Position numbers and translations under genes: made by a program. Shown piece after piece: positions 1-64,000 of a stretch of DNA of 64,000 bases. A model generated the notes under the pieces. That model made no database searches, was not told where the DNA came from, and saw nothing but the letters and a program-made list of their open reading frames with translations. The DNA comes from Actinomycetes bacterium (GTDB lineage: Bacteria; Actinomycetota; Acidimicrobiia; Acidimicrobiales; Palsa-688): positions 1 through 64,000 of the forward strand of contig JAJZMF010000004.1 in NCBI GenBank assembly GCA_021850325.1. The letters run 5' to 3'. Every line of letters starts with the position of its first letter. The first letter of the stretch is position 1.

Positions 1-130
1 CGTCACCCTCGCTCCCTGAAGCTCGGCCGATCCATGCCGGGTCGCCGGAGGGCCCCTTCAGGCTGAGAGGGCGGCAGTGGCGCGTGCCGCTGTGCAGGGC
101 GGCTCGGTGAGGACCAGGATGGCCCAACTA

Positions 131-155
131 GTGCATCCCCGCGTAAATTACGCTG
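131..155 (+). repeat. Left terminal inverted repeat of the IS630 element
   Basis: It begins GTGCATCCCCGCGTAAAT and matches the reverse complement of 1229-1253, which begins GTGCGCCCGCGCGTAAAT. Mismatches fall at positions 5, 6, 9, 19 and 21-23. The flanking TA is at 129-130. Confidence 0.8.
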
Positions 156-167
156 ATGTGATTAGCT

Positions 168-1226
168 GTGGACATGCGACTTGCTCCGCTGAAGCTGCGA
201 CGTGGTGATCGTTCGGTCCTCGAGTCCTGGACGCGTTCGGGAACAATGGAAGCACGAGTGGCCAAGAGGGCGCGCATCGTGTTGATGGCGGCCGACGGCT
301 CGACCAACCGGGAGATCGGCGAGATCGTCGACCTCCACTACAACCAGGTCGGTCTGTGGAGGAAGCGCTACAGCGAGTACGGCCTGGCGGGTCTCGACGA
401 CCAAGAGCGCAGCGGACGGCCGTGCGTCTATGACCACGACGACGTGCTCTTGCTCGTGAAGCTGGTGACCACCGATCCGCCCGAGGGGTCCTCGCGCTGG
501 ACGATGGAGGCGCTGGCAGAAGAGATGGCCAACCACGGGGTGCCGATCTCGGCGTCCCAGTGCTGGCGCATCTGCGCGGCGTTGGACCTCAAGCCCTGGC
601 AGGTGCGCTCGTGGATGACGAGCCACGACCCCGAGTTCTGGGCAAAGGCGGGCGACGTGTGCGGGCTGTACCTCAACCCGCCCCAAAACGCCGTGGTCTG
701 GAGCGTCGACGAGAAGTCGGGCATGCAGGCCAAGTCCCGCATCAACCCGACCAAGCCCGCCGTCCCCGGCACCCCGGCCCTTCGAGAGTTCGAGTACAAG
801 CGCCACGGCACCGCCGTGCTCTTCGCCGCCTTGGACGTCCACGACGGTGGAGTGGCCGGATGGGTCACCGACTCGACCCGCTCGGAGAACTTCGTCGAGT
901 TCCTCTCCGACCTCGTCGCCCAGACCCCCGAGGGGCTCGACCTGCACTGCATCGTCGACAACCTGAAGACCCACGACACCGAGTTGGTCCACGACTTTCT
1001 GGTCGAACACCGCCACGTGCACCTGCACTTCACCCCGACCCACGCCAGCTGGCTCAATCAGGTCGAGCTGTTCTTTTCCATCTTGGAGCGCCGGCTGCTT
1101 CGTCGGGGGGAGTTCGACTCGGTCGACCATCTCGCCGAGCGGGTCATCGCCTTCATCAAGGACTACAACCGCAGGGCGGCACCGTTCCGCTGGACCTACG
1201 ACGGTCGCCCCCTTCGGGCCGCGTAA
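168..1226 (+). CDS. IS630-family DDE transposase
   Basis: This 352-residue transposase should catalyse cut-and-paste movement of the element. Residues about 25-75 form a helix-turn-helix (REIGEIVDLHYNQVGLWRKR), followed by a linker rich in GRP. The RNase H-like core shows the three acidic residues of the DDE triad: one in VVWSVDEKSG, one in HCIVDNLKTHD, and the glutamate in SWLNQVELFFSILERR. Length is normal and no frameshift or stop is seen, so the enzyme may be active. The GTG at 168 is followed by an ATG at 174, and either could be the start. The gene ends 28 bp before the right end of the element. Confidence 0.93.
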   Translation: MDMRLAPLKLRRGDRSVLESWTRSGTMEARVAKRARIVLMAADGSTNREIGEIVDLHYNQVGLWRKRYSEYGLAGLDDQERSGRPCVYDHDDVLLLVKLVTTDPPEGSSRWTMEALAEEMANHGVPISASQCWRICAALDLKPWQVRSWMTSHDPEFWAKAGDVCGLYLNPPQNAVVWSVDEKSGMQAKSRINPTKPAVPGTPALREFEYKRHGTAVLFAALDVHDGGVAGWVTDSTRSENFVEFLSDLVAQTPEGLDLHCIVDNLKTHDTELVHDFLVEHRHVHLHFTPTHASWLNQVELFFSILERRLLRRGEFDSVDHLAERVIAFIKDYNRRAAPFRWTYDGRPLRAA

Positions 1227-1228
1227 GT

Positions 1229-1253
1229 CACAATGATTTACGCGCGGGCGCAC
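1229..1253 (-). repeat. Right terminal inverted repeat of the IS630 element
   Basis: This is the partner of the left terminal repeat. The element ends with CAC directly followed by the TA at 1254-1255 that copies 129-130. Confidence 0.8.
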
Positions 1254-1255
1254 TA

Positions 1256-2714
1256 GGCCGTCGGCCCGCACCCACCGGCTGAGCTGCCGCTTGGGTTCAC
1301 TGAGCAGCTTCTGCACCAGTGTGCCTGCGTCTGCGGCCGGAGCGTCGTCGTCGAAGAGGAGCAGGTCGCTCAGGCTCATGCCAGCCAACTGGCCGGGACC
1401 GCGGCCGGTGAGCTCGGAAAGCGCCGCGTTGGCCCGCAGGACGCGACCGCGGTCGGCCTGCTCCAGTGAGACCATGGCCAAGCCGGCCGGGGAGTGCTCG
1501 AAGGTGGAGCGGAAGCGCGCTTCGCTCATGGCCAGCGCCTCATCGGCCAGGATTTTCTCCGTTACGTCCTCTACGTGGACTATCGCGTCCCGGCCGCCCC
1601 CGATGTCGGCGGTCGATGCGGACAGGCGGACCCAGATAACCTGGCCGTCGGCTCGGACGTAGCGCAGCTCCCGTTGGAACTGCCTGTCCGGCCCGAAGGG
1701 TGGCCCCAGCGGCCCCTGAGAGCTCCCTACCCGGTCCTCGGGGTGCACGAGGGCCTGAGGTGTCATGGCCAACAGGTCCTCGCGCGCGTAGCCGGTGAGC
1801 CGGCAGAACTGGTCGTTGACGGCCACGAACCGTCGTTCACCGGTAAGCTCGACCACCGCGACCCCGATCGGCGCGTCCTCGAAGATGGTCCGGAACCGCT
1901 GCTCGGCCGTCTCGATGACCCGGTGGAGGCTGGCGCTGGCGAGTATCGCACCCGCCCGGTCAGCCGCGTCCTGCAGCGAGCTCACCTCCTCTGACGTGTA
2001 GCCGTCGGGGGAGCAGCGCATCATGTACACGGTCCCGACCGCCTGCCCCCGCCGGGGGATGAGCGTGTCCCTGAAGCAACGCATGGGCACGACCAGGAGG
2101 CTCTGGGTCTGCGAGGCGTCGAAGAGCTCGGTCAGCGCCGCCCTCGAGCTCGCTACAACGGCGTCGGTGCTGCCGTGAGCCTGCTGGGCCACCGACGTGG
2201 CCACCGCCCTGCCTGTGAGGTAAGGGTCGTCGTCCTGCAGGTCCACGACCGGGAAGACGGCCCGGACCGCCAGCTCCAGCCGAGGGTCGTTGGCTCGCAC
2301 CACGGTGGGGACCAAGGGGCCTGCCTCGGAGAAGAGCGAGATCACGCACGCGTCGCCGATCGAGGCGGCGAGGTGCCCGGCTATCGCGGTTGCCGCTGCC
2401 TGGGCGTCCAGGCTCCCCTCAGCCAGCGAGTGCGAGATCGCTGCGGCAAGGCTGGCTTCCTCCGCACGGCGCACAAGGGTTTCCTGCTGCTGCCTGACGC
2501 TCCAGTAGCGGCTGACGGCCAGGGCGCCGACGAGACCGGTCACCAGGGCCACGGCGACGGCACTGTTGATGACCACAGCAGCCAGTCCCGTAGGAGCGGT
2601 GCGGGCCTCAACCCCGAGCACGCTGGCCCAGCTGACAACGACCACCACGAGGCCCACAACTGCGAGCGGCACCTTGCGGAAGGACCTGCTCGTCGAAGCT
2701 GTCGCCACTGCCAT
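1256..2714 (-). pseudogene. Membrane-anchored GAF-PAS-PAS sensor gene, interrupted by the IS element
   Basis: The N-terminal 486 codons of a sensor protein are intact. Two hydrophobic segments (about residues 15-35 and 43-65) are followed by a GAF-like domain (about 85-265). A complete PAS domain follows (about 268-390, with NDQFCRLTGYAREDLL and YVRADGQVIWVRLS). A second PAS domain starts near 395 and is cut after RWVRADG, exactly at the IS630 end. The reading frame happens to stay open through the antisense of the IS down to 162, giving an artificial 850-residue chimera. No kinase, GGDEF or other output domain is present before the break. The gene would normally signal through a C-terminal effector, which is lost or lies left of the window. 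The ATG at 2714 precedes a basic stretch and the first membrane helix. Confidence 0.75.
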
Positions 2715-2846
2715 GACCGGCCTCCGCTTCTCCTGATAGAGAAGGCCAACCTCCCCGAACGGTGCACCCGCCGCACCCTCAGGCTACTCCTCCGGCCTCC
2801 CGATGGGAAGGGGGTGGGGCCTCCTCAGCGCCCGTCCTTGTCGTAG

Positions 2847-2894
2847 GGGCCTGCCGATGCCGGGTCGCAGGGGCCTGCCAAGGCCGGGACGGGG
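2847..2894 (+). repeat. Imperfect tandem repeat, two units of about 24 bp
   Basis: GGGGCCTGCC followed by GCCGGG occurs twice in a row, at 2847-2870 and 2871-2894, in the gap between the divergent sensor and HATPase genes. A related GATGCCGGGTCGC-like string also occurs near the left end of the window. No function is apparent. Confidence 0.45.
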
Positions 2895-3000
2895 TACCTG
2901 CCGACGGGCCAAGCCCGGGCCGGCTTCCAGCGCAGGGGCCTTTGCGGCTAACCCTGGTGACAGGCGGTGGGAAGGCCGACAGGTTGGGAACAGACCATGT

Positions 3001-3462
3001 GTGTGCAATTACGCTGAAGCGCGCCTGCCGGCGGAGCCCAGGTCGGTCCCGGTTGGGCGCCACTTCGTCTCAGACCTGCTCGAGCACTGGGGTGCCGGCC
3101 CCGCCGACCCGGCTCGGGGCCTGCTCGACGACATCGCCCTCGTCGTTGACGAGCTGTTGGCCAACGCCGCCCGGTACACCACGGGGGAGATGGACCTGAA
3201 GGTGGTCTGTCATGCCCACCGAATCGATGTCGTGATCGGTGACGACAGTAGCCGGATGCTGGACCTGGACGCCCCACCGGCCGGGCCCGACGACGAGGGC
3301 GGGCGCGGCCTCGAGGTCGTGGGCGCCCTCTGCGCCCGTTGGGGGCAGCACCATGCCGGCGCCGGGAAGGAGATCTGGTGCTGGGCAGTGGTACCGGCGG
3401 GCTCGGCCCTGGCTGCCGGCTGCCGGGACGGCGCAGAGACGCGGGGGACCGCTCCTGGCTGA
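3001..3462 (+). CDS. ATP-binding regulatory protein, HATPase_c_2 (RsbW/anti-sigma-like)
   Basis: This protein of about 153 residues resembles the small serine kinase/anti-sigma ATP-binding proteins abundant in actinobacteria. The N-box is visible as DDIALVVDELLANAARY, where the family binds Mg-ATP. The second motif is IDVVIGDDSS and the glycine-rich lid is GGRGLEVVGALCARWG. Such proteins usually hold a sigma factor or phosphorylate an anti-anti-sigma factor, but no partner gene is adjacent. The open frame begins at 2803, but the upstream part is low-complexity GC-rich sequence. GTG 3001 sits just before the conserved LPAEPRSVPVGRHFV segment and is preferred. It is divergent from the sensor gene. 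Confidence 0.8.
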   Translation: MCNYAEARLPAEPRSVPVGRHFVSDLLEHWGAGPADPARGLLDDIALVVDELLANAARYTTGEMDLKVVCHAHRIDVVIGDDSSRMLDLDAPPAGPDDEGGRGLEVVGALCARWGQHHAGAGKEIWCWAVVPAGSALAAGCRDGAETRGTAPG

Positions 3463-3527
3463 CGCCTGGGGCACCTGGGCTCGGCTATCGTGCTCGTCGA
3501 CCGCTCGGGATGATGGGAGGTGGCGGG

Positions 3528-4250
3528 ATGGCGTTGCGGGCCGTCGCAGCGGCAGCGGTGCTGGTCTCGGCGCTCGTCCCAGGCTGGCGGGCGGACAGGC
3601 CGGGAGCGAGCGTGCCCGTCGTCGTCTGCCCGACGACGGTCGGGGCCGAGACGGCACCTGTCCCGGTGCCGGCGACCGCAGGTGTCCCCGGGCCCGCGGC
3701 GCACATGGCTCTGTATGCCGCGGTGAGCGCCGACCTCGAGGTCCTCGGGCCGGGCGGCTACTTCTGCCAGGCGACGGTGGGAGCGGACGGCAACACTACC
3801 GTCACCGCCTGGCCGTCGTCCAACATGACGGGCGCCCTGGGCGCAGGCGGGGTCCGTGCGGTGTCCTATCCTGCGTGCACGGGCTGCCAGCTGGCTCTCG
3901 CCTGCCGCTTTTTCGCCGGGGCAGCCCGACGGCTGGAGGTGGACGGGCTCGCCCACTGTGCCGCACCACCGCGCGGTGAGATGGTCAAGCGGCTCAACGC
4001 CTACTCCGTACAGTTCACGGACCCACCAGGCGGGCACCCGTCGGCGGGCGCCCTTGTCCCACCCGCCGGCACCTATCCCACCGAGGGGGTCGTAGTCTAC
4101 GGCTCGTCGCTCTACCGGGGGCAGCGTGACCCGGTGGTGGAGGGCGCCACCTGCGTCCTGCCGGCTGCTCAGCGCGCCGCCTGTGCCGAGGTGCTGCACA
4201 CGTTCACGGTCCTCCTGGGCCGCCGGTACCCCGGGCTGGGCCCGGCCTGA
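3528..4250 (+). CDS. Exported cysteine-rich protein of unknown function
   Basis: The protein has 240 residues. ATG 3528 follows a strong ribosome site (GGAGGT at 3516-3521). The N-terminus (ALRAVAAAAVLVSALVPG) looks like a signal peptide. The mature part has about nine cysteines, including a C-x2-C cluster in YPACTGCQLALACRFF, which suggests disulphides outside the membrane. The C-terminal CVLPAAQRAACAEV segment precedes a short helix. It may belong to an actinobacterial family of uncharacterised exported proteins, possibly DUF4850, but I do not recognise it firmly. It lies 65 bp after the HATPase gene and could be co-transcribed. Confidence 0.65.
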   Translation: MALRAVAAAAVLVSALVPGWRADRPGASVPVVVCPTTVGAETAPVPVPATAGVPGPAAHMALYAAVSADLEVLGPGGYFCQATVGADGNTTVTAWPSSNMTGALGAGGVRAVSYPACTGCQLALACRFFAGAARRLEVDGLAHCAAPPRGEMVKRLNAYSVQFTDPPGGHPSAGALVPPAGTYPTEGVVVYGSSLYRGQRDPVVEGATCVLPAAQRAACAEVLHTFTVLLGRRYPGLGPA

Positions 4251-4343
4251 GGCGCGTCGGGCCGGGGGCGGCCCGTCCTGGCGGCCCCCGGGGGCCCGCG
4301 CTGCTCACGTGGGCCTGCGGGCAGGGTAGGTGAAGGCTCGTCC

Positions 4344-4412
4344 ACAGAAACGTTGCAGTTGCTCTTGACAGGGCCTGAGGTCGGCGCGATACTCCAGCTC
4401 AATCGTTTCTGT
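4344..4412 (+). promoter_or_regulatory. Promoter of the fructan operon with two LacI-type operators
   Basis: The -35 TTGACA (4365-4370) and -10 GATACT (4388-4393) are separated by 17 bp. Two LacI-like half-palindromic sites share CAGAAACG and have a central CG with flanking AA/TT. CAGAAACGTTGCAG (4345-4358) lies upstream of the -35. CAATCGTTTCTG (4400-4411, inverted) lies at the expected transcription start. The 9-bp arms ACAGAAACG and CGTTTCTGT are exact inverted copies, with the operator centres about 53 bp apart. The likely ligand-responsive repressor is the LacI protein at 9286. Confidence 0.75.
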
Positions 4413-4454
4413 AACGGTCGTGGACCGCCAGGTCCCGAGTAGCAGGAGGTACCC

Positions 4455-5882
4455 ATGGACAGTGCCGCTGGTCCCGCGCGCTCAGACAAGAGCCGTCGTG
4501 ACTTCTTGAAGCTGGCAGGGGGGCTGGGTCTTGCGGCTGGCGTGGTGGCATCGGCCCCGCCGGCGTTCGCGCAGAAGCTGCGCAACGTGCAGATGGCGCG
4601 CTCTCTCTCCTCCAATGCGACCCTGGTGGTGGCCTTCAACGGCACCCAGGCATCGAAGACCCAGAACGAACTGGCCAAGCAGTTCGAGGCCAGGTACCCC
4701 GGCGTCAGTGTCAAGTTCGCCGGCTACCCGGCGCCCGACTGGAACGGCTTCTTCGCCAAGGTGCTCACCCAGCTGGCGGCGGGGGAGCAGATCGACGCTG
4801 TCAACGTGGCCACCGAGGGCGTCCAGTTGTTCGCCCACGAGGGCCTGGCCAAGCCGCTCGACCCCTACGTCACCCGTGACAAGGCCGAGCTACGGTCGTT
4901 CTTCGACGACGTCAACCCGATCCTGATCGAAGCCATGATGTACCAGGGCAGCCTCTTCCTTCTGCCGACAGACTTCAATGCCGGCAACATCTTCTATGAC
5001 ACGGCCCTCTTCGAGAAGGCGGGTGTCGGCCGGCCCGCCCCCGACTGGGACCAGCAGGACTTTGTCAACGTGGTGAAGCACTGGGCGAACCAGCAGAACG
5101 TGGGCTGGGACTGGGTTGTCCGCCTCTGGGGCAGCTGGACCTCCTGGATGTACGCCAACGACGCCAACCTCCTCGAGGAAGGCCGGTGGCCGGGGGGCAA
5201 GTGGCTGTGGGACGAGTTCTACCCCGGCTCGGCGGCCCCCTACAAGACCGGCGGCTACCGATGGGGCCACCCGACGGCGAACGACCCCGCCACCGTGGAG
5301 GCACTGCAGTTCATGTTCGACCTCAAGAAGCAGGGCATAGCGCCCCAGCCCGACCTCGGGGGCGGCAACACCCTGCAGGGCCTCTTCTCGGCCGACCACA
5401 TCGCCACCACCATCGGAGGCGGCTTCTGGGCCGGCGGGCTGCACCAGGCAGGCATGAAGCCGGGGAGCTTCGACGTGCAGTTCTTCCCCAAGTGGAAGGT
5501 GCAGAAGATGCTCTTCGGCACCGCCGGCTACGCAATGCTCAAGAAGTCGAAGAACCCTGACGCGGCCTGGGAGTTCCTCAAGTTCATCACGTCGCCCAAT
5601 TCCGTGAGCCTGCTCGTCGGCGCCAAGGCAGGCAATGTGAGCACACCGGCGCGCCGGTCACTGGTGACGGCTGCTGCCTACGCGCCGACGGGGCCCAAGC
5701 ACTGGCAGGTCTTCTACGACAGCCTGGACAAGTTCCCCAACACCACGGCCATACCGGCGCCCTACTACTACGAGGCGGAGAACACGGCGTTCATCGCCCG
5801 CACCACCCAGGCGCTCTCGACGGGCAACGCCAAGGCAGCCCTCGACGGCCTGCAGGTGGACCTCGAGAAGCTGGCTAAGTAG
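4455..5882 (+). CDS. Tat-exported sugar ABC transporter substrate-binding protein (fructan/sucrose cluster)
   Basis: This 475-residue family-1 extracellular solute-binding protein should capture the oligosaccharide used by this operon. The N-terminus carries a textbook twin-arginine signal (SRRDFLK, R14-R15), a hydrophobic stretch and an AFA-Q cleavage site. There is no lipobox cysteine. The mature sequence begins with LVVAFNGTQASKTQNELAKQ and continues with the usual FEARYPGVSVKF strand and GYAMLKKSKNPDAAWEFLKF near the C-terminus. GGAGGT lies 5 bp before the ATG. It is the first gene of an operon with two permeases and a GH32 enzyme, which is the basis for predicting a beta-fructoside substrate. 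Confidence 0.88.
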   Translation: MDSAAGPARSDKSRRDFLKLAGGLGLAAGVVASAPPAFAQKLRNVQMARSLSSNATLVVAFNGTQASKTQNELAKQFEARYPGVSVKFAGYPAPDWNGFFAKVLTQLAAGEQIDAVNVATEGVQLFAHEGLAKPLDPYVTRDKAELRSFFDDVNPILIEAMMYQGSLFLLPTDFNAGNIFYDTALFEKAGVGRPAPDWDQQDFVNVVKHWANQQNVGWDWVVRLWGSWTSWMYANDANLLEEGRWPGGKWLWDEFYPGSAAPYKTGGYRWGHPTANDPATVEALQFMFDLKKQGIAPQPDLGGGNTLQGLFSADHIATTIGGGFWAGGLHQAGMKPGSFDVQFFPKWKVQKMLFGTAGYAMLKKSKNPDAAWEFLKFITSPNSVSLLVGAKAGNVSTPARRSLVTAAAYAPTGPKHWQVFYDSLDKFPNTTAIPAPYYYEAENTAFIARTTQALSTGNAKAALDGLQVDLEKLAK

Positions 5883-5931
5883 AGGAGGGCCGGAGCATGG
5901 GGCGTGGTTCACCGCGCGAGGTCGTCGACCG

Positions 5932-6912
5932 TTGTTAGCGGGGACGGCAACGACCCAACCGAACGAAGCCACGGCCGAGGGACAGGGCGTGGGGCTGGGA
6001 GCGCCGACCAAGACGCTTGCGCGGCTCCACGCCCAGGAGGCCCGCACCGGTGCTCTCCTCATGCTCCCCACCGTGGCCGGCATCGTCATCTTCACCGCCG
6101 GCCCCATCGTCGCGTCTTTTGTGCTCTCGCTCTTCTCTTGGAACGTCATCAGCGCTCCCAAGTTCGTGGGCCTGGCCAACTACAGCTCGCTGGTGCACGA
6201 CTCGGTGACAATGCACGCCTTCGTAACCACCGCCATCATGGCCACCCTGATCGTGGTCCTGCAGATCGGGTTGGGCGTGGTCCTGGCGGTGGCGGTGGAG
6301 CGCCGGAGCAGGCGGTTGCGCAAGCTCTACCGGGCCGCCTTCTTCTTCCCTCTCATGACGTCTGCGGCGTCCATCTCGATCGTCATGAGCTACATGTTCG
6401 ACGACCACTTCGGGGTTATCAACTACTACCTCACCCTGCTCCACCTGCCCGCCGTGCCCTGGCTCGGTTCGACAGTGGCCGGGGTGGTGACGATCGTGCT
6501 CGTCGTGGTCTGGCAGCAGCTCGGCTTCACGTTCATCCTCTTCGTGGCCGCGCTGGGCAACGTACCCCAGGAGCTGACCGAGGCCGCCCTGGTCGACGGT
6601 GCGAGCGGGTGGCAGCGCTTCCGTAGGGTGACCCTGGCCATGATCAGCCCAACGGTCCTTTTCGCGGCCATTGTCGGGGTGATCAATGCCCTGCAGATAT
6701 TCGACCAGCCCTACATCATGACTTCAGGTGGACCGGGTGACGCGACCAAGACGGTGGTCATGCAGCTGTACGAAGCTGCGTTCCAGAACCTCAAGTTCGG
6801 GTACGCCTCGGCCATCTCGGTGTTCCTCTTCGTGGCTGTGCTCGTGCTCACGGCGTTGCAGTTCAGGCTCAGCCGGCGATGGGTCTACTACGCCGGCGCT
6901 GACGGGAGGTAG
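5932..6912 (+). CDS. Sugar ABC transporter permease, MalF/UgpA type
   Basis: The protein has 326 residues with about six membrane helices. It carries the EAA loop that contacts the ATPase (ELTEAALVDGASGWQRFRRVTLAMISPT), typical of the first permease of CUT1 importers. The start is uncertain. TTG 5932 opens the frame but lacks an obvious ribosome site, and GTG 5989 is an alternative just before the first helix. A 13-codon ORF (ATG 5897 to TAG 5938) with a strong GAGGAGGG site overlaps TTG 5932, so translational coupling is possible. No ATPase gene is nearby. Confidence 0.85.
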   Translation: MLAGTATTQPNEATAEGQGVGLGAPTKTLARLHAQEARTGALLMLPTVAGIVIFTAGPIVASFVLSLFSWNVISAPKFVGLANYSSLVHDSVTMHAFVTTAIMATLIVVLQIGLGVVLAVAVERRSRRLRKLYRAAFFFPLMTSAASISIVMSYMFDDHFGVINYYLTLLHLPAVPWLGSTVAGVVTIVLVVVWQQLGFTFILFVAALGNVPQELTEAALVDGASGWQRFRRVTLAMISPTVLFAAIVGVINALQIFDQPYIMTSGGPGDATKTVVMQLYEAAFQNLKFGYASAISVFLFVAVLVLTALQFRLSRRWVYYAGADGR

Positions 6913-7830
6913 GTGGTGGCAGTCTCCATAGCTGGTACCGGGCCGGGCCCGGCTGGCACGTCCGGCGACGGGCCGTTCAAGTTGAGGCGGGCCCTGGGCA
7001 GCCGGTGGGCGAAGCAGGCCGGGCGTGGGGTGGAGGTGCTGGTCCTCACGGCGGCAGCGCTGGTCATGGTGTCGCCCGTGCTGTGGGCTCTCTCAACGGC
7101 ACTGCGGACACCGGCCGAGTCCTTCTCCGAGCCCCCCCAGTGGGTCCCCCTGCACCCCATCTTCAGCAACTTCAGCGCCGTCTTCAACAACGCGCCGTTC
7201 GTACAGTTCGTGGTCAACAGCATCATTGTGACCGGCGCCATCGTGGTGGGCCAGCTGGTCACCTCGTCGATGGGTGGTTACGCCTTTGCCCGGCTGCGGT
7301 TCAGGGGCCGCGAACCGCTGTTCTGGATCGTCCTCGCCACCATGATGGTCCCCATCCAGGCGACGATCATCCCGGTGTTCATCCTGATCAAGTACATGCA
7401 CCTCTCGGACAGCCTCACGGCCCTCGTGCTGCCCGCTGTGGCGTCCGCCTTCGGCACGTTCCTGTTGCGCCAGGCCTTCATGCAGATGCCGAAGGAGTTC
7501 GGCGAAGCGGCGCTGGTGGACGGCGCTTCACAGTGGAAGGTGTTCACCCGCATCTACCTGCGGATGGCCTGGCCGGCCATGGCCACCCTGGCCGTTCTCG
7601 ACTTCGCCGGCTACTGGAACGAGTTCTTCCGTCCTCTCATCTTCCTCAACAGCCAGTCCCACTACACCCTCCCCTTGGGCCTGGTCATCCTCCAGGGCTA
7701 CATGGGGACCGGGAGCATATCCGTGGTACTCGCTGCCGTGGTCATGGCGTTGGTCCCCAACCTGCTCGTGTTCGTCCTGGCTCAGAAGTACTTCGTCCGC
7801 GGTATCGCCTTCGGCGGGATAAAGGGCTGA
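6913..7830 (+). CDS. Sugar ABC transporter permease, MalG type
   Basis: This is the second 305-residue permease of the fructan importer. It has six predicted membrane helices, and its EAA loop is KEFGEAALVDGASQWKVFTRIYLRMAWPA. The GTG start at 6913 directly follows the TAG of the upstream permease. GGGAGG at 6904-6909 serves as ribosome site, and the second GTG at 6916 has better spacing. The C-terminal KYFVRGIAFGGIKG is the common end of MalG-type subunits. It should form a heterodimeric pore with the preceding gene product and need a separately encoded ATPase. Confidence 0.88.
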   Translation: MVAVSIAGTGPGPAGTSGDGPFKLRRALGSRWAKQAGRGVEVLVLTAAALVMVSPVLWALSTALRTPAESFSEPPQWVPLHPIFSNFSAVFNNAPFVQFVVNSIIVTGAIVVGQLVTSSMGGYAFARLRFRGREPLFWIVLATMMVPIQATIIPVFILIKYMHLSDSLTALVLPAVASAFGTFLLRQAFMQMPKEFGEAALVDGASQWKVFTRIYLRMAWPAMATLAVLDFAGYWNEFFRPLIFLNSQSHYTLPLGLVILQGYMGTGSISVVLAAVVMALVPNLLVFVLAQKYFVRGIAFGGIKG

Positions 7831-7832
7831 GG

Positions 7833-9242
7833 ATGGACCAGTACCAGGGCGTTGCCGCCCCGTCCAGCACGAGCTCGCTGCGGGCGAGGCCGTCGTTCCA
7901 CTTCGCGCCACGCGCCAACTGGATGAACGACCCCAACGGGCTCGTCTTCTTCAACGGTCGTTATCACATGTTCTTCCAGTACAACCCTCGGGGTACGGCC
8001 CACGCCGACGTGTGCTGGGGGCACGCCACGAGCAGGGACCTGGTGCACTGGGAGGACATGCCGGTGGCCCTCAGCCCCACGGCGGGCACGGCGGACGAGG
8101 ACGGCTGCTGGTCGGGCTGTGCCGTCGTCCACGAGGGTAGGGCCCACCTCCTGTACACGGGGGTCAGTGCCGGCCGCCAGCGGCCCTGCCTGGCCGTGGC
8201 CGAGGATGACGACCTGGTCGTGTTCCGCAAGCGGGCGGAGCCTGTCATCGCGGACGAGCCGCTGAGCGGCCTGCGTGGCTTCAGGGACCACACGGTGTGG
8301 GTGGTGGACGGTGCCTTCCACCAGTTGATCGGTTCGGGTTCACCCGAGCACGGAGGCTGCGTGCTCGAGTACCGCTCCGTGGACCTGGTGCACTGGGAGT
8401 ACTGCGGCGTCTTCCTGAGCGCCGCAGAGGCCGGCCTGTCCGGGGAGATGTGGGAGTGCCCGGACCTGTTCGCACTGGACGGCCGCTGGTTCCTCGTGGT
8501 GTCGGAGATGACCGGGGGTCGGACGAGCCACGTCTCCTATGTGGAGGGGGCCTATGAAGGGGGCCGCTTCCGCCCGCTCGGCGCCGGTCGCCTCGACTCA
8601 GGTACGAGGTGGTACGCACCCCAGTCCTTTACCGCCCCGGACGGCCGGAGGGTGTCGTTCGGCTGGCTGAGAGAAGTGCTCACCGAACTGCCCGAGGACG
8701 AGCGGACCAGGGTGGGGGCGATGTCGCTGCCCCGGCGCCTGTTCGCGGTGCCGGGAGGCGGGCTGGGCATGGAGCCGCTGGCCGGCCTGAGCGTGCTCCG
8801 AGCGGGGCCCCTGGTGCCCCGCCGCTCAGGTGGGGGAGAGGTGGCACTGGTCGCCGCGGCCCCTTCTACTGCCGTCGAAGTCGAGGTCGTGAGCGAGCCT
8901 GGGGCGGTGGTGAGCATCGGCCTTCTCGATGATGACGGTCGCGAGGTCGTGGAGGCAACGGTGGCGGGGGACGTGGTCAGCTTCGGGCCCCGGTCCCCGG
9001 ACCGCCCTCCTGCCGAGCGCGCGCACCCTGGGCCCGGTGGCGCGAGCGACCGGGTACGGTTCTTCTACGATTCGGGGATATGCGAGGTGTTCTGCTCTTC
9101 TGGTGCGGTACGCAGCGAGCTGTTCCATGGGGGCTCCCCACTGAGCCGGGTCGTCGTGCGTTGGGCGACGGAGGGTGAGCCCCCCGGCGCCAAGGGCGCG
9201 GGCCGGTCGGTACAGGCATGGGAACTGAGGGGCATCTGGTAG
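7833..9242 (+). CDS. GH32 beta-fructosidase (intracellular sucrose/fructan hydrolase)
   Basis: The 469-residue enzyme should hydrolyse beta-fructosidic bonds of sucrose or fructo-oligosaccharides. All GH32 catalytic signatures are visible. The nucleophile D33 lies in NWMNDPNG. The transition-state aspartate is near residue 152 in FRDHTVW, where the usual RDP reads RDH. The acid/base glutamate is near 208 in MWECPDLF. The C-terminal 150 residues form the beta-sandwich module. There is no signal peptide, so it acts on imported sugar in the cytoplasm. ATG 7833 starts 2 bp after the permease stop. The frame is open further upstream, but only as a shadow of the permease gene. Confidence 0.92.
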   Translation: MDQYQGVAAPSSTSSLRARPSFHFAPRANWMNDPNGLVFFNGRYHMFFQYNPRGTAHADVCWGHATSRDLVHWEDMPVALSPTAGTADEDGCWSGCAVVHEGRAHLLYTGVSAGRQRPCLAVAEDDDLVVFRKRAEPVIADEPLSGLRGFRDHTVWVVDGAFHQLIGSGSPEHGGCVLEYRSVDLVHWEYCGVFLSAAEAGLSGEMWECPDLFALDGRWFLVVSEMTGGRTSHVSYVEGAYEGGRFRPLGAGRLDSGTRWYAPQSFTAPDGRRVSFGWLREVLTELPEDERTRVGAMSLPRRLFAVPGGGLGMEPLAGLSVLRAGPLVPRRSGGGEVALVAAAPSTAVEVEVVSEPGAVVSIGLLDDDGREVVEATVAGDVVSFGPRSPDRPPAERAHPGPGGASDRVRFFYDSGICEVFCSSGAVRSELFHGGSPLSRVVVRWATEGEPPGAKGAGRSVQAWELRGIW

Positions 9243-9285
9243 GCTCGGGCAACGTGCCAGCCCGGAACTGCGGTACTTACCACGT

Positions 9286-10386
9286 ATGACCGTGGAGGGT
9301 GGCGGCGATGCGGAGGGTCAGGCACGTCGGCGCACCGGCAGCCGTAGGACGGGCGGTCCTGTCAAGCCCCTGCGCCTGAGGGACGTTGCGGAGGTAGCGG
9401 GGGTTTCGGTGACCACTGTGTCGGTTGTACTGAACAGTGCACCCAACTCCGGGATCCCTCCGAGGACGCGCGACAAGGTGCTCCAAGCGGCGCGTGCTCT
9501 CGGTTACGTCCCTGATGTCGCCGCCCAGTCGCTGCGTACCCGGCGGTCGCGCACGCTCGGCTTCATAGCTGATGGCATCGCCAGCGGGCCCTATGCCGGA
9601 CAGATGATCACGGGCGCACAGGCCGTTGCCTGGAAGGCCGGGTACGTCCTGCTGGTGGTGGACACGCGGGACCTCGAGGACCTGACCGAGTTCGCCGCCA
9701 GGGTGCTCCTGGGGCGTCGGGTGGAGGGGTTGATACTGGGCTCGGAGTACAACCGTGCCATCGACGTGCCCCCCACGTTGCGTGCCCACGACCCCACCCT
9801 GGCGGACTGCGTCTCACGTTCGGGGGAGCACTGGGCCGTGATCCCGGACGAGGTGGGTGGCGGCTACGAGGCGACGCGCCGGTTGTTGCAGCGGGAGGTT
9901 GGCCCAGTGGGCTTCATCAACCTCTCCAAGACCATCCCGGCCACCGCGGGGAGGCTCAAGGGCTACAAGGCAGCGCTCAAGGAGGCGGGTGTCAGGTACG
10001 ACCGTAGCCTGGTGGTGAACAACGAGAGCGGGCGCGATGCCTTCGAGGGCTACAGGCTGGCCGGGCAGATGCTCGACGAGCACCCGGGCCTTCGCCTGCT
10101 CTTCTGCGGCAACGACCGCACGGCGATGGGGGCCTACGAGGCGATCAAGCTCCGAGGCCTGCGGATCCCCGAGGACATAGCCGTCGTCGGGTTCGACAAC
10201 CAGGAGAGCATCGCTGACGCGCTCATCCCAGGCCTCACAACGGTCGCGCTACCGCACTACGAGATGGGACAGAGAGCGGCGGCACGCGCCTTGGAGGTGG
10301 CGGCGGTGCACAGCCAGGGCAAGGCGGCGCCGCCGCCGGAGGTGCAACTGGCCCCGTGCCGGTTGGTGGAACGCTGTTCGGTCTGA
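9286..10386 (+). CDS. LacI-family transcriptional regulator of the fructan operon
   Basis: The 366-residue protein has a LacI helix-turn-helix at about residues 30-50 (LRLRDVAEVAGVSVTTVSVVLN) after an unusually basic 28-residue tail. The periplasmic-binding-protein-like effector domain extends from LGFIADGIASGPYAG to the end and includes EDIAVVGFDNQESIADALIPGLTTVALPHYEMG. It probably represses the 4455 operon through the two CAGAAACG-type operators and is released by a fructoside. It lies 43 bp after the GH32 gene and is likely in the same transcript. No clear Shine-Dalgarno precedes ATG 9286, so the start is tentative. Confidence 0.88.
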   Translation: MTVEGGGDAEGQARRRTGSRRTGGPVKPLRLRDVAEVAGVSVTTVSVVLNSAPNSGIPPRTRDKVLQAARALGYVPDVAAQSLRTRRSRTLGFIADGIASGPYAGQMITGAQAVAWKAGYVLLVVDTRDLEDLTEFAARVLLGRRVEGLILGSEYNRAIDVPPTLRAHDPTLADCVSRSGEHWAVIPDEVGGGYEATRRLLQREVGPVGFINLSKTIPATAGRLKGYKAALKEAGVRYDRSLVVNNESGRDAFEGYRLAGQMLDEHPGLRLLFCGNDRTAMGAYEAIKLRGLRIPEDIAVVGFDNQESIADALIPGLTTVALPHYEMGQRAAARALEVAAVHSQGKAAPPPEVQLAPCRLVERCSV

Positions 10387-10397
10387 CGCCCGTCGAC

Positions 10398-10423
10398 GGC
10401 GGGCCCGGTCACCCGGGCCCGCC
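10398..10423. terminator. Strong hairpin terminator between convergent genes
   Basis: A perfect 11-bp stem (GGCGGGCCCGG with CCGGGCCCGCC) closes a TCAC loop just after the LacI gene and before the convergent gene ending at 10477. There is no U tract, as is common in high-GC actinobacteria. It can work in both directions. Confidence 0.75.
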
Positions 10424-10476
10424 TGTGCCAGCCGGCCGTACCTCACCTGCAGGCGCCAGCGCCGTGCGCACCGGGC

Positions 10477-10827
10477 TCAGGCCACACGCCCGAGCCTGGG
10501 CTGCTCGATGGTCTCGGCCTCGTCGTGGAGCTTACGGCCCAGGCCGGAGAACATGGCCAGGATCTCTGTGAACAACTGCGCCATGCCGCCCAGGGCCACC
10601 CCGGTGAGGGTTACAGCCACCCACTCGGCCCGCATGGGCATGCCCCAGAGCGACCAGAGGTTGAAGTTCACCGCCCAGGCAATGCCGATACCGAGGCCGA
10701 CTTCGAGCACCGGGTAGAGGGACACCGGCGCCCTGGTCCGCAGCCCCCGTACGGGCCGCTCGACCCAACGCGACACGCACATTACGCCGAGGGCCAACAT
10801 GACTGCGATGCCGAACACGTACATCAC
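10477..10827 (-). CDS. Small membrane protein of unknown function
   Basis: The protein has 116 residues with three likely membrane segments (about 3-20, 40-60 and 70-95) and a charged C-terminal tail (GRKLHDEAETIEQPRLGRVA). A strong GAGGAGGT ribosome site precedes the GTG-ATG pair at 10827/10824, and the ATG has the better spacing. The protein is not recognised. It stands alone between the fructan and mannoside clusters, convergent to the LacI gene. Confidence 0.6.
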   Translation of the reverse strand: MMYVFGIAVMLALGVMCVSRWVERPVRGLRTRAPVSLYPVLEVGLGIGIAWAVNFNLWSLWGMPMRAEWVAVTLTGVALGGMAQLFTEILAMFSGLGRKLHDEAETIEQPRLGRVA

Positions 10828-11542
10828 GCACCTCCTCGTACGAGATCATCCTCAAGCCGAGCGCCTGCCGGTGTGGGCGGAGTCGAGCCCCTGTGGAGCG
10901 CAGGTGGCGATAGCGAGGAGCGGCGCCGAACGGGTTGGAGCGCTGCGGGCCCGGGGCCTGGGCTGCCACGGGGAGCCTCGGTGCGCTACGCGCTCACCCG
11001 GCCGGCTAAATGCGCTGCCAAAAATGGGCAATGGGCCCGAGGCCCCGCGAGGAACTGGCGCAGCCGCGTGATCAGCTGCGACAGGTGCCGACCAGGCTCT
11101 CCGGTGCGCCGATATCGACCGGGTCGTACCGGCGTCCCGGGAGGAGGTGCCGTGGTGGCCGCGGTACGTCCGCCAGGTGGGCGGCCTCGGGGCCTCGGCC
11201 TCTGCCCCGCCCGGGGCCGGGCCACCGGGTGGCTCGGCGAAGACCGGGCGGCCGGAGTGAGCAATTGCTCAGAGTGCTGGGGATATTGGGCCGTAACGCC
11301 CGCCGGTGGGGTGCCCGAGCGGCAGGTCCCGTGGTCGTGGCCGGAGCCGGGCTGTCCACGCCCCCTGCCCTGTCTGGCCATCGTACGCAGCCACTTCGCG
11401 CTGGGCCGGGGAGTGACGGGCGGGCCGTGCGCCGGCCGTGCGAGAGCCTTGACACCTAAATCAGGTTGATTTACTATGAGCCGAAATAGCCCGAGCACTA
11501 CGGGCGTCGGCCTGGGGGCTTGGGGCCGCACAAGGAGGGGAA
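10828..11542. other. Non-coding gap of about 715 bp before the mannoside importer
   Basis: Several open frames cross this stretch on both strands. They are arginine/proline/glycine-rich composites with no domain character or ribosome site, so no gene is called. The right end holds the promoter at 11449-11477. Confidence 0.5.
11449..11477 (+). promoter_or_regulatory. Promoter with an internal palindromic operator, mannoside importer operon
   Basis: A near-consensus promoter (TTGACA 11449-11454, 17 bp, TACTAT 11472-11477) drives the gene at 11543. The spacer is occupied by a perfect palindrome, TAAATCAGGTTGATTTA (11457-11473): 7-bp arms around GGT, reaching into the -10. Bound repressor would block polymerase. 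The AT-rich site in very GC-rich DNA fits a ROK or LacI operator. The ROK repressor at 25842 is the best local candidate, by inference only. Confidence 0.78.
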
Positions 11543-12910
11543 ATGCGTCGAAGGGTCCGTTTGTCTGCCGTTGCGGCGGTCACCGCCGCCGTCGGGGGGG
11601 TCGTCCCGGCGGCTCTGCCTGCCTCGGCCGCGTCGGGTGGCACCATCAAGGTCGTCTACCAGGTCCAGGGTGGTGACCCGGCTCTCACCAACCTGGTGAA
11701 GACGGCCGCTGCCGAGTTCGCGAAGCAGTACCCGGGGTGGACGGTCAACCTGTCCCCCATCACCTCACCTGCCGAGAACGACTACTACACCAAGCTCGAC
11801 CTCATGAACCAGTCCTCCAGCACGGCACCGGACGTCATGTACGAGGACACCTTCCTCGTCAACAGCGACGTTGCGGCCGGCTACCTGGCGCCGCTCAACC
11901 AGTACCTGTCCAAGTGGTCGGGCTGGAAGTCGTTCTCACCCGCGGCCCAGGCGGCCGGCAAGGGGGCCAACGGCGATATCTACGGTGTCTCGATGGGCAC
12001 CGACACCCGTGGCCTCATCTACAACAAGCAGATCCTGGCCAAGGCGGGCATCCCCGTCCCCTGGCACCCCAAGACCTGGGCCGACGTGATCAAGGCTGCG
12101 GCGGCCATCAAGGCCAAGGAGCCGGGCGTGTACCCGATCAACGTCTACGGGGGCACGGGCGAGGGTGAGGGCTCGACCATGCAGGGCTTCGAGATGTTCC
12201 TGTACGGCACCAACAACTGGCTCTTCGACTCCAAGACGGCCAAGTGGGAGAAGGCGGGGGCAGGCTTCCAGGCCGCGCTCACCCAGTACCAGACCATCTA
12301 TGCCAAGCAGAACCTCGGGGTGCCGGTGCAGACCGCACTGGGCAGCCAGACCTGGCAGGTCGTGCAGCAGAGCTACCTGCCCGCGGGCAAGCTTGGGATC
12401 GACCTCGACGGTAGCTGGGTGCCCGGGACCTGGCTCCCCACCGGGCCCAAGCCCTGGCCGACCTGGACCAAGACGCTCGGCATCACGGCCATGCCCACCC
12501 AGAACGGGCAGGGCCCCGGCCATGTGAGCATGTCCGGTGGCTGGTTGATGTCCGTGGGCTCGAAGTCCAAGAACAAGCAGATGGCGTTCAACTACATCAC
12601 GATCGCCCTCAACATGAAGAACTCCCTGTACTACGACATCAACGCGTCGCAGATCGCGGCTCGTACCGACGTTGCCAATGCGCCGTCGTACAAGGCACAG
12701 GGCTACGGAGCGGCGACCTTCTCGTCGTTCGTCCCCTTCACCCACTTCCGACCGGCGTTCGCCGCCTACCCCAAGCTCTCCACTGAGATCCAGCTCATCA
12801 CCGGCCAGGTCATGACCGGTCAGAAGACGCCGGCTCAGGCCGTCGCCGAGTACAACCAGTACCTCGTGCAGACGGTGGGCGCCAAGAACGTGGAGAACGC
12901 ACCGGCGTAA
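11543..12910 (+). CDS. Sugar ABC transporter substrate-binding protein (mannoside cluster)
   Basis: This 455-residue family-1 solute-binding protein has a Sec signal peptide (RRRVRLSAVAAVTAAVGG to PASA-A) and no lipobox cysteine. Typical features include VYQVQGGDPALTNLVKTA near the mature N-terminus, APDVMYEDTFLVNSDVAAGYLAPL and GWLMSVGSKSKNKQMAFNYI. AAGGAGGGGAA precedes the ATG. The downstream GH38 mannosidase suggests that it binds mannose-containing oligosaccharides. A strong hairpin follows the stop and may raise its expression over the permeases. Confidence 0.88.
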   Translation: MRRRVRLSAVAAVTAAVGGVVPAALPASAASGGTIKVVYQVQGGDPALTNLVKTAAAEFAKQYPGWTVNLSPITSPAENDYYTKLDLMNQSSSTAPDVMYEDTFLVNSDVAAGYLAPLNQYLSKWSGWKSFSPAAQAAGKGANGDIYGVSMGTDTRGLIYNKQILAKAGIPVPWHPKTWADVIKAAAAIKAKEPGVYPINVYGGTGEGEGSTMQGFEMFLYGTNNWLFDSKTAKWEKAGAGFQAALTQYQTIYAKQNLGVPVQTALGSQTWQVVQQSYLPAGKLGIDLDGSWVPGTWLPTGPKPWPTWTKTLGITAMPTQNGQGPGHVSMSGGWLMSVGSKSKNKQMAFNYITIALNMKNSLYYDINASQIAARTDVANAPSYKAQGYGAATFSSFVPFTHFRPAFAAYPKLSTEIQLITGQVMTGQKTPAQAVAEYNQYLVQTVGAKNVENAPA

Positions 12911-12925
12911 GCGGTGCCGGGGGCC

Positions 12926-12965
12926 GGTGCTGACCAGGGCCTTTCCTCCCTGGCCCTGCAGCACC
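12926..12965 (+). terminator. Two-step intercistronic hairpin after the binding-protein gene
   Basis: GGTGCTG (12926-12932) pairs with CAGCACC (12959-12965), and CAGGGCC (12935-12941) pairs with GGCCCTG (12952-12958), with a 2-nt bulge. It lies inside the operon, between the binding protein and the permeases. It is therefore more likely an attenuator or a 3' stabiliser than a full stop. Confidence 0.7.
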
Positions 12966-13011
12966 CGCCCGGAACGTAGTTCCCGAACGGGCTCAGACCA
13001 GGCTCTCCTCA

Positions 13012-13953
13012 GTGGAGGGCCTGGTCGGTTCTGGAGGCTCTGAAACCTTGCTGATAACCGCCACGGGGCGCCGCCGTAAGTCGACGGTGCCCGTGATGCG
13101 CTGGCTGGCACCGCTCAGCCCGGCGCTGCTCATCATGCTCCTGTTCTTCGCCGGCCCGGTGCTCTGGAGCGTCTACATCGCCTTCACCAACAAGGCGCTG
13201 ACCGGTGTTGGCGCCCAGCACGCGAAGTGGGTCGGTTTCTCCAACTTTGTCCACCTGCTGTCCGATCCCCTCTTCGTCCACTCCCTGCTGCTGACCGTCC
13301 TGTTCGTGCTGGGCTCGGCGGTAGTGGGACAGAACACGCTCGGGTTCCTCATCGCCCTGCTGGAGAGGGGCAAGAGCCGCTTCTTCGTGGCCACGCTCAA
13401 CACGTTCATCATCGGTGCGTGGGTCATGCCCGAGATCGTCGCCGGGTTCACGTGGTACGCGTACCTCTACCAGGGAGGGGTCCTCGACACCTGGCTGAGC
13501 CACATCGGGCTGAGCCAGGACTGGCTGTACACGGCGCCCATGCTCGCGGTCATCATCGCCAACATCTGGCGGGGCACCGCCTTCTCGATGCTGGTCTACT
13601 CGGCCGGTCTCTCCGACCTGCCCGGCGAACTGCTCGAGGCGGCCCAGGTCGACGGGGCGAACCAGCTCTCAATGCTGCGGAGGGTGATCATCCCGCTCAT
13701 GCGGCGGTCCATCGTGACCAACCTCATGCTGATCACCCTGCAGACCCTGGGCGACTTCACCCTCATCTTCGTGATGACGGCCGGGGGCCCGGGTGAGGCC
13801 AGCCAGACCACACCCTTGTACATCTACCAACAGGCCCTGCAGCTCTACAACATCAGCTACGGTACGGCCATAAGCCTGGTGCTGTTGCTGGTGGGTGCTG
13901 CGTTCTCCATCGTCTACATGAAGATGGTCAAGGTCCAGGAGGAGGTGGCGTGA
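13012..13953 (+). CDS. Sugar ABC transporter permease, MalF type (mannoside cluster)
   Basis: The 313-residue permease has six predicted membrane helices and the EAA loop GELLEAAQVDGANQLSMLRRVIIPL. The frame opens with GTG 13012, but TTG 13048 has a better placed ribosome site (GGAGG, about 10 bp upstream) and may be the true start. It overlaps the next permease by 4 bp (GTGA). As elsewhere in the window, no ATPase gene accompanies it. Confidence 0.86.
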   Translation: MEGLVGSGGSETLLITATGRRRKSTVPVMRWLAPLSPALLIMLLFFAGPVLWSVYIAFTNKALTGVGAQHAKWVGFSNFVHLLSDPLFVHSLLLTVLFVLGSAVVGQNTLGFLIALLERGKSRFFVATLNTFIIGAWVMPEIVAGFTWYAYLYQGGVLDTWLSHIGLSQDWLYTAPMLAVIIANIWRGTAFSMLVYSAGLSDLPGELLEAAQVDGANQLSMLRRVIIPLMRRSIVTNLMLITLQTLGDFTLIFVMTAGGPGEASQTTPLYIYQQALQLYNISYGTAISLVLLLVGAAFSIVYMKMVKVQEEVA

Positions 13954-14861
13954 GCGCGGCGCAGGTGGACGACCTGGTGGTGGTCGGCACGCCGGTCACC
14001 ACCGTGACGACGGCGCGGCGACGGTTCGGCATCACCTCGCCCCGGCTGTTCTGGTCCAAGGTGGCCGCGTACCTCGTACTGCTGCTGATCGCTGCCTTTT
14101 ACATAGCGCCGCTGGTCTGGCTGGTACTGGCGTCCTTCGAGCCGGCAGCGAGCGTGTCCACACCGGCCCCGTTGGTCCTCTCGTTCAGCAACTTCGCCAA
14201 GGTCCTCAACTGGTCGACGACGTTCGAGCCCCTGATCAACTCGGCGGTGCTCTCGGGCGGTACGGCCGTGCTCACCGTGCTGGCGGCGATACTGGCCGCG
14301 TACCCTCTGTCCCGGTACCAGCTGCGCTTCCGCAAGCCCTTCCTGTACACCATCGTGTTCTCGACAGGCCTGCCCCTCACGGCCGTGCTGGTACCCGTCT
14401 ACTCGATGTTCGCCCGCTTCAACCTCATCGACAACGTGCCGGCGGTGATCCTGTTCATGACAGCGACATCGTTGCCTTTTGGTATCTGGATGATGAAGAG
14501 CTTCATGGACGGCGTCCCCATCGACCTGGAGCAGGCCGCCTGGGTGGACGGCGCATCGTGGCTGGTGTCGCTGCGGCGCGTGGTCGCACCGCTGATGCTG
14601 CCCGGGATCATGGTCATCACGATCTTCACCTTCGTCAGCCAGTGGGGTAACTTCTTCGTGCCCTTCATCCTCCTGCAGAGCCAGAGCAAGTTCCCCGCCG
14701 CCGTGAGCATCTACACGTTCTTCTCCCAGTACGGCCTCGTCGACTACGGTCAACTGGCCGCCTTCTCCATGTTGTACACGCTGCCCGCCGTCGGGTTGTG
14801 GGTCGTGGCGGCCCGCTTCCTGCGGGGCAGCTTCACCTTTGCCGGAGCCGTCAAGGGCTGA
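13950..14861 (+). CDS. Sugar ABC transporter permease, MalG type (mannoside cluster)
   Basis: The 303-residue second permease starts at GTG 13950, after AGGAGGTGGC. It has six helices and the EAA loop IDLEQAAWVDGASWLVSLRRVVAPL. The C-terminal RGSFTFAGAVKG is typical of the family. It pairs with the 13012 product to form the pore of the predicted mannoside importer. A GC-rich hairpin separates it from the GH38 gene. Confidence 0.87.
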   Translation: MSAAQVDDLVVVGTPVTTVTTARRRFGITSPRLFWSKVAAYLVLLLIAAFYIAPLVWLVLASFEPAASVSTPAPLVLSFSNFAKVLNWSTTFEPLINSAVLSGGTAVLTVLAAILAAYPLSRYQLRFRKPFLYTIVFSTGLPLTAVLVPVYSMFARFNLIDNVPAVILFMTATSLPFGIWMMKSFMDGVPIDLEQAAWVDGASWLVSLRRVVAPLMLPGIMVITIFTFVSQWGNFFVPFILLQSQSKFPAAVSIYTFFSQYGLVDYGQLAAFSMLYTLPAVGLWVVAARFLRGSFTFAGAVKG

Positions 14862-14862
14862 G

Positions 14863-14895
14863 CCGCCGGCCGGGCTGGGCCCGGCGGGCCGGCGG
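14863..14895 (+). terminator. Intercistronic hairpin before the GH38 gene
   Basis: CCGCCGGCC (14863-14871) pairs with GGCCGGCGG (14887-14895) around a GC-rich inner segment that can itself pair. It lies between the permease stop and the ribosome site of the alpha-mannosidase, and probably modulates rather than ends transcription. Confidence 0.55.
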
Positions 14896-14929
14896 TGCCC
14901 CGAGGCGCACGACCTGAACGAGGAAGCAA

Positions 14930-17900
14930 GTGCACGACACCTTCGCCAAGACCCACGACCGTGCCCGCCGGGCGCTCCATGCCCGTCTCCTGCCCCAGGC
15001 CCAGCGCCTGCGGGAGCGGTGCGAGGTCTCCGTGTTCTCGAGTGGCCACCAGGTCCCGGTGCCAGAGGCCCTGTCCGCCACGTACGTGCCGGCGTCGCTG
15101 GGGACGCCCTGGGGGGCTCCCTGGTCGACCACGTGGTTCCGGGTCTCGGGCAAGATCCCGGCCGAATGGGCCGACCGGCACGTGGAGGCCGTGGTGGACC
15201 TCGGCTTCAACGACCGCAGCCCCGGCTTCCAGGCCGAGGGCATGGCCTTTGCCGTGGACGGCTCGCCCATCAAGGGCGTGTCGCCCCGCAACAACTGGGT
15301 GCCCATCGACGAGGCCTCCCTGGCCTCGGGGTCCTTCACGTTCTACGTGGAGGCGGTGGGCATGCCCGCCATCATGGGGGACCGGGGCGCAGGGCTCCGG
15401 CAGTTCCGTCCCACGCCGTTGGGCGATGCGGCCACCGCCGGCTCGGAGCCGCTGTACGCTCTCGGCGAGGCTGCCCTGGTGGCGCGCGACGACGAGGCGG
15501 AGGGCCTCGCCTTCGACTTCGAGGTCCTGCTGGGCGTGCTCGAGCAGCTCGAGCCCCACGACGCACGGCGTCACGAGATCCTGCGTGCTCTCGAGCGGTG
15601 CCTGGACGCTTACGACCTGGACGGGGACAGCTCGTCGGCTCGGAGCATGCTACGACCGGTGCTCGATGCGCCAGCCGCCCGCACCGCCCACCGGATCTCG
15701 GCTGTTGGGCACGCCCACATCGACTCGGCCTGGCTGTGGCCGGTCCGGGAGACGGTGCGCAAGTGCGCCCGCACCTTCTCGAACGTGGCGGCGCTGGCCG
15801 AGCAGTACCCGGAACTCGTCTTCGCCTGCTCCTCGGCGCAGCAGTGGTACTGGATGAAGGAGAAGTACCCCGCCATCTACGAGCGGATGCGCGCCCTCGT
15901 GCGTAAGGGCCAGATCGTGCCCGTGGGCAGCATGTGGGTGGAGCCGGACACCAACGTGCCCAGCGGGGAGTCACTCGCCCGCCAGCTCATCATGGGCAAG
16001 CGGTTCTTCTTGGAGGAGCTGGGGGTGGAGACCGACGACGTGTGGCTGCCCGACTGCTTCGGTTACTCGGCCGCCCTGCCCCAGCTCGTGCTCCTGGCGG
16101 GCTCCCGGTGGTTCCTCACCCAGAAGATCTCCTGGAACGACACCAACAAGTTCCCCCACCACACGCTGTGGTGGGAAGGCATCGACGGTAGCCGGGTGTT
16201 CAGCCACTTCCCGCCCGTGGACACCTACAACGCGCAGATGCTGCCCAAGGAGCTGGCCAAGGCGGCCCGCAACTACGGGGAGATCGGCTACGGGTCCCGG
16301 TCGCTGGTGCCGTTCGGCTTCGGTGACGGCGGTGGTGGGCCGACGCGGGAGATGATGGAGCGGGCACGTCGGATGGCCGACCTGGACGGGGCGCCGCGGG
16401 TCACGCACGAGAGCCCGAGCCAGTTCTTCAGCGCTGCGCTCGAGGAACTGCCTGGTGCGCCGGTGTGGGCGGGCGAGCTGTACCTGGAGCTGCACCGGGG
16501 GACCCTGACCAACCAGGTCGAGGTCAAGCAGGGCAACAGGCGTTGTGAGAACCTCGCCCGGGAGGCCGAGCTGTGGTCGGCAGCCGCCATGGTGGCGGGC
16601 AAGGCCGACTACCCCCATGACGAGCTGGAGGACATCTGGCGCGATGTCCTGCTCAACCAGTTCCACGACATCCTGCCCGGTTCGTCGATCGCCATGGTCA
16701 ACGACGAGGCAGTGGCCAGCTCGGCGCGCAGTGCGGCCCGTCTGGAGGCCATAATCGACAGCGCTGTCAGCGCCCTGGCCGGAAAGGGCGATGTGCCGCT
16801 GGCGTTCAACGCCGCTCCCCACGCCCGGGACGGTGTGGCCGCCATGTCGGCGGGCCCGGTCGCAGCCCCCCGGGGCAAGGTGCAGGCCGGTCCTCGCACG
16901 CTGGAGAACGACCTGCTGCGCGTGGAGCTGGACGACGACGGCCACCTGGTCTCTCTCTTCGACAAGAAGGCGGGCCGTGAGGCGGTGCCGGCCGGCCACA
17001 GGGCCAAGGTCCTGCAGTTGCACCCCGACTACCCCAACAACTGGCCGGCGTGGGACATCGACCCCTTCTACAACCAGTCCCACATGGACATCGGCCGGCC
17101 CACGAGCATCGCCGTGACCGGGCACGGGCCAGAGGAGGCCGTGCTCGAACTGCAGTACGAGTTCAGTTCGTCCCGGGTGACCGAGACCCTGCGCCTGGGG
17201 GCGGACAGCGGTGCCCTGGTGGTCGAGCTCGAGGTCGACTGGCACGAGCAGGAGCGCCTGCTGAAGCTGGCCTTCCCCCTCGACGTCCATGCGGACGAAT
17301 CGGTGGCCGAGATCCAGTTCGGGCACCTGCGCCGTCCCACCCACAACAACACGTCGTGGGACAACGCAAGGTTCGAGACCGTGGCCCATCGTTACCTCTA
17401 CCTGGGGGAGCCGGGCTACGGGGTCGCCGTGGTCAACTCGGGCAGCTACGGCCACGACGTCTCGTCCCTGCCCCGCCATGGGGGCGGCAAGGCAGTACAG
17501 GCCCGGCTGACGGTCATACGCAGTGCCAACTTCCCCGACCCGCGGGGGGAGAGCGGTCTCCACCGCTTCGCCTACGCCATCGTGCCCGGGGCCACTGTCG
17601 GCGACGCCGTGCGTCACGGGTACTGGTTCAACCTCCCGCCCCGCCGGGTGACGGGTGCGGCACCCGTGGCGCCGCTGGTGTCCATCAGCAACGACGGCAT
17701 CGTCGTGGAGGCCGTGAAGGCCGCCGACGACCGCAGTGGGGACGTTGTGGTGCGCTGCTACGAAGCGCTGGGGGGCCGGGCCGAGGGCGTGCTCACCGCC
17801 TCGTTCCCCCTGGCGGCGGCGGAGGTGACCGACCTGCTCGAGCGCCGCCTCGAGGAACTGTCCGTCGGCGCCGGCAACCAGGTCAGCCTCCAGCTGCGTC

Positions 17901-17941
17901 CGTTCCAGATCCTGACCCTGCGCCTGCGCCCCCGGCGCTGA
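14930..17941 (+). CDS. GH38 alpha-mannosidase
   Basis: The 1003-residue enzyme should release alpha-linked mannose from imported oligosaccharides. The GH38 zinc-site motif GHAHIDSAWLWPV lies near residues 260-272 (H261, H263, D265). The catalytic nucleophile is D375 in WLPDCFGYSAALP. Residues about 1-250 form the N-terminal domain common to bacterial class II mannosidases. The middle helical domain contains NQFHDILPGSSI, and the C-terminal beta domains run to the end. There is no signal peptide, so it is cytoplasmic. The length is normal. GTG 14930 follows GAGGAAG. A strong terminator after the stop closes the importer-mannosidase operon. Confidence 0.93.
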   Translation: MHDTFAKTHDRARRALHARLLPQAQRLRERCEVSVFSSGHQVPVPEALSATYVPASLGTPWGAPWSTTWFRVSGKIPAEWADRHVEAVVDLGFNDRSPGFQAEGMAFAVDGSPIKGVSPRNNWVPIDEASLASGSFTFYVEAVGMPAIMGDRGAGLRQFRPTPLGDAATAGSEPLYALGEAALVARDDEAEGLAFDFEVLLGVLEQLEPHDARRHEILRALERCLDAYDLDGDSSSARSMLRPVLDAPAARTAHRISAVGHAHIDSAWLWPVRETVRKCARTFSNVAALAEQYPELVFACSSAQQWYWMKEKYPAIYERMRALVRKGQIVPVGSMWVEPDTNVPSGESLARQLIMGKRFFLEELGVETDDVWLPDCFGYSAALPQLVLLAGSRWFLTQKISWNDTNKFPHHTLWWEGIDGSRVFSHFPPVDTYNAQMLPKELAKAARNYGEIGYGSRSLVPFGFGDGGGGPTREMMERARRMADLDGAPRVTHESPSQFFSAALEELPGAPVWAGELYLELHRGTLTNQVEVKQGNRRCENLAREAELWSAAAMVAGKADYPHDELEDIWRDVLLNQFHDILPGSSIAMVNDEAVASSARSAARLEAIIDSAVSALAGKGDVPLAFNAAPHARDGVAAMSAGPVAAPRGKVQAGPRTLENDLLRVELDDDGHLVSLFDKKAGREAVPAGHRAKVLQLHPDYPNNWPAWDIDPFYNQSHMDIGRPTSIAVTGHGPEEAVLELQYEFSSSRVTETLRLGADSGALVVELEVDWHEQERLLKLAFPLDVHADESVAEIQFGHLRRPTHNNTSWDNARFETVAHRYLYLGEPGYGVAVVNSGSYGHDVSSLPRHGGGKAVQARLTVIRSANFPDPRGESGLHRFAYAIVPGATVGDAVRHGYWFNLPPRRVTGAAPVAPLVSISNDGIVVEAVKAADDRSGDVVVRCYEALGGRAEGVLTASFPLAAAEVTDLLERRLEELSVGAGNQVSLQLRPFQILTLRLRPRR

Positions 17942-17955
17942 TGCCCCGGCCGTAC

Positions 17956-17992
17956 CCCCGGGTGGCCGTCCTCGGCGGACGGCCACCCGGGG
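17956..17992 (+). terminator. Terminator after the GH38 operon
   Basis: A perfect 15-bp stem (CCCCGGGTGGCCGTC with GACGGCCACCCGGGG) with a 7-nt loop starts 15 bp after the mannosidase stop codon. It has no U tract. It separates this operon from the 18112 operon. Confidence 0.85.
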
Positions 17993-18075
17993 ACAGGGGC
18001 ACCGCGCACCGGGCCACCTAGACTGCAGCCGGCCGTCCGGGCGTAGGCGAGGGCCCGGTCGGGCGGCTGCCGAAA

Positions 18076-18090
18076 ACCGGTGACACCGGT
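18076..18090 (+). promoter_or_regulatory. Palindromic operator candidate before the second mannosidase operon
   Basis: ACCGGTGACACCGGT is a perfect 7-bp inverted repeat around a central A, 21 bp before ATG 18112 and just upstream of its ribosome site. It differs from the palindrome at 11457, so a different regulator may bind it. No convincing -35/-10 pair was found upstream. Confidence 0.5.
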
Positions 18091-18111
18091 CCCGACAACC
18101 AAGGAGAAGAG

Positions 18112-19146
18112 ATGCGTTTCCGCACACTGGGTAACAGTGGCTGCTCGGTTTCCACACTGTGCCTGGGCACCATGACCTTCGGCTCGGAGTCCGACGAGAA
18201 GACCAGTCACGCTCAGCTCGACCGGTTCGTCGCTGCCGGCGGCAACTTCATCGACACGGCCGACGTCTACAGCGGCACGGAGTCCGAATCGATCATCGGG
18301 CGGTGGCTGGCCAGGCAGTCGGCCGCCACGAAGGAATCTGTCGTCATCGCCACCAAGGGCCGGTTCCCGACCGGCGACAGCCCCAACGAGGTCGGCCTCT
18401 CCCGTCGTCACCTGTGGCGGGCCATCGACGCCTCCCTCAGCCGCCTGGGCGTGGAGTGCATCGACCTGTACCAGGTGCACGCCTGGGACCCGCTGACCCC
18501 GGTCGAGGAGACGCTGAGGGTGCTCGACGACGCTGTCCGGGCGGGGAAGATCCACTACGTCGGCTTGTCGAACTTCACAGGCTGGCAGCTGCAGAAGGCC
18601 GTCGACATCTCCGATGCCCGGGGCTACACGCCCCTGGTGACCCTCCAGCCCCAGTACAACCTGCTCGCCCGGGAGGTGGAGTGGGAGATGGTCCCCGCCT
18701 GCGCTGCCAACGGGCTCGGCCTCCTGCCCTGGTCGCCGCTCGGCGGCGGGTGGCTGACGGGCAAGTACAACAAGGAGCAGGTGCCCACGGGAGCCACCCG
18801 TCTGGGCGAGAACCCCGACCGGGGTGTGGAGTCCTACTACAGGCGCAGCCGCCAGCAGAGGACCTGGGACGTACTGGGGTCCCTCGAGACGGTGGCCAAG
18901 CAGACGGGGGCCTCCATGGCCCAGGTCGCCCTGACCTGGCTGCGTGAACGGCCCACCGTCACCTCGGTGATCCTCGGGTGCCGGACCGTCGAGCAGTTGG
19001 AGGACAACCTGGGGGCGGCTGAGCTGGACCTCAGCGCCGAGCAGGTTGCCGCCCTGGACAGCGCCAGCGACCCCGGCGCCGCCGACTACCCCTACGGTGG
19101 CCCGGGCCAGAACCAGCGCAGCCGCAAGATCACCGGGGGGCGTTGA
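18112..19146 (+). CDS. Aldo/keto reductase
   Basis: This 344-residue NADPH-dependent oxidoreductase has a TIM-barrel fold. The catalytic tetrad is visible: D48 and Y53 in FIDTADVYSG, the lysine of VVIATKGRF, and the histidine of IDLYQVHAWDP. The cofactor-binding end reads VTSVILGCRTVEQLEDNLGA. It is the first gene of an operon with the giant GH38 protein (4-bp overlap) and a parvulin. It may act on a released sugar or glycosidic aldehyde. The ribosome site AAGGAGAAGAG precedes the ATG. Confidence 0.9.
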   Translation: MRFRTLGNSGCSVSTLCLGTMTFGSESDEKTSHAQLDRFVAAGGNFIDTADVYSGTESESIIGRWLARQSAATKESVVIATKGRFPTGDSPNEVGLSRRHLWRAIDASLSRLGVECIDLYQVHAWDPLTPVEETLRVLDDAVRAGKIHYVGLSNFTGWQLQKAVDISDARGYTPLVTLQPQYNLLAREVEWEMVPACAANGLGLLPWSPLGGGWLTGKYNKEQVPTGATRLGENPDRGVESYYRRSRQQRTWDVLGSLETVAKQTGASMAQVALTWLRERPTVTSVILGCRTVEQLEDNLGAAELDLSAEQVAALDSASDPGAADYPYGGPGQNQRSRKITGGR

Positions 19147-22100
19147 CCTTGCGGGTCACCTCGGTCAGCTCCACGTACTGTTTCGTCGACGTCGCCGGCC
19201 GCCTGGCCCAGGTGGCAAGGGTTGTCGTGGCCGACGGCCCACAGGACGTCGACGCCACTGTCGAGGTGCACGGGGCCGGGCTCAGCCCGGCCCGTGCCTG
19301 GGAGGGGCAGCTGAGCCCGTTGCTGGCCGGGGTGCCCGGTGGTCCTTCATGGTGCCCGTCCAACGACCCCGGGCTGGCAGGCCCCGGCCATTACACGCCG
19401 GGGCCGCCCCTGCCCGAGGGCGTGGTGGTCGAGGTGCCCGTGTTCGTGGACGAGGACCGGCCTGCGGGCACGGTCCTCGAGGTCACCGTCCGGGCCCGCG
19501 CAGGGGCCCGGACGGCCGAAGCCAAGGGGAGCTTCGTCGTGCGCGAGCCGGGGTGGCGCATGCTCATGGTCTCGCACTTCCACTACGACCCGGTGTGGTG
19601 GAACACCCAGGCCGCGTACACCTCGGGCTGGGACGAACTGCTGTGGGCGCAGGACCGGCGCGAGACCTTCCAGCACACCGGTCTTGCCCTGGTGGAGGCC
19701 CACCTGCAGCGGGCACGTACCGACCCCCTGTACAAGTTCGTGCTGGCCGAGGTGGACTACCTGAAGCCCTTCTGGGACCTCTACCCGGACCGCCGTCAGG
19801 AGATGCGCGAGCTGATCGCCACCGGGCGCCTGGAGATCGTGGGCGGCACCTACAACGAGCCCAACACCAACCTCACGGGGGCCGAGACGGCGGTGCGGGC
19901 GGCGGTGTACGGTTTGGGCTTCCAGCGCGACGTGATGGGGGCGTCACCCGAGAGCGCTTGGCAGCTCGACGTGTTCGGCCACGACCCGCAGTTCCCGGGC
20001 CTCATGGCCGAGTGCGGGCTGACCTCCTCGGCGTGGGCCCGTGGGCCTTTCCACCAGTGGGGGCCCGCCCGGCACATGGGCGACACGAGCTGGATGCAGT
20101 TCCCGTCCGAGTTCGAATGGGTGGCCCCCAACGGCAAGGGCCTGCTCACCAGCTACATGCCCACCCACTACTCCTCGGGCTGGGAGCTCGAGCGCGCCAC
20201 TTCGGCCGAGGGCGCCATGTGGCGGGCGTACGAGATGTTCTCCGACCTGGCGGCCGTGGCCGCGGTGCCTGTCACCCTCCTGCCTGTCGGCACCGACTAC
20301 ACGCCACCCAGCCGCTACGTGACCGACGTCGCCCGGCGGTGGGCCGAGCGTTACGTGTGGCCCCGCTTCGAAGTGGGCCTGCCCAGGGAGTTCTTCGCTG
20401 CCGTGCGGGAGGGCCTTGCCCGGCGCGGGCGCCTGCCGTCGCCCCAGAGCCGGGACATGAACCCCGTCTACACGGGCAAGGACGTTTCCTTCATCGACAC
20501 CAAGCAGGCCCAGCGTCTGGCAGAGGTGCGCCTGGCCGAAGCAGAGGCCATGGCCGCTCTGGCCAGCGTCCTCGGTGCGCCGGTGCCCGAGCGGGCCCTG
20601 GACAAGGCCTGGCGCCAGCTTGTGTTCGGCGCCCACCACGACGGCATAACCGGCTCCGAGTCCGACCAGGTGTACCTGGACCTGCTGGCCGGTTGGCGGG
20701 AGGCGTTCGAGCTGGCCCGCCAGGTCGAGGAGCACAGCAGGAGCCTGCTCGTCGCCGCCGTGGGCACTGCATCCCTGGGCCCGGCAGCGACGGGTGCCGG
20801 TGCTCCGGAGGTGGGCGAGCAGGTCGTCGTGGTCACCAACACGACGGGCGCGCGCCGGACCGACCTGGTCTCGGTGCAGCTGGACGGGATGGCCGCAGGG
20901 GAGGTGGCCGAGGTGCTCGACGAGGCCGGGCTGCCTATGGCCTGTCTGTCCGGCCCGGGCGGGCGGGAAGGTCTCCGGGCACTGACCTTCGTGGCGCCCG
21001 AGGTCCCCGGTGTGGGCTACCGGTCGTTCCGGGCCCGTCGCCGTCAGGGGCCTCCCGAGGGTTCGGAGTGGTCGGGTGCAGCGGGTGGGGTGATCGCCAA
21101 CGAGCACCTCGAGGTGGAGGCGAGCCCCGGCCGGGGAGGTGGCCTGGTGAGGGTCACCGAGCTGAGCTCGGGCTTCGAGCTGGTACCCCGGGGCGAGGTG
21201 GCGAACGAGCTCGTCCTCTACCCCGAGTACGCCAACCACCCCCGGTTCGGAGAGGGCCCGTGGAACCTGCTGCCGTCGGGACGGCCCTCGCGGTCGCGCC
21301 ACGTCACGGCCAGCGTCAGGCGCCAGATCTCGGCGCTCGGCCAGCGCCTCGTGGTGGAGGGTGTCATGGCCTTCAGCCGAGCCGGCGTGTCGGCCGAGGG
21401 CGTGCCGGCGGCCGAGGGCCTGGAGACCTTCCGTTACCGGCAGATCTCCACCCTGTGGAAGGGGCTGCCCCACCTGGATCTGCGCACGGAGATCCACGAC
21501 TGGTCCTCCCAGGACTGGTTGGTGCGCCTTCGTTTCCCGACCACCCTGACCGGTGCGACACCGGTCTCAGCCGTGGGGGACGCCGTGGTGGCGCGCGGCT
21601 TCGGCCTGATCGATGTCGACGCGGCCGAGGCGCCCTGGACCCTGGACAACCCGGCTGCGGAGTGGTTCGGGTTGTCGACCACGCTGGTCGTGGAGGCTGC
21701 CGAGGCGGGCCGGACCTATCACCGGCGGGCGGTGGGCGTCGCTGAGGTCGTGGCACCTCCGGGCCAGGACGGCCAGCCGTGGGCCCGCCGGCTGGTCGTC
21801 GCGCTGGTCCAGAAGGGGGTCACCGCCACCTGCTCGGAGGCGGGGCACAACCGCTATGGCGCCCTGGTCGGCGACTCCAACCTGCCGGACTTCCGCATCG
21901 CCGTGGGCGGCCCGTCGGAGAACCCGTTCGTGGCGGAACTGCTCGACAATGCGCCGCCCGTCTACCGTCAGGTGCTGACCGACCAGCTGGCCCGCACTGG
22001 CACCGCCCGCCTCCTGGTACCGGCGGAGCACCCGCTGAGGGAGGTATGGCAGCCCAACGCCGACCTCCGTGGGCCACGGGCGTTGCCCGTGCTCGTAGTG

Positions 22101-23714
22101 GCAGGCAGCGGTGGTGACAGCGCCGCCGCGGCGGAGCAACTGGCGGCCGAGGTGGCCGGCGGCCGTATCGTGGTCGACCAGGCCGCCCATCTGGTGCCCG
22201 AGCCCGAGCAGGTACCTGACTGGACAGCAGCCCTGGTGAACCGGGGCACTCCCGGTTTTGCCGTGGACAGTTCGGGTGCCATGCACGTGTCGCTGTTGCG
22301 GGCCTGCACCGGGTGGCCCTCTGGCGTCTGGATCGACCCGCCCCGCCGCCATGCCCCCGACGGTTCCGCCTTCGAGACCGAGCACTGGAGCCATGTGTTC
22401 GACCATGCCCTGTTGCTGGCCCGGGGCGACTGGCGAGAGGCCGGCATCGTTGAGGCCGCCCAGGCCTGGAACCGGCCACTGGTGGCGACCGTCACCGACC
22501 GCCATCCCGGCCCGCTGCCGGCTACGGCGGAGCTCCTGGGCTTGCGGGCGGTGGGGGATGGCGCCCATCCGGGCCCGCACGCCTCGCCGCCCGGGCGGCC
22601 CGTCATCGGCGCTCTCAAGCCGGCAGGCAACCGTCTGGCGGCCGGCAACCCCCGGTCGGTGCCGGAGGGTGGGCCTACCGGGGCCGAACTGTGCCTGCGC
22701 GTGTACGAGAGCTCCGGCCGACCGGTCGAGGTCGAGCTGACGAGCCCTCTGGGCCTCCGCTCGGGGAAGCGCGCCAACCTGCTGGAGGAGGTCACCGGCG
22801 ACCTGGCGGGAGCGGGCAGCCCCGGTCCAGTCGGCGCGCTCGGGATGCCCCTGGCTGCGGGAGAGGTGGCGACGGCGCTGCTGCGTTTCGCGGGGGCCGA
22901 GGGGCAGCCGGCCGGTGCCACCCCGTTGCCCGGGGAGAGGGAGGTGGCTGAGCCGGTCTTCAGCAGGTACTGGCTGCACAACCGCGGCGCAGCCCCCATC
23001 GGCAACCAGTCCCTCGCAGTGCACGTCCTGAGCACGGCCATGTTCGTGCGGGAGGGCGGCAGCGCCCAGTTCGTGGCCCAGGTGGCATCGGGGTCGGCGT
23101 CGGGTACCCAGGCCGGCCGCATCGAGATCGTGGCTCCGCCGGACTGGGCAGTGAGCCCGGCGAGCCGCCTCTTCTCGTTGGCTGCCGGCGCGTTTGTCCA
23201 GGTGAGCGCCCGTTTCGAGGTGCCCGCGCACACCCGCCCGGGCCGTTACTTCATATCCGCCCGGGTGGTCGACGAGGCTGGCCAGGTCCAGGAGGACGTG
23301 CTCACCGTGGACGTCTTGCCCTCCCTGGTGGAGGCGCCGCCGCCTGCGCCCTTCTCGCACCCCTCGGGACAGTTCGCTGCCGAGGTGGAGGCGTGGCTCG
23401 AGAGCTCGGCCCTGACCGTGGCGCCCGGCGGCGAGGCGTCCCTGGGCCTGGTGCTTGTCAACCGCACAGCAGGCGAGATCCGCGCCGAGGTGCAGCTCGT
23501 CTCGCCCGTTGAGACGTGGCCCTGGACTGGGCCGTGGTCCCAGGCCCTGTCCATCGGCCCGGGCGCGCAGGGCCGGGCCGCGGTCACGGTCCGTGCACCT
23601 GCCGAGGCCCCGCTGTCGAGCTGGGCGCTGTTCAAGGTGACCTACTTCGGACGGCTGTGGTACTCGCCCGCGGTTGCGCTCGAGCTCGGCCCGGCTGGCG
23701 CCGGGCCTGCTTAG
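19143..23714 (+). CDS. Giant multidomain GH38-like alpha-mannosidase
   Basis: The protein has 1523 residues, about 500 more than a usual GH38 enzyme. A beta-rich N-terminal module (about 1-135) precedes the catalytic domain, where MVSHFHYDPVWW (about 142-153) gives zinc ligands H145, H147 and D149. AWQLDVFGHDPQFPGLM places the nucleophile at about D276. The helical middle domain carries FGAHHDGITGSESDQVY. C-terminal mannosidase beta domains run to about 1230. Two further Ig-like modules follow (about 1280-1395 and 1400-1520; for example PDWAVSPASRLFSLAAGAFVQ), resembling NEW3/CARDB-type folds. No signal peptide is seen. The TTG start at 19143 overlaps the upstream stop (TTGA), and TTG 19149 is an alternative. 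Substrate specificity is unknown. Confidence 0.88.
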   Translation: MTLRVTSVSSTYCFVDVAGRLAQVARVVVADGPQDVDATVEVHGAGLSPARAWEGQLSPLLAGVPGGPSWCPSNDPGLAGPGHYTPGPPLPEGVVVEVPVFVDEDRPAGTVLEVTVRARAGARTAEAKGSFVVREPGWRMLMVSHFHYDPVWWNTQAAYTSGWDELLWAQDRRETFQHTGLALVEAHLQRARTDPLYKFVLAEVDYLKPFWDLYPDRRQEMRELIATGRLEIVGGTYNEPNTNLTGAETAVRAAVYGLGFQRDVMGASPESAWQLDVFGHDPQFPGLMAECGLTSSAWARGPFHQWGPARHMGDTSWMQFPSEFEWVAPNGKGLLTSYMPTHYSSGWELERATSAEGAMWRAYEMFSDLAAVAAVPVTLLPVGTDYTPPSRYVTDVARRWAERYVWPRFEVGLPREFFAAVREGLARRGRLPSPQSRDMNPVYTGKDVSFIDTKQAQRLAEVRLAEAEAMAALASVLGAPVPERALDKAWRQLVFGAHHDGITGSESDQVYLDLLAGWREAFELARQVEEHSRSLLVAAVGTASLGPAATGAGAPEVGEQVVVVTNTTGARRTDLVSVQLDGMAAGEVAEVLDEAGLPMACLSGPGGREGLRALTFVAPEVPGVGYRSFRARRRQGPPEGSEWSGAAGGVIANEHLEVEASPGRGGGLVRVTELSSGFELVPRGEVANELVLYPEYANHPRFGEGPWNLLPSGRPSRSRHVTASVRRQISALGQRLVVEGVMAFSRAGVSAEGVPAAEGLETFRYRQISTLWKGLPHLDLRTEIHDWSSQDWLVRLRFPTTLTGATPVSAVGDAVVARGFGLIDVDAAEAPWTLDNPAAEWFGLSTTLVVEAAEAGRTYHRRAVGVAEVVAPPGQDGQPWARRLVVALVQKGVTATCSEAGHNRYGALVGDSNLPDFRIAVGGPSENPFVAELLDNAPPVYRQVLTDQLARTGTARLLVPAEHPLREVWQPNADLRGPRALPVLVVAGSGGDSAAAAEQLAAEVAGGRIVVDQAAHLVPEPEQVPDWTAALVNRGTPGFAVDSSGAMHVSLLRACTGWPSGVWIDPPRRHAPDGSAFETEHWSHVFDHALLLARGDWREAGIVEAAQAWNRPLVATVTDRHPGPLPATAELLGLRAVGDGAHPGPHASPPGRPVIGALKPAGNRLAAGNPRSVPEGGPTGAELCLRVYESSGRPVEVELTSPLGLRSGKRANLLEEVTGDLAGAGSPGPVGALGMPLAAGEVATALLRFAGAEGQPAGATPLPGEREVAEPVFSRYWLHNRGAAPIGNQSLAVHVLSTAMFVREGGSAQFVAQVASGSASGTQAGRIEIVAPPDWAVSPASRLFSLAAGAFVQVSARFEVPAHTRPGRYFISARVVDEAGQVQEDVLTVDVLPSLVEAPPPAPFSHPSGQFAAEVEAWLESSALTVAPGGEASLGLVLVNRTAGEIRAEVQLVSPVETWPWTGPWSQALSIGPGAQGRAAVTVRAPAEAPLSSWALFKVTYFGRLWYSPAVALELGPAGAGPA

Positions 23715-23722
23715 GAGCCACG

Positions 23723-24574
23723 GTGGGCCGCAGGGTGGTGGCATGGGTGGAGGGGGTGCCTGCCCATGCTGACGAGCTCGAGGCGTTCGCCGCCTCCCTG
23801 GTGGGCACACCCGCTGCCCAAAGGGTCGGCTTCGAAGGCCTGCCGCCCCGGCTCGGGGCGCACGCCGCCGCAGGCGGTTTGCCCGGCCACGCCGACCGCC
23901 ACCGCTCGGAGGCCATGTCCGCATGGGCCACCCGGGCCTTCTTGGCGGAACGCCTGGCCGGGGCTGCCCGTCGCCGTCTGGGGTTGGCAGAGGGCGCGGG
24001 GCTGGACGAATGGGTTGACGCGCTGGTGGCCAACGGAGATGTGGTCCTGGCCGTGCCTGGCGACGACGAGGTCGCGGCCTGCGCCCGGGCCAACGCCGGG
24101 CGTTACCGGGAGCCCGAGGCCCGCCTGGTCAGCCACGTCCTGGTCGCCACCCGCCCGGAGGCTGAGGCTCTGGCGGCCAGCGCGGTCACCCCGGGGCAGT
24201 TGGCCGAGCTGGCCGGGCACTGTTCGTTGGACACCGGCTCGCGCCATAGTGGTGGCGACCTCGGCTGGGTGCGGCGGGGTGAGCTGTCCGGCCCGCTGGA
24301 GGAGGCCGTCTTCTCCATCGCGGTCGGAGGCGTGACAGGCCCTGTCTGCAGTGTCTTCGGTTGGCACGTGCTGGCGGTGCGGGGGGAGAAGCAGGGCGGG
24401 CTGCCCCCCGAGGAGGAGCGCCTGCGCCGGGCCCGGGCCGAACTGGCCCAGGAGGCACGCAGGGTGGCGTGGCAGCAGTGGTGGGACCGGGCCTGGGCGG
24501 CAGGTGCCCGCGTCCCGCCCGAGGCCGCCGCCGCGCTGTCGCCCGTGCTGCCTGGTACCACTCACCGGCACTGA
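23723..24574 (+). CDS. Cytoplasmic parvulin-type peptidyl-prolyl isomerase (PpiC/NifM-like)
   Basis: The protein has 283 residues. Its C-terminal half (about 132-225) is a rotamase domain: LVSHVLVAT at the start, then SGGDLGWVRRGELSGPLEEAVFSI, then VCSVFGWHVLAVRGE. The N-terminal half is helical with no signal peptide or membrane helix, a layout like NifM or SurA-type helpers but cytoplasmic. GTG 23723 follows TAGGAG, 8 bp after the giant mannosidase gene. The open frame further upstream is a shadow. The position suggests a dedicated folding helper for the 1523-residue enzyme or its partners. That is inference. Confidence 0.8.
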   Translation: MGRRVVAWVEGVPAHADELEAFAASLVGTPAAQRVGFEGLPPRLGAHAAAGGLPGHADRHRSEAMSAWATRAFLAERLAGAARRRLGLAEGAGLDEWVDALVANGDVVLAVPGDDEVAACARANAGRYREPEARLVSHVLVATRPEAEALAASAVTPGQLAELAGHCSLDTGSRHSGGDLGWVRRGELSGPLEEAVFSIAVGGVTGPVCSVFGWHVLAVRGEKQGGLPPEEERLRRARAELAQEARRVAWQQWWDRAWAAGARVPPEAAAALSPVLPGTTHRH

Positions 24575-24609
24575 GGTCTCGGCCCGGTCGTCCCGCCTGC
24601 GGGCGGTGC

Positions 24610-25842
24610 CTAGGCGCTCACCAGGTCGGCTGTGCTCGGGGAATAGGCAGCGTGCAGCACCAGTGACGCTGCGCCCAGCGCGGCCCCCGCCTCGGCCATG
24701 TCCGAGATGGCCACGCGCATGGTGTGGGTCTGGCGGGCCAGGGGCCGCGAGCTGAGAAGCTCGCTCGCCCGCTGCCGGTAGATCGGGGCTACGTGGTTGA
24801 CGCTCTTGCCTCCTATGACCAGGAGGTCGAGGTCCAGGGCATTGGCGATGACGACGGCGCATGCCCCGATGTACCCGGCCACCCGGTCCACGACCCGACG
24901 CGCCACCGGGTCGTCAGCCACCGCAGCCAGGCAGATGGACTCGTGGTCCACCAGCTCGGGGTCCCGTTCGAAGGCAGGGGACAGCGCGCTGCGTTCTCCG
25001 AGGGCCAGCTCGGCCCGTACCGCGCGGACCATCGCAGCCGGGCTGCACATGGCTTCGAGACAACCCGTGCTGCCGCAGTAGCAGAGGTTGCCGCTCGGCT
25101 CCACGACGATGTGGCCGAACTCTCCGGCATTGCGAGAGGCCCCGCGGTAGATGTCGTTGGAGAGGAACATGGCGCCACCGATACCTGTGCCCAGGTACAG
25201 GAAGGCGAAGTCGGAGGTGGTGCGCCCGTGGCCCGACCAACGCTCACCAATGGCCGCGGCATTGGCGTCGTTGTCGATTGTGACCTCGAAGTCCATGTAC
25301 TTTTTGAGCAGGTTCTTGATGGGCACCTGGGTCCAGCGGTCCAGACGGGGTGGGGAGATGACGAGGCCCTGGTCCTGGTCGATGGGCCCTGGACATGCGG
25401 CACCGACGCCCAGGACCCGTGAGCCGGGGATCCCGAGCTGCTCCAGGTGCCGGTGCGCGACGTCCGCCGTCTCGGCGATGATCTCCTCCGGCTCCAGTTC
25501 GGGTGAGATCGTCCTGCGGGAGTGCGCCAGCTTGTGGCCCATCAGGTCCACCACGACAACGGAGACCTCAATGGGGTCGAAGTGGATGCCGACCGCATAC
25601 GCTGCCGTGGCGTTGACCCGGAGGGCGGTGCGGGGCTTGCCGCCGCCGGACGGGACCGGGCCGCTCTCCTGGACGATCCCCTGGTCGATGAGACGGCGCA
25701 CGATCACCGACACGGTCTGGGCGGTGAGGCCTGTCTGCTTGGCGATCTCAACACGGCTGATACCCTCGCCGGCTTGGATCGCACTGAGTACGACGTTCAT
25801 GTTGTAGCTGCCAATGCGAGGCAGGTTGGTGCCGCTGAACAT
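24610..25842 (-). CDS. ROK-family transcriptional repressor (NagC/XylR type)
   Basis: The 410-residue repressor has an N-terminal winged helix-turn-helix (SRVEIAKQTGLTAQTVSVIVRRLIDQGIVQE, about 28-58). A ROK sugar-binding domain follows, with FEVTIDNDANAAAIGERW and the zinc site GEFGHIVVEPSG...CYCGSTGCLE. It is convergent to the mannosidase-parvulin operon and is the closest regulator to both mannoside operons, so control of these genes by a mannose derivative is plausible. ATG 25842 has the ribosome site AAAGGTGG. The frame extends upstream to 26034, but that part is not ROK-like. Confidence 0.88.
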   Translation of the reverse strand: MFSGTNLPRIGSYNMNVVLSAIQAGEGISRVEIAKQTGLTAQTVSVIVRRLIDQGIVQESGPVPSGGGKPRTALRVNATAAYAVGIHFDPIEVSVVVVDLMGHKLAHSRRTISPELEPEEIIAETADVAHRHLEQLGIPGSRVLGVGAACPGPIDQDQGLVISPPRLDRWTQVPIKNLLKKYMDFEVTIDNDANAAAIGERWSGHGRTTSDFAFLYLGTGIGGAMFLSNDIYRGASRNAGEFGHIVVEPSGNLCYCGSTGCLEAMCSPAAMVRAVRAELALGERSALSPAFERDPELVDHESICLAAVADDPVARRVVDRVAGYIGACAVVIANALDLDLLVIGGKSVNHVAPIYRQRASELLSSRPLARQTHTMRVAISDMAEAGAALGAASLVLHAAYSPSTADLVSA

Positions 25843-25863
25843 GAGCCCACCTTTCCCTACCGC

Positions 25864-25892
25864 ATCGTAGGTCCCAGGCTGTGCCAACTCAA
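25864..25892 (-). promoter_or_regulatory. Probable promoter of the ROK repressor gene
   Basis: On the minus strand, TTGAGT (25887-25892) and TACGAT (25864-25869) are separated by 17 bp. They lie just upstream of the ribosome site for ATG 25842, giving a very short leader. Each hexamer matches consensus at four of six positions. Confidence 0.5.
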
Positions 25893-26223
25893 AGGTCGTC
25901 CCCGGGCCGCAGGTCGAGGGGGCCGAGGCCCGAAGGCGGAACGCCAGGTCCATGGCGATTTTGACCAGCCCGCCACCCGGGCTCTGGGCGTCCGAGCACG
26001 GCTCGGTCCCGGTTCGGTGCCGGCATCGGGCCAAGCTGCTCAGTTTTTGTCGACATCAGCCACGCCCGAACGAAGCTGCGCATGAGCTCGGCCCCTGCCA
26101 CCTCCGTTCCGGTACTGCATGCCACCCTGCGCCACGCCACCTGTGCCCAGCGGTCTGTCACCCGCCCGACCGGTGCCAACCGGGCCAGGGCGCAGCGGGG
26201 GCCACGTTGGGCCGCCCGGGAAA

Positions 26224-26274
26224 GCCAGAGGCCACCGCGTGCGCCGCGAACGGCACCCGGGGTGGCCTCCTGGC
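26224..26274 (-). terminator. Terminator of the uronate operon
   Basis: GCCAGAGGCCACC (26224-26236) pairs with GGTGGCCTCCTGGC (26261-26274) apart from one bulged base. It begins 61 bp after the stop of uxaC. On the minus strand it is followed by CTTTCCC, a weak pyrimidine tail. Confidence 0.65.
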
Positions 26275-26334
26275 GATGGGCGCCAAGCCCCCGGGCAGGA
26301 ACCCGGCCCGGGCGGCCGGCGGTGCGAACTGGTC

Positions 26335-27747
26335 CTAGACTTTGAAGAGCTCCTTCGGCCTTTCGTAGGCATAGCCCACCGCCAGCTTCGTTGCCTCGTC
26401 GAGCGGGAGCCGGTGCTCGGCGACGAGCCTGGCCAGGTAGCCCGCGCACACCCGGCGGGCCACGTCGTGGCGGGCCCCGATCCCGAACAGCGACCGGGTG
26501 TCGTCCACGAAGCCTGTGAGCTTGGTGATGCCCGCCGTCTCGCCCAGGGCCACAAAGGCACGGGTCATGGCATCGGGGGAGTCGAGGAACCACCAGGGCG
26601 GCCCGGCGAACAGCCCCGGGAAGTAGCTGACCAGTGGCCCGATCTCACGCGAGTACGTGGTCTCGTCGATTGTGTAGAGCACCATGCGGAACCCGTCGGA
26701 GTTGCCGTAACGGGAGACCAGGGGCCGCAGAGTGCGGGTGAAGTCCACGGCGTGCGGGAAGTCCTGGCCGATGTCCGGCCCGTAGGTGGCTGCATAGAGG
26801 GCGTCATAATCACGGGCCACCCCGATGTGCAGCTGCATGACCATGCCGTCCTCGGCCGACATCCTCGCCATCTCGTCGAGCATGTGGCCCCGGAAGGCCT
26901 CCACCTCGGCGCCGGTGGCGCGGCCCGTGCGGGCCCTCTCGTAGACCGCCTCCGCCTCGCTCCCACTGAGCCGCTCGGTCGTCGTCAGGGGGACACCGTG
27001 GTCGGCGGCCGTCGCCCCGTTGCGCTGGAAGAACCGCCGGCGGTCCTCCAGGGCGGCGATGTAGCCCCGGTAGCTGGACGTGTCCGAACCGGACACCTCA
27101 GCCAGACGGGCCAGGTTCTCGATGAACTGGGGGTGTGCCGGGTCGAGCACGCCGTCGGGCCGGAAGTTGGGCAGCAGGCGGCCCTTCCAGGTCGGGTCGT
27201 TGCGTAGTGCGGCGTGCATAGCCAGGTCCGCGGTGGCTGGGTCGGTCGTGGTCAGGACGTCCAGCCCGAAGCGTTCGTACAGTGCCCTCGGCCTCAGGTC
27301 GTCCTCCTGCAGCCGCGCCGTCAGGGCGTCGTAGCTCTCGTCGGCGCTGTCGGCCGAGGGAACGGTCCGTAGGTCGCAGAGCTCGTACAGCTCGTGCTCC
27401 AGCCACAGGCGTGACGGTGTGCCGGCCAGAGCACCCCAATGGGTGCACAGTTGCCGCCAGACCTCCCGGCCGCTGGCCCTCTCACCCCCGCTGCGGGGGA
27501 CCAGGCCCAGGTCACCGACCGGCACGCCCTGGGCGTGCAGGAGGCGGACCACGTAGTGGTCGCTGGTGATGAAGAGGTGGGCAGGGTCGGCAAAAGGCTC
27601 GTCCTCCACGAAGAGGGCCACGTCGAGGTGCCCGTGGGGCGAGACTATGGGGAGGTGCTCGATCTCGGCGAATATGGCCCGTGCCAGCCTCCGCTGCTCG
27701 GGGTCGGCGGGCAGCAGGCGGTCCGGGTGCAGAGTGAGGGCGGTCAT
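26335..27747 (-). CDS. uxaC: Glucuronate isomerase
   Basis: The 470-residue enzyme converts D-glucuronate to D-fructuronate (or galacturonate to tagaturonate), the first step of hexuronate catabolism. The size equals the usual family length. The metal-binding N-terminal motif is visible in PIVSPHGHLDVALF (about residues 32-45). The C-terminal segment KLTGFVDDTRSLFGIGARHDVARRVCAGYLA matches the conserved arginine/histidine-rich end. It is the last gene of a minus-strand operon with an importer and a TIM-barrel isomerase, so uronate-containing sugars are the likely substrate. No uxuA/uxuB or kdgK gene is nearby. Confidence 0.93.
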   Translation of the reverse strand: MTALTLHPDRLLPADPEQRRLARAIFAEIEHLPIVSPHGHLDVALFVEDEPFADPAHLFITSDHYVVRLLHAQGVPVGDLGLVPRSGGERASGREVWRQLCTHWGALAGTPSRLWLEHELYELCDLRTVPSADSADESYDALTARLQEDDLRPRALYERFGLDVLTTTDPATADLAMHAALRNDPTWKGRLLPNFRPDGVLDPAHPQFIENLARLAEVSGSDTSSYRGYIAALEDRRRFFQRNGATAADHGVPLTTTERLSGSEAEAVYERARTGRATGAEVEAFRGHMLDEMARMSAEDGMVMQLHIGVARDYDALYAATYGPDIGQDFPHAVDFTRTLRPLVSRYGNSDGFRMVLYTIDETTYSREIGPLVSYFPGLFAGPPWWFLDSPDAMTRAFVALGETAGITKLTGFVDDTRSLFGIGARHDVARRVCAGYLARLVAEHRLPLDEATKLAVGYAYERPKELFKV

Positions 27748-27789
27748 CGCCGGTCCCCCGTTCCAACGGCTACGGTCCTACCGGGTAGC

Positions 27790-28599
27790 TCAGGCAAGGC
27801 CGGCCACCTCCGCTGCGTGGCGCACGACGGCCAGGGCCGCGGGGGCCTGGGCCGCCAGGTCGCTGAAGCTGGCCTCGATGGAGACCCGGCCCTGGTAGCC
27901 GATCCCGGCCAGCAGCCCGAACAGTTTTGTCAGGTTGGCCTCGTCACTGGCTGCCGGTGGGTGCCGGTCCGGGCCGCACACGTGGACGTGGGCCACCTTG
28001 TCCGCGACCTCGCGGACGACGCCGAAATCCTCGTCCTCCTCCAGCAGGTGGTATATGTCGACCACCAGCCCCACGTTGGCCCGGTCGACATCGGCCGCCG
28101 TGCGGCCCGCCTCGGCGAGGCTGTTCATGATGTTGGTCTCTGCCCGGCGAAGGTGCTCGAGGCAGATGACGGCACCGTCACCGGCATGCTCGGCGGCATC
28201 CGAAGCCCAACGCGCAGCTTGGCGCAGCTGGAGCTCGGCTTCCTGGCGGGGGAAGCCCTCCGGGATCTCCCGTGACTTGCCACTGCCGAACACGATGCGC
28301 TTGACGCCCAGGATCTTCGCCCTCTGGAGGGCCTCGTCCATGTACGCCTGCACAGCAGCAGGCTCGACGTCGGGCCCCACCACCTTCAGGTCTCCCGGGA
28401 GGAACACGTTGGCACTGGCCGGCCGCAAGCCCCCCTCGCCCCAACGGGCGAGGCTCGCGTCGAAGTCGTCCCGGCCCTCCGCCATGATGGCGGAGGCCAC
28501 CGCGGGCTCGTAGTAGTCGCAGCCGGCGCCACTGAGGGCCCGTGCCAGCTCAGTGCCGGGCGGTGCCGTGCATATACCGAAAGTCACGCCTGTGCTCAT
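27790..28599 (-). CDS. Sugar phosphate isomerase/epimerase-like TIM-barrel protein
   Basis: This 269-residue protein belongs to the AP-endonuclease-2/xylose-isomerase-like superfamily. Metal-ligand regions are visible: VICLEHLRR, GLVVDIYHLLEEDED, VAHVHVCGPDRH and GRVSIEASFSD near the C-terminus. It probably isomerises or epimerises a sugar or keto-acid intermediate in the cytoplasm. AGGAGG precedes the ATG at 28599. It lies between permease and uxaC genes in one minus-strand operon, so a role in uronate or related sugar breakdown is inferred. The exact reaction cannot be read from sequence. Confidence 0.82.
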   Translation of the reverse strand: MSTGVTFGICTAPPGTELARALSGAGCDYYEPAVASAIMAEGRDDFDASLARWGEGGLRPASANVFLPGDLKVVGPDVEPAAVQAYMDEALQRAKILGVKRIVFGSGKSREIPEGFPRQEAELQLRQAARWASDAAEHAGDGAVICLEHLRRAETNIMNSLAEAGRTAADVDRANVGLVVDIYHLLEEDEDFGVVREVADKVAHVHVCGPDRHPPAASDEANLTKLFGLLAGIGYQGRVSIEASFSDLAAQAPAALAVVRHAAEVAGLA

Positions 28600-28638
28600 G
28601 GTTGTGCCTCCTGTTGATGTCGCGCCACTCTAAGCACG

Positions 28639-29601
28639 TCAGCCCGTGACCGACCCCGAGCCCAGGCCGTGGACAAGGTAGCGCTGGAAGATCAGGTAGA
28701 TCGTGACCACCGGTGCTGCGCTCACGATGGCCGAGGACATCAGCTCCCCGTACACGGGCAGGCCGCTCTCGGACGAGGTGCTGGAGAAGCGCTCGAGGGC
28801 TATGGCCAGCGTCTGGGTGTTCTGATTGGTGAAGACGCTGGCAAAGAGCACGTCGTTCCAGCCCACTAGGAAGGCGAAGAGGAAGGCCACCACCACGGCG
28901 GGCAACATGACGGGGAAGATGACCCTGATGAGGGCACCGAGCTGGCTGCAGCCGTCGACCAGCGCGGCCTCGTCCAGGTCCCGGGGCACCGACCGCATGT
29001 AGGCCACGAGCAACCAGGTCGACAGCGGGACGCCGAAGGTCATGTAGGTGAGGATGATGGGGAAGTAGCTGCCGATCATGTGCACCGAGAGGGTGGTCTG
29101 GACCCACGAGAAGACGGCGAAGAGGGGGAGCACGAGCGTGGTCCCGGGAACTGTCTGCACCCCGATCAGCGTGTACAGGTAGGCGTGGCGGCCCCGGAAG
29201 GTGAAGCGGGTGAGCGGGTAGGCGGCCATCAGCCCGACGAGCACCGAGAGGGCGGCCGAGGAGCCGGCGATTATGAGCGTGTTGACCAGGCCCTGGGCGA
29301 GCGGTGCGACGCTCCACATGCTCGAGTAGTTCTGCAGGGTGAGGGTGGCAAAGGAGATCACCCCGCTGGCCACGTCGTAATTGGGCGTCATCGACATGAG
29401 GACCATGTAGCCGACGGGCACGATGACGGCCACGAGGATCGCCACGATGATGAGCCGGGAGAGCCACATGGGCAGCAGGAGGTCGGCCTCACCCATCTGG
29501 GCGACGGGGGGCTTACGCCGCCGCAGCGGCCAAGCGCTCCGACCGGCGCGACGGGCCAGGTCCGGTCCTGCGGTCTCGACGGCGGCTGTCACCTGGGCCA
29601 T
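28639..29601 (-). CDS. Sugar ABC transporter permease, MalG type (uronate cluster)
   Basis: The 320-residue permease carries a long polar N-terminal tail of about 45 residues. Six predicted helices follow, with the EAA loop RDLDEAALVDGCSQLGALIRVIFPV. It ends in QRYLVHGLGSGSVTG, a usual MalG-type end. It is the partner of the 29636 permease and of the binding protein at 30764. The ribosome site is the weak AGGGGGCGG upstream of the ATG at 29601. Confidence 0.87.
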   Translation of the reverse strand: MAQVTAAVETAGPDLARRAGRSAWPLRRRKPPVAQMGEADLLLPMWLSRLIIVAILVAVIVPVGYMVLMSMTPNYDVASGVISFATLTLQNYSSMWSVAPLAQGLVNTLIIAGSSAALSVLVGLMAAYPLTRFTFRGRHAYLYTLIGVQTVPGTTLVLPLFAVFSWVQTTLSVHMIGSYFPIILTYMTFGVPLSTWLLVAYMRSVPRDLDEAALVDGCSQLGALIRVIFPVMLPAVVVAFLFAFLVGWNDVLFASVFTNQNTQTLAIALERFSSTSSESGLPVYGELMSSAIVSAAPVVTIYLIFQRYLVHGLGSGSVTG

Positions 29602-29635
29602 CTGGCACCGCCCCCTATGTTCGGGTGTACCGGTA

Positions 29636-30628
29636 TCACTTGAGCCCTCCTGCCAGACGGGTCGACCGCATGTAGATATAGGCGGGGACGAGCAGGATCA
29701 CCATCGTGACCACGGCGATCGCCGCTGCGGCACCGAAGTCGAAGAAGTTGAAAGCGTTGTAGTAGGCGGCTATCGGCAGCAGCTCGGCGCCCGGGGGAGG
29801 AGGGGAGCTGAACATGACGAACGCGAGCGTGAAGTTGCCGAAGTGGAAGATCGTCGACAGCAGCATGGCCAGCTTGAGGACGCCCGAGAGCTCGGGGACG
29901 ATGATGTGGCGTATGCGTTGGGCCTTCGTGGCCCCGTCCAGGGCGGACGCCTCGTAGTGCTCCTTGGGGATGGCCTGGAGGCCGGCCAGGGTCATGAGGT
30001 AGATGAAAGGCCAGGTGGCCCAGACCTCGGTGAGCTGCATGGCCCAGTAGGCATGGGGGCCGATCAGCCAGTAGGTCTGGCCATTGGTGATGCCCAGGGC
30101 GCCCAGGACCTTGTCCACCAGGCCGGAACCGTTGAGGAACACCACCCGCGCTGTGAGCGCCGTGACGAAGGTCGGGATGGTGTAGGGGATCAGGTAGACC
30201 GCCCGTACCAGTCCCCGGCCCCGGAACCGGCGGTGGACCGAGAAGGCGGCCAGCATCCCGATCGGGGTGATGATGACCGTGGTCAGGAGCGAGAACGCGA
30301 AGGAGATGAATATCGACCACCACAGGGTCACGCCCAGGGTGCTCGGCTGGGTGAAGGCGTTGACGAAGTTCTGCACCCCGTAGAAGGGGGCACCGAGCCA
30401 CTCCCTCAGCGTGCTCACGTTGACGTTCAGCAAGGAGAGCCATATGGTGAGCACCACAGGGACGAGCACGATCACGAAGATCGCCAGGGTCGCCGGTGTG
30501 AGCATCCAGATGGGCCGCTCTCTCAGCCGGTGCATGAGCGACGGGCGGGGATGTGCGCCGGCGGGGGGCCGGGCCGCTGTGTAGCTGGCCGGCGCCGGCC
30601 CCGGTGGGGCCTCCACGGGAGCAGTCAC
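29636..30628 (-). CDS. Sugar ABC transporter permease, MalF type (uronate cluster)
   Basis: The 330-residue permease has a proline/alanine-rich tail of about 40 residues before the first helix (MLTPATLAIFVIVLVPVVL). It shows six to seven predicted helices and the EAA loop KEHYEASALDGATKAQRIRHI, in which the usual GA-rich core is retained. The start is GTG 30628. A long hairpin in the 135-bp gap separates it from the upstream binding-protein gene. No ATPase gene belongs to this operon. Confidence 0.86.
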   Translation of the reverse strand: MTAPVEAPPGPAPASYTAARPPAGAHPRPSLMHRLRERPIWMLTPATLAIFVIVLVPVVLTIWLSLLNVNVSTLREWLGAPFYGVQNFVNAFTQPSTLGVTLWWSIFISFAFSLLTTVIITPIGMLAAFSVHRRFRGRGLVRAVYLIPYTIPTFVTALTARVVFLNGSGLVDKVLGALGITNGQTYWLIGPHAYWAMQLTEVWATWPFIYLMTLAGLQAIPKEHYEASALDGATKAQRIRHIIVPELSGVLKLAMLLSTIFHFGNFTLAFVMFSSPPPPGAELLPIAAYYNAFNFFDFGAAAAIAVVTMVILLVPAYIYMRSTRLAGGLK

Positions 30629-30676
30629 CGCAGGGCCGCCCTACTAGCAGGCTGGTGGCTCAACATGCCTCCTTGT

Positions 30677-30725
30677 GGGACAGTGGCCGGGAGCCGGCCG
30701 GGGTCGGGCCCCGACCGGCTGTCCC
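30677..30725 (-). terminator. Intercistronic hairpin after the uronate binding-protein gene
   Basis: GGGACAG (30677-30683) pairs with CTGTCCC (30719-30725) and encloses a GC-rich inner stem (CCGG/GGGG with CCCC/CCGG). It lies 39 bp after the binding-protein stop and before the permease, the same position as the hairpin at 12926. It probably limits read-through or protects the upstream mRNA. Confidence 0.65.
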
Positions 30726-30763
30726 AGTTGCCATCTCTCGAGAGCTGCCTGTACCGCCGTTGC

Positions 30764-32188
30764 TCAGGCGTGAGCCTGGGCGGCGGCCTGAGCCTGCTGG
30801 AGCTGGCTGTCGGCGTAGCTCTGGTTCCACTTGTCGCCGTGGGTGGCGAGGTAGGAGCCCAAGTTGTGCATGACGCTCAGCACGCCCGGCTCGACGTAGG
30901 ACCAGACCGGGGCGGCTGAGGTCGGTATGGCAGCCTCCTCGGCCTGGACGAAGGGCTTGGTCACCGGCGCGACCGCCTCGACTGCCTTGATGCCGGGGTT
31001 GGTGACCGGGACCCAGCCCAGGAGCTTGAACTGCTCCACCTGAACTGCCGGGCTCACAACCGTCTTGTCGAAGGCGATGGCCAGGCTGTGCAGGTTGCCC
31101 GTCACGTACTTGGGGATGGCGAAGTAGTTGCCCGTGGTCTCGGTCTCGATGGGCACACCGCCGGCGGGGAGCTTGGAGTAGCCGTACGGGACGCTCGGCA
31201 ACAGAGCGAACCCGAGGTCGTTCTGGACCGGGGTGCCCTTGACGGCGGCCTGGTAACCGTAGCTGGCCAGGATGAACATGGCGACCTTGCCCTGCTCAAA
31301 GGCCGAGGCGGCGTCAGCGGTGTTCCAGCTGAGCGACTGCGGGGGAGCGATGTGGAACTGGTCCTGCAGTGCGAAGTAGAACTGGACCGCCTTCTTCATC
31401 TGGGGCGTGGTGAGGTTGATCTTCTTGCCGTTGGGGCTCACCCACTCCCAGGGCTTGGAGCCGCCGAGCTGGGCGTCGTAGAAGAAGTCGTTCTTCCAGG
31501 GGTCGTAGGCGTCCTCGGGGTCGATGGCCACGCCGTACACACCCTTGACCTTGGCCTGGATCTTCTGGCCGTCGGCCACCAGCTGGTTCCACGTCTTGGG
31601 AGGTGCCGCTATGCCGGCCTCCTTGAAGTACTTGGTGTTGTAGGCCAGCACGAACGGGTTGACCTCGTTGATGACGCCGATCAGCTTGTTGCTCGCTGCA
31701 GTGGGGTTGGTTATGCCCTGGCCTGCCGCGTTGACGCCGGCGTCGTAGAACGTGGAGGTCATGAACGAGCTCTTGCCGCCCAGTGCGTTCCAGTCGGCGT
31801 TGCTGAGCGGTGCGAAGTCACCCGTGGCCCACAACGTGCCCACGAACGAGGTGCCGTAGGAGATGACCTCAGGCCCGCTCCCCGAGACCGTGGCGGTCTC
31901 GATGTCGGTGACCTCCTCGGAGGGGCTGGAGTAGTACTGCCACTTGAGGGTGGCCCCGGTCTGCTGGTGGAAGACCTTGGCCACGTAGTTGTAGTAGGCC
32001 TGCGTCTGGCTGGCCTCAGCACCCGACGGTGCACCGTCGAGCACCGTAAGGGTCTGGCCGGCGAAGGCGAGGTGGTGGCCGTTGGCCGCCGACGCTGTCC
32101 CCGTCAAACCGACCAGGGACACCATGGCGCTGACCGAAGCTGCGGCGGCCAGCGACCGGCGTGGGCTGTGCCCACGTAGTTTGCTCAT
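30764..32188 (-). CDS. Sugar ABC transporter substrate-binding protein (uronate cluster)
   Basis: This 474-residue family-1 solute-binding protein has a Sec signal peptide (RRSLAAAASVSAMVSLVGLTG, cleavage near ASA-A) and no lipobox cysteine. The mature protein starts LTVLDGAPSGAEASQTQAYY and contains GATLKWQYYSSPSEEVTDIE and FEQGKVAMFILASYGYQAAV. AAAGGAGGAG is ideally placed before ATG 32188. The frame extends upstream to 32470, but that part is not protein-like. It is the first gene of the operon ending in uxaC. The ligand is probably a uronic-acid-containing sugar, by inference. Confidence 0.88.
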   Translation of the reverse strand: MSKLRGHSPRRSLAAAASVSAMVSLVGLTGTASAANGHHLAFAGQTLTVLDGAPSGAEASQTQAYYNYVAKVFHQQTGATLKWQYYSSPSEEVTDIETATVSGSGPEVISYGTSFVGTLWATGDFAPLSNADWNALGGKSSFMTSTFYDAGVNAAGQGITNPTAASNKLIGVINEVNPFVLAYNTKYFKEAGIAAPPKTWNQLVADGQKIQAKVKGVYGVAIDPEDAYDPWKNDFFYDAQLGGSKPWEWVSPNGKKINLTTPQMKKAVQFYFALQDQFHIAPPQSLSWNTADAASAFEQGKVAMFILASYGYQAAVKGTPVQNDLGFALLPSVPYGYSKLPAGGVPIETETTGNYFAIPKYVTGNLHSLAIAFDKTVVSPAVQVEQFKLLGWVPVTNPGIKAVEAVAPVTKPFVQAEEAAIPTSAAPVWSYVEPGVLSVMHNLGSYLATHGDKWNQSYADSQLQQAQAAAQAHA

Positions 32189-32508
32189 GCGCTCCTCCTT
32201 TGGGTGAAATGGAGCGCGGCTGCTCTGGTGCAGACCGGCCCCCCTTGCTGAGCTCTCTGCTTGTGCGCAGTATTGTTCGCGCACACCCCTCTCGGCTGAA
32301 GGTAGCAGGCCGTGTTGCGGGCGACAAGTCATGCGCACAACATGGCCTGTTACCTGCATCAGCAGCCGAAAACAGCGTACTGCGCCCCGGCTGCGGGGCC
32401 CGGTCGGGGCCTGTGGGGAGGGTTTGCAAATATGTTCACAAGAAGCCCGTTGCAGGGCTGCGTCCCGCACCGGGCGGCCGCTATGCTCTGCGCAGGGAGG
32501 TGGGTCTT
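32189..32508. promoter_or_regulatory. Divergent control region of the uronate importer and isomerase-dehydrogenase operons
   Basis: This 320-bp gap separates genes transcribed in opposite directions. It holds TGTGCGC (32262-32268) and GCGCACA (32279-32285), an inverted repeat with a 10-bp spacer, and a third GCGCACA at 32333-32339. An AT-rich stretch (TTTGCAAATATGTTCACAA, near 32423-32441) stands out from the GC-rich surroundings. No clear -35/-10 pair could be assigned. The LacI protein encoded at 34490 is a candidate regulator. Confidence 0.5.
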
Positions 32509-33372
32509 GTGGACCAATCAGATGCCAGGGGGCACCTGCCGCGCCTGGCCTTTTCCACGCTCGCTTTCCCGGGCCAGCCGCTTGCGAGGGTGGCGGAGTT
32601 CGGGAAGCAGTGCGGGTACGAGGGCATCGAGCTGCGGCTGGTGGACGGGGAGCTCATCGACCCGGCAATGCCGGCCGAGGCACGACGCAAGGTCAAGGCG
32701 GACGTAGGCGGGCTGCCGGTGGTGGCCGTGGACACCTCGGTCCGGCTGACCGAAGAGGGCCCGGTGGCTCAGATCAGGGCCTTCCTGGAGCTGGCCAGCG
32801 AATGGGAGGCGCCGGTGGTGCGGGTGTTCGGTGGCCGGCTGCCCGAGGAGCCGGCCGGGCGCCGCGGCGCGCTGGAGGCTGCGGCGGGCGCCTTGGAGGA
32901 GGTGGTGCCGCTGGCGGAGCGGCTCGGGGTGGCCGTCGGCTTGGAGACCCACGACAGCTTCTCGGCGTCGTCGGTGGTCGCCGAACTGCTGGCACTGGTC
33001 AGTTCCCCATGGGTGGGGGCTGTGTGGGACAGCCACCACCCCCACCGCATGGGCGAGACGCCCGAGCAGGTGTACGCCAACATCGGGGAGCGCCTGCTGC
33101 TCGCCCAGGTCAAGGACGCCCGGCGCAGCGAGAGCGAAGAGAGCGGTTGGGAGCTGGTGCTAATGGGCCATGGGGAGGTGCCGGTGCGCGAGATGCTCGC
33201 AGTGCTCGGGTCCCACGGCTACGACGGTGCTGTCTCCATCGAGTGGGAGAAGCGTTGGCACCCCGATATCGAGGAGCCGGAGGTGGCCCTGCCCCAGCAC
33301 ATGGAGGTGCTGAGGCCCTGGGTGGAGAGCGCGTGGGCGTCGACAGGTCGCCCAGCAGAGCAGGGGAGGTAG
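32509..33372 (+). CDS. Sugar phosphate isomerase/epimerase, TIM-barrel
   Basis: This 287-residue TIM-barrel protein belongs to the xylose-isomerase-like superfamily. Visible motifs are CGYEGIELRLVDGELID, VAVGLETHDSFSAS (metal-binding glutamate), WVGAVWDSHHPHR and DGAVSIEWEKRWHP near the C-terminus. GGAGG at about 32496-32500 precedes GTG 32509. The long open frame to the left is an artefact of high GC. It is followed by a Gfo/Idh/MocA dehydrogenase 3 bp downstream, a pairing common in inositol and rare-sugar pathways. Exact substrate unknown. Confidence 0.83.
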   Translation: MDQSDARGHLPRLAFSTLAFPGQPLARVAEFGKQCGYEGIELRLVDGELIDPAMPAEARRKVKADVGGLPVVAVDTSVRLTEEGPVAQIRAFLELASEWEAPVVRVFGGRLPEEPAGRRGALEAAAGALEEVVPLAERLGVAVGLETHDSFSASSVVAELLALVSSPWVGAVWDSHHPHRMGETPEQVYANIGERLLLAQVKDARRSESEESGWELVLMGHGEVPVREMLAVLGSHGYDGAVSIEWEKRWHPDIEEPEVALPQHMEVLRPWVESAWASTGRPAEQGR

Positions 33373-33375
33373 CAG

Positions 33376-34446
33376 ATGAGCAGTCCCGGGAGTTCCCCGG
33401 TGCACGGGATCGGAGTGGTCGGTTGCGGGGTTATCGGGCCTCGTCACGCCCAGGTGGCGACTTCGTTGCCCAACGCCCGCTTCGTGGCCTGCACCGATGT
33501 CGTGCCCGAGCGGGCCGAGAAGATGGCCGATGCCTACGGGGGTGAGGCCGAGGCCGACCTGGCCTCGCTCCTGGCCCGGGAGGACGTGGACGTCGTCTCG
33601 GTGTGCGTACCGAGCGGCCTGCACGCCGAGATCGGAGTGCAGGCGGCTGCGGCAGGGAAGCACGTGGTGGTGGAGAAGCCGATCGACATCTCCCTGGCCG
33701 CGGCCGACCGGCTGATCTCGGCAGCAGGGCAGGCAGGGGTCAAGTTGACCGTCATCTCCCAGCACCGCTTCGATGCCGGGTTGGTGGAGCTGCACAAGAT
33801 GATCGAGGAGGGCAAGCTGGGCCGCCTGGTGCTGGCCGATTCCAAGGTCAAGTGGTACCGCTCGCAGGCCTACTACGACAGCGGGGACTGGCGTGGCACC
33901 TGGGAGCTGGACGGAGGTGGGGCGCTCATGAACCAGGGCGTCCACTACACCGACATGCTCCGTTGGTGCATGGGCCCGGTGAGCGAGGTCATGGCGGTCA
34001 CCGCCACGGCCGCCCACAAGATGGAGACCGAGGACGTGGCCCTGGCGTTGGTGCGTTTTGCCTCTGGCGCCGTAGGCACCCTCGAGGCCAGCACGGCCGT
34101 CTACCCGGGTTTCCTGGAGAGGCTCGAGGTGAGCGGCACCGAGGGCACGGTCGTGGTCGAGGACGGCGCCGTGGTGGTGCGTGAGTTCCTCGCCGAGCGG
34201 GGCGAGATCGGTGCCTACGGGGTTAGGGTCGAGAGCAAGCCGCCCGCCGCGCCGGCATCGGGCGCCTCCGACCCCGGGGCCATCAGCAACGACTCGCACG
34301 CCCTCCAGGTGGCCGACCTGCTCGCTGCCATAGACGAGGGCCGGGAACCGCTCATGACGGGCAGAGAGGCCAGGAACGCCCTGGAGCTCGTGCTGGCTGT
34401 CTATGAGTCGGCACGGCGCAACGCGCCGGTCAAGCTGCCGCTCTAG
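33376..34446 (+). CDS. Gfo/Idh/MocA-family oxidoreductase
   Basis: This 356-residue NAD(P)-dependent sugar or inositol dehydrogenase has a Rossmann domain starting IGVVGCGVIGPRHAQVA and the family's conserved EKP motif near residue 100 (GKHVVVEKPIDIS). Its C-terminal alpha/beta domain includes GTWELDGGGALMNQGVHYTDMLRW with the likely catalytic histidine. GGGGAGGTAGCAG precedes the ATG. It forms a two-gene unit with the upstream isomerase, divergent from the uronate importer. It probably oxidises an imported sugar or a breakdown product. Confidence 0.88.
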   Translation: MSSPGSSPVHGIGVVGCGVIGPRHAQVATSLPNARFVACTDVVPERAEKMADAYGGEAEADLASLLAREDVDVVSVCVPSGLHAEIGVQAAAAGKHVVVEKPIDISLAAADRLISAAGQAGVKLTVISQHRFDAGLVELHKMIEEGKLGRLVLADSKVKWYRSQAYYDSGDWRGTWELDGGGALMNQGVHYTDMLRWCMGPVSEVMAVTATAAHKMETEDVALALVRFASGAVGTLEASTAVYPGFLERLEVSGTEGTVVVEDGAVVVREFLAERGEIGAYGVRVESKPPAAPASGASDPGAISNDSHALQVADLLAAIDEGREPLMTGREARNALELVLAVYESARRNAPVKLPL

Positions 34447-34489
34447 TACCGGCTGGCGGTCGGGGAGGCGGGGGACGGGCCGCAACGGC

Positions 34490-35557
34490 TCACCCCGCCG
34501 CACCCACCCGTTGCTGGCGGCCGCGGCGTACCGGCTTGGCCAGGGCGCGTCGCCAGTGGGAGTCGCGCAGCACGATCTTGGACGGGAGCAGGACGTGGGG
34601 AGCCTCGTGCTGGTAGCTGCTCCTGTTGAGCAGTATGCGGGCTGCCGTTTCCCCCATGGCCCGGGTCGGCTGCTCGATGACGGTCACCCCGGGCTCCACC
34701 AGGGCGGCGTAGACGGCGTCGCCGAAGCCCACGACGGCCACGTCGTCGGGCCAGCTCAGCCCGTGCTGGCGTAGGCCGGTGAGGACCCCCGAAGTCAGCA
34801 TGGCGCTGGTGGAGAAGATGGCGTCAGGCCGCTGGGGGGCCTGCATCAGCCAGTCGACGGCCCGCCTGCCGTCCTGGGTGGTGAACTCCGCCGTCCACAT
34901 CCACTCTTCACTGCGGTCCAGCCCTCCGGCCGCGAGGGCAGCCAGGTAGCCCTGGGTCCGCTCCCGCGCGGTGGACACCCGCTGGGGGCCGTTGACCAGG
35001 CCGATGCGCCTGTAACCGCTCTCGACCAGGATCATGGTCGCCCGGAAGGCGCTGTCGAAGTTGTCCATGGCCACACTGGGCAACTGTGGGGCCCCCCCGT
35101 CCCGGTCCACGAGCACGACCGGCATGCCGCGCCGGGCGAGTGCCAGCGTGGCCGGGCCGACCTGGGCGGCGGGGGCGATGATGAGGCCGTCGATGCGTGG
35201 CGCCAGGAGGGTGACGTACTCGTCTTCGCGCTCGGGGTCCTCGGCTGACGGGGCGACCAGTATGCGGTGCCCCTCGGCGGCCAGGGCCTCCTCGACCGCA
35301 CCCGTCACGGCGGCAAAAAAAGCATTGGTGGTCGCCGGGACGACCACCCCGATGCACAGCGGCCTGCCCCGCCTGCGGCCTCGGGGCCTGAGCTCATAAC
35401 CCAGTTCGTCAGCGGCGCGCTGGACCCGTGCCCGCATGGTCTCGCTCACACCCCGCCGCCCCTGGCCGAGCGCACAGGACGCGGTAGCCAGTGACACCCC
35501 GGCATGGACGGCCACATCACGCAGGGTTGCCACTTTGGTGTTCGCGCCAGTGTTCAT
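34490..35557 (-). CDS. LacI-family transcriptional regulator
   Basis: The 355-residue repressor has an N-terminal helix-turn-helix (ATLRDVAVHAGVSLATASCALGQG, about 10-33) and a hinge (GYELRPRGRRRGRP). The effector domain runs from CIGVVVPATTNAFFAAVTGA to DDVAVVGFGDAVYAALVEPGVTVIEQP. It is convergent to the isomerase-dehydrogenase pair, so control of that pair or of the uronate importer is likely. AAAGG lies about 9 bp before the ATG. A basic tail (RRALAKPVRRGRQQR) ends the protein. Confidence 0.88.
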   Translation of the reverse strand: MNTGANTKVATLRDVAVHAGVSLATASCALGQGRRGVSETMRARVQRAADELGYELRPRGRRRGRPLCIGVVVPATTNAFFAAVTGAVEEALAAEGHRILVAPSAEDPEREDEYVTLLAPRIDGLIIAPAAQVGPATLALARRGMPVVLVDRDGGAPQLPSVAMDNFDSAFRATMILVESGYRRIGLVNGPQRVSTARERTQGYLAALAAGGLDRSEEWMWTAEFTTQDGRRAVDWLMQAPQRPDAIFSTSAMLTSGVLTGLRQHGLSWPDDVAVVGFGDAVYAALVEPGVTVIEQPTRAMGETAARILLNRSSYQHEAPHVLLPSKIVLRDSHWRRALAKPVRRGRQQRVGAAG

Positions 35558-35645
35558 CCGTTCAGCCTTTCGAGCGTCGCCCGAGCACGGCTCAGATCCT
35601 ACATAGAGGCGCGGATGTCCAACAGCTGCTTTGGTCTTTTTGTCG

Positions 35646-35692
35646 AGCCCATCACGTCCCGGCGCCGAGCTGGGGCCGGGGCGTGATGGGCT
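35646..35692 (-). terminator. Long hairpin between ugd and the LacI gene
   Basis: AGCCCATCACG (35646-35656) pairs exactly with CGTGATGGGCT (35682-35692). The stem continues with a T-G pair and CCCGGC/GCCGGG, giving about 18 bp with an 11-nt loop. It starts 62 bp after the ugd stop on the minus strand and has no U tract. It is the probable terminator of the envelope glycan operon. Confidence 0.75.
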
Positions 35693-35753
35693 GCGAACAA
35701 TAAACCATCCTCAACGCCTGAGCGGCGGCTCGACCGCTGCCGCCCGGCCCGGC

Positions 35754-37139
35754 TCAGGCCCCTACGGGCGACGGGGACGGGTGGGCCCAGAGCAGGGGCG
35801 GCCACACGATGGCCGGGAACTCCATGGGCAGGCCACGGCCAACTCCGTAAAGGGCGAGGCCTGCTCGCATGTACTGGTCCATGTCGAGTGCGCCTGCCGC
35901 GTCGACCACGGTCCGTCCGGCCATGGCGGCCGCCACCGCTCGAGCAGGCAGGCCCGTGTACTCCGCAGCTCTGGTCGTCACCACTACGGCGTCGGCGTCA
36001 GTCAGGGCATCGAGCACGCTCTCCACGCGCCCCGGGGCGGCCTCACGGGCCAAGGGGTCGTGGGAGCGCACCAGCGCCCCGGCATCGGCGAGCTGCCGGG
36101 CGATGTCGAGCCCCGGAGAATCGCGGGTGTCGTCTGTGCCCGCCTTGAAAGCGGTACCGAGGACGGCGACCCTGCGCCCGGCCAATGGCCCCAGGATCCT
36201 CTCCAGCTTGCGCACCACCCCCTCCCGGGCCAAGGAGTTCTGCTTCTCCGCCGCCTCGGCCAGGTAGGTGGGCGCCCCCAGGGCCTCTCCCACGGCCCGG
36301 AAGCCCGAGACGTCCTTGGGCAGGCAGGAGCCGCCATAGCCCGCCCCGGGGCCGAGGAAGGCCGTGCCCAGGCGATGGTCCAGGCCCACTCCCTGGAGCA
36401 CCGTGGAGGCATCGGTGCCCAGAGCGTCACAGAGGCCCGCCACCTCGTTGGCGAACGAGATCTTTATGGCGAGGAGGGTGTTGGCGGCGTACTTGATCAG
36501 CTCGGCACCCCGCCTGTCGGTGTGGACCACCGGGCAACCACTGGGGTAGAGGCTGGCCACCGTCCGGCCCACGGCCGGGTCCTGGGCCCCGACCACGACG
36601 CGGTCCGGGGCGAGGAAGTCCTCGACCGCCCGTGACTCCCGGAGGAACTCGGGGCTGGAGACGACGGGTACCCTGACACCGGGCCGGGCGTGCTCCGCGC
36701 ACACCAGCTCGATCGCCTCGCAGGTGCCCGGGGGGACCGTGCTCTTGACCACCACGACCAGGTCTTGGGTGGCGGCTGCGGCGACATCGCGCGCCGCGGC
36801 AGCAAGGTAGGTGAGGTTGGGCTCACCCGTGGGCTGGGGCGGGGTGCCCACGCACAGGAAAGCGACCTCGGCCCCAGGCAGGGCTTGGGCGGCATCGTCG
36901 AAGAAGGCGAGCGAACCATCGGCCAGGCCGTTGGCAACGAGCTCGTCCAGGCCGGGTTCGTGGATCGGGACGGTCCCCCGTCGCAGCTGGCCCAGACGGC
37001 CGGGGTCGGTCTCGACACAAGCCACCTGGTGGCCCAGGTGGGACATGCAGGCCGCGGCAGTGAGGCCTACGTAGCCGGCGCCGATGACGCATACCTTGCG
37101 CCTGGCGTCGGGTTGTTCAGTTGGCACGACAGTGGTCAT
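35754..37139 (-). CDS. ugd: UDP-glucose 6-dehydrogenase
   Basis: This 461-residue enzyme of the UDP-glucose/GDP-mannose dehydrogenase family oxidises UDP-glucose to UDP-glucuronate with NAD. The N-terminal Rossmann motif is CVIGAGYVGLTAAACMSHLGH. The catalytic cysteine lies near residue 269 in GPGAGYGGSCLPKDVSGF. The C-terminal domain has VLGTAFKAGTDDTRDSPGLDIARQL. AAAGG precedes the ATG. It is the last gene of an operon with glycosyltransferases, an epimerase and an ABC exporter, so it should supply glucuronosyl donor for the exported glycan. GDP-mannose as substrate is less likely but not excluded. Confidence 0.9.
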   Translation of the reverse strand: MTTVVPTEQPDARRKVCVIGAGYVGLTAAACMSHLGHQVACVETDPGRLGQLRRGTVPIHEPGLDELVANGLADGSLAFFDDAAQALPGAEVAFLCVGTPPQPTGEPNLTYLAAAARDVAAAATQDLVVVVKSTVPPGTCEAIELVCAEHARPGVRVPVVSSPEFLRESRAVEDFLAPDRVVVGAQDPAVGRTVASLYPSGCPVVHTDRRGAELIKYAANTLLAIKISFANEVAGLCDALGTDASTVLQGVGLDHRLGTAFLGPGAGYGGSCLPKDVSGFRAVGEALGAPTYLAEAAEKQNSLAREGVVRKLERILGPLAGRRVAVLGTAFKAGTDDTRDSPGLDIARQLADAGALVRSHDPLAREAAPGRVESVLDALTDADAVVVTTRAAEYTGLPARAVAAAMAGRTVVDAAGALDMDQYMRAGLALYGVGRGLPMEFPAIVWPPLLWAHPSPSPVGA

Positions 37140-37205
37140 GGCGGGGAGCCTTTCTGCTCGGGGGGGTGGCTGGGGGCGGCCGGGGAGGTTGCCCGGGCCG
37201 GGTGC

Positions 37206-39083
37206 TCAGGTCGTGGACAGGTCGCTGGAAAGCAGGGTGCCGTAGGAGCGGTGCAGGTCGGCGTAGGTGCGACCGCCGTTCAGCAGCTGTTCGTGGCTGC
37301 CCTGCTCGACAACGTGGCCTTCCGACAGGACCGTGATGCGGTCGGCTCCGTGCACGGCCGAGAGCTGGTGGCTCACGAGAAGGGTTGTACGGCCGGCCCG
37401 CAACCGGTCCAGGCCCTCGAGCACGACCGATTCGGTAGTGGGGTCCAGGCCGGTCGTGGGCTCGTCGAGGAGCAGCAACGGTGCGTCCCGCACCATGGCC
37501 CGGGCGATGGCCACGCACTGGCGCTGGCCGCCCGACAGGGCCCGGGCACCCTCTCCCACCTCGGTGTCGTAACCGTTGCGCAGGCCGGCGAGGACGTCGT
37601 GCACACCGGCCGCCTTGGCCGCTGCTATCGCATCGGCACGGCTCGCGCCCTCACGGCCGTATGCGATGTTCTCCCACACGGTGGGGCGCAGGAGGGCCAT
37701 TTCCTGAGGCACCAGTGCCATCTGGGAGCGCAGCCACGCCAGGTTGAGGTCGCGCAGGTCGTGCCCGTCCAGGAGCACCCTTCCCCGGGTCGGGTCGGCA
37801 TAGCGGGCGACCAGGCGCAGGAGGGTGCTCTTGCCGCTCCCCGTGCTGCCGACGAGGGCATGGGTCTGGCCCGGCTCCACGTGCACGTCGACGTGCTCCA
37901 GGCCGAAGCCCATGTCCGGGTAGGCAAATGAGACGTCGTCGAAGACGAGGGAACCCGTGACCTGCGCAGGCCGGTGGGCCCGGGGGCTCTCTGGCAGGTG
38001 TTCCTTGGCCGAGAGGATCTCGTTCACCCGTTCTGCGGCGGCCTGCCCCTTGCCCACGGTGCCTGCGAGCTTGGCCAATTGGCGGACGGGTGCGTACATG
38101 CCCCGGAAGTAGGCGCTGAAGACCAGGAGGTCGCCAGGGGTCAGCCTGCCTGACAGCACCTCCTGGGCTCCTACGAGCACCACCAGCGCTATGGCGGCTG
38201 TCATGCCCAGGTTCACCAGCGGGGTGAAGCGCGACTGGAGCACGACGGACCGGCGGTTGGCGCTCAGGCCCCTCATGGCGAGGTCGGCGTACCGGCCGGC
38301 TTCGGCCTCCTCGGCTCCGAAAGCCTGCACGACCTGCACGCTGGCCAGCGCCCGCTGGGCACTGGCCGACGCGAGGCCTTCGTGGCGTCGGGCACTGCGT
38401 TGCGAGGCCTTGATAGCGGCCATGTAGTGGCGCACCACCCAGGCCAGGGCAGGCAGGAGCAGGAGGGCGAGCGCACTGAAACGCCAGTCCAGGACGAACA
38501 TGATCACGACCATGCCGACGATGGTCACCGAGTTCTCGACGACCACGGGCACGACGTTGACGACGACGCTCTGCATGGCCTGCACGTCGCCTCCGAGGCG
38601 GGCGAGGAGGTCGCCCACCGGCCGGCGGAGGTGGAACGCCGACGACTGCGCCTGCATGTGCCGGAAGAGCCGGTTGCGCAGGTCGAACACCACCTGTTGG
38701 CCGGCGTTGGCCAATAGGGCGTTCGCGCCGTAGGAGGCGAGGGCGAGCAGCAGGGCGGTGACGGCCATGGCGGCGCACAGGACGTACAGGAGGCTGTGCC
38801 GGTCGGTGGGCAGCCAGGAGAGGGCCTGGGGCAGCCGATGATGGCCGAGCACGTTGTCGAAGACCATCTTCAGGGGCACAGGCGCCACCCACTGCAAAGC
38901 TGCCCGGAGCAGGGAGAAGCCCAAGCCGCCGGCGATGGCCAGGCGCGCCGGTGCCAGGTCCATGCCCCACCAGCGGGGCAGTTGCTTGTTGCCCCGGCCC
39001 CGCCCGGCTGGGCGCTCGGCGCCTCGCCCGGCACCGGTACGCGGCTGCTTGTGACCGGCCCTGCGCCGGGCGTGCCCGCTCAC
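37206..39083 (-). CDS. ABC exporter, fused membrane and ATPase domains (glycolipid/lipid flippase type)
   Basis: The protein has 625 residues. A basic tail of about 35 residues precedes six membrane helices (about 45-330). A complete ATPase domain follows: Walker A GSTGSGKSTLL near 412, signature ALSGGQRQ near 514, Walker B LLLLDEPTTGLD near 537 and switch histidine in LLVSHQLS. All catalytic residues are intact, so it can act as a homodimer. It starts at GTG 39083, overlapping the upstream glycosyltransferase by 4 bp. The context suggests export of the glycan or glycolipid made by the neighbours rather than drug efflux. Confidence 0.85.
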   Translation of the reverse strand: MSGHARRRAGHKQPRTGAGRGAERPAGRGRGNKQLPRWWGMDLAPARLAIAGGLGFSLLRAALQWVAPVPLKMVFDNVLGHHRLPQALSWLPTDRHSLLYVLCAAMAVTALLLALASYGANALLANAGQQVVFDLRNRLFRHMQAQSSAFHLRRPVGDLLARLGGDVQAMQSVVVNVVPVVVENSVTIVGMVVIMFVLDWRFSALALLLLPALAWVVRHYMAAIKASQRSARRHEGLASASAQRALASVQVVQAFGAEEAEAGRYADLAMRGLSANRRSVVLQSRFTPLVNLGMTAAIALVVLVGAQEVLSGRLTPGDLLVFSAYFRGMYAPVRQLAKLAGTVGKGQAAAERVNEILSAKEHLPESPRAHRPAQVTGSLVFDDVSFAYPDMGFGLEHVDVHVEPGQTHALVGSTGSGKSTLLRLVARYADPTRGRVLLDGHDLRDLNLAWLRSQMALVPQEMALLRPTVWENIAYGREGASRADAIAAAKAAGVHDVLAGLRNGYDTEVGEGARALSGGQRQCVAIARAMVRDAPLLLLDEPTTGLDPTTESVVLEGLDRLRAGRTTLLVSHQLSAVHGADRITVLSEGHVVEQGSHEQLLNGGRTYADLHRSYGTLLSSDLSTT

Positions 39084-40303
39084 GCCGCCGGTGCCCCCGA
39101 AGGTGCCGCGCTCATTGCGGCGCCGGCGAACTGCATGGTGCGGCGGGCCACGGCACCCCAGTCGAGGCGTTCGACCGCCGAGAGGCGGGCCTGGCGGCCC
39201 AGCATGGCCCGGCGGTGCGGGTCGGCCGAGAGGTCGGCCAATAGCCGGGCCAGGGCGGCGAGGTCCCCCGGCGGGAACAGCTCCCCCGTCCCGTCCAGCA
39301 GTTGCCGCACCGGTGGGAAGTCGGCCGCCACCACCGCCCGCCCGGCCGCCATGGCCTCGGCGACCTTCAGGGGTGAGAAGTAGAAGTCCTCGTTGGGCAG
39401 GTAGGGCGCGGCGCAGATGTCCATCGCCGCCAGGTAGGCAGGCATCTCGGCGAAGGGGACCGCCCCGGTCAGGACGGCCTTCACATCGTCCGGTAGCCGC
39501 CCGAGCGCCTCTTCCACCTGTGGCCGTTGGGGGCCGTCACCGACCACCAGCAGGCCGAGGGGCTGGCCCGGGTTGGCCGCCCGGGCCGTGGCCACGGCGT
39601 CAACGAGCAGTTCGACACCATGCCAGGGTTTGAGGCTGCCGGCGAAGCCGATGACCACGCGTTCGCCCATCCCGGCCTGCCGGCGCAGCTGCCGGCCGTG
39701 GCCGGCCCAGCGCCCGGGGCTCAGGGTGGCCGTATCTGCACCGTTGGGCAGGACCTCGCCCTCGGCGGCGCCCTTTGCCATTGCCCAGCCGACGAGCGGC
39801 TCGCTGACCGCCAGTACCCGGGCACCGGCCAGGGCCTGTCGTTCTGCCTGATCTGCCTCCTCGACCAGCTGGAGCCCGAAGTGGCGCGCCCTCTCGGCCG
39901 CCACCGGGGCGTTGACCTCCACAACCCGCTCCAGGCCCAGGGCCGAACAGACCTCGGTGCCCTGGCCGGCGAAGAGCGTCAAGCGCTCCTGCACCCAGTC
40001 CGGCCGTTGCCGGCCCAGCTGCTCGCCCACCGTGGCGAAGAACCGTTGCGAAGCGGTGGTACGGCTGGCCTCGCCGGCCGGCCCGCTGCGGACGGCACCG
40101 ACGTCGACCGGTACCACCTGCACCCTGTCCGACCCTGCTGAGCGGAGTGGGCCCGTCACCCGGGCGGCATAGAGGGTGACCGAGGCCCCGGCCCGGGCCA
40201 GGGCGCAGCAGAGCGACTCGACGTGGACCGATGCGCCCTTGGTGCCCCCCACCGGGATGCCCGGGTCGGGGAGGAGGTAGGCGATGGAGGGTGCGGACGT
40301 CAT
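39080..40303 (-). CDS. Glycosyltransferase, GT4-type
   Basis: The 407-residue GT-B fold enzyme transfers a sugar from a nucleotide donor in the cytoplasm. The N-terminal acceptor domain begins SIAYLLPDPGIPVGGTKGASVHV with the glycine-rich loop. The donor domain has VVIGFAGSLKPWHGVELLVDA and the EX7E region in the segment YFSPLKVAEAMAAGRAVVAAD. ATG 40303 overlaps the stop of the upstream gene by 4 bp (ATGA). The open frame further upstream is a shadow. It is the fourth gene of the envelope glycan operon. Confidence 0.85.
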   Translation of the reverse strand: MTSAPSIAYLLPDPGIPVGGTKGASVHVESLCCALARAGASVTLYAARVTGPLRSAGSDRVQVVPVDVGAVRSGPAGEASRTTASQRFFATVGEQLGRQRPDWVQERLTLFAGQGTEVCSALGLERVVEVNAPVAAERARHFGLQLVEEADQAERQALAGARVLAVSEPLVGWAMAKGAAEGEVLPNGADTATLSPGRWAGHGRQLRRQAGMGERVVIGFAGSLKPWHGVELLVDAVATARAANPGQPLGLLVVGDGPQRPQVEEALGRLPDDVKAVLTGAVPFAEMPAYLAAMDICAAPYLPNEDFYFSPLKVAEAMAAGRAVVAADFPPVRQLLDGTGELFPPGDLAALARLLADLSADPHRRAMLGRQARLSAVERLDWGAVARRTMQFAGAAMSAAPSGAPAA

Positions 40304-41643
40304 TCCACGCCCACCGGCACGCGTACCGGGCCCTCTTTGGGACTGCTCGGCCCGTCCAGACCGGCCACGGCCATGAGGCTGTGCGCCACGGGGGCGATGC
40401 ACGCCGTACGGGAGAGGTGCTCAACGCAGTAGCGTCGCGCCGACTCACCCAGGCGGGTGCGGAGCCCGGGGTCGGCGGCCAGCGCCCCGAGCGCCTCGGC
40501 CAGGGCCGGAGCGTCCCCGGGGGGTACGACCAGGCCCGTCACACCGTCGGTGACGACCTCAGGGATGCCCGCCACCGCCGACCCGACCACGGCCAGGCCG
40601 CTCGACATGGCTTCGAGGAGGGCGTTCGGGATACCGTCGCGGTCGCCGTTCTCGGTGACCACGCTGGCTTGGACGAAGACGTCTGCCCGGGCCAGTTGCT
40701 CGTTCACCTCCGGCTGGCTGAGCGACCCGGCGAAGCTCACCTTGTCCTGTACACCCAGTGTTCCTGCCAGCTCGCGCAGTTCGGCCCGCAGCTCGCCGCC
40801 CCCTACGATCTGGCAATCGAAGTCGGTGCCGTCCAGCTGCAACCGGGCGAGAGCCTCGAGCAGCACGGGATAGCCCTTCTTGGGGACCAGGCGACCGACG
40901 GCGAGGATGCGCAGAGGCCTCCCGTCGCTGCCGCCCCCGTGGTCGGTGCGGGCCGGGGGCGTGAAGCGTTCGGTGTCCACCCCGTGGGGTGCCAGCACGA
41001 CCTTGTAGGCGTGAGAGGACACGGCCCTGTCCGGGTGGGAGGTGACGACACGTCTCATCTCGGTCGCTGCGCTTGATGAGCAGGTGAGCACGAACGACGC
41101 TGCCGCCACCTTGCGGGCAAGGATGTCCGGGCTCGACAGGTACAGGTCTTTGGCGTGGGCGGCGAAGCTGAAGCTCATACCGGTCAGCAGGTGCACGAAG
41201 TGCGCAACGCTGGCTGGGCCGTGCGCGAAAGCGGCATGGACGTGCCGGGCACCGTCCGCCTCGAGCTCCACGGCCAGGGGCCCGGCTTCCAGGAAGTGCT
41301 TCAGCGTGGAGAGGTGACGCCGTGACAGCGCCATGTGGCCGGCTGTGGCTAGCCAGCGCCAGGGGTGGCGGCGGACCACGGTGGCATGGCTGCGGAGGAA
41401 GTGCAGGTAGTCACCAAAGCTCGACCGGTGGGCCTCGTGCAGGTAGCGGACGGGGCTTGCCACTTGGTGCACCCGGGGCTGCACCACCGTCTCACCGGGG
41501 TCGGCGATGGCCCAGAGCCTCAGCGGCACCCCGGCCGCCTCCAGACCGAGGATCTCGTCCAGGATGAAGGTCTCCGAGAGCCGGGGGAAGCGCTTGGTCA
41601 GGTACCCGATGGTGGGCGCAATGCCCGTTGCGTTGGCGCTCAT
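40300..41643 (-). CDS. Glycosyltransferase, GT4-type
   Basis: The 447-residue GT-B enzyme begins PTIGYLTKRFPRLSETFILDEIL, the typical start of exopolysaccharide or colanic-acid-type GT4 enzymes. The donor domain contains LRILAVGRLVPKKGYPVLLEAL, the EX7E motif in GIPNALLEAMSSGLAVVGS, and TDGVTGLVVPPGD. ATG 41643 overlaps the upstream stop by 4 bp. The acceptor cannot be read from the sequence. It is the third gene of the envelope glycan operon. Confidence 0.87.
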   Translation of the reverse strand: MSANATGIAPTIGYLTKRFPRLSETFILDEILGLEAAGVPLRLWAIADPGETVVQPRVHQVASPVRYLHEAHRSSFGDYLHFLRSHATVVRRHPWRWLATAGHMALSRRHLSTLKHFLEAGPLAVELEADGARHVHAAFAHGPASVAHFVHLLTGMSFSFAAHAKDLYLSSPDILARKVAAASFVLTCSSSAATEMRRVVTSHPDRAVSSHAYKVVLAPHGVDTERFTPPARTDHGGGSDGRPLRILAVGRLVPKKGYPVLLEALARLQLDGTDFDCQIVGGGELRAELRELAGTLGVQDKVSFAGSLSQPEVNEQLARADVFVQASVVTENGDRDGIPNALLEAMSSGLAVVGSAVAGIPEVVTDGVTGLVVPPGDAPALAEALGALAADPGLRTRLGESARRYCVEHLSRTACIAPVAHSLMAVAGLDGPSSPKEGPVRVPVGVE

Positions 41644-42851
41644 GCCGGGATGCGCTCCTCGAGGTCGCCGTCCGCGCACTGACCGGCTGCAACCCGTGAG
41701 AGGGCGTCGACCACTCGCTGCGCGCCCTGTAGGTCCAGAGGGCGGCGGCGTGCGCCGGGCGTGGTCGTTGCTGCGTTCACAGCCCGGGTGACCTCCTGGC
41801 CGAGGTCACCACCGTCCGGTTCGACCATGTGCACGAGCCCCCGTTCTGCGAACGCCCTGGCCCGGAGGAGCTGTTCCTGGCGGGGCCAGGCCCGGGGCAC
41901 CACGACCACGGGCACCGAGATGGCGAGCAGTTCGCAGAGCGTGTTGTAGCCACCACGGGTCACCACGCACCGGGCCTCCCGGGCCAGGCCGGGCAGGTCC
42001 TGTACGTGGTCGAGCAGGCGCACCTCCAGCCCGCTACGGGCATGGTCGGCCACGGCCGCCGCCAGGACCTGTCGGTCAGCGGCGTTCATCAGGGGCCCGG
42101 CGCACAGCACTGCGGGCGCACCCAGGCGCTGCGCTGCCCCCAGCGTGGCGAGCAGGACTTCGACGCCGTCGCCGCCGCCGCCGACCGTGCCCAGGAGGTA
42201 TCCGTCCTCCAGGGCCGGACGCGGGGGACTGGTGGCTTCGGAGGTGACGTAACCGCAGAACTCGACGCCAGATGCGAGCGGTTCAGGGATGGCGTAGGCC
42301 TCCACGACGTCGAAGACCTCGCGCTCGCCGTACACGACGACCTGGTCGTAGGTGTCCCTCAGTGTGCCGTAGACACCCTGGTCGGCCCAGGTCCGCCTCA
42401 CGCTGGCCGGCTCGTCCAGGATGTCACGCAGGCCCAGCACCAGCCTGGTGGCCAGGTGACGGGAGCGGATGAGGTCGAAGACGCCCAGGAGCTCACCCTT
42501 GACGCCGTGAGGAGAGTGGTCGACGAGGAGCACGTCCGGTTCCCAGCGCAGCACGATGTCGGACAGGACCGCAGTGCGTGCCCTGGTCACCACCGACATG
42601 GGCACCCCGGGCTCGAGGGGCCGGTACTGCTCCGGACCGGTCTTGGTCACCGGTGGGAGCTGGGCGCAGATGAGCCGCTCGGGCCGGTCGACCTGGTTCA
42701 GCACGGGTGAGCCGGAGGCCAGGACGACCTGGGGTGCTCCGGGCTGGGACAGGAGGTGCCGGGCGATGGCGAGGTTGCGGCGCAGGTGGCCGAGCCCGTA
42801 GGTGTCGTGGGAGTAGAGCAGTACCTTGGCGAGGGGACCGGTGTTGGTCAT
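41640..42851 (-). CDS. Predicted glycosyltransferase of the COG4671/MurG-like group
   Basis: The 403-residue GT-B-like protein begins VLLYSHDTYGLGHLRRNLAIARHLL, characteristic of the uncharacterised COG4671 glycosyltransferases related to MurG. The C-terminal donor-binding region has VVTRGGYNTLCELLAISVPVVVVPRAWPRQEQLLRA, the typical UDP-sugar site of family 28 enzymes. It overlaps the epimerase gene upstream and the GT4 gene downstream by 4 bp each. It is a probable early transferase using the UDP-uronate made by this operon, by inference. Confidence 0.78.
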   Translation of the reverse strand: MTNTGPLAKVLLYSHDTYGLGHLRRNLAIARHLLSQPGAPQVVLASGSPVLNQVDRPERLICAQLPPVTKTGPEQYRPLEPGVPMSVVTRARTAVLSDIVLRWEPDVLLVDHSPHGVKGELLGVFDLIRSRHLATRLVLGLRDILDEPASVRRTWADQGVYGTLRDTYDQVVVYGEREVFDVVEAYAIPEPLASGVEFCGYVTSEATSPPRPALEDGYLLGTVGGGGDGVEVLLATLGAAQRLGAPAVLCAGPLMNAADRQVLAAAVADHARSGLEVRLLDHVQDLPGLAREARCVVTRGGYNTLCELLAISVPVVVVPRAWPRQEQLLRARAFAERGLVHMVEPDGGDLGQEVTRAVNAATTTPGARRRPLDLQGAQRVVDALSRVAAGQCADGDLEERIPA

Positions 42852-43873
42852 GCGGAACGTACCTCCTCCAGCTGCATGGTCTCGACACGGTCACGCACCC
42901 AGGCCACCTCGGCCGGGAACCCGACCTGGAACGGCACCGAGGCACGGAAACCGAGCAACGAGGCTGCCCGTGACGCGTCGGCCTCGGTGGCGCGCACATC
43001 ACCCCTGGCCGGCGGGAGGAACTGCACGGTGACGTCTCCGGCCACCAGGCTGCGCAGCAGTTCGAGCACTTCCAGCAGGGTCACGCTGCTGCCTCCCCCG
43101 ACGTTTATGGCGAGGCCTGACGCAGGCGCGTCGGCGGCAGCGATCGTCGCCGAGACGATGTCGTCCACGTAGGTGAAGTCCCGCCTCTGCGTCCCGTCAC
43201 CGAGCAGGGTGAGGGGCTCACCCCGCAGAGCGGCCTCGGCGAAGATGCGGAGGCCCATGTCGGGGCGTTGACCGGGCCCGTAAACGGTGAAGTACCGCAG
43301 GGCGACGGCTTCCAGGCCGTCGCTCACAGCCTCGAGGAAGGTGCGCTCTGCCTCCAGCTTGGTGCGGCCGTAGGGAGAAATCGGCGCAGGGGGGGCTGTT
43401 TCTGCAAAGGGCGTCGGGCTGTTCCCGTAGACCGAGGACGAGGATGCGTACACCGCCCGCCGCACCCCGGCCCGGCGGGCTGCGGCCACCACCGCTCTGG
43501 CGGTCAGCACGTTGTCGTGGACGTACTTGGGCTCCTCGTCGAAGCTCGCCCGCACGCCGGCCCGGCCGGCCAGGTGGAAGACCACTTCAGCGCCTTCGAA
43601 GAGCGCCTCGAGGTCCATGTCGACCAGGTCCCCTTCGACCAGGGTGACCCCGTTCATGTGGCCCAGGACGGAGGCCCGGGCACGCTTCTCGACCGGGTCG
43701 TAGCTGTCGGTGAAGCCGTCTATGCCCACGACGTCCCAGCCCCGGTCCACCAGGGTGGCCGCGAGCTTGGACCCGATGAAGCCGGCGGCGCCTGTCACCA
43801 CGCAGGAACGGCGTCCCGGAGTGGAGGAGCGGACGGAGGGGGCTCGGGAGGTAGAGAGGTGTGGCTGCTCCAT
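42848..43873 (-). CDS. NAD-dependent nucleotide-sugar epimerase/dehydratase
   Basis: This 341-residue short-chain dehydrogenase of the extended type has the GxxGxxG loop at 28-34 (TGAAGFIGSK) and the SSSSVYG strand. The catalytic YxxxK is in SPYGRTKLEAER at about 166-170. The closest character is UDP-glucuronate 4-epimerase or UDP-glucose 4-epimerase. With ugd at the other end of the operon, UDP-galacturonate formation is likely, but dehydratase activity is not excluded. AAAGGA precedes ATG 43873. The open frame to 44089 is not protein-like. It is the first gene of the envelope glycan operon. Confidence 0.85.
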   Translation of the reverse strand: MEQPHLSTSRAPSVRSSTPGRRSCVVTGAAGFIGSKLAATLVDRGWDVVGIDGFTDSYDPVEKRARASVLGHMNGVTLVEGDLVDMDLEALFEGAEVVFHLAGRAGVRASFDEEPKYVHDNVLTARAVVAAARRAGVRRAVYASSSSVYGNSPTPFAETAPPAPISPYGRTKLEAERTFLEAVSDGLEAVALRYFTVYGPGQRPDMGLRIFAEAALRGEPLTLLGDGTQRRDFTYVDDIVSATIAAADAPASGLAINVGGGSSVTLLEVLELLRSLVAGDVTVQFLPPARGDVRATEADASRAASLLGFRASVPFQVGFPAEVAWVRDRVETMQLEEVRSA

Positions 43874-44100
43874 GCGGTGTCCTTTCGAGGTGCCGCGGAC
43901 GGTTCGAGACAATCCTTCCGGTGGTCGTATGACCGCTCCGTGAAGGGAACGTGAGAGTCCTCTAACCGAGACGGGCACCCGGGGAGCGGCCGGCCCCCAG
44001 GCGGGCGTGGAGCCTGGCGGGCACGGCGGCGCAGGGCGTGGGAGCGCTGGAGACCTGTTCAGAGGTGGTGCGCGGGTAGGCGGGGGCACCCCGGGTTGCC

Positions 44101-44421
44101 TCAGCTCCCCGCTACGAGCTCGCTCACCACCTCACCCACCATCCTGGTGACGTCCCCGGTGGCGAAATTGGCGACGTCCTGCCTGGTCGCCTGGCCCTCC
44201 GGGGTGGCGAAGCTGGCGTCCATCGAGGCCGCGTCATCGAACCAGAGCTCGGCCTGGAGGTAGTAGGGAGCGGCTGTACCGTCGGTGGAGGCGCACTTGG
44301 CCACCTCGAAGCGTCGTAGCCCGGGCAGTTGCGCCACCAGCCCGGTGTGCACCGAGAGGTAGTGGGCGTCGAACGCAGCCGGGTCATCCGGTTGCCCGTA
44401 CATGACGATGAGCTTGATCAT
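44101..44421 (-). CDS. EthD-family protein
   Basis: This 106-residue protein has the dimeric ferredoxin-like (EthD/DUF) fold. It starts MIKLIVMYGQPDDPAAFDAHYLSVHTGLVAQLPGL, the family hallmark, and later has YYLQAELWFDDAASMDASFATPEG. EthD proteins support ring-ether or aromatic degradation in some bacteria, but most are of unknown role. It stands alone upstream of the envelope operon in the same orientation. Its end lies 227 bp before the epimerase start, so read-through is possible but not shown. Confidence 0.85.
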   Translation of the reverse strand: MIKLIVMYGQPDDPAAFDAHYLSVHTGLVAQLPGLRRFEVAKCASTDGTAAPYYLQAELWFDDAASMDASFATPEGQATRQDVANFATGDVTRMVGEVVSELVAGS

Positions 44422-44812
44422 CGGCCGATCCTAGACGTGGGCGGCGGCCCGCTCGCGGCCTCGGCCCGATGCACCGCCGGGCTGTCAGCGGAACTTGGGC
44501 GCTGTCAGCACCACCGAGAAGCTGAGGGGAGGATCTTGCGCTGGATCCCCAGCACCTGTGCACGTTTTTCGACCTCGAACATCCGCGTCTCGTCGATGAG
44601 CTCTTTCACCGCCACCCTGGAGGTCGGTGTCGTGCTGGGGGGCCTGACTAGGAAGGACTAGGGCCTGAGCGGCGGGTAGGTGATCTACACCGGGGTACCC
44701 AAGCTGGTCGGCCAGATCGGCGGTGCTGTGGCCGGCCCGCTTGCAGTGTCGGTATGGGTGGGCGCCTGAGGACCGGGGCGCTAAGGTACGGTATGGGCCC
44801 GGGGAGCGCAGG
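44422..44812. other. Intergenic stretch of about 390 bp
   Basis: It separates the divergent EthD and DUF952 genes. A short open stretch (44676-44770) reads as a hydrophobic, glycine-rich peptide (LVGQIGGAVAGPLAVSVWVG) but has no start context. No gene or clear promoter is called. Confidence 0.4.
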
Positions 44813-45169
44813 GTGAGCACAGGCCAGTCGGTCGTCTACCACCTGGCTCTCGCTGGCGAGTGGCAGGAGGCGTTGTCGACGGGGCGTGCGTACAGCGTTT
44901 CGACCCGGGGCCGGGCACTGGCAGAAGTGGGCTTCGTGCACTGCGCCTTCGCCCACCAGGTGGGCGCCGTGGCGGGCCGCTTCTACGCTGACCGCGACGA
45001 CCTGGTGGTCCTGGCCATCGACCCGTCCGCCACCGGGGCGGAGCTGGTGGTGGAGGGCGTACCCGGCACGGACGAGGTCTTCCCGCACATCTACGGGCCC
45101 GTCCCTCTCACCGCCGTGGTGTCAGCCACCCCCTGGGACGGTGCCGGGCCTGCCCCCGTCTGCTCCTGA
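44813..45169 (+). CDS. DUF952-family protein
   Basis: The protein has 118 residues. VVYHLALAGEWQEALSTGRAYSVSTRGRALAEVGFVHCAFAHQV is the conserved opening of DUF952, and DEVFPHIYGPVPLTAVV its end. These are small cytoplasmic proteins of unknown biochemical function, structurally related to ADP-ribosyl-type folds. GGGGAG lies 8 bp before GTG 44813. It is monocistronic, ended by the hairpin at 45190, and convergent to groES. Confidence 0.82.
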   Translation: MSTGQSVVYHLALAGEWQEALSTGRAYSVSTRGRALAEVGFVHCAFAHQVGAVAGRFYADRDDLVVLAIDPSATGAELVVEGVPGTDEVFPHIYGPVPLTAVVSATPWDGAGPAPVCS

Positions 45170-45189
45170 GCCGGCGTCACGCCGACAGT

Positions 45190-45217
45190 GCTGGCGGTGG
45201 GCGTACCCACCGCCAGC
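45190..45217. terminator. Bidirectional terminator hairpin
   Basis: A perfect 12-bp stem (GCTGGCGGTGGG with CCCACCGCCAGC) with a CGTA loop lies between the convergent DUF952 and groES genes, 21 bp after the DUF952 stop. Confidence 0.85.
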
Positions 45218-45239
45218 GCCGCGGTGCCGGGCCGGGGCC

Positions 45240-45270
45240 CGGTCTCCGCTCAGGCCGTCTCCGCTCAGGC
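45240..45270. repeat. Tandem 15-bp duplication at the groES 3' end
   Basis: GTCTCCGCTCAGGC occurs twice in direct succession, and the second copy includes the groES stop codon. It looks like a recent slippage event. The first copy lies outside the gene. Confidence 0.6.
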
Positions 45271-45540
45271 GGTCTCGATCACCGCGAGCACGTCGCCCGC
45301 CTCGAGCACCAGGTGGTCCACCCCGTCCAGGTTGAGCTCCGTGCCCGAGTACTTGGGGTACAGGACCCGGTCGCCGGGCTTGACCTTCATGTCCTCGTCG
45401 TCACCCACGGCCACCACCTCTCCCCTCTGGGGCTTCTCCTTGGCCGTGTCCGGGATGAACAGACCGCTCGCGGTCACGCTCTCCTCCTCGAGCACCCGGA
45501 CCAGCACCCGGCTACCCAGGGGACGGATGGTCTCTTTCAT
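45265..45540 (-). CDS. groES: Co-chaperonin GroES (Cpn10)
   Basis: The 91-residue GroES caps the GroEL folding cage in an ATP-dependent cycle. It shows the N-terminal strand [16 protein letters not shown]. The mobile loop is in [27 protein letters not shown], followed by [15 protein letters not shown]. The length is about 5-10 residues below the average of 95-100. GGAGGT precedes ATG 45540. It lies 43 bp downstream of a glutaredoxin gene in the same direction and no groEL is present in the window. It is therefore probably an extra GroES copy under stress control. Confidence 0.92.
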
Positions 45541-45583
45541 GCCTGTACCTCCATATAGATCGTCTGCACTTTTCGCCCGGTCC

Positions 45584-45844
45584 TCACAGGCCGAGCAACT
45601 GGTCGACCCGCCTCTGGTCGAAGCCGACCACCGGCCTGCCGTCCACCTCGATCACGGGAACACCCATCTGGCCCGTGCGCCGCACCAGGTCCTGGGCAGC
45701 CTTGGGGTCCCGCGAGACGTCCACCTCCCGGAAGCGCACACCCTTGGAGCGCAGGTAAGTCTTGGCCCGCATGCACCAAGAGCAGGTGGGCGTGGTGAAG
45801 ACGACCACCCTGTGGGCCGTCGACTGTCCGGTCGCTACTGGCAC
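45584..45844 (-). CDS. Glutaredoxin-like protein (GlrX/YruB-type)
   Basis: This 86-residue thioredoxin-fold protein has the redox motif C21-S-W-C24 in [18 protein letters not shown] and the cis-proline in [19 protein letters not shown]. It should reduce disulphides or mycothiol mixed disulphides in the cytoplasm. It is closest to the small glutaredoxins of the YruB/NrdH group rather than to classical CPYC glutaredoxins. The ribosome site GGGAGGT is well placed before GTG 45844. It leads a two-gene unit with groES, and a CsoR-like palindrome lies 75 bp upstream. Confidence 0.88.
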
Positions 45845-46462
45845 CAGTTACCTCCCTGTCACCACGCGAGCAGTGCCTCGCGCCTGCTCGTCGTCGCTGT
45901 GTGGCCCGTCTCTGACAATATACCCCATGGGGTATAGGGAACGGTAGTCCGGGCCGCTCCCGGGTGCAGGCGGCGCGCCCCGGCGGCCCGGTCGCTCGTT
46001 GTGGGCATGTGCCTGAAAGCCCTCCTGGCGCTGTAGCTTGGGTCCCGGGCGGCCCCCCGTGGGGACCGTCCCGGAGGAGCCCCACGCTCTGTCCGGTAGT
46101 AGGAGAGGTGCTCGCATGCTTCGTGGCAGGGGCGCACCGTCGCCAGGAGCCCCGCTGAGGGGGGTGCCGGCCCGTCCCGTCGTGCGTTGCGGCCGGGGGT
46201 GTGCCTCCGTGCCGGTGCAGCACGAGCTCGTACAGCCGGGTTGCGGGGGCCCTCGTAAGGGGGCCTGGACGGCGGTGGCGCTGCAGGCACCCGTTGTCAT
46301 CCTCCAAGCGGACCGCCTGCTCGTCGCCGGCGGTCCGTTGCCGCGCCTTCCCGCCCGGCCTGGCCACGCCACCTCAGGGTGGCGCGCCTGCGTGCCGTCA
46401 CCGGCGTCGCAGCGGTCCGGTACCGGGGCACGGAGGGGCGACATCCAAGCCAAGGAGCTCGT
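45845..46462. other. Intergenic region of about 620 bp with a CsoR-type operator
   Basis: It separates the divergent glutaredoxin and 46463 genes. It contains the operator at 45919-45936 and a hairpin-prone GGTCCC/GGGACC segment near 46030-46070. One open frame (ATG 46116 to 46472) has a fair ribosome site, but its composition is that of noise. Confidence 0.5.
45919..45936. promoter_or_regulatory. CsoR-type operator upstream of the glutaredoxin-groES genes
   Basis: TATACCCCATGGGGTATA is a perfect 18-bp palindrome of the TACCCC-N2-GGGGTA type bound by CsoR/CstR repressors. It lies on the promoter side of the glutaredoxin gene and includes TATA elements that could form the -10. It resembles the site at 49758 before the copper operon. 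Confidence 0.75.
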
Positions 46463-46846
46463 ATGGGTCTGATGGACAAGGTCAGGTCACAAGCCACCGC
46501 CCTGGCTGAGAAAGCTCAGGAAGGGGCGAAGGCGGGCCAGGAGAAGCTGTCCGCGCTGCAGGCCAAGCACCATGCCGACGCACTGCTGCTCGAGCTGGGC
46601 GGCCTCACCTACCTGGCCCGCACGGGGCGCGCCACGCCCGCTGACGAAAAGAAGGCCGAGGAACTGGTCGGCCGGCTCTCCGAGCACGAGGCCGTTCATG
46701 GGCCGCTGAGCATGGCGCACGGGGCCTCGGCCGAGCACGACGAGGGGGATGGGGCGGGGAGCGGCGGGCACGTGCCCCCGCCTCCGGCACCGACATCGGC
46801 CATGGAGGGCCAAGAGGCCCCTGCAGGGGAGGAGCCGCCGGCCTGA
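46463..46846 (+). CDS. Small helical protein of unknown function
   Basis: The protein has 127 residues. The N-terminal two-thirds form a long amphipathic helix (MDKVRSQATALAEKAQEGAKAGQEKL), then LLLELGGLTYLARTGRATPADEKKAEELVGRL. The C-terminal third is an acidic, proline- and glycine-rich tail and is probably disordered. AAGGAG sits ahead of ATG 46463. It is not recognised as a named family. Related short helical proteins occur widely in actinobacteria. Convergent with csoR, it is ended by the hairpin at 46874. Confidence 0.68.
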   Translation: MGLMDKVRSQATALAEKAQEGAKAGQEKLSALQAKHHADALLLELGGLTYLARTGRATPADEKKAEELVGRLSEHEAVHGPLSMAHGASAEHDEGDGAGSGGHVPPPPAPTSAMEGQEAPAGEEPPA

Positions 46847-46873
46847 GGCGGGCGGGGCGTCGAAGCCGCAAGT

Positions 46874-46912
46874 GCCGGTACCCGGTCGCGGACCTCGTGC
46901 CCGGGTGCCGGC
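46874..46912. terminator. Terminator between convergent genes
   Basis: GCCGGTACCCGG (46874-46885) pairs with CCGGGTGCCGGC (46901-46912), with one G-T pair. It lies between the 46463 gene and the end of the copper operon. Confidence 0.7.
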
Positions 46913-46942
46913 CCTCCCGTGAGGCTGCCGGCTGGGAGCAGC

Positions 46943-47296
46943 TCAGCGGGCCTTGGTGAAGCGGTGGACGGCCTCCAGCAGCTCTCTGCTCTTCTCCGTG
47001 GCCACAAGGGGGTCGCCCGAGGCCAGGGCACCGGCCACGCAGTGGTTGACGTGGTCGTCGAGGAGCCTGAAGGCGACGGCTTCGAGCGCCGTCGACACGG
47101 CCGAGATCTGGGTCAGGATGTCGATGCAGTAGCGGTCGTCGGCGATCATCTTCTCGATGCCCCGCACCTGGCCCTCTATGCGGTGCATCCTGCGGGCCAG
47201 GGCGTCCTTGTCTCCCTCGGCTATGTAGCCGTGGACGTGGGGGCCCGTCCCCGGTCCCTCCCCGGAGCCGCCCGGTTGGCCGGCGGGGGCGCTCAA
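46943..47296 (-). CDS. csoR: Copper-sensing repressor CsoR
   Basis: This 117-residue all-helical repressor (DUF156 family) loses DNA affinity when Cu(I) binds. The C-H-C ligand set is intact with the same spacing as in known copper sensors: C57 in DRYCIDIL, and H82 and C86 in DDHVNHC. A glycine/proline tail of about 28 residues precedes the first helix (DALARRMHRIEGQVRGIEKM). It overlaps copA by 4 bp and is the last gene of the copper operon. It likely acts on the site at 49758-49772 and possibly on 45919-45936. Confidence 0.93.
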   Translation of the reverse strand: MSAPAGQPGGSGEGPGTGPHVHGYIAEGDKDALARRMHRIEGQVRGIEKMIADDRYCIDILTQISAVSTALEAVAFRLLDDHVNHCVAGALASGDPLVATEKSRELLEAVHRFTKAR

Positions 47297-49479
47297 GCCG
47301 GCCTCCCGAGCGGTTGGAAGCGCCTCAGGCGCAGGGAGTTGGAGACCACGAGCACACTGGAGAAGGCCATGGCGGCCGCGGCCACCACCGGGTTGATGAT
47401 CCCCGCCACCGCCAGGGGCACGCTGACCAGGTTGTAGGCGAACGCCCAGACGAGGTTGCCCTTGATCGTGGCCAGGGTCCTGCGGGCCAGCCGAATGGCG
47501 TCGGCTGCTGCCAGGAGGTCCCCTTGTACAAGGGTCAGGTCGGAGGCCTCGATGGCCACGTCGGTGCCCGTGCCTATCGAGAGGCCCAGGTCGGCTTGGG
47601 CCAGTGCGGGCGCGTCGTTGACGCCGTCGCCGACCATGGCCACCACCTCGCCTGCTTCCTGCAGGCGGCGCACCTCGGCTGCCTTCCCATCGGGCAGGAC
47701 GTTGGCGAGCACCCGTTCGATGCCCATCTCAGCGGCCACGGCCCGGGCGGTGCGCTCGTTGTCGCCGGTCAGCAGGACCGGGGTGAGCCCCAACGCCCGT
47801 AGCCGGGCCACCGCCCGGGCGCTCGTCGGCTTGGGCCGGTCGGCGAGGGCCACCAGCCCGATCGCCCGGCCGTCGGAGGCCACGGCCACCACCGTGGCAC
47901 CCGTCGCCTCCAGGCGCTCCGCCTCTTCGACCAGGGCAGGAGGCAGGGTTACCGCCCATTGCCCGAGCAGGTCCGGCCGGCCGACGAGGACGGCATGGCC
48001 CTCCACCACTGCCTGTACACCGAGGCCCGGCCGGTTCTGGAACTCCTCGGGCGGCGCCAGGACGCCCAACCGTGAGCGGCCGAGCCCGGCTATGGCCCGG
48101 GCCACGGGGTGCTCGCTGGCGTCCTCCACCGAGGCGGCAAGGAGCAGCAGGTCGGTCTCGGTCACCCCGTCGGCGGGCACGAGGGAGGACACCTGCATCC
48201 TGCCCTCGGTCAGAGTGCCCGTCTTGTCGAGCACGACCGTGGTCACCCTGCGCGTCTGCTCGAGGACCTCGGGCCCTTTGATCACGATCCCGAGCTGGGC
48301 CCCCCGGCCCGTGCCCACCATCAGGGCGGTGGGCGTGGCCAAGCCGAGAGCGCAGGGGCAGGCCACCACCACGACCGCCACCGCGGCCGTGAAGGAGGCT
48401 GCCGTCCCGGCCGATGACAGTACGAGCCAGCCGGCCAGGGTGAGCAGGGAGAGCCCGATGACCACAGGCACGAAGACGGCCGAGACCCGGTCGGCCAGGC
48501 GCTGGGCCCGGGCTTTACCTGCCTGGGCCTGGGTGACGAGACGGGCCACCTGGGCGAGCGCCGTCTCCGCGCCCACACGGGTCGCCCGCACGACCAGACG
48601 GCCCGAGGAGCTCACCATCCCGCCCGTCACCTCGTCCCCGGGGCCCACCTCGACCGGTACCGGTTCTCCCGTCAGCATCGAGCGGTCGAGGGCGGAGAGG
48701 CCGCTGTGTACGACCCCGTCTGTAGCCACCTTCTCCCCGGGGCGGACCACGAACAGGTCGCCCACCTGGAGCTGGGACACCGGGACGAGGGTCTCCTGCC
48801 CACCTTGCAGCAGCGTGGCCTGCTTGGCCCCCAGCTCGAGCAGCGCCCTGATGGCCTGGCCCGAACGGCGCTTGGCCCTGGCTTCGAGGTAGCGCCCCAG
48901 CAGGATGAGCGCCGTGATGAGGGTGGCCGTGTCGAAGTAGACGGGCTTGTGCAGCCCGCCCACGACCACGACGACGGACCAGGTCCAGGCAGCCAGGGTG
49001 CCCATGGAGATGAGCGTGTCCATGGTCGCGGCCCGGTGCCGGGCGTTGAGCGCCGCTGCCCTGTGGAAGGGCCAGCCGCTGTAGGCGACCACCACGGTGG
49101 CCAGGCCGAGCGAGGCCCACTGCCAGCCGCCGAAGCGGGCAGCAGCGACCCAGGCCCAGACCACGACAGGGACCGAGACCGCTGCCGCCAGGACGAGGCG
49201 CAACAGGTACGCGCGAGCGTGGCCGTCGTCCTCGTCCAGTTCCCTGGGCAGGGCGGCCCCGTAGCCGATGCCCTCGACCGTGCTGATGAGCTGGTCGAGC
49301 GCGACCACCCCGGGGTCGAAGGACACCGAGGCCGTCTCACTGGCGAAGTTGACGCTGGCGGTCACGCCGTCGAGCTTGTTGAGGCGCTTCTCGATGCGGG
49401 CGGCACACGACGCGCACGTCATCCCCGTGATGGCGAGCTCCACCCGGCCCCCCTTGTCCACAGGGAGAACGGGCATCAT
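47293..49479 (-). CDS. copA: Copper-exporting P1B-type ATPase
   Basis: The 728-residue pump expels Cu(I) through the membrane. It has one N-terminal heavy-metal domain (GMTCASC, C22 and C25), eight predicted membrane helices and the intramembrane CPC motif near residues 373-375 (ACPCALGLATPTA). The phosphorylation site is DKTGTLTEG near 415, and the hinge is GDGVNDAPALAQA. The HP-motif is in DASEHPVARAI. The length and motifs are complete. It lies between copZ and csoR with 4-bp overlaps and should be induced by copper. Confidence 0.95.
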   Translation of the reverse strand: MMPVLPVDKGGRVELAITGMTCASCAARIEKRLNKLDGVTASVNFASETASVSFDPGVVALDQLISTVEGIGYGAALPRELDEDDGHARAYLLRLVLAAAVSVPVVVWAWVAAARFGGWQWASLGLATVVVAYSGWPFHRAAALNARHRAATMDTLISMGTLAAWTWSVVVVVGGLHKPVYFDTATLITALILLGRYLEARAKRRSGQAIRALLELGAKQATLLQGGQETLVPVSQLQVGDLFVVRPGEKVATDGVVHSGLSALDRSMLTGEPVPVEVGPGDEVTGGMVSSSGRLVVRATRVGAETALAQVARLVTQAQAGKARAQRLADRVSAVFVPVVIGLSLLTLAGWLVLSSAGTAASFTAAVAVVVVACPCALGLATPTALMVGTGRGAQLGIVIKGPEVLEQTRRVTTVVLDKTGTLTEGRMQVSSLVPADGVTETDLLLLAASVEDASEHPVARAIAGLGRSRLGVLAPPEEFQNRPGLGVQAVVEGHAVLVGRPDLLGQWAVTLPPALVEEAERLEATGATVVAVASDGRAIGLVALADRPKPTSARAVARLRALGLTPVLLTGDNERTARAVAAEMGIERVLANVLPDGKAAEVRRLQEAGEVVAMVGDGVNDAPALAQADLGLSIGTGTDVAIEASDLTLVQGDLLAAADAIRLARRTLATIKGNLVWAFAYNLVSVPLAVAGIINPVVAAAAMAFSSVLVVSNSLRLRRFQPLGRPA

Positions 49480-49679
49480 GCCGCCTCGTACCCGGCTTCT
49501 TCGATGGCGGCCCTGAGGGCACTGTCGTCCAGGCCCTCACCGGTCACCGTCACGAGCTTGGTACCGAGGTCGACCTCGACCGCAGCGACCCCGGCCACCG
49601 AGCTCAGCTCGCTGCTCACGGCGTGCTTGCAGTGGTCGCAGGTCATGCCGGCCACCGTGTAGGTGATCGTCTCGCTCAT
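49476..49679 (-). CDS. copZ: Copper chaperone CopZ
   Basis: This 67-residue ferredoxin-like heavy-metal-associated domain protein has the Cu(I) site GMTCDHC (C14, C17) and the closing GYEAA. It should carry Cu(I) to CopA or CsoR in the cytoplasm. It is the first gene of the copZ-copA-csoR operon, starting downstream of a promoter that overlaps a CsoR-like palindrome. Confidence 0.93.
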   Translation of the reverse strand: MSETITYTVAGMTCDHCKHAVSSELSSVAGVAAVEVDLGTKLVTVTGEGLDDSALRAAIEEAGYEAA

Positions 49680-49744
49680 CGCCGTCTCCTGTCTGCCGGT
49701 TCCTGCCGGCCGGTGGCACCCGGTCCCTGCCCGGGCCTCGCCCC

Positions 49745-49772
49745 ATTCTACCTCAGGTACCCCTAGGGGGTA
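49745..49772 (-). promoter_or_regulatory. Promoter and CsoR-type operator of the copper operon
   Basis: On the minus strand a good -10 (TAGAAT, 49745-49750) is preceded at 17 bp by a weak TTACCC. The palindrome TACCCCTAGGGGGTA (49758-49772) covers the spacer and -35. Repression by CsoR would be relieved by copper. Confidence 0.75.
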
Positions 49773-49867
49773 ATAACGACAGGCACTGGGGGGCAGGGGC
49801 CAAAGTCCTGCCCGAGCAGGCCGGCCCGGCGCAGGGCCCTCCCGGCGCAGGCGGCAATTGACCAGTA

Positions 49868-49922
49868 GTTCGTAGGCCGTTCACCGGCAGTCCATGTTCT
49901 GTACACTCGCCGGTCAAGATGG
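49868..49922 (+). promoter_or_regulatory. PHO-box-like array of five 11-bp repeats before ugpB
   Basis: Consecutive 11-bp units start at 49868 (GTTCG), 49879 (GTTCACC), 49890 (GTCCAT), 49901 (GTACAC) and 49912 (GGTCAA). The phase and the G[TG]TCA-type heads match the PhoP-binding direct repeats described in streptomycetes. They end 50 bp before the ugpB start codon. The TTCACC/TACACT pair (49880-49885 and 49902-49907) could also read as -35/-10 with 16 bp, but activation by PhoP fits the gene function better. Confidence 0.75.
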
Positions 49923-49971
49923 GCCGTTAGCTTCCGCGGGACAGACCTTTGCGAAGAAAGGAACCAGCCTC

Positions 49972-51378
49972 ATGCGCCATTCCAAGATCCGGTCCGCCAA
50001 GGGCCGTCGGCCCCGCGTCACGAGGGGTGCCGCCCTCGCCCTGACGGGTACCGCCCTGCTCTCGGTGGCCGGGTTGGCCGGCCCGGCCGGTGCGACCCCG
50101 CGCCCGGCACTTAAAGCGGCCGGCTCCCCGGTGACCATCAACGTGTGGACGGCCTTCAGTGGCACTCTGGGCACCACCTTCCAGCACCTGGTGGACGAGT
50201 TCAACGCCACCCACCACGCCTACAACGTGGTGGCCACCTACAAGGGCAGTTACTCGACCGTGCTCTCGGACACCATCGCTGCCTTCCGGGCCCATGCCGC
50301 CCCCGACATCGCCCAGGTCTTCGACGCCGGCACGGCCACCATCATGGACTCGCCCAGTGCCTACGTGCCCGTCTACTCGCTCATGGCCAAGTACCACATC
50401 CCCTTCGCCACCTCGGACTTCATCGGCGGCGCGGCCAGCTATTACGAGACGGCACAGGACCAGCTGGACTCCATGCCGTTCAACAGCTCGACCCCCGTCC
50501 TGTACTTCAACAAGACCCTTCTCGCCAAGGCCGGGATCACCTCGGCGCCGAAGACCTGGGCCGAGCTGAACACCGACGCCAACGCCCTGGCCGCCCACGG
50601 CGTCAAGTGCGCCCTCAGCTCGACGGGTGCCTACGTCATGTGGACGGACATGGAGGAGTTCGCCATGTGGAACGGGTACCCGTTCGCCACTCAGGACAAT
50701 GGTTACAACTCGATCAAGGGCGTCACCCTCAAGATCGACACGCCGCCCTTCATCGCTCACCTGTCCATGTTGGGCCAGCTGGCCAAGAGAGGCCTCTACC
50801 AGTGGAACGGGGTGACCAACAGCACGGTGCCTCTGTTCACGGGTGGTACCTGCGCCATGTACGAGCAGAGCTCAGCCTCGCTGAACAGCATCGCCGCCGC
50901 CGCCAAGTTCCCGTTCGGCGTCGCTCCACTGCCCATCGTGTCCGGTGACGTGCGCGCGCCCCAGAACACAGTGGTGGGCGGGGCCTCGCTGTGGGTGCTC
51001 TCGGGCGCCCCCAAGGACACCTACAAGGGTGACGCCGAGTTCCTCCACTTCCTGATGTCGGCTTCGACCCAGGCCTACTGGGCCAGCCACACCGGCTATG
51101 TAGCCGTGACCAACGCCGGCGTGTCCCTGCTCACCCGGGAGCACTTCTACCGGATGCACCGCAACGACCAGGTGGCGACCAACGAGCTGACCAACAAGCC
51201 CGCCAAGGCCTGGACCCGGGGTATCAGGCTGGGCTACCTGCCCGAGATCCGCCAGGACGAGGCTGCCGCCATTGCCCAGGTCCTGTCGGGCAAGGAGACC
51301 GCTGCCCAGGCGCTGGCTACGGCCCAGTCCCAGGGCGACGCGATCCTGTCCCAGTTCGCTGCCCAGTATGGCGGCTAG
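49972..51378 (+). CDS. ugpB: Glycerol-3-phosphate ABC transporter substrate-binding protein
   Basis: The 468-residue protein is a clear UgpB relative. Segments such as TYKGSYSTVLSDTIAAFR, PFNSSTPVLYFNKTLLAKAG, APQNTVVGGASLWVLSG and NKPAKAWTRGIRLGYLPEIR follow the family pattern in order. It binds sn-glycerol-3-phosphate or glycerophosphodiesters outside the membrane. A Sec signal (about 1-40, ending near AGAT) lacks a lipobox cysteine. ATG 49972 is preceded by AAGAAAGGAA. The frame opens at 49894, but the signal peptide starts here. It is the first gene of a ugpBAE-ugpQ operon. Confidence 0.92.
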   Translation: MRHSKIRSAKGRRPRVTRGAALALTGTALLSVAGLAGPAGATPRPALKAAGSPVTINVWTAFSGTLGTTFQHLVDEFNATHHAYNVVATYKGSYSTVLSDTIAAFRAHAAPDIAQVFDAGTATIMDSPSAYVPVYSLMAKYHIPFATSDFIGGAASYYETAQDQLDSMPFNSSTPVLYFNKTLLAKAGITSAPKTWAELNTDANALAAHGVKCALSSTGAYVMWTDMEEFAMWNGYPFATQDNGYNSIKGVTLKIDTPPFIAHLSMLGQLAKRGLYQWNGVTNSTVPLFTGGTCAMYEQSSASLNSIAAAAKFPFGVAPLPIVSGDVRAPQNTVVGGASLWVLSGAPKDTYKGDAEFLHFLMSASTQAYWASHTGYVAVTNAGVSLLTREHFYRMHRNDQVATNELTNKPAKAWTRGIRLGYLPEIRQDEAAAIAQVLSGKETAAQALATAQSQGDAILSQFAAQYGG

Positions 51379-52396
51379 GGACGGCGCTGCTACCGCAGAG
51401 CGCCCGAGCGGCGAGCTCTCGGCAGTGGTAGGACCAGGCCCGGCTCCGGCCGGGCCTGGGGCCTTCCTGGTCGCGGCCCGGCGCCGCCGTGCCCGGTCGT
51501 CGGGTGACGGCGGGGCCGGTCCGGCCATCTTCAAGCACCGTCTGCTGCCTTACCTGCTGCTGCTGCCCCAGCTGGCCGTGGTGGCGACGTTCTTCCTCTG
51601 GCCCACTGTGAAGGCTGTCATCGAGGCGTTCCAGCAGACGAACGCCTTCGGCCTGGGCTCCCGTTTCAGCGGCTTCCAGAACTTCGTCGATGCAGTGGCC
51701 AACGGCAACTACCTGCAGTCCATCGAGGTGACCCTGGTGTTCGCCGCGCTGACCACCGTGCTCGGCATGGCCATCGGGCTCTTCCTCGCCACCCAGGTGG
51801 AACAGGTGGGACGGGGCAGGGCCGTCTACCGCGCACTGTTCGTGTGGACCTACGCCGTGCCGGGCGCCGTGGCGGGCGCGCTCTGGTTGTTCCTGTTCCA
51901 ACCCGACCTCGGGCCCGGAGCGCGCCTACTTGGCCAGCTCGGCGTCAAGTGGAACTTCGCCCTGCACGGCACGCAGGCCATGGGCCTGATCGTCGCCCTC
52001 ACCGTTTGGCAGCAGTCGGCCTACAACTACCTCTTCTACACTGCGGCCATGCAGGCGGTTCCGGGGGAGGTGCTCGATGCGGCGTCCGTGGACGGGGCAG
52101 GCAAGCTGGCCCGGTTCTGGCGCATGACGTTCCCCCTGCTGTCGCCCACCACGTTCTTCCTGTCGGTCATGAACGTCCTGTACGCCTTCTTCTCGAGCTT
52201 CGCCGTGATCGACATCGTGACCCAGGGAGGGCCGGCCGGGGCCACCAACACGCTCGTCTACCAGCTCTACCGGGACGGTTTCCAGAACGCCGACACCGGC
52301 CTGGCCGGAGCCGAGACGGTGGTGCTCGTCCTCATAGCGGGGGTTTTCACCGTGGTCCAGTTCCGGATGTTCAACCGCCGGGTGCACTACCGATGA
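51368..52396 (+). CDS. ugpA: Glycerol-3-phosphate ABC transporter permease UgpA
   Basis: The 342-residue permease has a cytoplasmic tail of about 60 residues before the first of six helices (LLPYLLLLPQLAVVATFFLWP). The EAA loop is GEVLDAASVDGAGKLARFWRMTFPLL. The C-terminal VQFRMFNRRVHY fits UgpA. ATG 51368 lies inside the last codons of ugpB (11-bp overlap) and the stop overlaps ugpE by 4 bp. No ugpC ATPase gene follows, unlike the enterobacterial operon. Confidence 0.88.
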   Translation: MAARDGAATAERPSGELSAVVGPGPAPAGPGAFLVAARRRRARSSGDGGAGPAIFKHRLLPYLLLLPQLAVVATFFLWPTVKAVIEAFQQTNAFGLGSRFSGFQNFVDAVANGNYLQSIEVTLVFAALTTVLGMAIGLFLATQVEQVGRGRAVYRALFVWTYAVPGAVAGALWLFLFQPDLGPGARLLGQLGVKWNFALHGTQAMGLIVALTVWQQSAYNYLFYTAAMQAVPGEVLDAASVDGAGKLARFWRMTFPLLSPTTFFLSVMNVLYAFFSSFAVIDIVTQGGPAGATNTLVYQLYRDGFQNADTGLAGAETVVLVLIAGVFTVVQFRMFNRRVHYR

Positions 52397-53235
52397 GGCC
52401 GCGCCGCCGGGCCGAGGTCCTGCGCCACGTCCTGCTCATAGTGGCGGCCGCAGTGCTGGCCCTGCCCATCTACCTTGCCTTCGTGGCCGCCTCGAAGCCG
52501 GCCACCGCGCTCCTGCAGGGTGTGCCCCTGGCACCAGGGGGCCAGCTGGGCCACAACCTGTCCCAGGTCCTGGTGCACGGCCTCCCCGACTCGCCCACTG
52601 TCCTGTCCATGATGGGCAACTCGGCCGTCATGGCCCTGGCCGTGGCACTGGGGAAGTTGCTGCTCTCGGTCCCCGCTGCCTACGCCGTGGTCTTCTTCCG
52701 CTTCAGGGGGAGGATGGCGGCCTTCTGGCTCATCTTCGCCACCCTCATGCTCCCCATCGAGGTGCGCTTCTTCCCCACGTACCAGGTCACGGTACAGCTG
52801 GGCCTGCTCAACAACCTGGGGGGCCTGGTCGTGCCCCTCATCGCTTCTGCCACGGCGGTTTTCCTGTTCCGCCAGTACTTCATGACGTTCCCCGTTGCCC
52901 TGGCTGACGCAGCCCGCCTCGACGGCATAGGGCCGGTGCGTTTCCTGACCCGTATCGTCCTCCCTCTGTCCAAGCCCAACCTGGCTGCGGTCTTCGTGCT
53001 CGAGTTCATCTATGGGTGGAACCAGTACCTGTGGCCTTTGCTCGTCACCTCGAGCGCCCACAACGCCACGGTCGTGATGGGCATCAGGGAGATGATCGCG
53101 TCCGCCCAGAGCTTCGCCGTCCCGCAGTGGGACCTGGTCATGACGGTGGCCCTGCTGGCCCTGGTCCCACCGGTGGTGGTGGTCCTGGTGATGCAGCGCT
53201 GGTTCGTGAAGGGCCTTACCGCCGGGATCAGCTGA
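52393..53235 (+). CDS. ugpE: Glycerol-3-phosphate ABC transporter permease UgpE
   Basis: The 280-residue permease matches UgpE. FATLMLPIEVRFFPTYQVTVQLGLLNN is the conserved family stretch, the EAA loop is VALADAARLDGIGPVRFLTRIVLPL, and QRWFVKGLTAGIS is the typical end. It has six predicted helices and overlaps ugpA by 4 bp (ATGA). It forms the pore with UgpA. Confidence 0.9.
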   Translation: MRPRRRAEVLRHVLLIVAAAVLALPIYLAFVAASKPATALLQGVPLAPGGQLGHNLSQVLVHGLPDSPTVLSMMGNSAVMALAVALGKLLLSVPAAYAVVFFRFRGRMAAFWLIFATLMLPIEVRFFPTYQVTVQLGLLNNLGGLVVPLIASATAVFLFRQYFMTFPVALADAARLDGIGPVRFLTRIVLPLSKPNLAAVFVLEFIYGWNQYLWPLLVTSSAHNATVVMGIREMIASAQSFAVPQWDLVMTVALLALVPPVVVVLVMQRWFVKGLTAGIS

Positions 53236-53302
53236 CCGGGTCGCCGGGCTGGGGACGAGGGAGCGGGAGACGACCGTGCAGGGTCTGGGAGGAGAAGACA
53301 GG

Positions 53303-53998
53303 ATGACAGAGATCTGGTCGCACCGGGGCTACGTGGACGGGCCCGGGAGCATTGCGGAGAACACCGTGGCCGCCTTCGCGGCCGCCTCGTCGTGTGGGGT
53401 GCAGGGGATCGAGCTGGACGTGTGGCGGACCGCTGACGGAGCCTGGGCGGTCCACCACGACCGGGGGGTCGCAACGGGCAACCTGGACGAGCTGCGCTGG
53501 GAGGACGTGCCCCCCGACGTGCCCAGCTTGTCCGAGGCGCTGGCGTCGTGCCGGGTGGACGTGGTCAACGTCGAGCTCAAGGTGGCCGAAGAGGCCTGCG
53601 GGGCACAGGGCCGGGCCCTGGGCGCGGCGTTGGCTGCAGAGCTCGTCGGCCAGCAGGGAGCAGGCGGCTCCCGGGTGGTCGTCTCGTCCTTTTGCCGGGA
53701 GGCTGTCGAGGAGGTCCTCGCCCTGGGGACCGGTCTCCCGGTCGGGCTCCTGGTCGGTGGCGCCCTACCGGACGGGTTGGTGGGCGAACTTGCCCGAGCC
53801 GGTTACTGGGCGCTCCACGCCCACCACTCCGTGCTCGACCAGGAGACGGTGGCCCGGGCGCACGAGGCGGGCCTGCGGGCCGTCGCCTGGACCGTGGACG
53901 ACCCCGAGGAGATGCACCGCCTCGTCGCGGCGGGGACGGACGTGCTGATCTCCAACCTCCCCCGGCTGGGCCTGCAGGCGGCCTCGGGCCACGTCTGA
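53303..53998 (+). CDS. ugpQ: Glycerophosphodiester phosphodiesterase (UgpQ-like)
   Basis: The 231-residue TIM-barrel enzyme hydrolyses glycerophosphodiesters to glycerol-3-phosphate and an alcohol. Catalytic and metal motifs are present: SHRG near the start, ENTVAAF, GIELDVW and VHHDRG, and near the end AVAWTVDDPEEMHRLVAAGTDVLISNLP. There is no signal peptide. It acts on substrates brought in by the ugpBAE importer encoded just upstream. GGAGGAG precedes ATG 53303, which is preferred over GTG 53276. Confidence 0.9.
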   Translation: MTEIWSHRGYVDGPGSIAENTVAAFAAASSCGVQGIELDVWRTADGAWAVHHDRGVATGNLDELRWEDVPPDVPSLSEALASCRVDVVNVELKVAEEACGAQGRALGAALAAELVGQQGAGGSRVVVSSFCREAVEEVLALGTGLPVGLLVGGALPDGLVGELARAGYWALHAHHSVLDQETVARAHEAGLRAVAWTVDDPEEMHRLVAAGTDVLISNLPRLGLQAASGHV

Positions 53999-54469
53999 TG
54001 CTCCCGGGCGGCCCATAGCCCGACCTGCGCCGGCCGGCGCCGTGGCCCCGGCAGCGCCCGCCGAACTGAGCGGCAGGCCGCTCAGTTCTCGGCTCGGCGC
54101 TGGTGCCGGTCGCGGTCGAAGACCCTCAGGTCGATGACCTCGCTGTCGTCATGAGCCTGCCCGGGCTCGTCCACGCTGAGGTCCCTCCAGCTTGTCATCT
54201 GCGAGCTCGCCAGGTGGAGGGATGCAAGGGCACGCGCTGCACAGCGGGGCGCCCTCGAGGAACGGAAAGGCTTCGGCACGTCCCGAGCCTGCCTCCTGCA
54301 CGCGGCGACCGGAAGGGCTGTGCGCAGATGGCGCCCGCTGCGACGGGCGGTGCCCGCCTAGAGCGCGCTCGGCACCACGAGAGGTGCAGGTGCGGCATCG
54401 GGTGCCCTGTTGGCGCCCCTGCGCCACCCTTGGCCAACATGGACGGATGATCTCTCCAGGCCGTCCCGG
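53999..54469. other. Intergenic stretch of about 470 bp
   Basis: It holds the ugp terminator at 54063-54088 and the upstream region of the MFS gene. Short open frames here are unconvincing, including a 38-65-codon minus-strand frame ending at 54082. No promoter could be assigned. Confidence 0.5.
54063..54088 (+). terminator. Terminator of the ugp operon
   Basis: GAACTGAGCGGC pairs perfectly with GCCGCTCAGTTC around a 2-nt AG turn, effectively a 10-11-bp stem with a tetraloop. It lies 65 bp after the ugpQ stop. Confidence 0.78.
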
Positions 54470-55699
54470 GTGAAGGGCCGCTCCACCGACGGTCGGGGCC
54501 AGCCCGGTTCGATCCGGTCCTTGTGGAACCAGGTCTACCTGCCCAACCTGGTCCTCAGTGCAGGACAGGGGGCGATGCTGCCTGTGCTGGTCTACGCCGC
54601 CCGTCAGGTGCACGGCTCGACGGCCGCGGGCGGCGCCCTGGTGGCCCTCAACGGGCTCGGGACCCTGCTCTTCGACCTCCCGGCGGGCCGGGTCACGGCG
54701 CGCTTCGGTGAGCGCCGCTCCATGTACCTGTCGTCGCTCATGCTCCTGGCCGGGATCGGTGGCTGCGTCGTGGCCCGTTCCTACTGGGTGCTCGCGCTGT
54801 GCGTGACCCTGCAGTCGGCCGGGTGGGGCCTGTGGGGCCTTGTCCGCATGGTGCACCTGAGCAGGGTGGCACCGGTCCTCATGCGGGGCAGGGCCCTGTC
54901 CCTGTTCGGAGGCGTGATCAGGGCCGGCAATGTGATCGGGCCGTTCCTCTTCGTGGCCTTCGCCCGCCACTCGGACGCTCGTGCCGGCTTTGTCATCTTC
55001 TTCGTCTGTTCTCTTGTCGGAGTGGCCTGGCTGGCCCTGGCCCAGGACCGTGACGACCACGCGGCCTCGGCGGGCGGCGCGGTGAGCGTGCGCCCACTGC
55101 AGGTCCTGTCCGAGCACAAGCGCAGCTTTGCCACTGCCGGGGTGGGCGCCGTGGGCGTGAGCCTCCTGCGGGGGAGCAGGACGGCGGTCGTGCCCCTGTG
55201 GGCGGCGCACATAGGACTGGACGCCGGTCAGGCGTCAGCCATAGTCGCATTGTCGGCCGTGGTGGACCTGGCGCTGTTCTACCCGGCGGGCATCCTGTCG
55301 GACCGCTGGGGGCGGCGGGCGGTGCTCGTGCCCTGCATGGCCCTCCTCTCGGTGGGCCACTTCTTCGTGCCGCTCACCCATGCCTACGGGACCCTGTTCG
55401 CTGCTGCGTTCGTCCTCGGCTTCGGCAACGGCCTGGGCTCCGGGATCGTGATGACACTGGGAGCCGACCTCACGCCGGACGAGGGCCGTGCTTCCTTCCT
55501 CGCCGTGTGGCGTGCGTTCTCCGATGGCGGGACCACGGCCGGGCCTCTCGTGGTCTCGGCCGTGGCCGGGCTGGGCGCCCTGGCGGTGGCAGGCCCGGTG
55601 ATGGGCGCCATCGGTGCGGCCGCCACGGTGGTGGTGGTCCGCTGGCTCCACGAGCCAGCACCGCCCCGGGCGGCCCCGGCGGCCCCGGCGGAGGGATGA
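54470..55699 (+). CDS. MFS transporter
   Basis: This 409-residue major facilitator with 12 predicted helices has the A-like motif AGRVTARFGERRSMYLSS between helices 2 and 3 and a second-half equivalent in PAGILSDRWGRRAVLVPCM. It probably exports a drug-like or small organic compound, but the substrate cannot be told. GTG 54470 starts just before a polar leader of about 20 residues and is preferred. The frame also opens at TTG 54410. No strong ribosome site is seen. It is convergent, with an 18-bp gap, to a second MFS gene. Confidence 0.85.
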   Translation: MKGRSTDGRGQPGSIRSLWNQVYLPNLVLSAGQGAMLPVLVYAARQVHGSTAAGGALVALNGLGTLLFDLPAGRVTARFGERRSMYLSSLMLLAGIGGCVVARSYWVLALCVTLQSAGWGLWGLVRMVHLSRVAPVLMRGRALSLFGGVIRAGNVIGPFLFVAFARHSDARAGFVIFFVCSLVGVAWLALAQDRDDHAASAGGAVSVRPLQVLSEHKRSFATAGVGAVGVSLLRGSRTAVVPLWAAHIGLDAGQASAIVALSAVVDLALFYPAGILSDRWGRRAVLVPCMALLSVGHFFVPLTHAYGTLFAAAFVLGFGNGLGSGIVMTLGADLTPDEGRASFLAVWRAFSDGGTTAGPLVVSAVAGLGALAVAGPVMGAIGAAATVVVVRWLHEPAPPRAAPAAPAEG

Positions 55700-55716
55700 C
55701 CCTGGGCGGCGAAGGC

Positions 55717-57105
55717 CTACGAGGACGTCTCGACCGCCCTGTGGCCAGCCAGGGAAACGGGCAGACGCCGCCCGACAAGGGCGGCGGCGACCATCACCAC
55801 CGCTCCGGTGGCAAAGGCGAGGGCCACCCCACCACGCGGCCCCATGCCCTGGTGGGCGGCGGCCACTGCAGCCCCGGCGGCCCCCGTGCCCAGGGCCTGT
55901 CCCAGGGTGTCGGTCAACTGGAGCGCCGAGGTGGCCCGACCTTCCTGGCCTGCGGGCGCCAGTTGCAGGGTGGTGAGCGAGAGGGGGGCGTAGGCCAGGC
56001 CGATCCCCAGCCCACCCAGGGCCCACGCGGCCACGGCCAGAGGTACCGGCACACCGGGCAGGAGCACGGCCGCCATGGTGGCCAGGCCGGCCAGGACGAG
56101 CACCTCACCGGTGCGCACCAGCAGGCGCGGCCCCCGGTTGCCGACGGTCCGTGCCTGGGCCCACGCACCTGCCGCCCAGGTGAGCGTGGACGCGGTGAGC
56201 GCCGCTCCGGCCAGGAAGGTCGAGCCGTGCCGGGCTGTCGTCACGGCGTAGGGGACGTAGGCGTCACCGGCGAAGAAGCCCAACGTGAGCAGGCCCCGTG
56301 ACAGCACGGTGGCGGGCAGCCCGGGCCTTGCCCTGAGGGTGCCGGCGGGGGTGACCCGCCGGAGCGAGAACCCGAGCAGGCCTGCTCCGAGCACGAGGCC
56401 GGGGGCGGCCAGGACGGTGCCCGAGCTCAACGAAGCCAGGACCGTACCGGCCCCGACCACGACGCCCAGTACGTTGAGCACTGGCACCCGGGACGGCGGG
56501 CCGGTGCCCGACCGGGATGGGCCGGGCACCGAGCGCAGGGCCTTGGCCGCCAGGGCCCCGGTGGTGGTCACCAGGGGCAGGAGCCCGAGGAAGACCCACC
56601 GCCAACCGAGGGCCGATGCAACCAGGGCACCTATGGCCGGGCCGACGAGACCGGGTACCACCCAGGCGGTGGAGAGGACGGCGAACATGCGGGGCTTGGT
56701 GGCGTCCGGGTACCCCCTGGCGATGGCCACGTAGGCCACGGCGGGCACGACGCCGGCCCCCAGGCCCTGGACGGCCCTGCCGACCACGAGCAGGGCCATG
56801 TCGGGTGCCAGGCCTCCCACGAGGAGGCCGGCGGCGAAGAGCGCCGTGCCGGCCAGCATCGGCCCGGTGAGAGGCCTGCGGTCGGCCAGGGCCCCGGTCA
56901 CGGCGATGCCCACCAGGCTGGCCAGCGCGAAGGCGCTGAACACCCAGCCGTAAAGGGCCAGGCCCCCGAGGTCGCGGCTCACAACGGGGAGCACCGTGGC
57001 CACGGCCAGCGCCTCGAAGGCGACCAGGGTCACGGATGCGACCAGGCCCGAGGTGAGCCGGCGCCGGGAAGGCGCCCAGGCCCCTGCGCCGGCCAGCGCG
57101 CTCAG
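55717..57105 (-). CDS. MFS drug-efflux transporter, probable CTG start
   Basis: This major facilitator of about 462 residues has 12-14 predicted helices. Motif A is in GIAVTGALADRRPLTGPMLAG, and RAVQGLGAGVVPAVAYVAIARGYP resembles DHA2-type multidrug pumps. No ATG, GTG or TTG lies in frame before the first helix. CTG at 57105-57103 overlaps the TGA of the upstream ABC gene by 4 bp and follows GGAGGT at close spacing. This matches the overlap pattern of the whole operon. An internal GTG would delete part of helix 1. It is the last gene of the TetR-controlled efflux operon. Confidence 0.8.
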   Translation of the reverse strand: MSALAGAGAWAPSRRRLTSGLVASVTLVAFEALAVATVLPVVSRDLGGLALYGWVFSAFALASLVGIAVTGALADRRPLTGPMLAGTALFAAGLLVGGLAPDMALLVVGRAVQGLGAGVVPAVAYVAIARGYPDATKPRMFAVLSTAWVVPGLVGPAIGALVASALGWRWVFLGLLPLVTTTGALAAKALRSVPGPSRSGTGPPSRVPVLNVLGVVVGAGTVLASLSSGTVLAAPGLVLGAGLLGFSLRRVTPAGTLRARPGLPATVLSRGLLTLGFFAGDAYVPYAVTTARHGSTFLAGAALTASTLTWAAGAWAQARTVGNRGPRLLVRTGEVLVLAGLATMAAVLLPGVPVPLAVAAWALGGLGIGLAYAPLSLTTLQLAPAGQEGRATSALQLTDTLGQALGTGAAGAAVAAAHQGMGPRGGVALAFATGAVVMVAAALVGRRLPVSLAGHRAVETSS

Positions 57106-59150
57106 CCGACCTCCGAGACGGCCTGGGCGAACTGCGCCGCGTAGAGGTCGGAGTAGGCACCGCCGGCAGCCAGCAGTTCGGCATGGGTGCCTCTTTCCAC
57201 TATCCGGCCGGCCTCCATGACCAGGATCAGGTCGGCGTCCCTGATGGTGGACAGCCGGTGGGCGATGACGAAACTGGTTCGCCCGGCGCGAAGGCGGTTC
57301 ATGGCCCTCTGTATGAGGACCTCGGTCCTGGTGTCCACCGAACTGGTCGCCTCGTCGAGGATCAGGATGGCCGGCTCGGCCAGGAAGGCGCGGGCAATGG
57401 TGATGAGCTGGCGTTCCCCGGCGCTCACCGAGGAACCTTCCTCGTCGATGACCGTGTCGTACCCCTCGGGCAGGGTCCGTACGAAGTGGTCCACGTGCGT
57501 CGCCCGTCCCGCCGCCTCCACCTTTTCCCGGGTGGCGCCCGGTGCGCCGTAGGAGATGTTCTCGGCGATGGTGCCGTTGAATAGCCAGGTGTCCTGCAGC
57601 ACCATCCCCGTGGCCGCCCGGAGGTCCTCCCGCCGCATGGTGGCGATGTCGGCTCCGTCCAGGGTGATGCGGCCCCCGTCCAGGTCGTAGAAGCGCATCA
57701 GGAGGTTTACCAGGGTCGTCTTGCCCGCACCGGTGGGCCCGACGATGGCTACGGTCTGGCCCGGTTCGACGGCGAGCGACAGGTCTTCGATGAGCGGGTT
57801 GTCGGGGTCGTAGCTGAAGCGGACGTGCTCGAAGCTGACGTAACCCCTGGGAGCCCCGAGGGTCACCGGGTGCTCCGGGCCGGGCGGCTCCTCGGGGGCG
57901 TCGAGCAGGGCGAACACCCGCTCTGCCGAGGCCACGCCGGACTGGAGCAGGTTGGCCATGCTGGCGACCTGGTTGATGGGCTGGCTGAACTGCCGGGAGT
58001 ACTGGATGAACGCCTGGACATCGCCCAGGGACAGTTGCCCCGAGGCGACCCGTAGCCCGCCCACCACGGCCACCAGCACGTAGTTGATGTTCCCTATGAA
58101 GGTCATGGCCGGCTGGATGACGCCAGATATGAACTGTGCCCGGAAGCTGGAAGTGAAAAGGGCGTTGTTGTGCTCGGCGAACCGGGCCTCTGCCTCCTTG
58201 CGCCGTCCGAAGACCTTTACGAGCGAGTGACCGGTGTACATCTCCTCGATGTGGCCGTTCAGGTGCCCCGTGGCCGTCCACTGGGCAACGAAGTGGGGCT
58301 GCGAGCGCTTGGCCACCGCGGATGCGATGAAGACCGAGGCGGGCACGGTCACGAGCGCGATGACCGACAGCACCGGTGAGATGAGCATCATCATCACCAG
58401 GACACCGACGATGGTGAGCAGCGATGTGGTCACCTGTCCCATGGTCTGCTGCATGGACTGGGAGATGTTGTCGATGTCGTTGGTCACCCGGCTCAGGATC
58501 TCGCCCCTGGGCTGGATGTCGAAGTAGCGGAGCGGGAGGCGCGAGAGCTTGGCCTGCACCTTCTCCCTGAGCCGGGCGACCGCCCGTTGCACCACCAGGG
58601 CCGTGATGCGCCCCTGGGCCAGCGATGCCCCGAACGAGACCACGTACACGACCAGTACCAGGAGGAGGATCTGCCCGACATGGCCGAAGTCGATGCCCTG
58701 CCCCGGGCGCACGTGCATGCTCTGGAGCATGGCCGCCACGTTGCCCTGGCCCTTGTGGCGCAGGCGGGCCGCCAGTTCGCTGAGCGAGGTGCCCCGGGGG
58801 AGCTTGCGCCCTATGTAGCCGCCGAACACGAGGTTGGTGGCATCGCCCAGCAGGCGGGGCCCGATCACCGAGAAGCCGACGCTCATCGCGCCGAGCAGGA
58901 AGACCAGGCCCACCAGGAGGCGTTGGGGCCGCAGCTCGCCCAGCAGGCGCCGGGCAGAGGGGCCGAAGTTGAGCGACTTGTCAACCGGGCCGCCACCCAT
59001 CATCCGGCCTGGCCCGAAGCCGCGCTGGGGAGGTGCGACCCTGGCCGGGACCGCCCGCTCGCCCGTGCCCGGTGCCGGCGCGCCGTTCCCGGTACCGTCT
59101 CCGTTGCCCGTACTGCCGGCACCCGGCGTACCGGGCTGCTCGCCGCTCAC
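57102..59150 (-). CDS. ABC multidrug exporter subunit, heterodimer partner with active ATP site
   Basis: The 682-residue half transporter begins with a glycine/proline-rich leader of about 60 residues. Six membrane helices (about 70-390) and an ATPase domain follow. Walker A is GPTGAGKTTL near 466, and Walker B LILDEATSSVD near 595 keeps its catalytic glutamate. The switch histidine is in FVIAHRLSTIRD near 627. The signature is SVSAGERQ (near 574) instead of LSGGQ. This is expected when the partner's Walker B is degenerate. GTG 59150 overlaps the partner gene by 4 bp. It exports drugs or lipids, by family. Confidence 0.9.
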   Translation of the reverse strand: MSGEQPGTPGAGSTGNGDGTGNGAPAPGTGERAVPARVAPPQRGFGPGRMMGGGPVDKSLNFGPSARRLLGELRPQRLLVGLVFLLGAMSVGFSVIGPRLLGDATNLVFGGYIGRKLPRGTSLSELAARLRHKGQGNVAAMLQSMHVRPGQGIDFGHVGQILLLVLVVYVVSFGASLAQGRITALVVQRAVARLREKVQAKLSRLPLRYFDIQPRGEILSRVTNDIDNISQSMQQTMGQVTTSLLTIVGVLVMMMLISPVLSVIALVTVPASVFIASAVAKRSQPHFVAQWTATGHLNGHIEEMYTGHSLVKVFGRRKEAEARFAEHNNALFTSSFRAQFISGVIQPAMTFIGNINYVLVAVVGGLRVASGQLSLGDVQAFIQYSRQFSQPINQVASMANLLQSGVASAERVFALLDAPEEPPGPEHPVTLGAPRGYVSFEHVRFSYDPDNPLIEDLSLAVEPGQTVAIVGPTGAGKTTLVNLLMRFYDLDGGRITLDGADIATMRREDLRAATGMVLQDTWLFNGTIAENISYGAPGATREKVEAAGRATHVDHFVRTLPEGYDTVIDEEGSSVSAGERQLITIARAFLAEPAILILDEATSSVDTRTEVLIQRAMNRLRAGRTSFVIAHRLSTIRDADLILVMEAGRIVERGTHAELLAAGGAYSDLYAAQFAQAVSEVG

Positions 59151-60880
59151 GCCGCCTCCTCCTCGGTCAGCTGGGAGAGCACGATCTCCCGGTAGGTGAC
59201 GTTGTCCGCCATGAGCTCGGTGTGGGTGCCGGTCCCCACCACCTCGCCGTGGTCCAGCACGACTATGCGGTGGGCCTCCCGGATCGTGCTCACCCGCTGT
59301 GCCACCACGAGCACCGTGGCGTGCGCCGTGTCCCGGGCCAGAGCGGCACGCAGTGCGGCGTCGGTGCTGTAGTCCAGGGCGGAGAAGGAGTCGTCGAAGA
59401 GGTAGACCCGAGGCCGGTGCACCAGCGCACGGGCGATGGCCAGGCGCTGGCGCTGGCCACCCGACACGTTGGTCCCGCCCTGGGAGATCGGCGCGCCCAG
59501 TTGGCCCGGCATGGCCGACACGAAGTCGCGCGCCTGGGCGGTGGTGAGCGCAGCCCACAGCTCGTCGTCCGTGGCCTCGTCCTTGCCGTACCGCAGGTTG
59601 GAGGCCACCGTCCCGCTGAAGAGGTAAGGCCTCTGAGGCACGAGCCCGATGGCCTTCGACAGCTCGGCCGGGCTCAGTTCACGCACGTCCGTCCCGTCCA
59701 GCAGTACGGCACCGTCCGTGGCGTCGAAGAGCCGGGCCACCAGGTTGACAAGCGTCGTCTTGCCGCTCCCCGTGCTCCCGATGACGGCTGTCACCTCGCC
59801 CGGACGAGCCACGAGGTCGATGTTGCGCAGCACGGCGTCCTGTGCCCCGGGGTAGCGGAACTCGACGCCCCGCAGCTCCACCATGCCTCTCGCCCGGGCC
59901 GGTACCACGGGGTGGGCAGGGACGCCGACGCTGGGCTCGGTCCCCAGGACCTCCTCGATGCGCTCGGCGCTCGCCTCCGCCCGGGGGACCATGAGGAACA
60001 TGAAGGTCGCCATCATCACGGCCATCAGCACCTGGACCAGGTAGGTGAGGAAGGCTGTCAGAGCCCCGATCTGCATGCTGCCGTTGCTCACCAGGTGCCC
60101 TCCGAACCACAGGGTGGCGATGCTGGCCAGGTTGACCACGCCCATCACGGAGGGGAACATGAAGGCCATCAGCCTGCCGGTCCCCAGCGAGACCCGGTAG
60201 AGCTCGTCGTTGGCCTGGCCGAAACGCTCGCTCTCCCAGCGGTCGCGAACGAAGGCCCGCACGACCCGGACACCGCTTATCTGCTCCCGCAGGACGAGGT
60301 TGATGCGGTCGATCCGCTTCTGCATCTGCCGGAAGAGGGGCCTCATGCGGGAGACGATCAGGGCGATCACCGAGGCGAGGACGGGGACGACCACGAGCAG
60401 GAGGGACGACAGCACCACGTCCTGGTTGAGCGCCATGAGCACGCTCCCCACGCCCATGATCGGCGCGCTCACCATCAGGTTCAGGGTCATGAGCGACAAC
60501 AGCTGGACCTGCTGGACGTCGTTGGTCGTGCGGGTGATGAGCGAGGGGGTGCCGAACCTGGCGACCTCGCGGGCGGAGTAGTCCTGCACGTGGTGGAAGA
60601 CGGCTGTGCGCAGGTCGCGGCCCAGGGCGGTCGCCGTGCGGGCCCCGAAGTACACGGCGGTCACGGCGCAGGCCACCTGCCCCATGGTTATGGCCAGCAT
60701 CAGGAGCCCATGGGACCAGATGTAGGTGGTGTCGCCCTTGACCACCCCGTAGTCGATGATGTCGGCGTTGAGGGTGGGCAGGTACAGGGTGGCCGCCGAC
60801 TGCAGCAACTGCAGGACCATGACCGCGCCGATCCAGCGCCGGTAGGGGCGCATGTAGGTGCGTAACAACTTCAGCAGCAA
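59147..60880 (-). CDS. ABC multidrug exporter subunit with degenerate ATP site
   Basis: The 577-residue half transporter has six membrane helices and an ATPase domain with intact Walker A (GSTGSGKTTL, near 366) and signature (VSGGQRQ, near 471). Walker B reads VYLFDDSFSALD near 494, with aspartate in place of the catalytic glutamate. The switch histidine is replaced by glutamine in VVAQRVSTIRE (near 526). These are the features of the inactive-site subunit of heterodimeric exporters such as BmrC-type proteins. The TTG start at 60880 has GGAGG 5 bp upstream. It follows the TetR gene by 58 bp. Confidence 0.9.
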   Translation of the reverse strand: MLLKLLRTYMRPYRRWIGAVMVLQLLQSAATLYLPTLNADIIDYGVVKGDTTYIWSHGLLMLAITMGQVACAVTAVYFGARTATALGRDLRTAVFHHVQDYSAREVARFGTPSLITRTTNDVQQVQLLSLMTLNLMVSAPIMGVGSVLMALNQDVVLSSLLLVVVPVLASVIALIVSRMRPLFRQMQKRIDRINLVLREQISGVRVVRAFVRDRWESERFGQANDELYRVSLGTGRLMAFMFPSVMGVVNLASIATLWFGGHLVSNGSMQIGALTAFLTYLVQVLMAVMMATFMFLMVPRAEASAERIEEVLGTEPSVGVPAHPVVPARARGMVELRGVEFRYPGAQDAVLRNIDLVARPGEVTAVIGSTGSGKTTLVNLVARLFDATDGAVLLDGTDVRELSPAELSKAIGLVPQRPYLFSGTVASNLRYGKDEATDDELWAALTTAQARDFVSAMPGQLGAPISQGGTNVSGGQRQRLAIARALVHRPRVYLFDDSFSALDYSTDAALRAALARDTAHATVLVVAQRVSTIREAHRIVVLDHGEVVGTGTHTELMADNVTYREIVLSQLTEEEAA

Positions 60881-60938
60881 GTTGGCCTCCGTTCGGTCCC
60901 GGGCCCGGCGCCCCGGGGGGCGTCCCGGGCCGGGGTTG

Positions 60939-61595
60939 TCATGCGCCTCGCAGGGTGCCGGCCAGCTCGGCCAGCGCCGTCCCGATCAGCTGCCCGAGAT
61001 CGACCGGGGGGTCGGCGGCCGCCCAACGCCGTACCGCCACGTGGGCCGCGGCCAGGACCGCTGCGGCCAGGACCTCGGCCCCCAGGCCTTCGTAGGCTGC
61101 GGGAGCGGTGCCCTCCCGGCTCGGGACAGAGCCGGCCGCGCCCGCACCGCTCATCGCGGTGCGCTCGGCGATGGCGCTTGCCAGCGCCTCCCGCATGGCA
61201 CCGAGGGTGCGGTGCTGTTCGCCCCTCAGTTGGGGTGAGCACATGACCATGCGCAGTGAGGCGATGGCCGGGCCGTCGCGCAGAGGGCCCTGCTCGTAGT
61301 GCCCGACGACGGCGTTGGCCAACGCCTCCCAGAGCGGCTCTTCCGCCGGGCGTTGGCGCAGCGCGTCCCCGATCAGAGCGGCGCGCTCCACGCCGAGGGA
61401 GCAGATGGCCTCGTACTTGTTGGCGAAGTAGTTGTTGAAGGTGCGGGGCGAGACGTCGGCGGCGGCTGCGATGTCCTCGACCAGTACGTTGTCCAGGCCC
61501 CGCTCCATGGCCAGGCGGAGGGCGGCACGGGCCAGTTCCTGGCGGGTGGCGAGCTTCTTGCGCTCGCGCAGCCCTGGTACCGCTCCGTAGCCCAC
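60939..61595 (-). CDS. TetR-family regulator of the efflux operon
   Basis: The 218-residue repressor has a helix-turn-helix (VEDIAAAADVSPRTFNNYFANKYEAI, about 39-64) and a helical ligand domain. It is the first gene of the minus-strand efflux operon and likely autoregulates it through the TTGCG-N5-CGCAA palindrome upstream. GTG 61595 lies 6 bp after a probable -10 (TAGGAT), so the mRNA is probably leaderless. A C-terminal stretch resembles the TetR_C_17-type domain common in Mycobacteriales and relatives, with low certainty. Confidence 0.88.
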   Translation of the reverse strand: MGYGAVPGLRERKKLATRQELARAALRLAMERGLDNVLVEDIAAAADVSPRTFNNYFANKYEAICSLGVERAALIGDALRQRPAEEPLWEALANAVVGHYEQGPLRDGPAIASLRMVMCSPQLRGEQHRTLGAMREALASAIAERTAMSGAGAAGSVPSREGTAPAAYEGLGAEVLAAAVLAAAHVAVRRWAAADPPVDLGQLIGTALAELAGTLRGA

Positions 61596-61601
61596 CGGGC
61601 G

Positions 61602-61631
61602 ATCCTAGGCGCATCATTGCGTAGAGCGCAA
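61602..61631 (-). promoter_or_regulatory. Leaderless promoter and TetR operator
   Basis: On the minus strand TTGCGC and TAGGAT (-10 at 61602-61607) are 18 bp apart, and GTG 61595 follows after 6 bp. The palindrome TTGCG-TAGAG-CGCAA (61617-61631) covers the -35. A related TTGCGTGGTA string starts 17 bp further upstream, at 61634. Confidence 0.65.
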
Positions 61632-61675
61632 ACTTGCGTGGTATGCGACTTGTTGAGACGAACTGCGGCGGGAAG

Positions 61676-61705
61676 TTGACTCTCAGGGGGCGGGGCCCCT
61701 AGGTT
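61676..61705 (+). promoter_or_regulatory. Leaderless promoter of the ROK regulator gene
   Basis: TTGACT (61676-61681) and TAGGTT (61700-61705) are separated by 18 bp. The start codon GTG 61713 begins 7 bp after the -10, where transcription should start, so translation of a leaderless mRNA is predicted. Confidence 0.65.
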
Positions 61706-61712
61706 CTGCAGG

Positions 61713-62945
61713 GTGCAACTTCTGCCTGGTCCGGCCGAAGTTCTACGGGAAGAGCACAAAGCCCTCCTGATGGCAGTCTCCGTCCTGGGCGGCGCCACCC
61801 GTTCGCAGCTGGCAGCCCGGTCCGGGCTGGCCCGCTCGACGGTGTCGGCCCGGGTGAGGGAGCTGGTTGACGCCGGGTTGCTCGTGCCGGCCGGCCGGGC
61901 CAGGTCCACCGGTGGCCGCCGGGCAGCGGGGCTGGCCTTCGCCCCCGGCGCCGGCCTGGTCCTTGCCATCGAACTGGGCTCGACCCACTTCCATTGGCAG
62001 CTGTGCCGGTTGTCGCAGGAAGTGGTGGCAGGGGCGGAGGGTGCCTGCGAGATCGGGCGGGGGGCGGGCGACGTGCTCGGCCGGGTCTTCGCCGGGGTGG
62101 ACGAGGCGCTGGGCACCGCCGGCGGGCAGGAGGGCCCGCTGCGGGCGTGCGCCATGGGCTTTCCCGGGCCGGTCGACTTCCTCCGGCAGCGCTCGAGCGG
62201 GCCGCCCCACACCGCAGGGTGGGACGAGGCGCCGCTGTCGGAGCTGGTCGGCTCCCGGGCCGGTGGTGTGCCCGTGCTGGTGGACAACGACGCCAACGTC
62301 ATGGCCCTGGGGGAGCACCGGGCGGCCTGGGAAGCCGAAGGGGTGCACAACCTGCTGTTCGTCAAGTACGGCACAGGCATCGGCTGCGGGGTGGTGGCAG
62401 ACGGGCGTCTGCTGCGGGGCGCAGGGGGCACGGCGGGTGAGGTGGGCCACATGCACGTTGCCGGGGCTGCGAGCGAGGAGCTGTGCTCGTGCGGTGCCGA
62501 CAACTGCCTGGAGGTCCTGGCCGGCGGGCGCGCTCTGGTCCGGCGGATGCGGGCGGAAGGGTACGACGTCAGCACGGCGGCCGAGGTCGCCCGCCTGGTG
62601 CAGGCGGGCGATGCCGTCGCCACCAACGCCGTACGGGACGCGGGCCGGGTGCTGGGCGAGCTGATGAGCGGCATCGTGAACTTCGTCAACCCGGCGGTGA
62701 TAGTCACCGGTGGTTCCATCGGTGGCCTGGGTGACGCCCTTCTGACCGGGCTCAGGGAGACCGTCTACGCCCAGGCGACCATGTTCTCCACCAGGGACCT
62801 GCGCATCGTCCCCAGCCGGCTGGGCCGTGACGCCGGCCCGCGCGGGGCGGCGCTACTGGCGCTGGAGCTGGCCTTCGACGCCGCTCTGTCGCACACGGCA
62901 ATGGCCGGGGGCACGGGCCCTGCGGCCGGGAAAGGAGCCAAGTGA
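61713..62945 (+). CDS. ROK-family transcriptional regulator (beta-mannoside locus)
   Basis: The 410-residue protein has an N-terminal winged helix (TRSQLAARSGLARSTVSARVRELVDAGLL, about 29-57). The ROK domain has VLVDNDANVMALGEHRAAW and the zinc site GEVGHMHVAG...CSCGADNCLE. It is divergent from the TetR operon and overlaps the GH2 beta-mannosidase gene by 4 bp (GTGA), so it most likely controls mannoside use from the same transcript. It begins directly at a predicted transcription start. Confidence 0.88.
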   Translation: MQLLPGPAEVLREEHKALLMAVSVLGGATRSQLAARSGLARSTVSARVRELVDAGLLVPAGRARSTGGRRAAGLAFAPGAGLVLAIELGSTHFHWQLCRLSQEVVAGAEGACEIGRGAGDVLGRVFAGVDEALGTAGGQEGPLRACAMGFPGPVDFLRQRSSGPPHTAGWDEAPLSELVGSRAGGVPVLVDNDANVMALGEHRAAWEAEGVHNLLFVKYGTGIGCGVVADGRLLRGAGGTAGEVGHMHVAGAASEELCSCGADNCLEVLAGGRALVRRMRAEGYDVSTAAEVARLVQAGDAVATNAVRDAGRVLGELMSGIVNFVNPAVIVTGGSIGGLGDALLTGLRETVYAQATMFSTRDLRIVPSRLGRDAGPRGAALLALELAFDAALSHTAMAGGTGPAAGKGAK

Positions 62946-64000
62946 ACTCACCCCTGCACCAGGGCTGGACAGTGGGCGCCACCAGGGGGCCGGTCCCCGC
63001 CGAGCTGGCGGGCCTCCGGCTCGGGGCCACGGTGCCCGGTTGCGTGACCACCGACCTGCTGTCAGCGGGCCTGGTGCCAGACCCCTACCTCGACGCCAAC
63101 GAGGTCCTCTTGGCCTGGGTGGGCCGGGTCGCCTGGCGTTACGACCTCGACTTCGGTGCGGCGCCGGCTCTGCCCGGTGAGCGGGTCGACCTGGTCTTCG
63201 AGGGCTTGGACACGGTGGCGACCGTCCGGCTCAACGGGACCGAACTGGGACGGGTCGCCGACATGCACATGGCCCACCGGTTCGACGTGGGCGGTCTGCT
63301 CGTCGCGGAGGGGAACCACCTCGAAGTGGAGCTCGAGCCCGCCCTCGACGCGGCTCAGGAGTGGGAGGCCAGGCTCGGTGCCCGGCCCAACGTGAGCGCC
63401 CACCCCTACAACGCCCTGCGCAAGATGGCCTGCAACTACGGCTGGGACTGGGGCCCGGACCTGCCCACGTCCGGCATCTGGAAGCCCGTGTCCCTCCAGC
63501 GCTGGGCCACGGCCCGTATCGCCGCCGTGCGCCCGCTCTCGTGGGTTCTCCTCGACGGTGCCGGAGGGCCGCGGACGCCGACCATGGTCGAGCACGAGGC
63601 GCCGGCGGCGGACGCCGGTTCACCCACTGCAGCGCCTGCTGTCCTCGAGGCCCACGTCGAGCTGGAGCGCCCGGTCCCCGGGCAGGGGCCGGCACTGCGG
63701 GTGACGGTCTCGGTGGCCGGAGGCACGGCCGAGGCGGTCGTGGCACCCGGGGTGGGCGAGGCAACCGTCCGACTGGACCTGGACCGGGTCGAGCTGTGGT
63801 GGCCCCGGGGTTACGGCGACCAGCCCCTGTACGACCTCGATGTGGTCCTGGAGAGCGCCGATGAGGGCGACAGGCTCGACCACTGGGCCTGCCGGACCGG
63901 CTTCCGCTCGGTGCAGCTCGACACGGGCCAGGACGGGCGGGGCTCCCGCCTGGGCTTCGTGGTGAACGGCCGAGCCGTGGCGATAAGGGGGGCCAACTGG
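62942..64000 (+). CDS. GH2 beta-mannosidase, 5' part (runs off the window)
   Basis: The first 353 codons are open to the window edge. The N-terminal sugar-binding domain and the Ig-like domain of GH2 are present (VDLVFEGLDTVATVRLNGTELG, then NHLEVELEPALDAAQEWE). The segment MACNYGWDWGPDLPTSGIW is characteristic of beta-mannosidases. The last residues (NGRAVAIRGANW) enter the catalytic TIM barrel, whose acid/base and nucleophile glutamates lie outside. There is no signal peptide, so it is a cytoplasmic enzyme that releases mannose from imported beta-mannosides. AAAGGAG precedes GTG 62942, which overlaps the ROK stop. Confidence 0.88.
   Translation, partial: MNSPLHQGWTVGATRGPVPAELAGLRLGATVPGCVTTDLLSAGLVPDPYLDANEVLLAWVGRVAWRYDLDFGAAPALPGERVDLVFEGLDTVATVRLNGTELGRVADMHMAHRFDVGGLLVAEGNHLEVELEPALDAAQEWEARLGARPNVSAHPYNALRKMACNYGWDWGPDLPTSGIWKPVSLQRWATARIAAVRPLSWVLLDGAGGPRTPTMVEHEAPAADAGSPTAAPAVLEAHVELERPVPGQGPALRVTVSVAGGTAEAVVAPGVGEATVRLDLDRVELWWPRGYGDQPLYDLDVVLESADEGDRLDHWACRTGFRSVQLDTGQDGRGSRLGFVVNGRAVAIRGANW

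Follow-up and report, generated by a model that had tools for sequence, protein, structure and literature searches.

The operators bound by PhoP in Streptomyces are assembled from 11-nt units with the core GTTCACC (PMC4415409, PMC7866108). Those of Streptomyces coelicolor glpQ1 and glpQ2 contain four and five units, respectively, overlap the −35 region, and include some units that are poorly conserved (PMC7866108). Elsewhere, phosphate-responsive regulators have been connected to the uptake of glycerol-3-phosphate: phosphorylated PhoR (PhoR~P) of Corynebacterium glutamicum binds the ugpAEBC promoter and activates ugpAEBC (PMC3353115), while Escherichia coli ugpBAECQ is a PhoB target belonging to the Pho regulon (PMC4415409).

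Here, we describe an array of this type in a window of DNA (the whole analysed stretch of 64 kb) from a 221-kb contig of a 3.18-Mb acidimicrobial genome. As in the Streptomyces glpQ1 and glpQ2 promoters, it consists of consecutive 11-nt GTTCACC-type units of variable conservation, overlapping the predicted −35 position and lying before genes for the utilization of glycerophosphodiesters (PMC7866108, PMC4415409). Unlike in Streptomyces, which has no ugp transporter cluster (PMC7866108), the array precedes ugpBAE and a glycerophosphodiester phosphodiesterase (GDPD) gene. The same kind of transporter operon is under a phosphate-starvation two-component regulator in C. glutamicum (PMC3353115), but the PhoR motif there is of the CCTGTGAA type, with 8-bp repeats separated by a 3-bp linker, and the gene order differs. 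With the E. coli PhoB pho boxes, it shares both the 11-bp repeats and the ugp operon, whereas the core there is CTGTCAT and ugp is additionally under CRP (PMC4415409). The array element and the link to ugp both have precedents; the locus represents a new instance, in this lineage, of an 11-bp GTTCAC array joined to ugp.

The array occupies positions 49868–49922 of the forward strand and, as an earlier note on this DNA had read directly from the sequence, is formed by five gapless units in exact 11-bp phase, with both coordinates and phase as given there. These are unit 1, GTTCGTAGGCC (49868–49878); unit 2, GTTCACCGGCA (49879–49889), the best match, with an exact GTTCACC; unit 3, GTCCATGTTCT (49890–49900); unit 4, GTACACTCGCC (49901–49911); and unit 5, GGTCAAGATGG (49912–49922). 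Units other than the second show one or two mismatches among the six GTTCAC positions, with two each in units 1, 3, and 5. One period upstream of unit 1 lies a possible sixth, degenerate unit, ATTGACCAGTA (49857–49867), a weak match that lifts the six-unit score to the best of the window. Downstream, a predicted −10 hexamer of the form TANNNT, TAGCTT (49928–49933), begins exactly 16 bp after the start of unit 5.

We then scored runs of three to six units against GTTCAC across the 64-kb window at periods from 6 to 22. At period 11, the array tops the three-, four-, five-, and six-unit scores, and at none of the other periods in this range is its four- or five-unit score matched anywhere in the window. 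Further, 6 Mb of simulated third-order Markov sequence contained no equal of the array at any unit number. The head-to-tail 11-bp geometry, the GTTCAC-like heads, the predicted −35 position, and the operon downstream all fit the PHO-box-like reading offered earlier, and support a predicted PHO-box operator that is a well-formed yet ordinary example of an established type of genetic switch. The accompanying suggestion that five units make an unusually long array is unsupported, because about five units are standard in the family and Streptomyces glpQ2 likewise has five (PMC7866108).

Profile matches identify the downstream genes as ugpB, ugpA, ugpE, and a glycerophosphodiesterase. The first, ugpB (49972–51378), codes for a 468-aa substrate-binding protein of a glycerol-3-phosphate ABC transporter (SBP_bac_8; NF008211 UgpB, E = 1.4e-109, 366.6 bits, below the curated cut-off of 411). 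It is followed by a ugpA-like permease gene whose start is not settled (51362–52396; NF007852, E = 9.5e-88, 294.9 bits, below the cut-off of 335), by ugpE, a second permease gene (52393–53235; NF008210, 317.9 bits, above the cut-off of 297), and by a ugpQ-like GDPD gene (53276–53998; PF03009, E = 1.5e-25), all on the forward strand. As UgpB and UgpA score under the NCBIfam curated cut-offs, the substrate of the transporter is a prediction. No ATPase gene was seen within the ugpBAE–GDPD operon. The ugpB start at 49972 is preceded by a likely ribosome-binding site, AAAGGA (49957–49962, direct reading), and followed by a signal-like sequence. A longer ugpB frame, which opens at ATG 49894 and passes through the array, is probably not used.

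On the other side of the array, a palindrome, TACCCCTAGGGGGTA (49758–49772), is found upstream of a CopZ-like gene (about 49480–49680, minus strand), which is followed by genes for a copper P-type ATPase and a CsoR/RicR-like repressor. This palindrome is probably a CsoR operator.

The earlier note had proposed scanning the genome for GTTCAC repeats at 11-bp spacing, and such a scan recovered arrays before other phosphate genes too. For the whole genome, we relied on searching for patterns, with their reversed forms as controls, in place of a full PWM scan. A degenerate four-unit pattern run over all 3.18 Mb placed the ugpB array second and that of a Pi:H+ symporter gene first. Three units combined with a TANNNT hexamer returned eight matches in the same genome against none for the reversed control; here, the ugpB array came first and was the sole match with no more than two mismatches. 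Beyond ugpB, arrays precede pstS (C32), pstBCA and a response regulator gene (both C13), the Pi:H+ symporter gene with phoU divergent from it (C45), and a PehA-like esterase gene (C17). The heads of the C45 array read, in phase, GTTCG, GTTCA, GTTCA, GTACA, GGTCG, and GTTCA.

The C17 gene (L048/L116) codes for a PehA-like phosphoric/sulfuric ester hydrolase, and its PHO-like array has TAGCCT at the 16-bp phase; it is a probable member of the Pho regulon. Within the window, we also observed a second, weaker 11-bp-phased run of GTTCAC-like units (43934–43978, minus strand) with genes for a nucleotide-sugar epimerase and two glycosyltransferase-like proteins downstream. About 0.06 runs with its score are expected by chance per window, and TANNNT is absent from its 16-bp phase. 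This run could reflect phosphate-controlled synthesis of glycolipids.

Across 32 genomes of the family, three units with a −10 element at 16 bp gave 28 matches as against one for the reversed control. Many of these lie before genes for pstS, pstB, the Pi:H+ symporter, phospholipase C-like proteins, PAP2 phosphatases, and response regulators, while some are likely noise. Two of the matches in the window's own genome were also set aside as noise: L047, which is inside a coding sequence, and L049, which has no recognized phosphate gene. Control patterns with periods of 10 and 12 gave 13 and 38 matches, respectively. We rejected the period-12 matches as a signal: their reversed control is raised to a similar extent, as expected from codon periodicity, and they resemble coding repeats.

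With respect to the regulator, the genome codes for a RegX3-like response regulator (C32) that adjoins a histidine kinase and has the acidic residues, the aspartate, and the lysine typical of such proteins. The earlier attribution to PhoP stands as regards the operator class, but a RegX3/PhoP-type regulator fits better than PhoP by name, given the RegX3-like pair in the genome. A pair of the SenX3–RegX3 type is the likely regulator, and the C32 protein with its kinase would be the cognate one. We considered and rejected the C5 counterpart of L056, an array-bearing regulator of another genome (G011), for this role: there is no array before the C5 gene.

A second, pst-linked RegX3-like paralogue (L024, 3917–4741, minus strand; C13) has a receiver domain without the acidic pair and without the conserved lysine. 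Among proteins with solved structures, its closest relative is RegX3 of Mycobacterium tuberculosis. This and the presence of a RegX3-like/histidine kinase pair recall the mycobacterial SenX3–RegX3 system, a likeness drawn from similarity and not from a tree, from which the genome differs in having the extra pst-linked paralogue with its degenerate receiver. Copies of the paralogue from seven other genomes, which are 64–71% identical to it, all lack the lysine, and six of the seven lack the acidic pair; the exception, L096, retains Glu-Asp.

The ugpB operator might then be used mainly by the degenerate-receiver paralogue rather than the canonical RegX3-like protein, with control that may be independent of phosphorylation. 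The paralogue's gene has its own array on one side and pstBCA on the other, and its RegX3-like DNA-binding domain has been kept across eight genomes. We nevertheless hold this to be unlikely: close copies of the paralogue were not found in most genomes of the family, including one with a clear ugpB array (G020), and the canonical RegX3-like protein and its kinase are encoded as well. A related proposal, which we put forward only tentatively, is that a stereotyped family promoter (some five repeats of 11 bp, then 5 bp and the −10 element) is served by both proteins, the canonical RegX3-like regulator and the pst-linked paralogue. The latter, with a receiver devoid of the conserved lysine and, in most copies, of the acidic pair, might tune these shared operators without being phosphorylated.

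Transcription could also start elsewhere than from TAGCTT while the array itself is real. Unit 4 contains TACACT (49903–49908), a better −10 than TAGCTT, and TTCACC (49880–49885), 17 bp upstream of TACACT, could act as its −35, which would leave only units 1–3 as the operator. This arrangement is quite improbable in light of the conserved geometry. We ranked seven periods (8–14) against 20 offsets (8–27) from the last unit to TANNNT, i.e., 140 combinations, in six ugpB orthologues of the family with the window left out. The combination of period 11 and offset 16 came first with three units; with four, it was second to period 11 and offset 27, which is the same phase one unit on. The 16-bp spacing is common to the window and to orthologues that have no TACACT at that place. 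The same test on eight intergenic regions between the response regulator gene and pstB, picked by homology of the regulator protein (six of the eight have a readable array), again ranked period 11 with offset 16 at the top, whether two, three, or four units were scored. A period of 11 is just as clear upstream of the gene for the pst-linked regulator, but TANNNT has another best offset there: the 16-bp phase is taken by GACACT, which is not TANNNT, in three relatives and in the window's own genome.

ugpB has its relatives in Acidimicrobiaceae, in Acidiferrimicrobium, and in metagenome bins related to them, which points to an acidimicrobial actinobacterium as the host. The array architecture is conserved upstream of the six orthologues. 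It is absent in the sense orientation from the distant homologues L018, L019, L020, and L022. Upstream of these four, GTTCAC-like 11-bp repeats sit on the opposite strand, which suggests another promoter arrangement or a divergent gene.

The nitrogen regulator GlnR, a competitor of PhoP at some Streptomyces promoters, binds two sites with an 11-bp spacing; its consensus is gTnAc-n6-GaAAc. A GlnR operator would have the same period and would be recognized by a related OmpR-family protein. Yet, going by this consensus, none of the five heads (0/5) has the form GTNAC, and the other arrays of the genome sit before phosphate genes, making a GlnR site very improbable. A chance array, or coding repeats in the open ugpB frame that reaches upstream to 49894, is already contradicted to the point of being scarcely credible. 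Simulating 6 Mb of sequence produced nothing comparable, the start at 49972 is marked by a Shine-Dalgarno-like site together with a signal-like sequence, and the orthologues' arrays lie upstream of their start codons.

We return to the PHO-box operator, for which our confidence is high: a phosphorylated regulator on the array would activate ugpBAE and the GDPD gene from TAGCTT when phosphate is scarce. In low phosphate, a phosphorylated OmpR/PhoB-family regulator, most likely that of the C32 SenX3–RegX3-type pair, would bind the array head-to-tail over the −35 region, with one monomer per 11-bp unit on a single face of the helix. The better-matching units 2 and 4 would probably nucleate binding, with the poorer units being filled cooperatively. 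The regulator on the most downstream unit would hold RNA polymerase at TAGCTT, standing in for a good −35 element, and the transporter and glycerophosphodiesterase genes would be switched on. Activation graded by the number of units, as raised in the earlier note, is possible.

Among the best 20 of 96 literature matches, there is no description of PHO boxes in acidimicrobial bacteria. With the array and its relatives, the Pho regulon of actinobacteria would reach into a family of these organisms, and a ugp operon would come under the control of an 11-bp operator of the GTTCAC type, a type that Streptomyces deploys without ugp. The shared layout, 11-bp units with the last one starting 16 bp from the −10 element, may further serve as a rule for predicting phosphate-regulated genes throughout the family.
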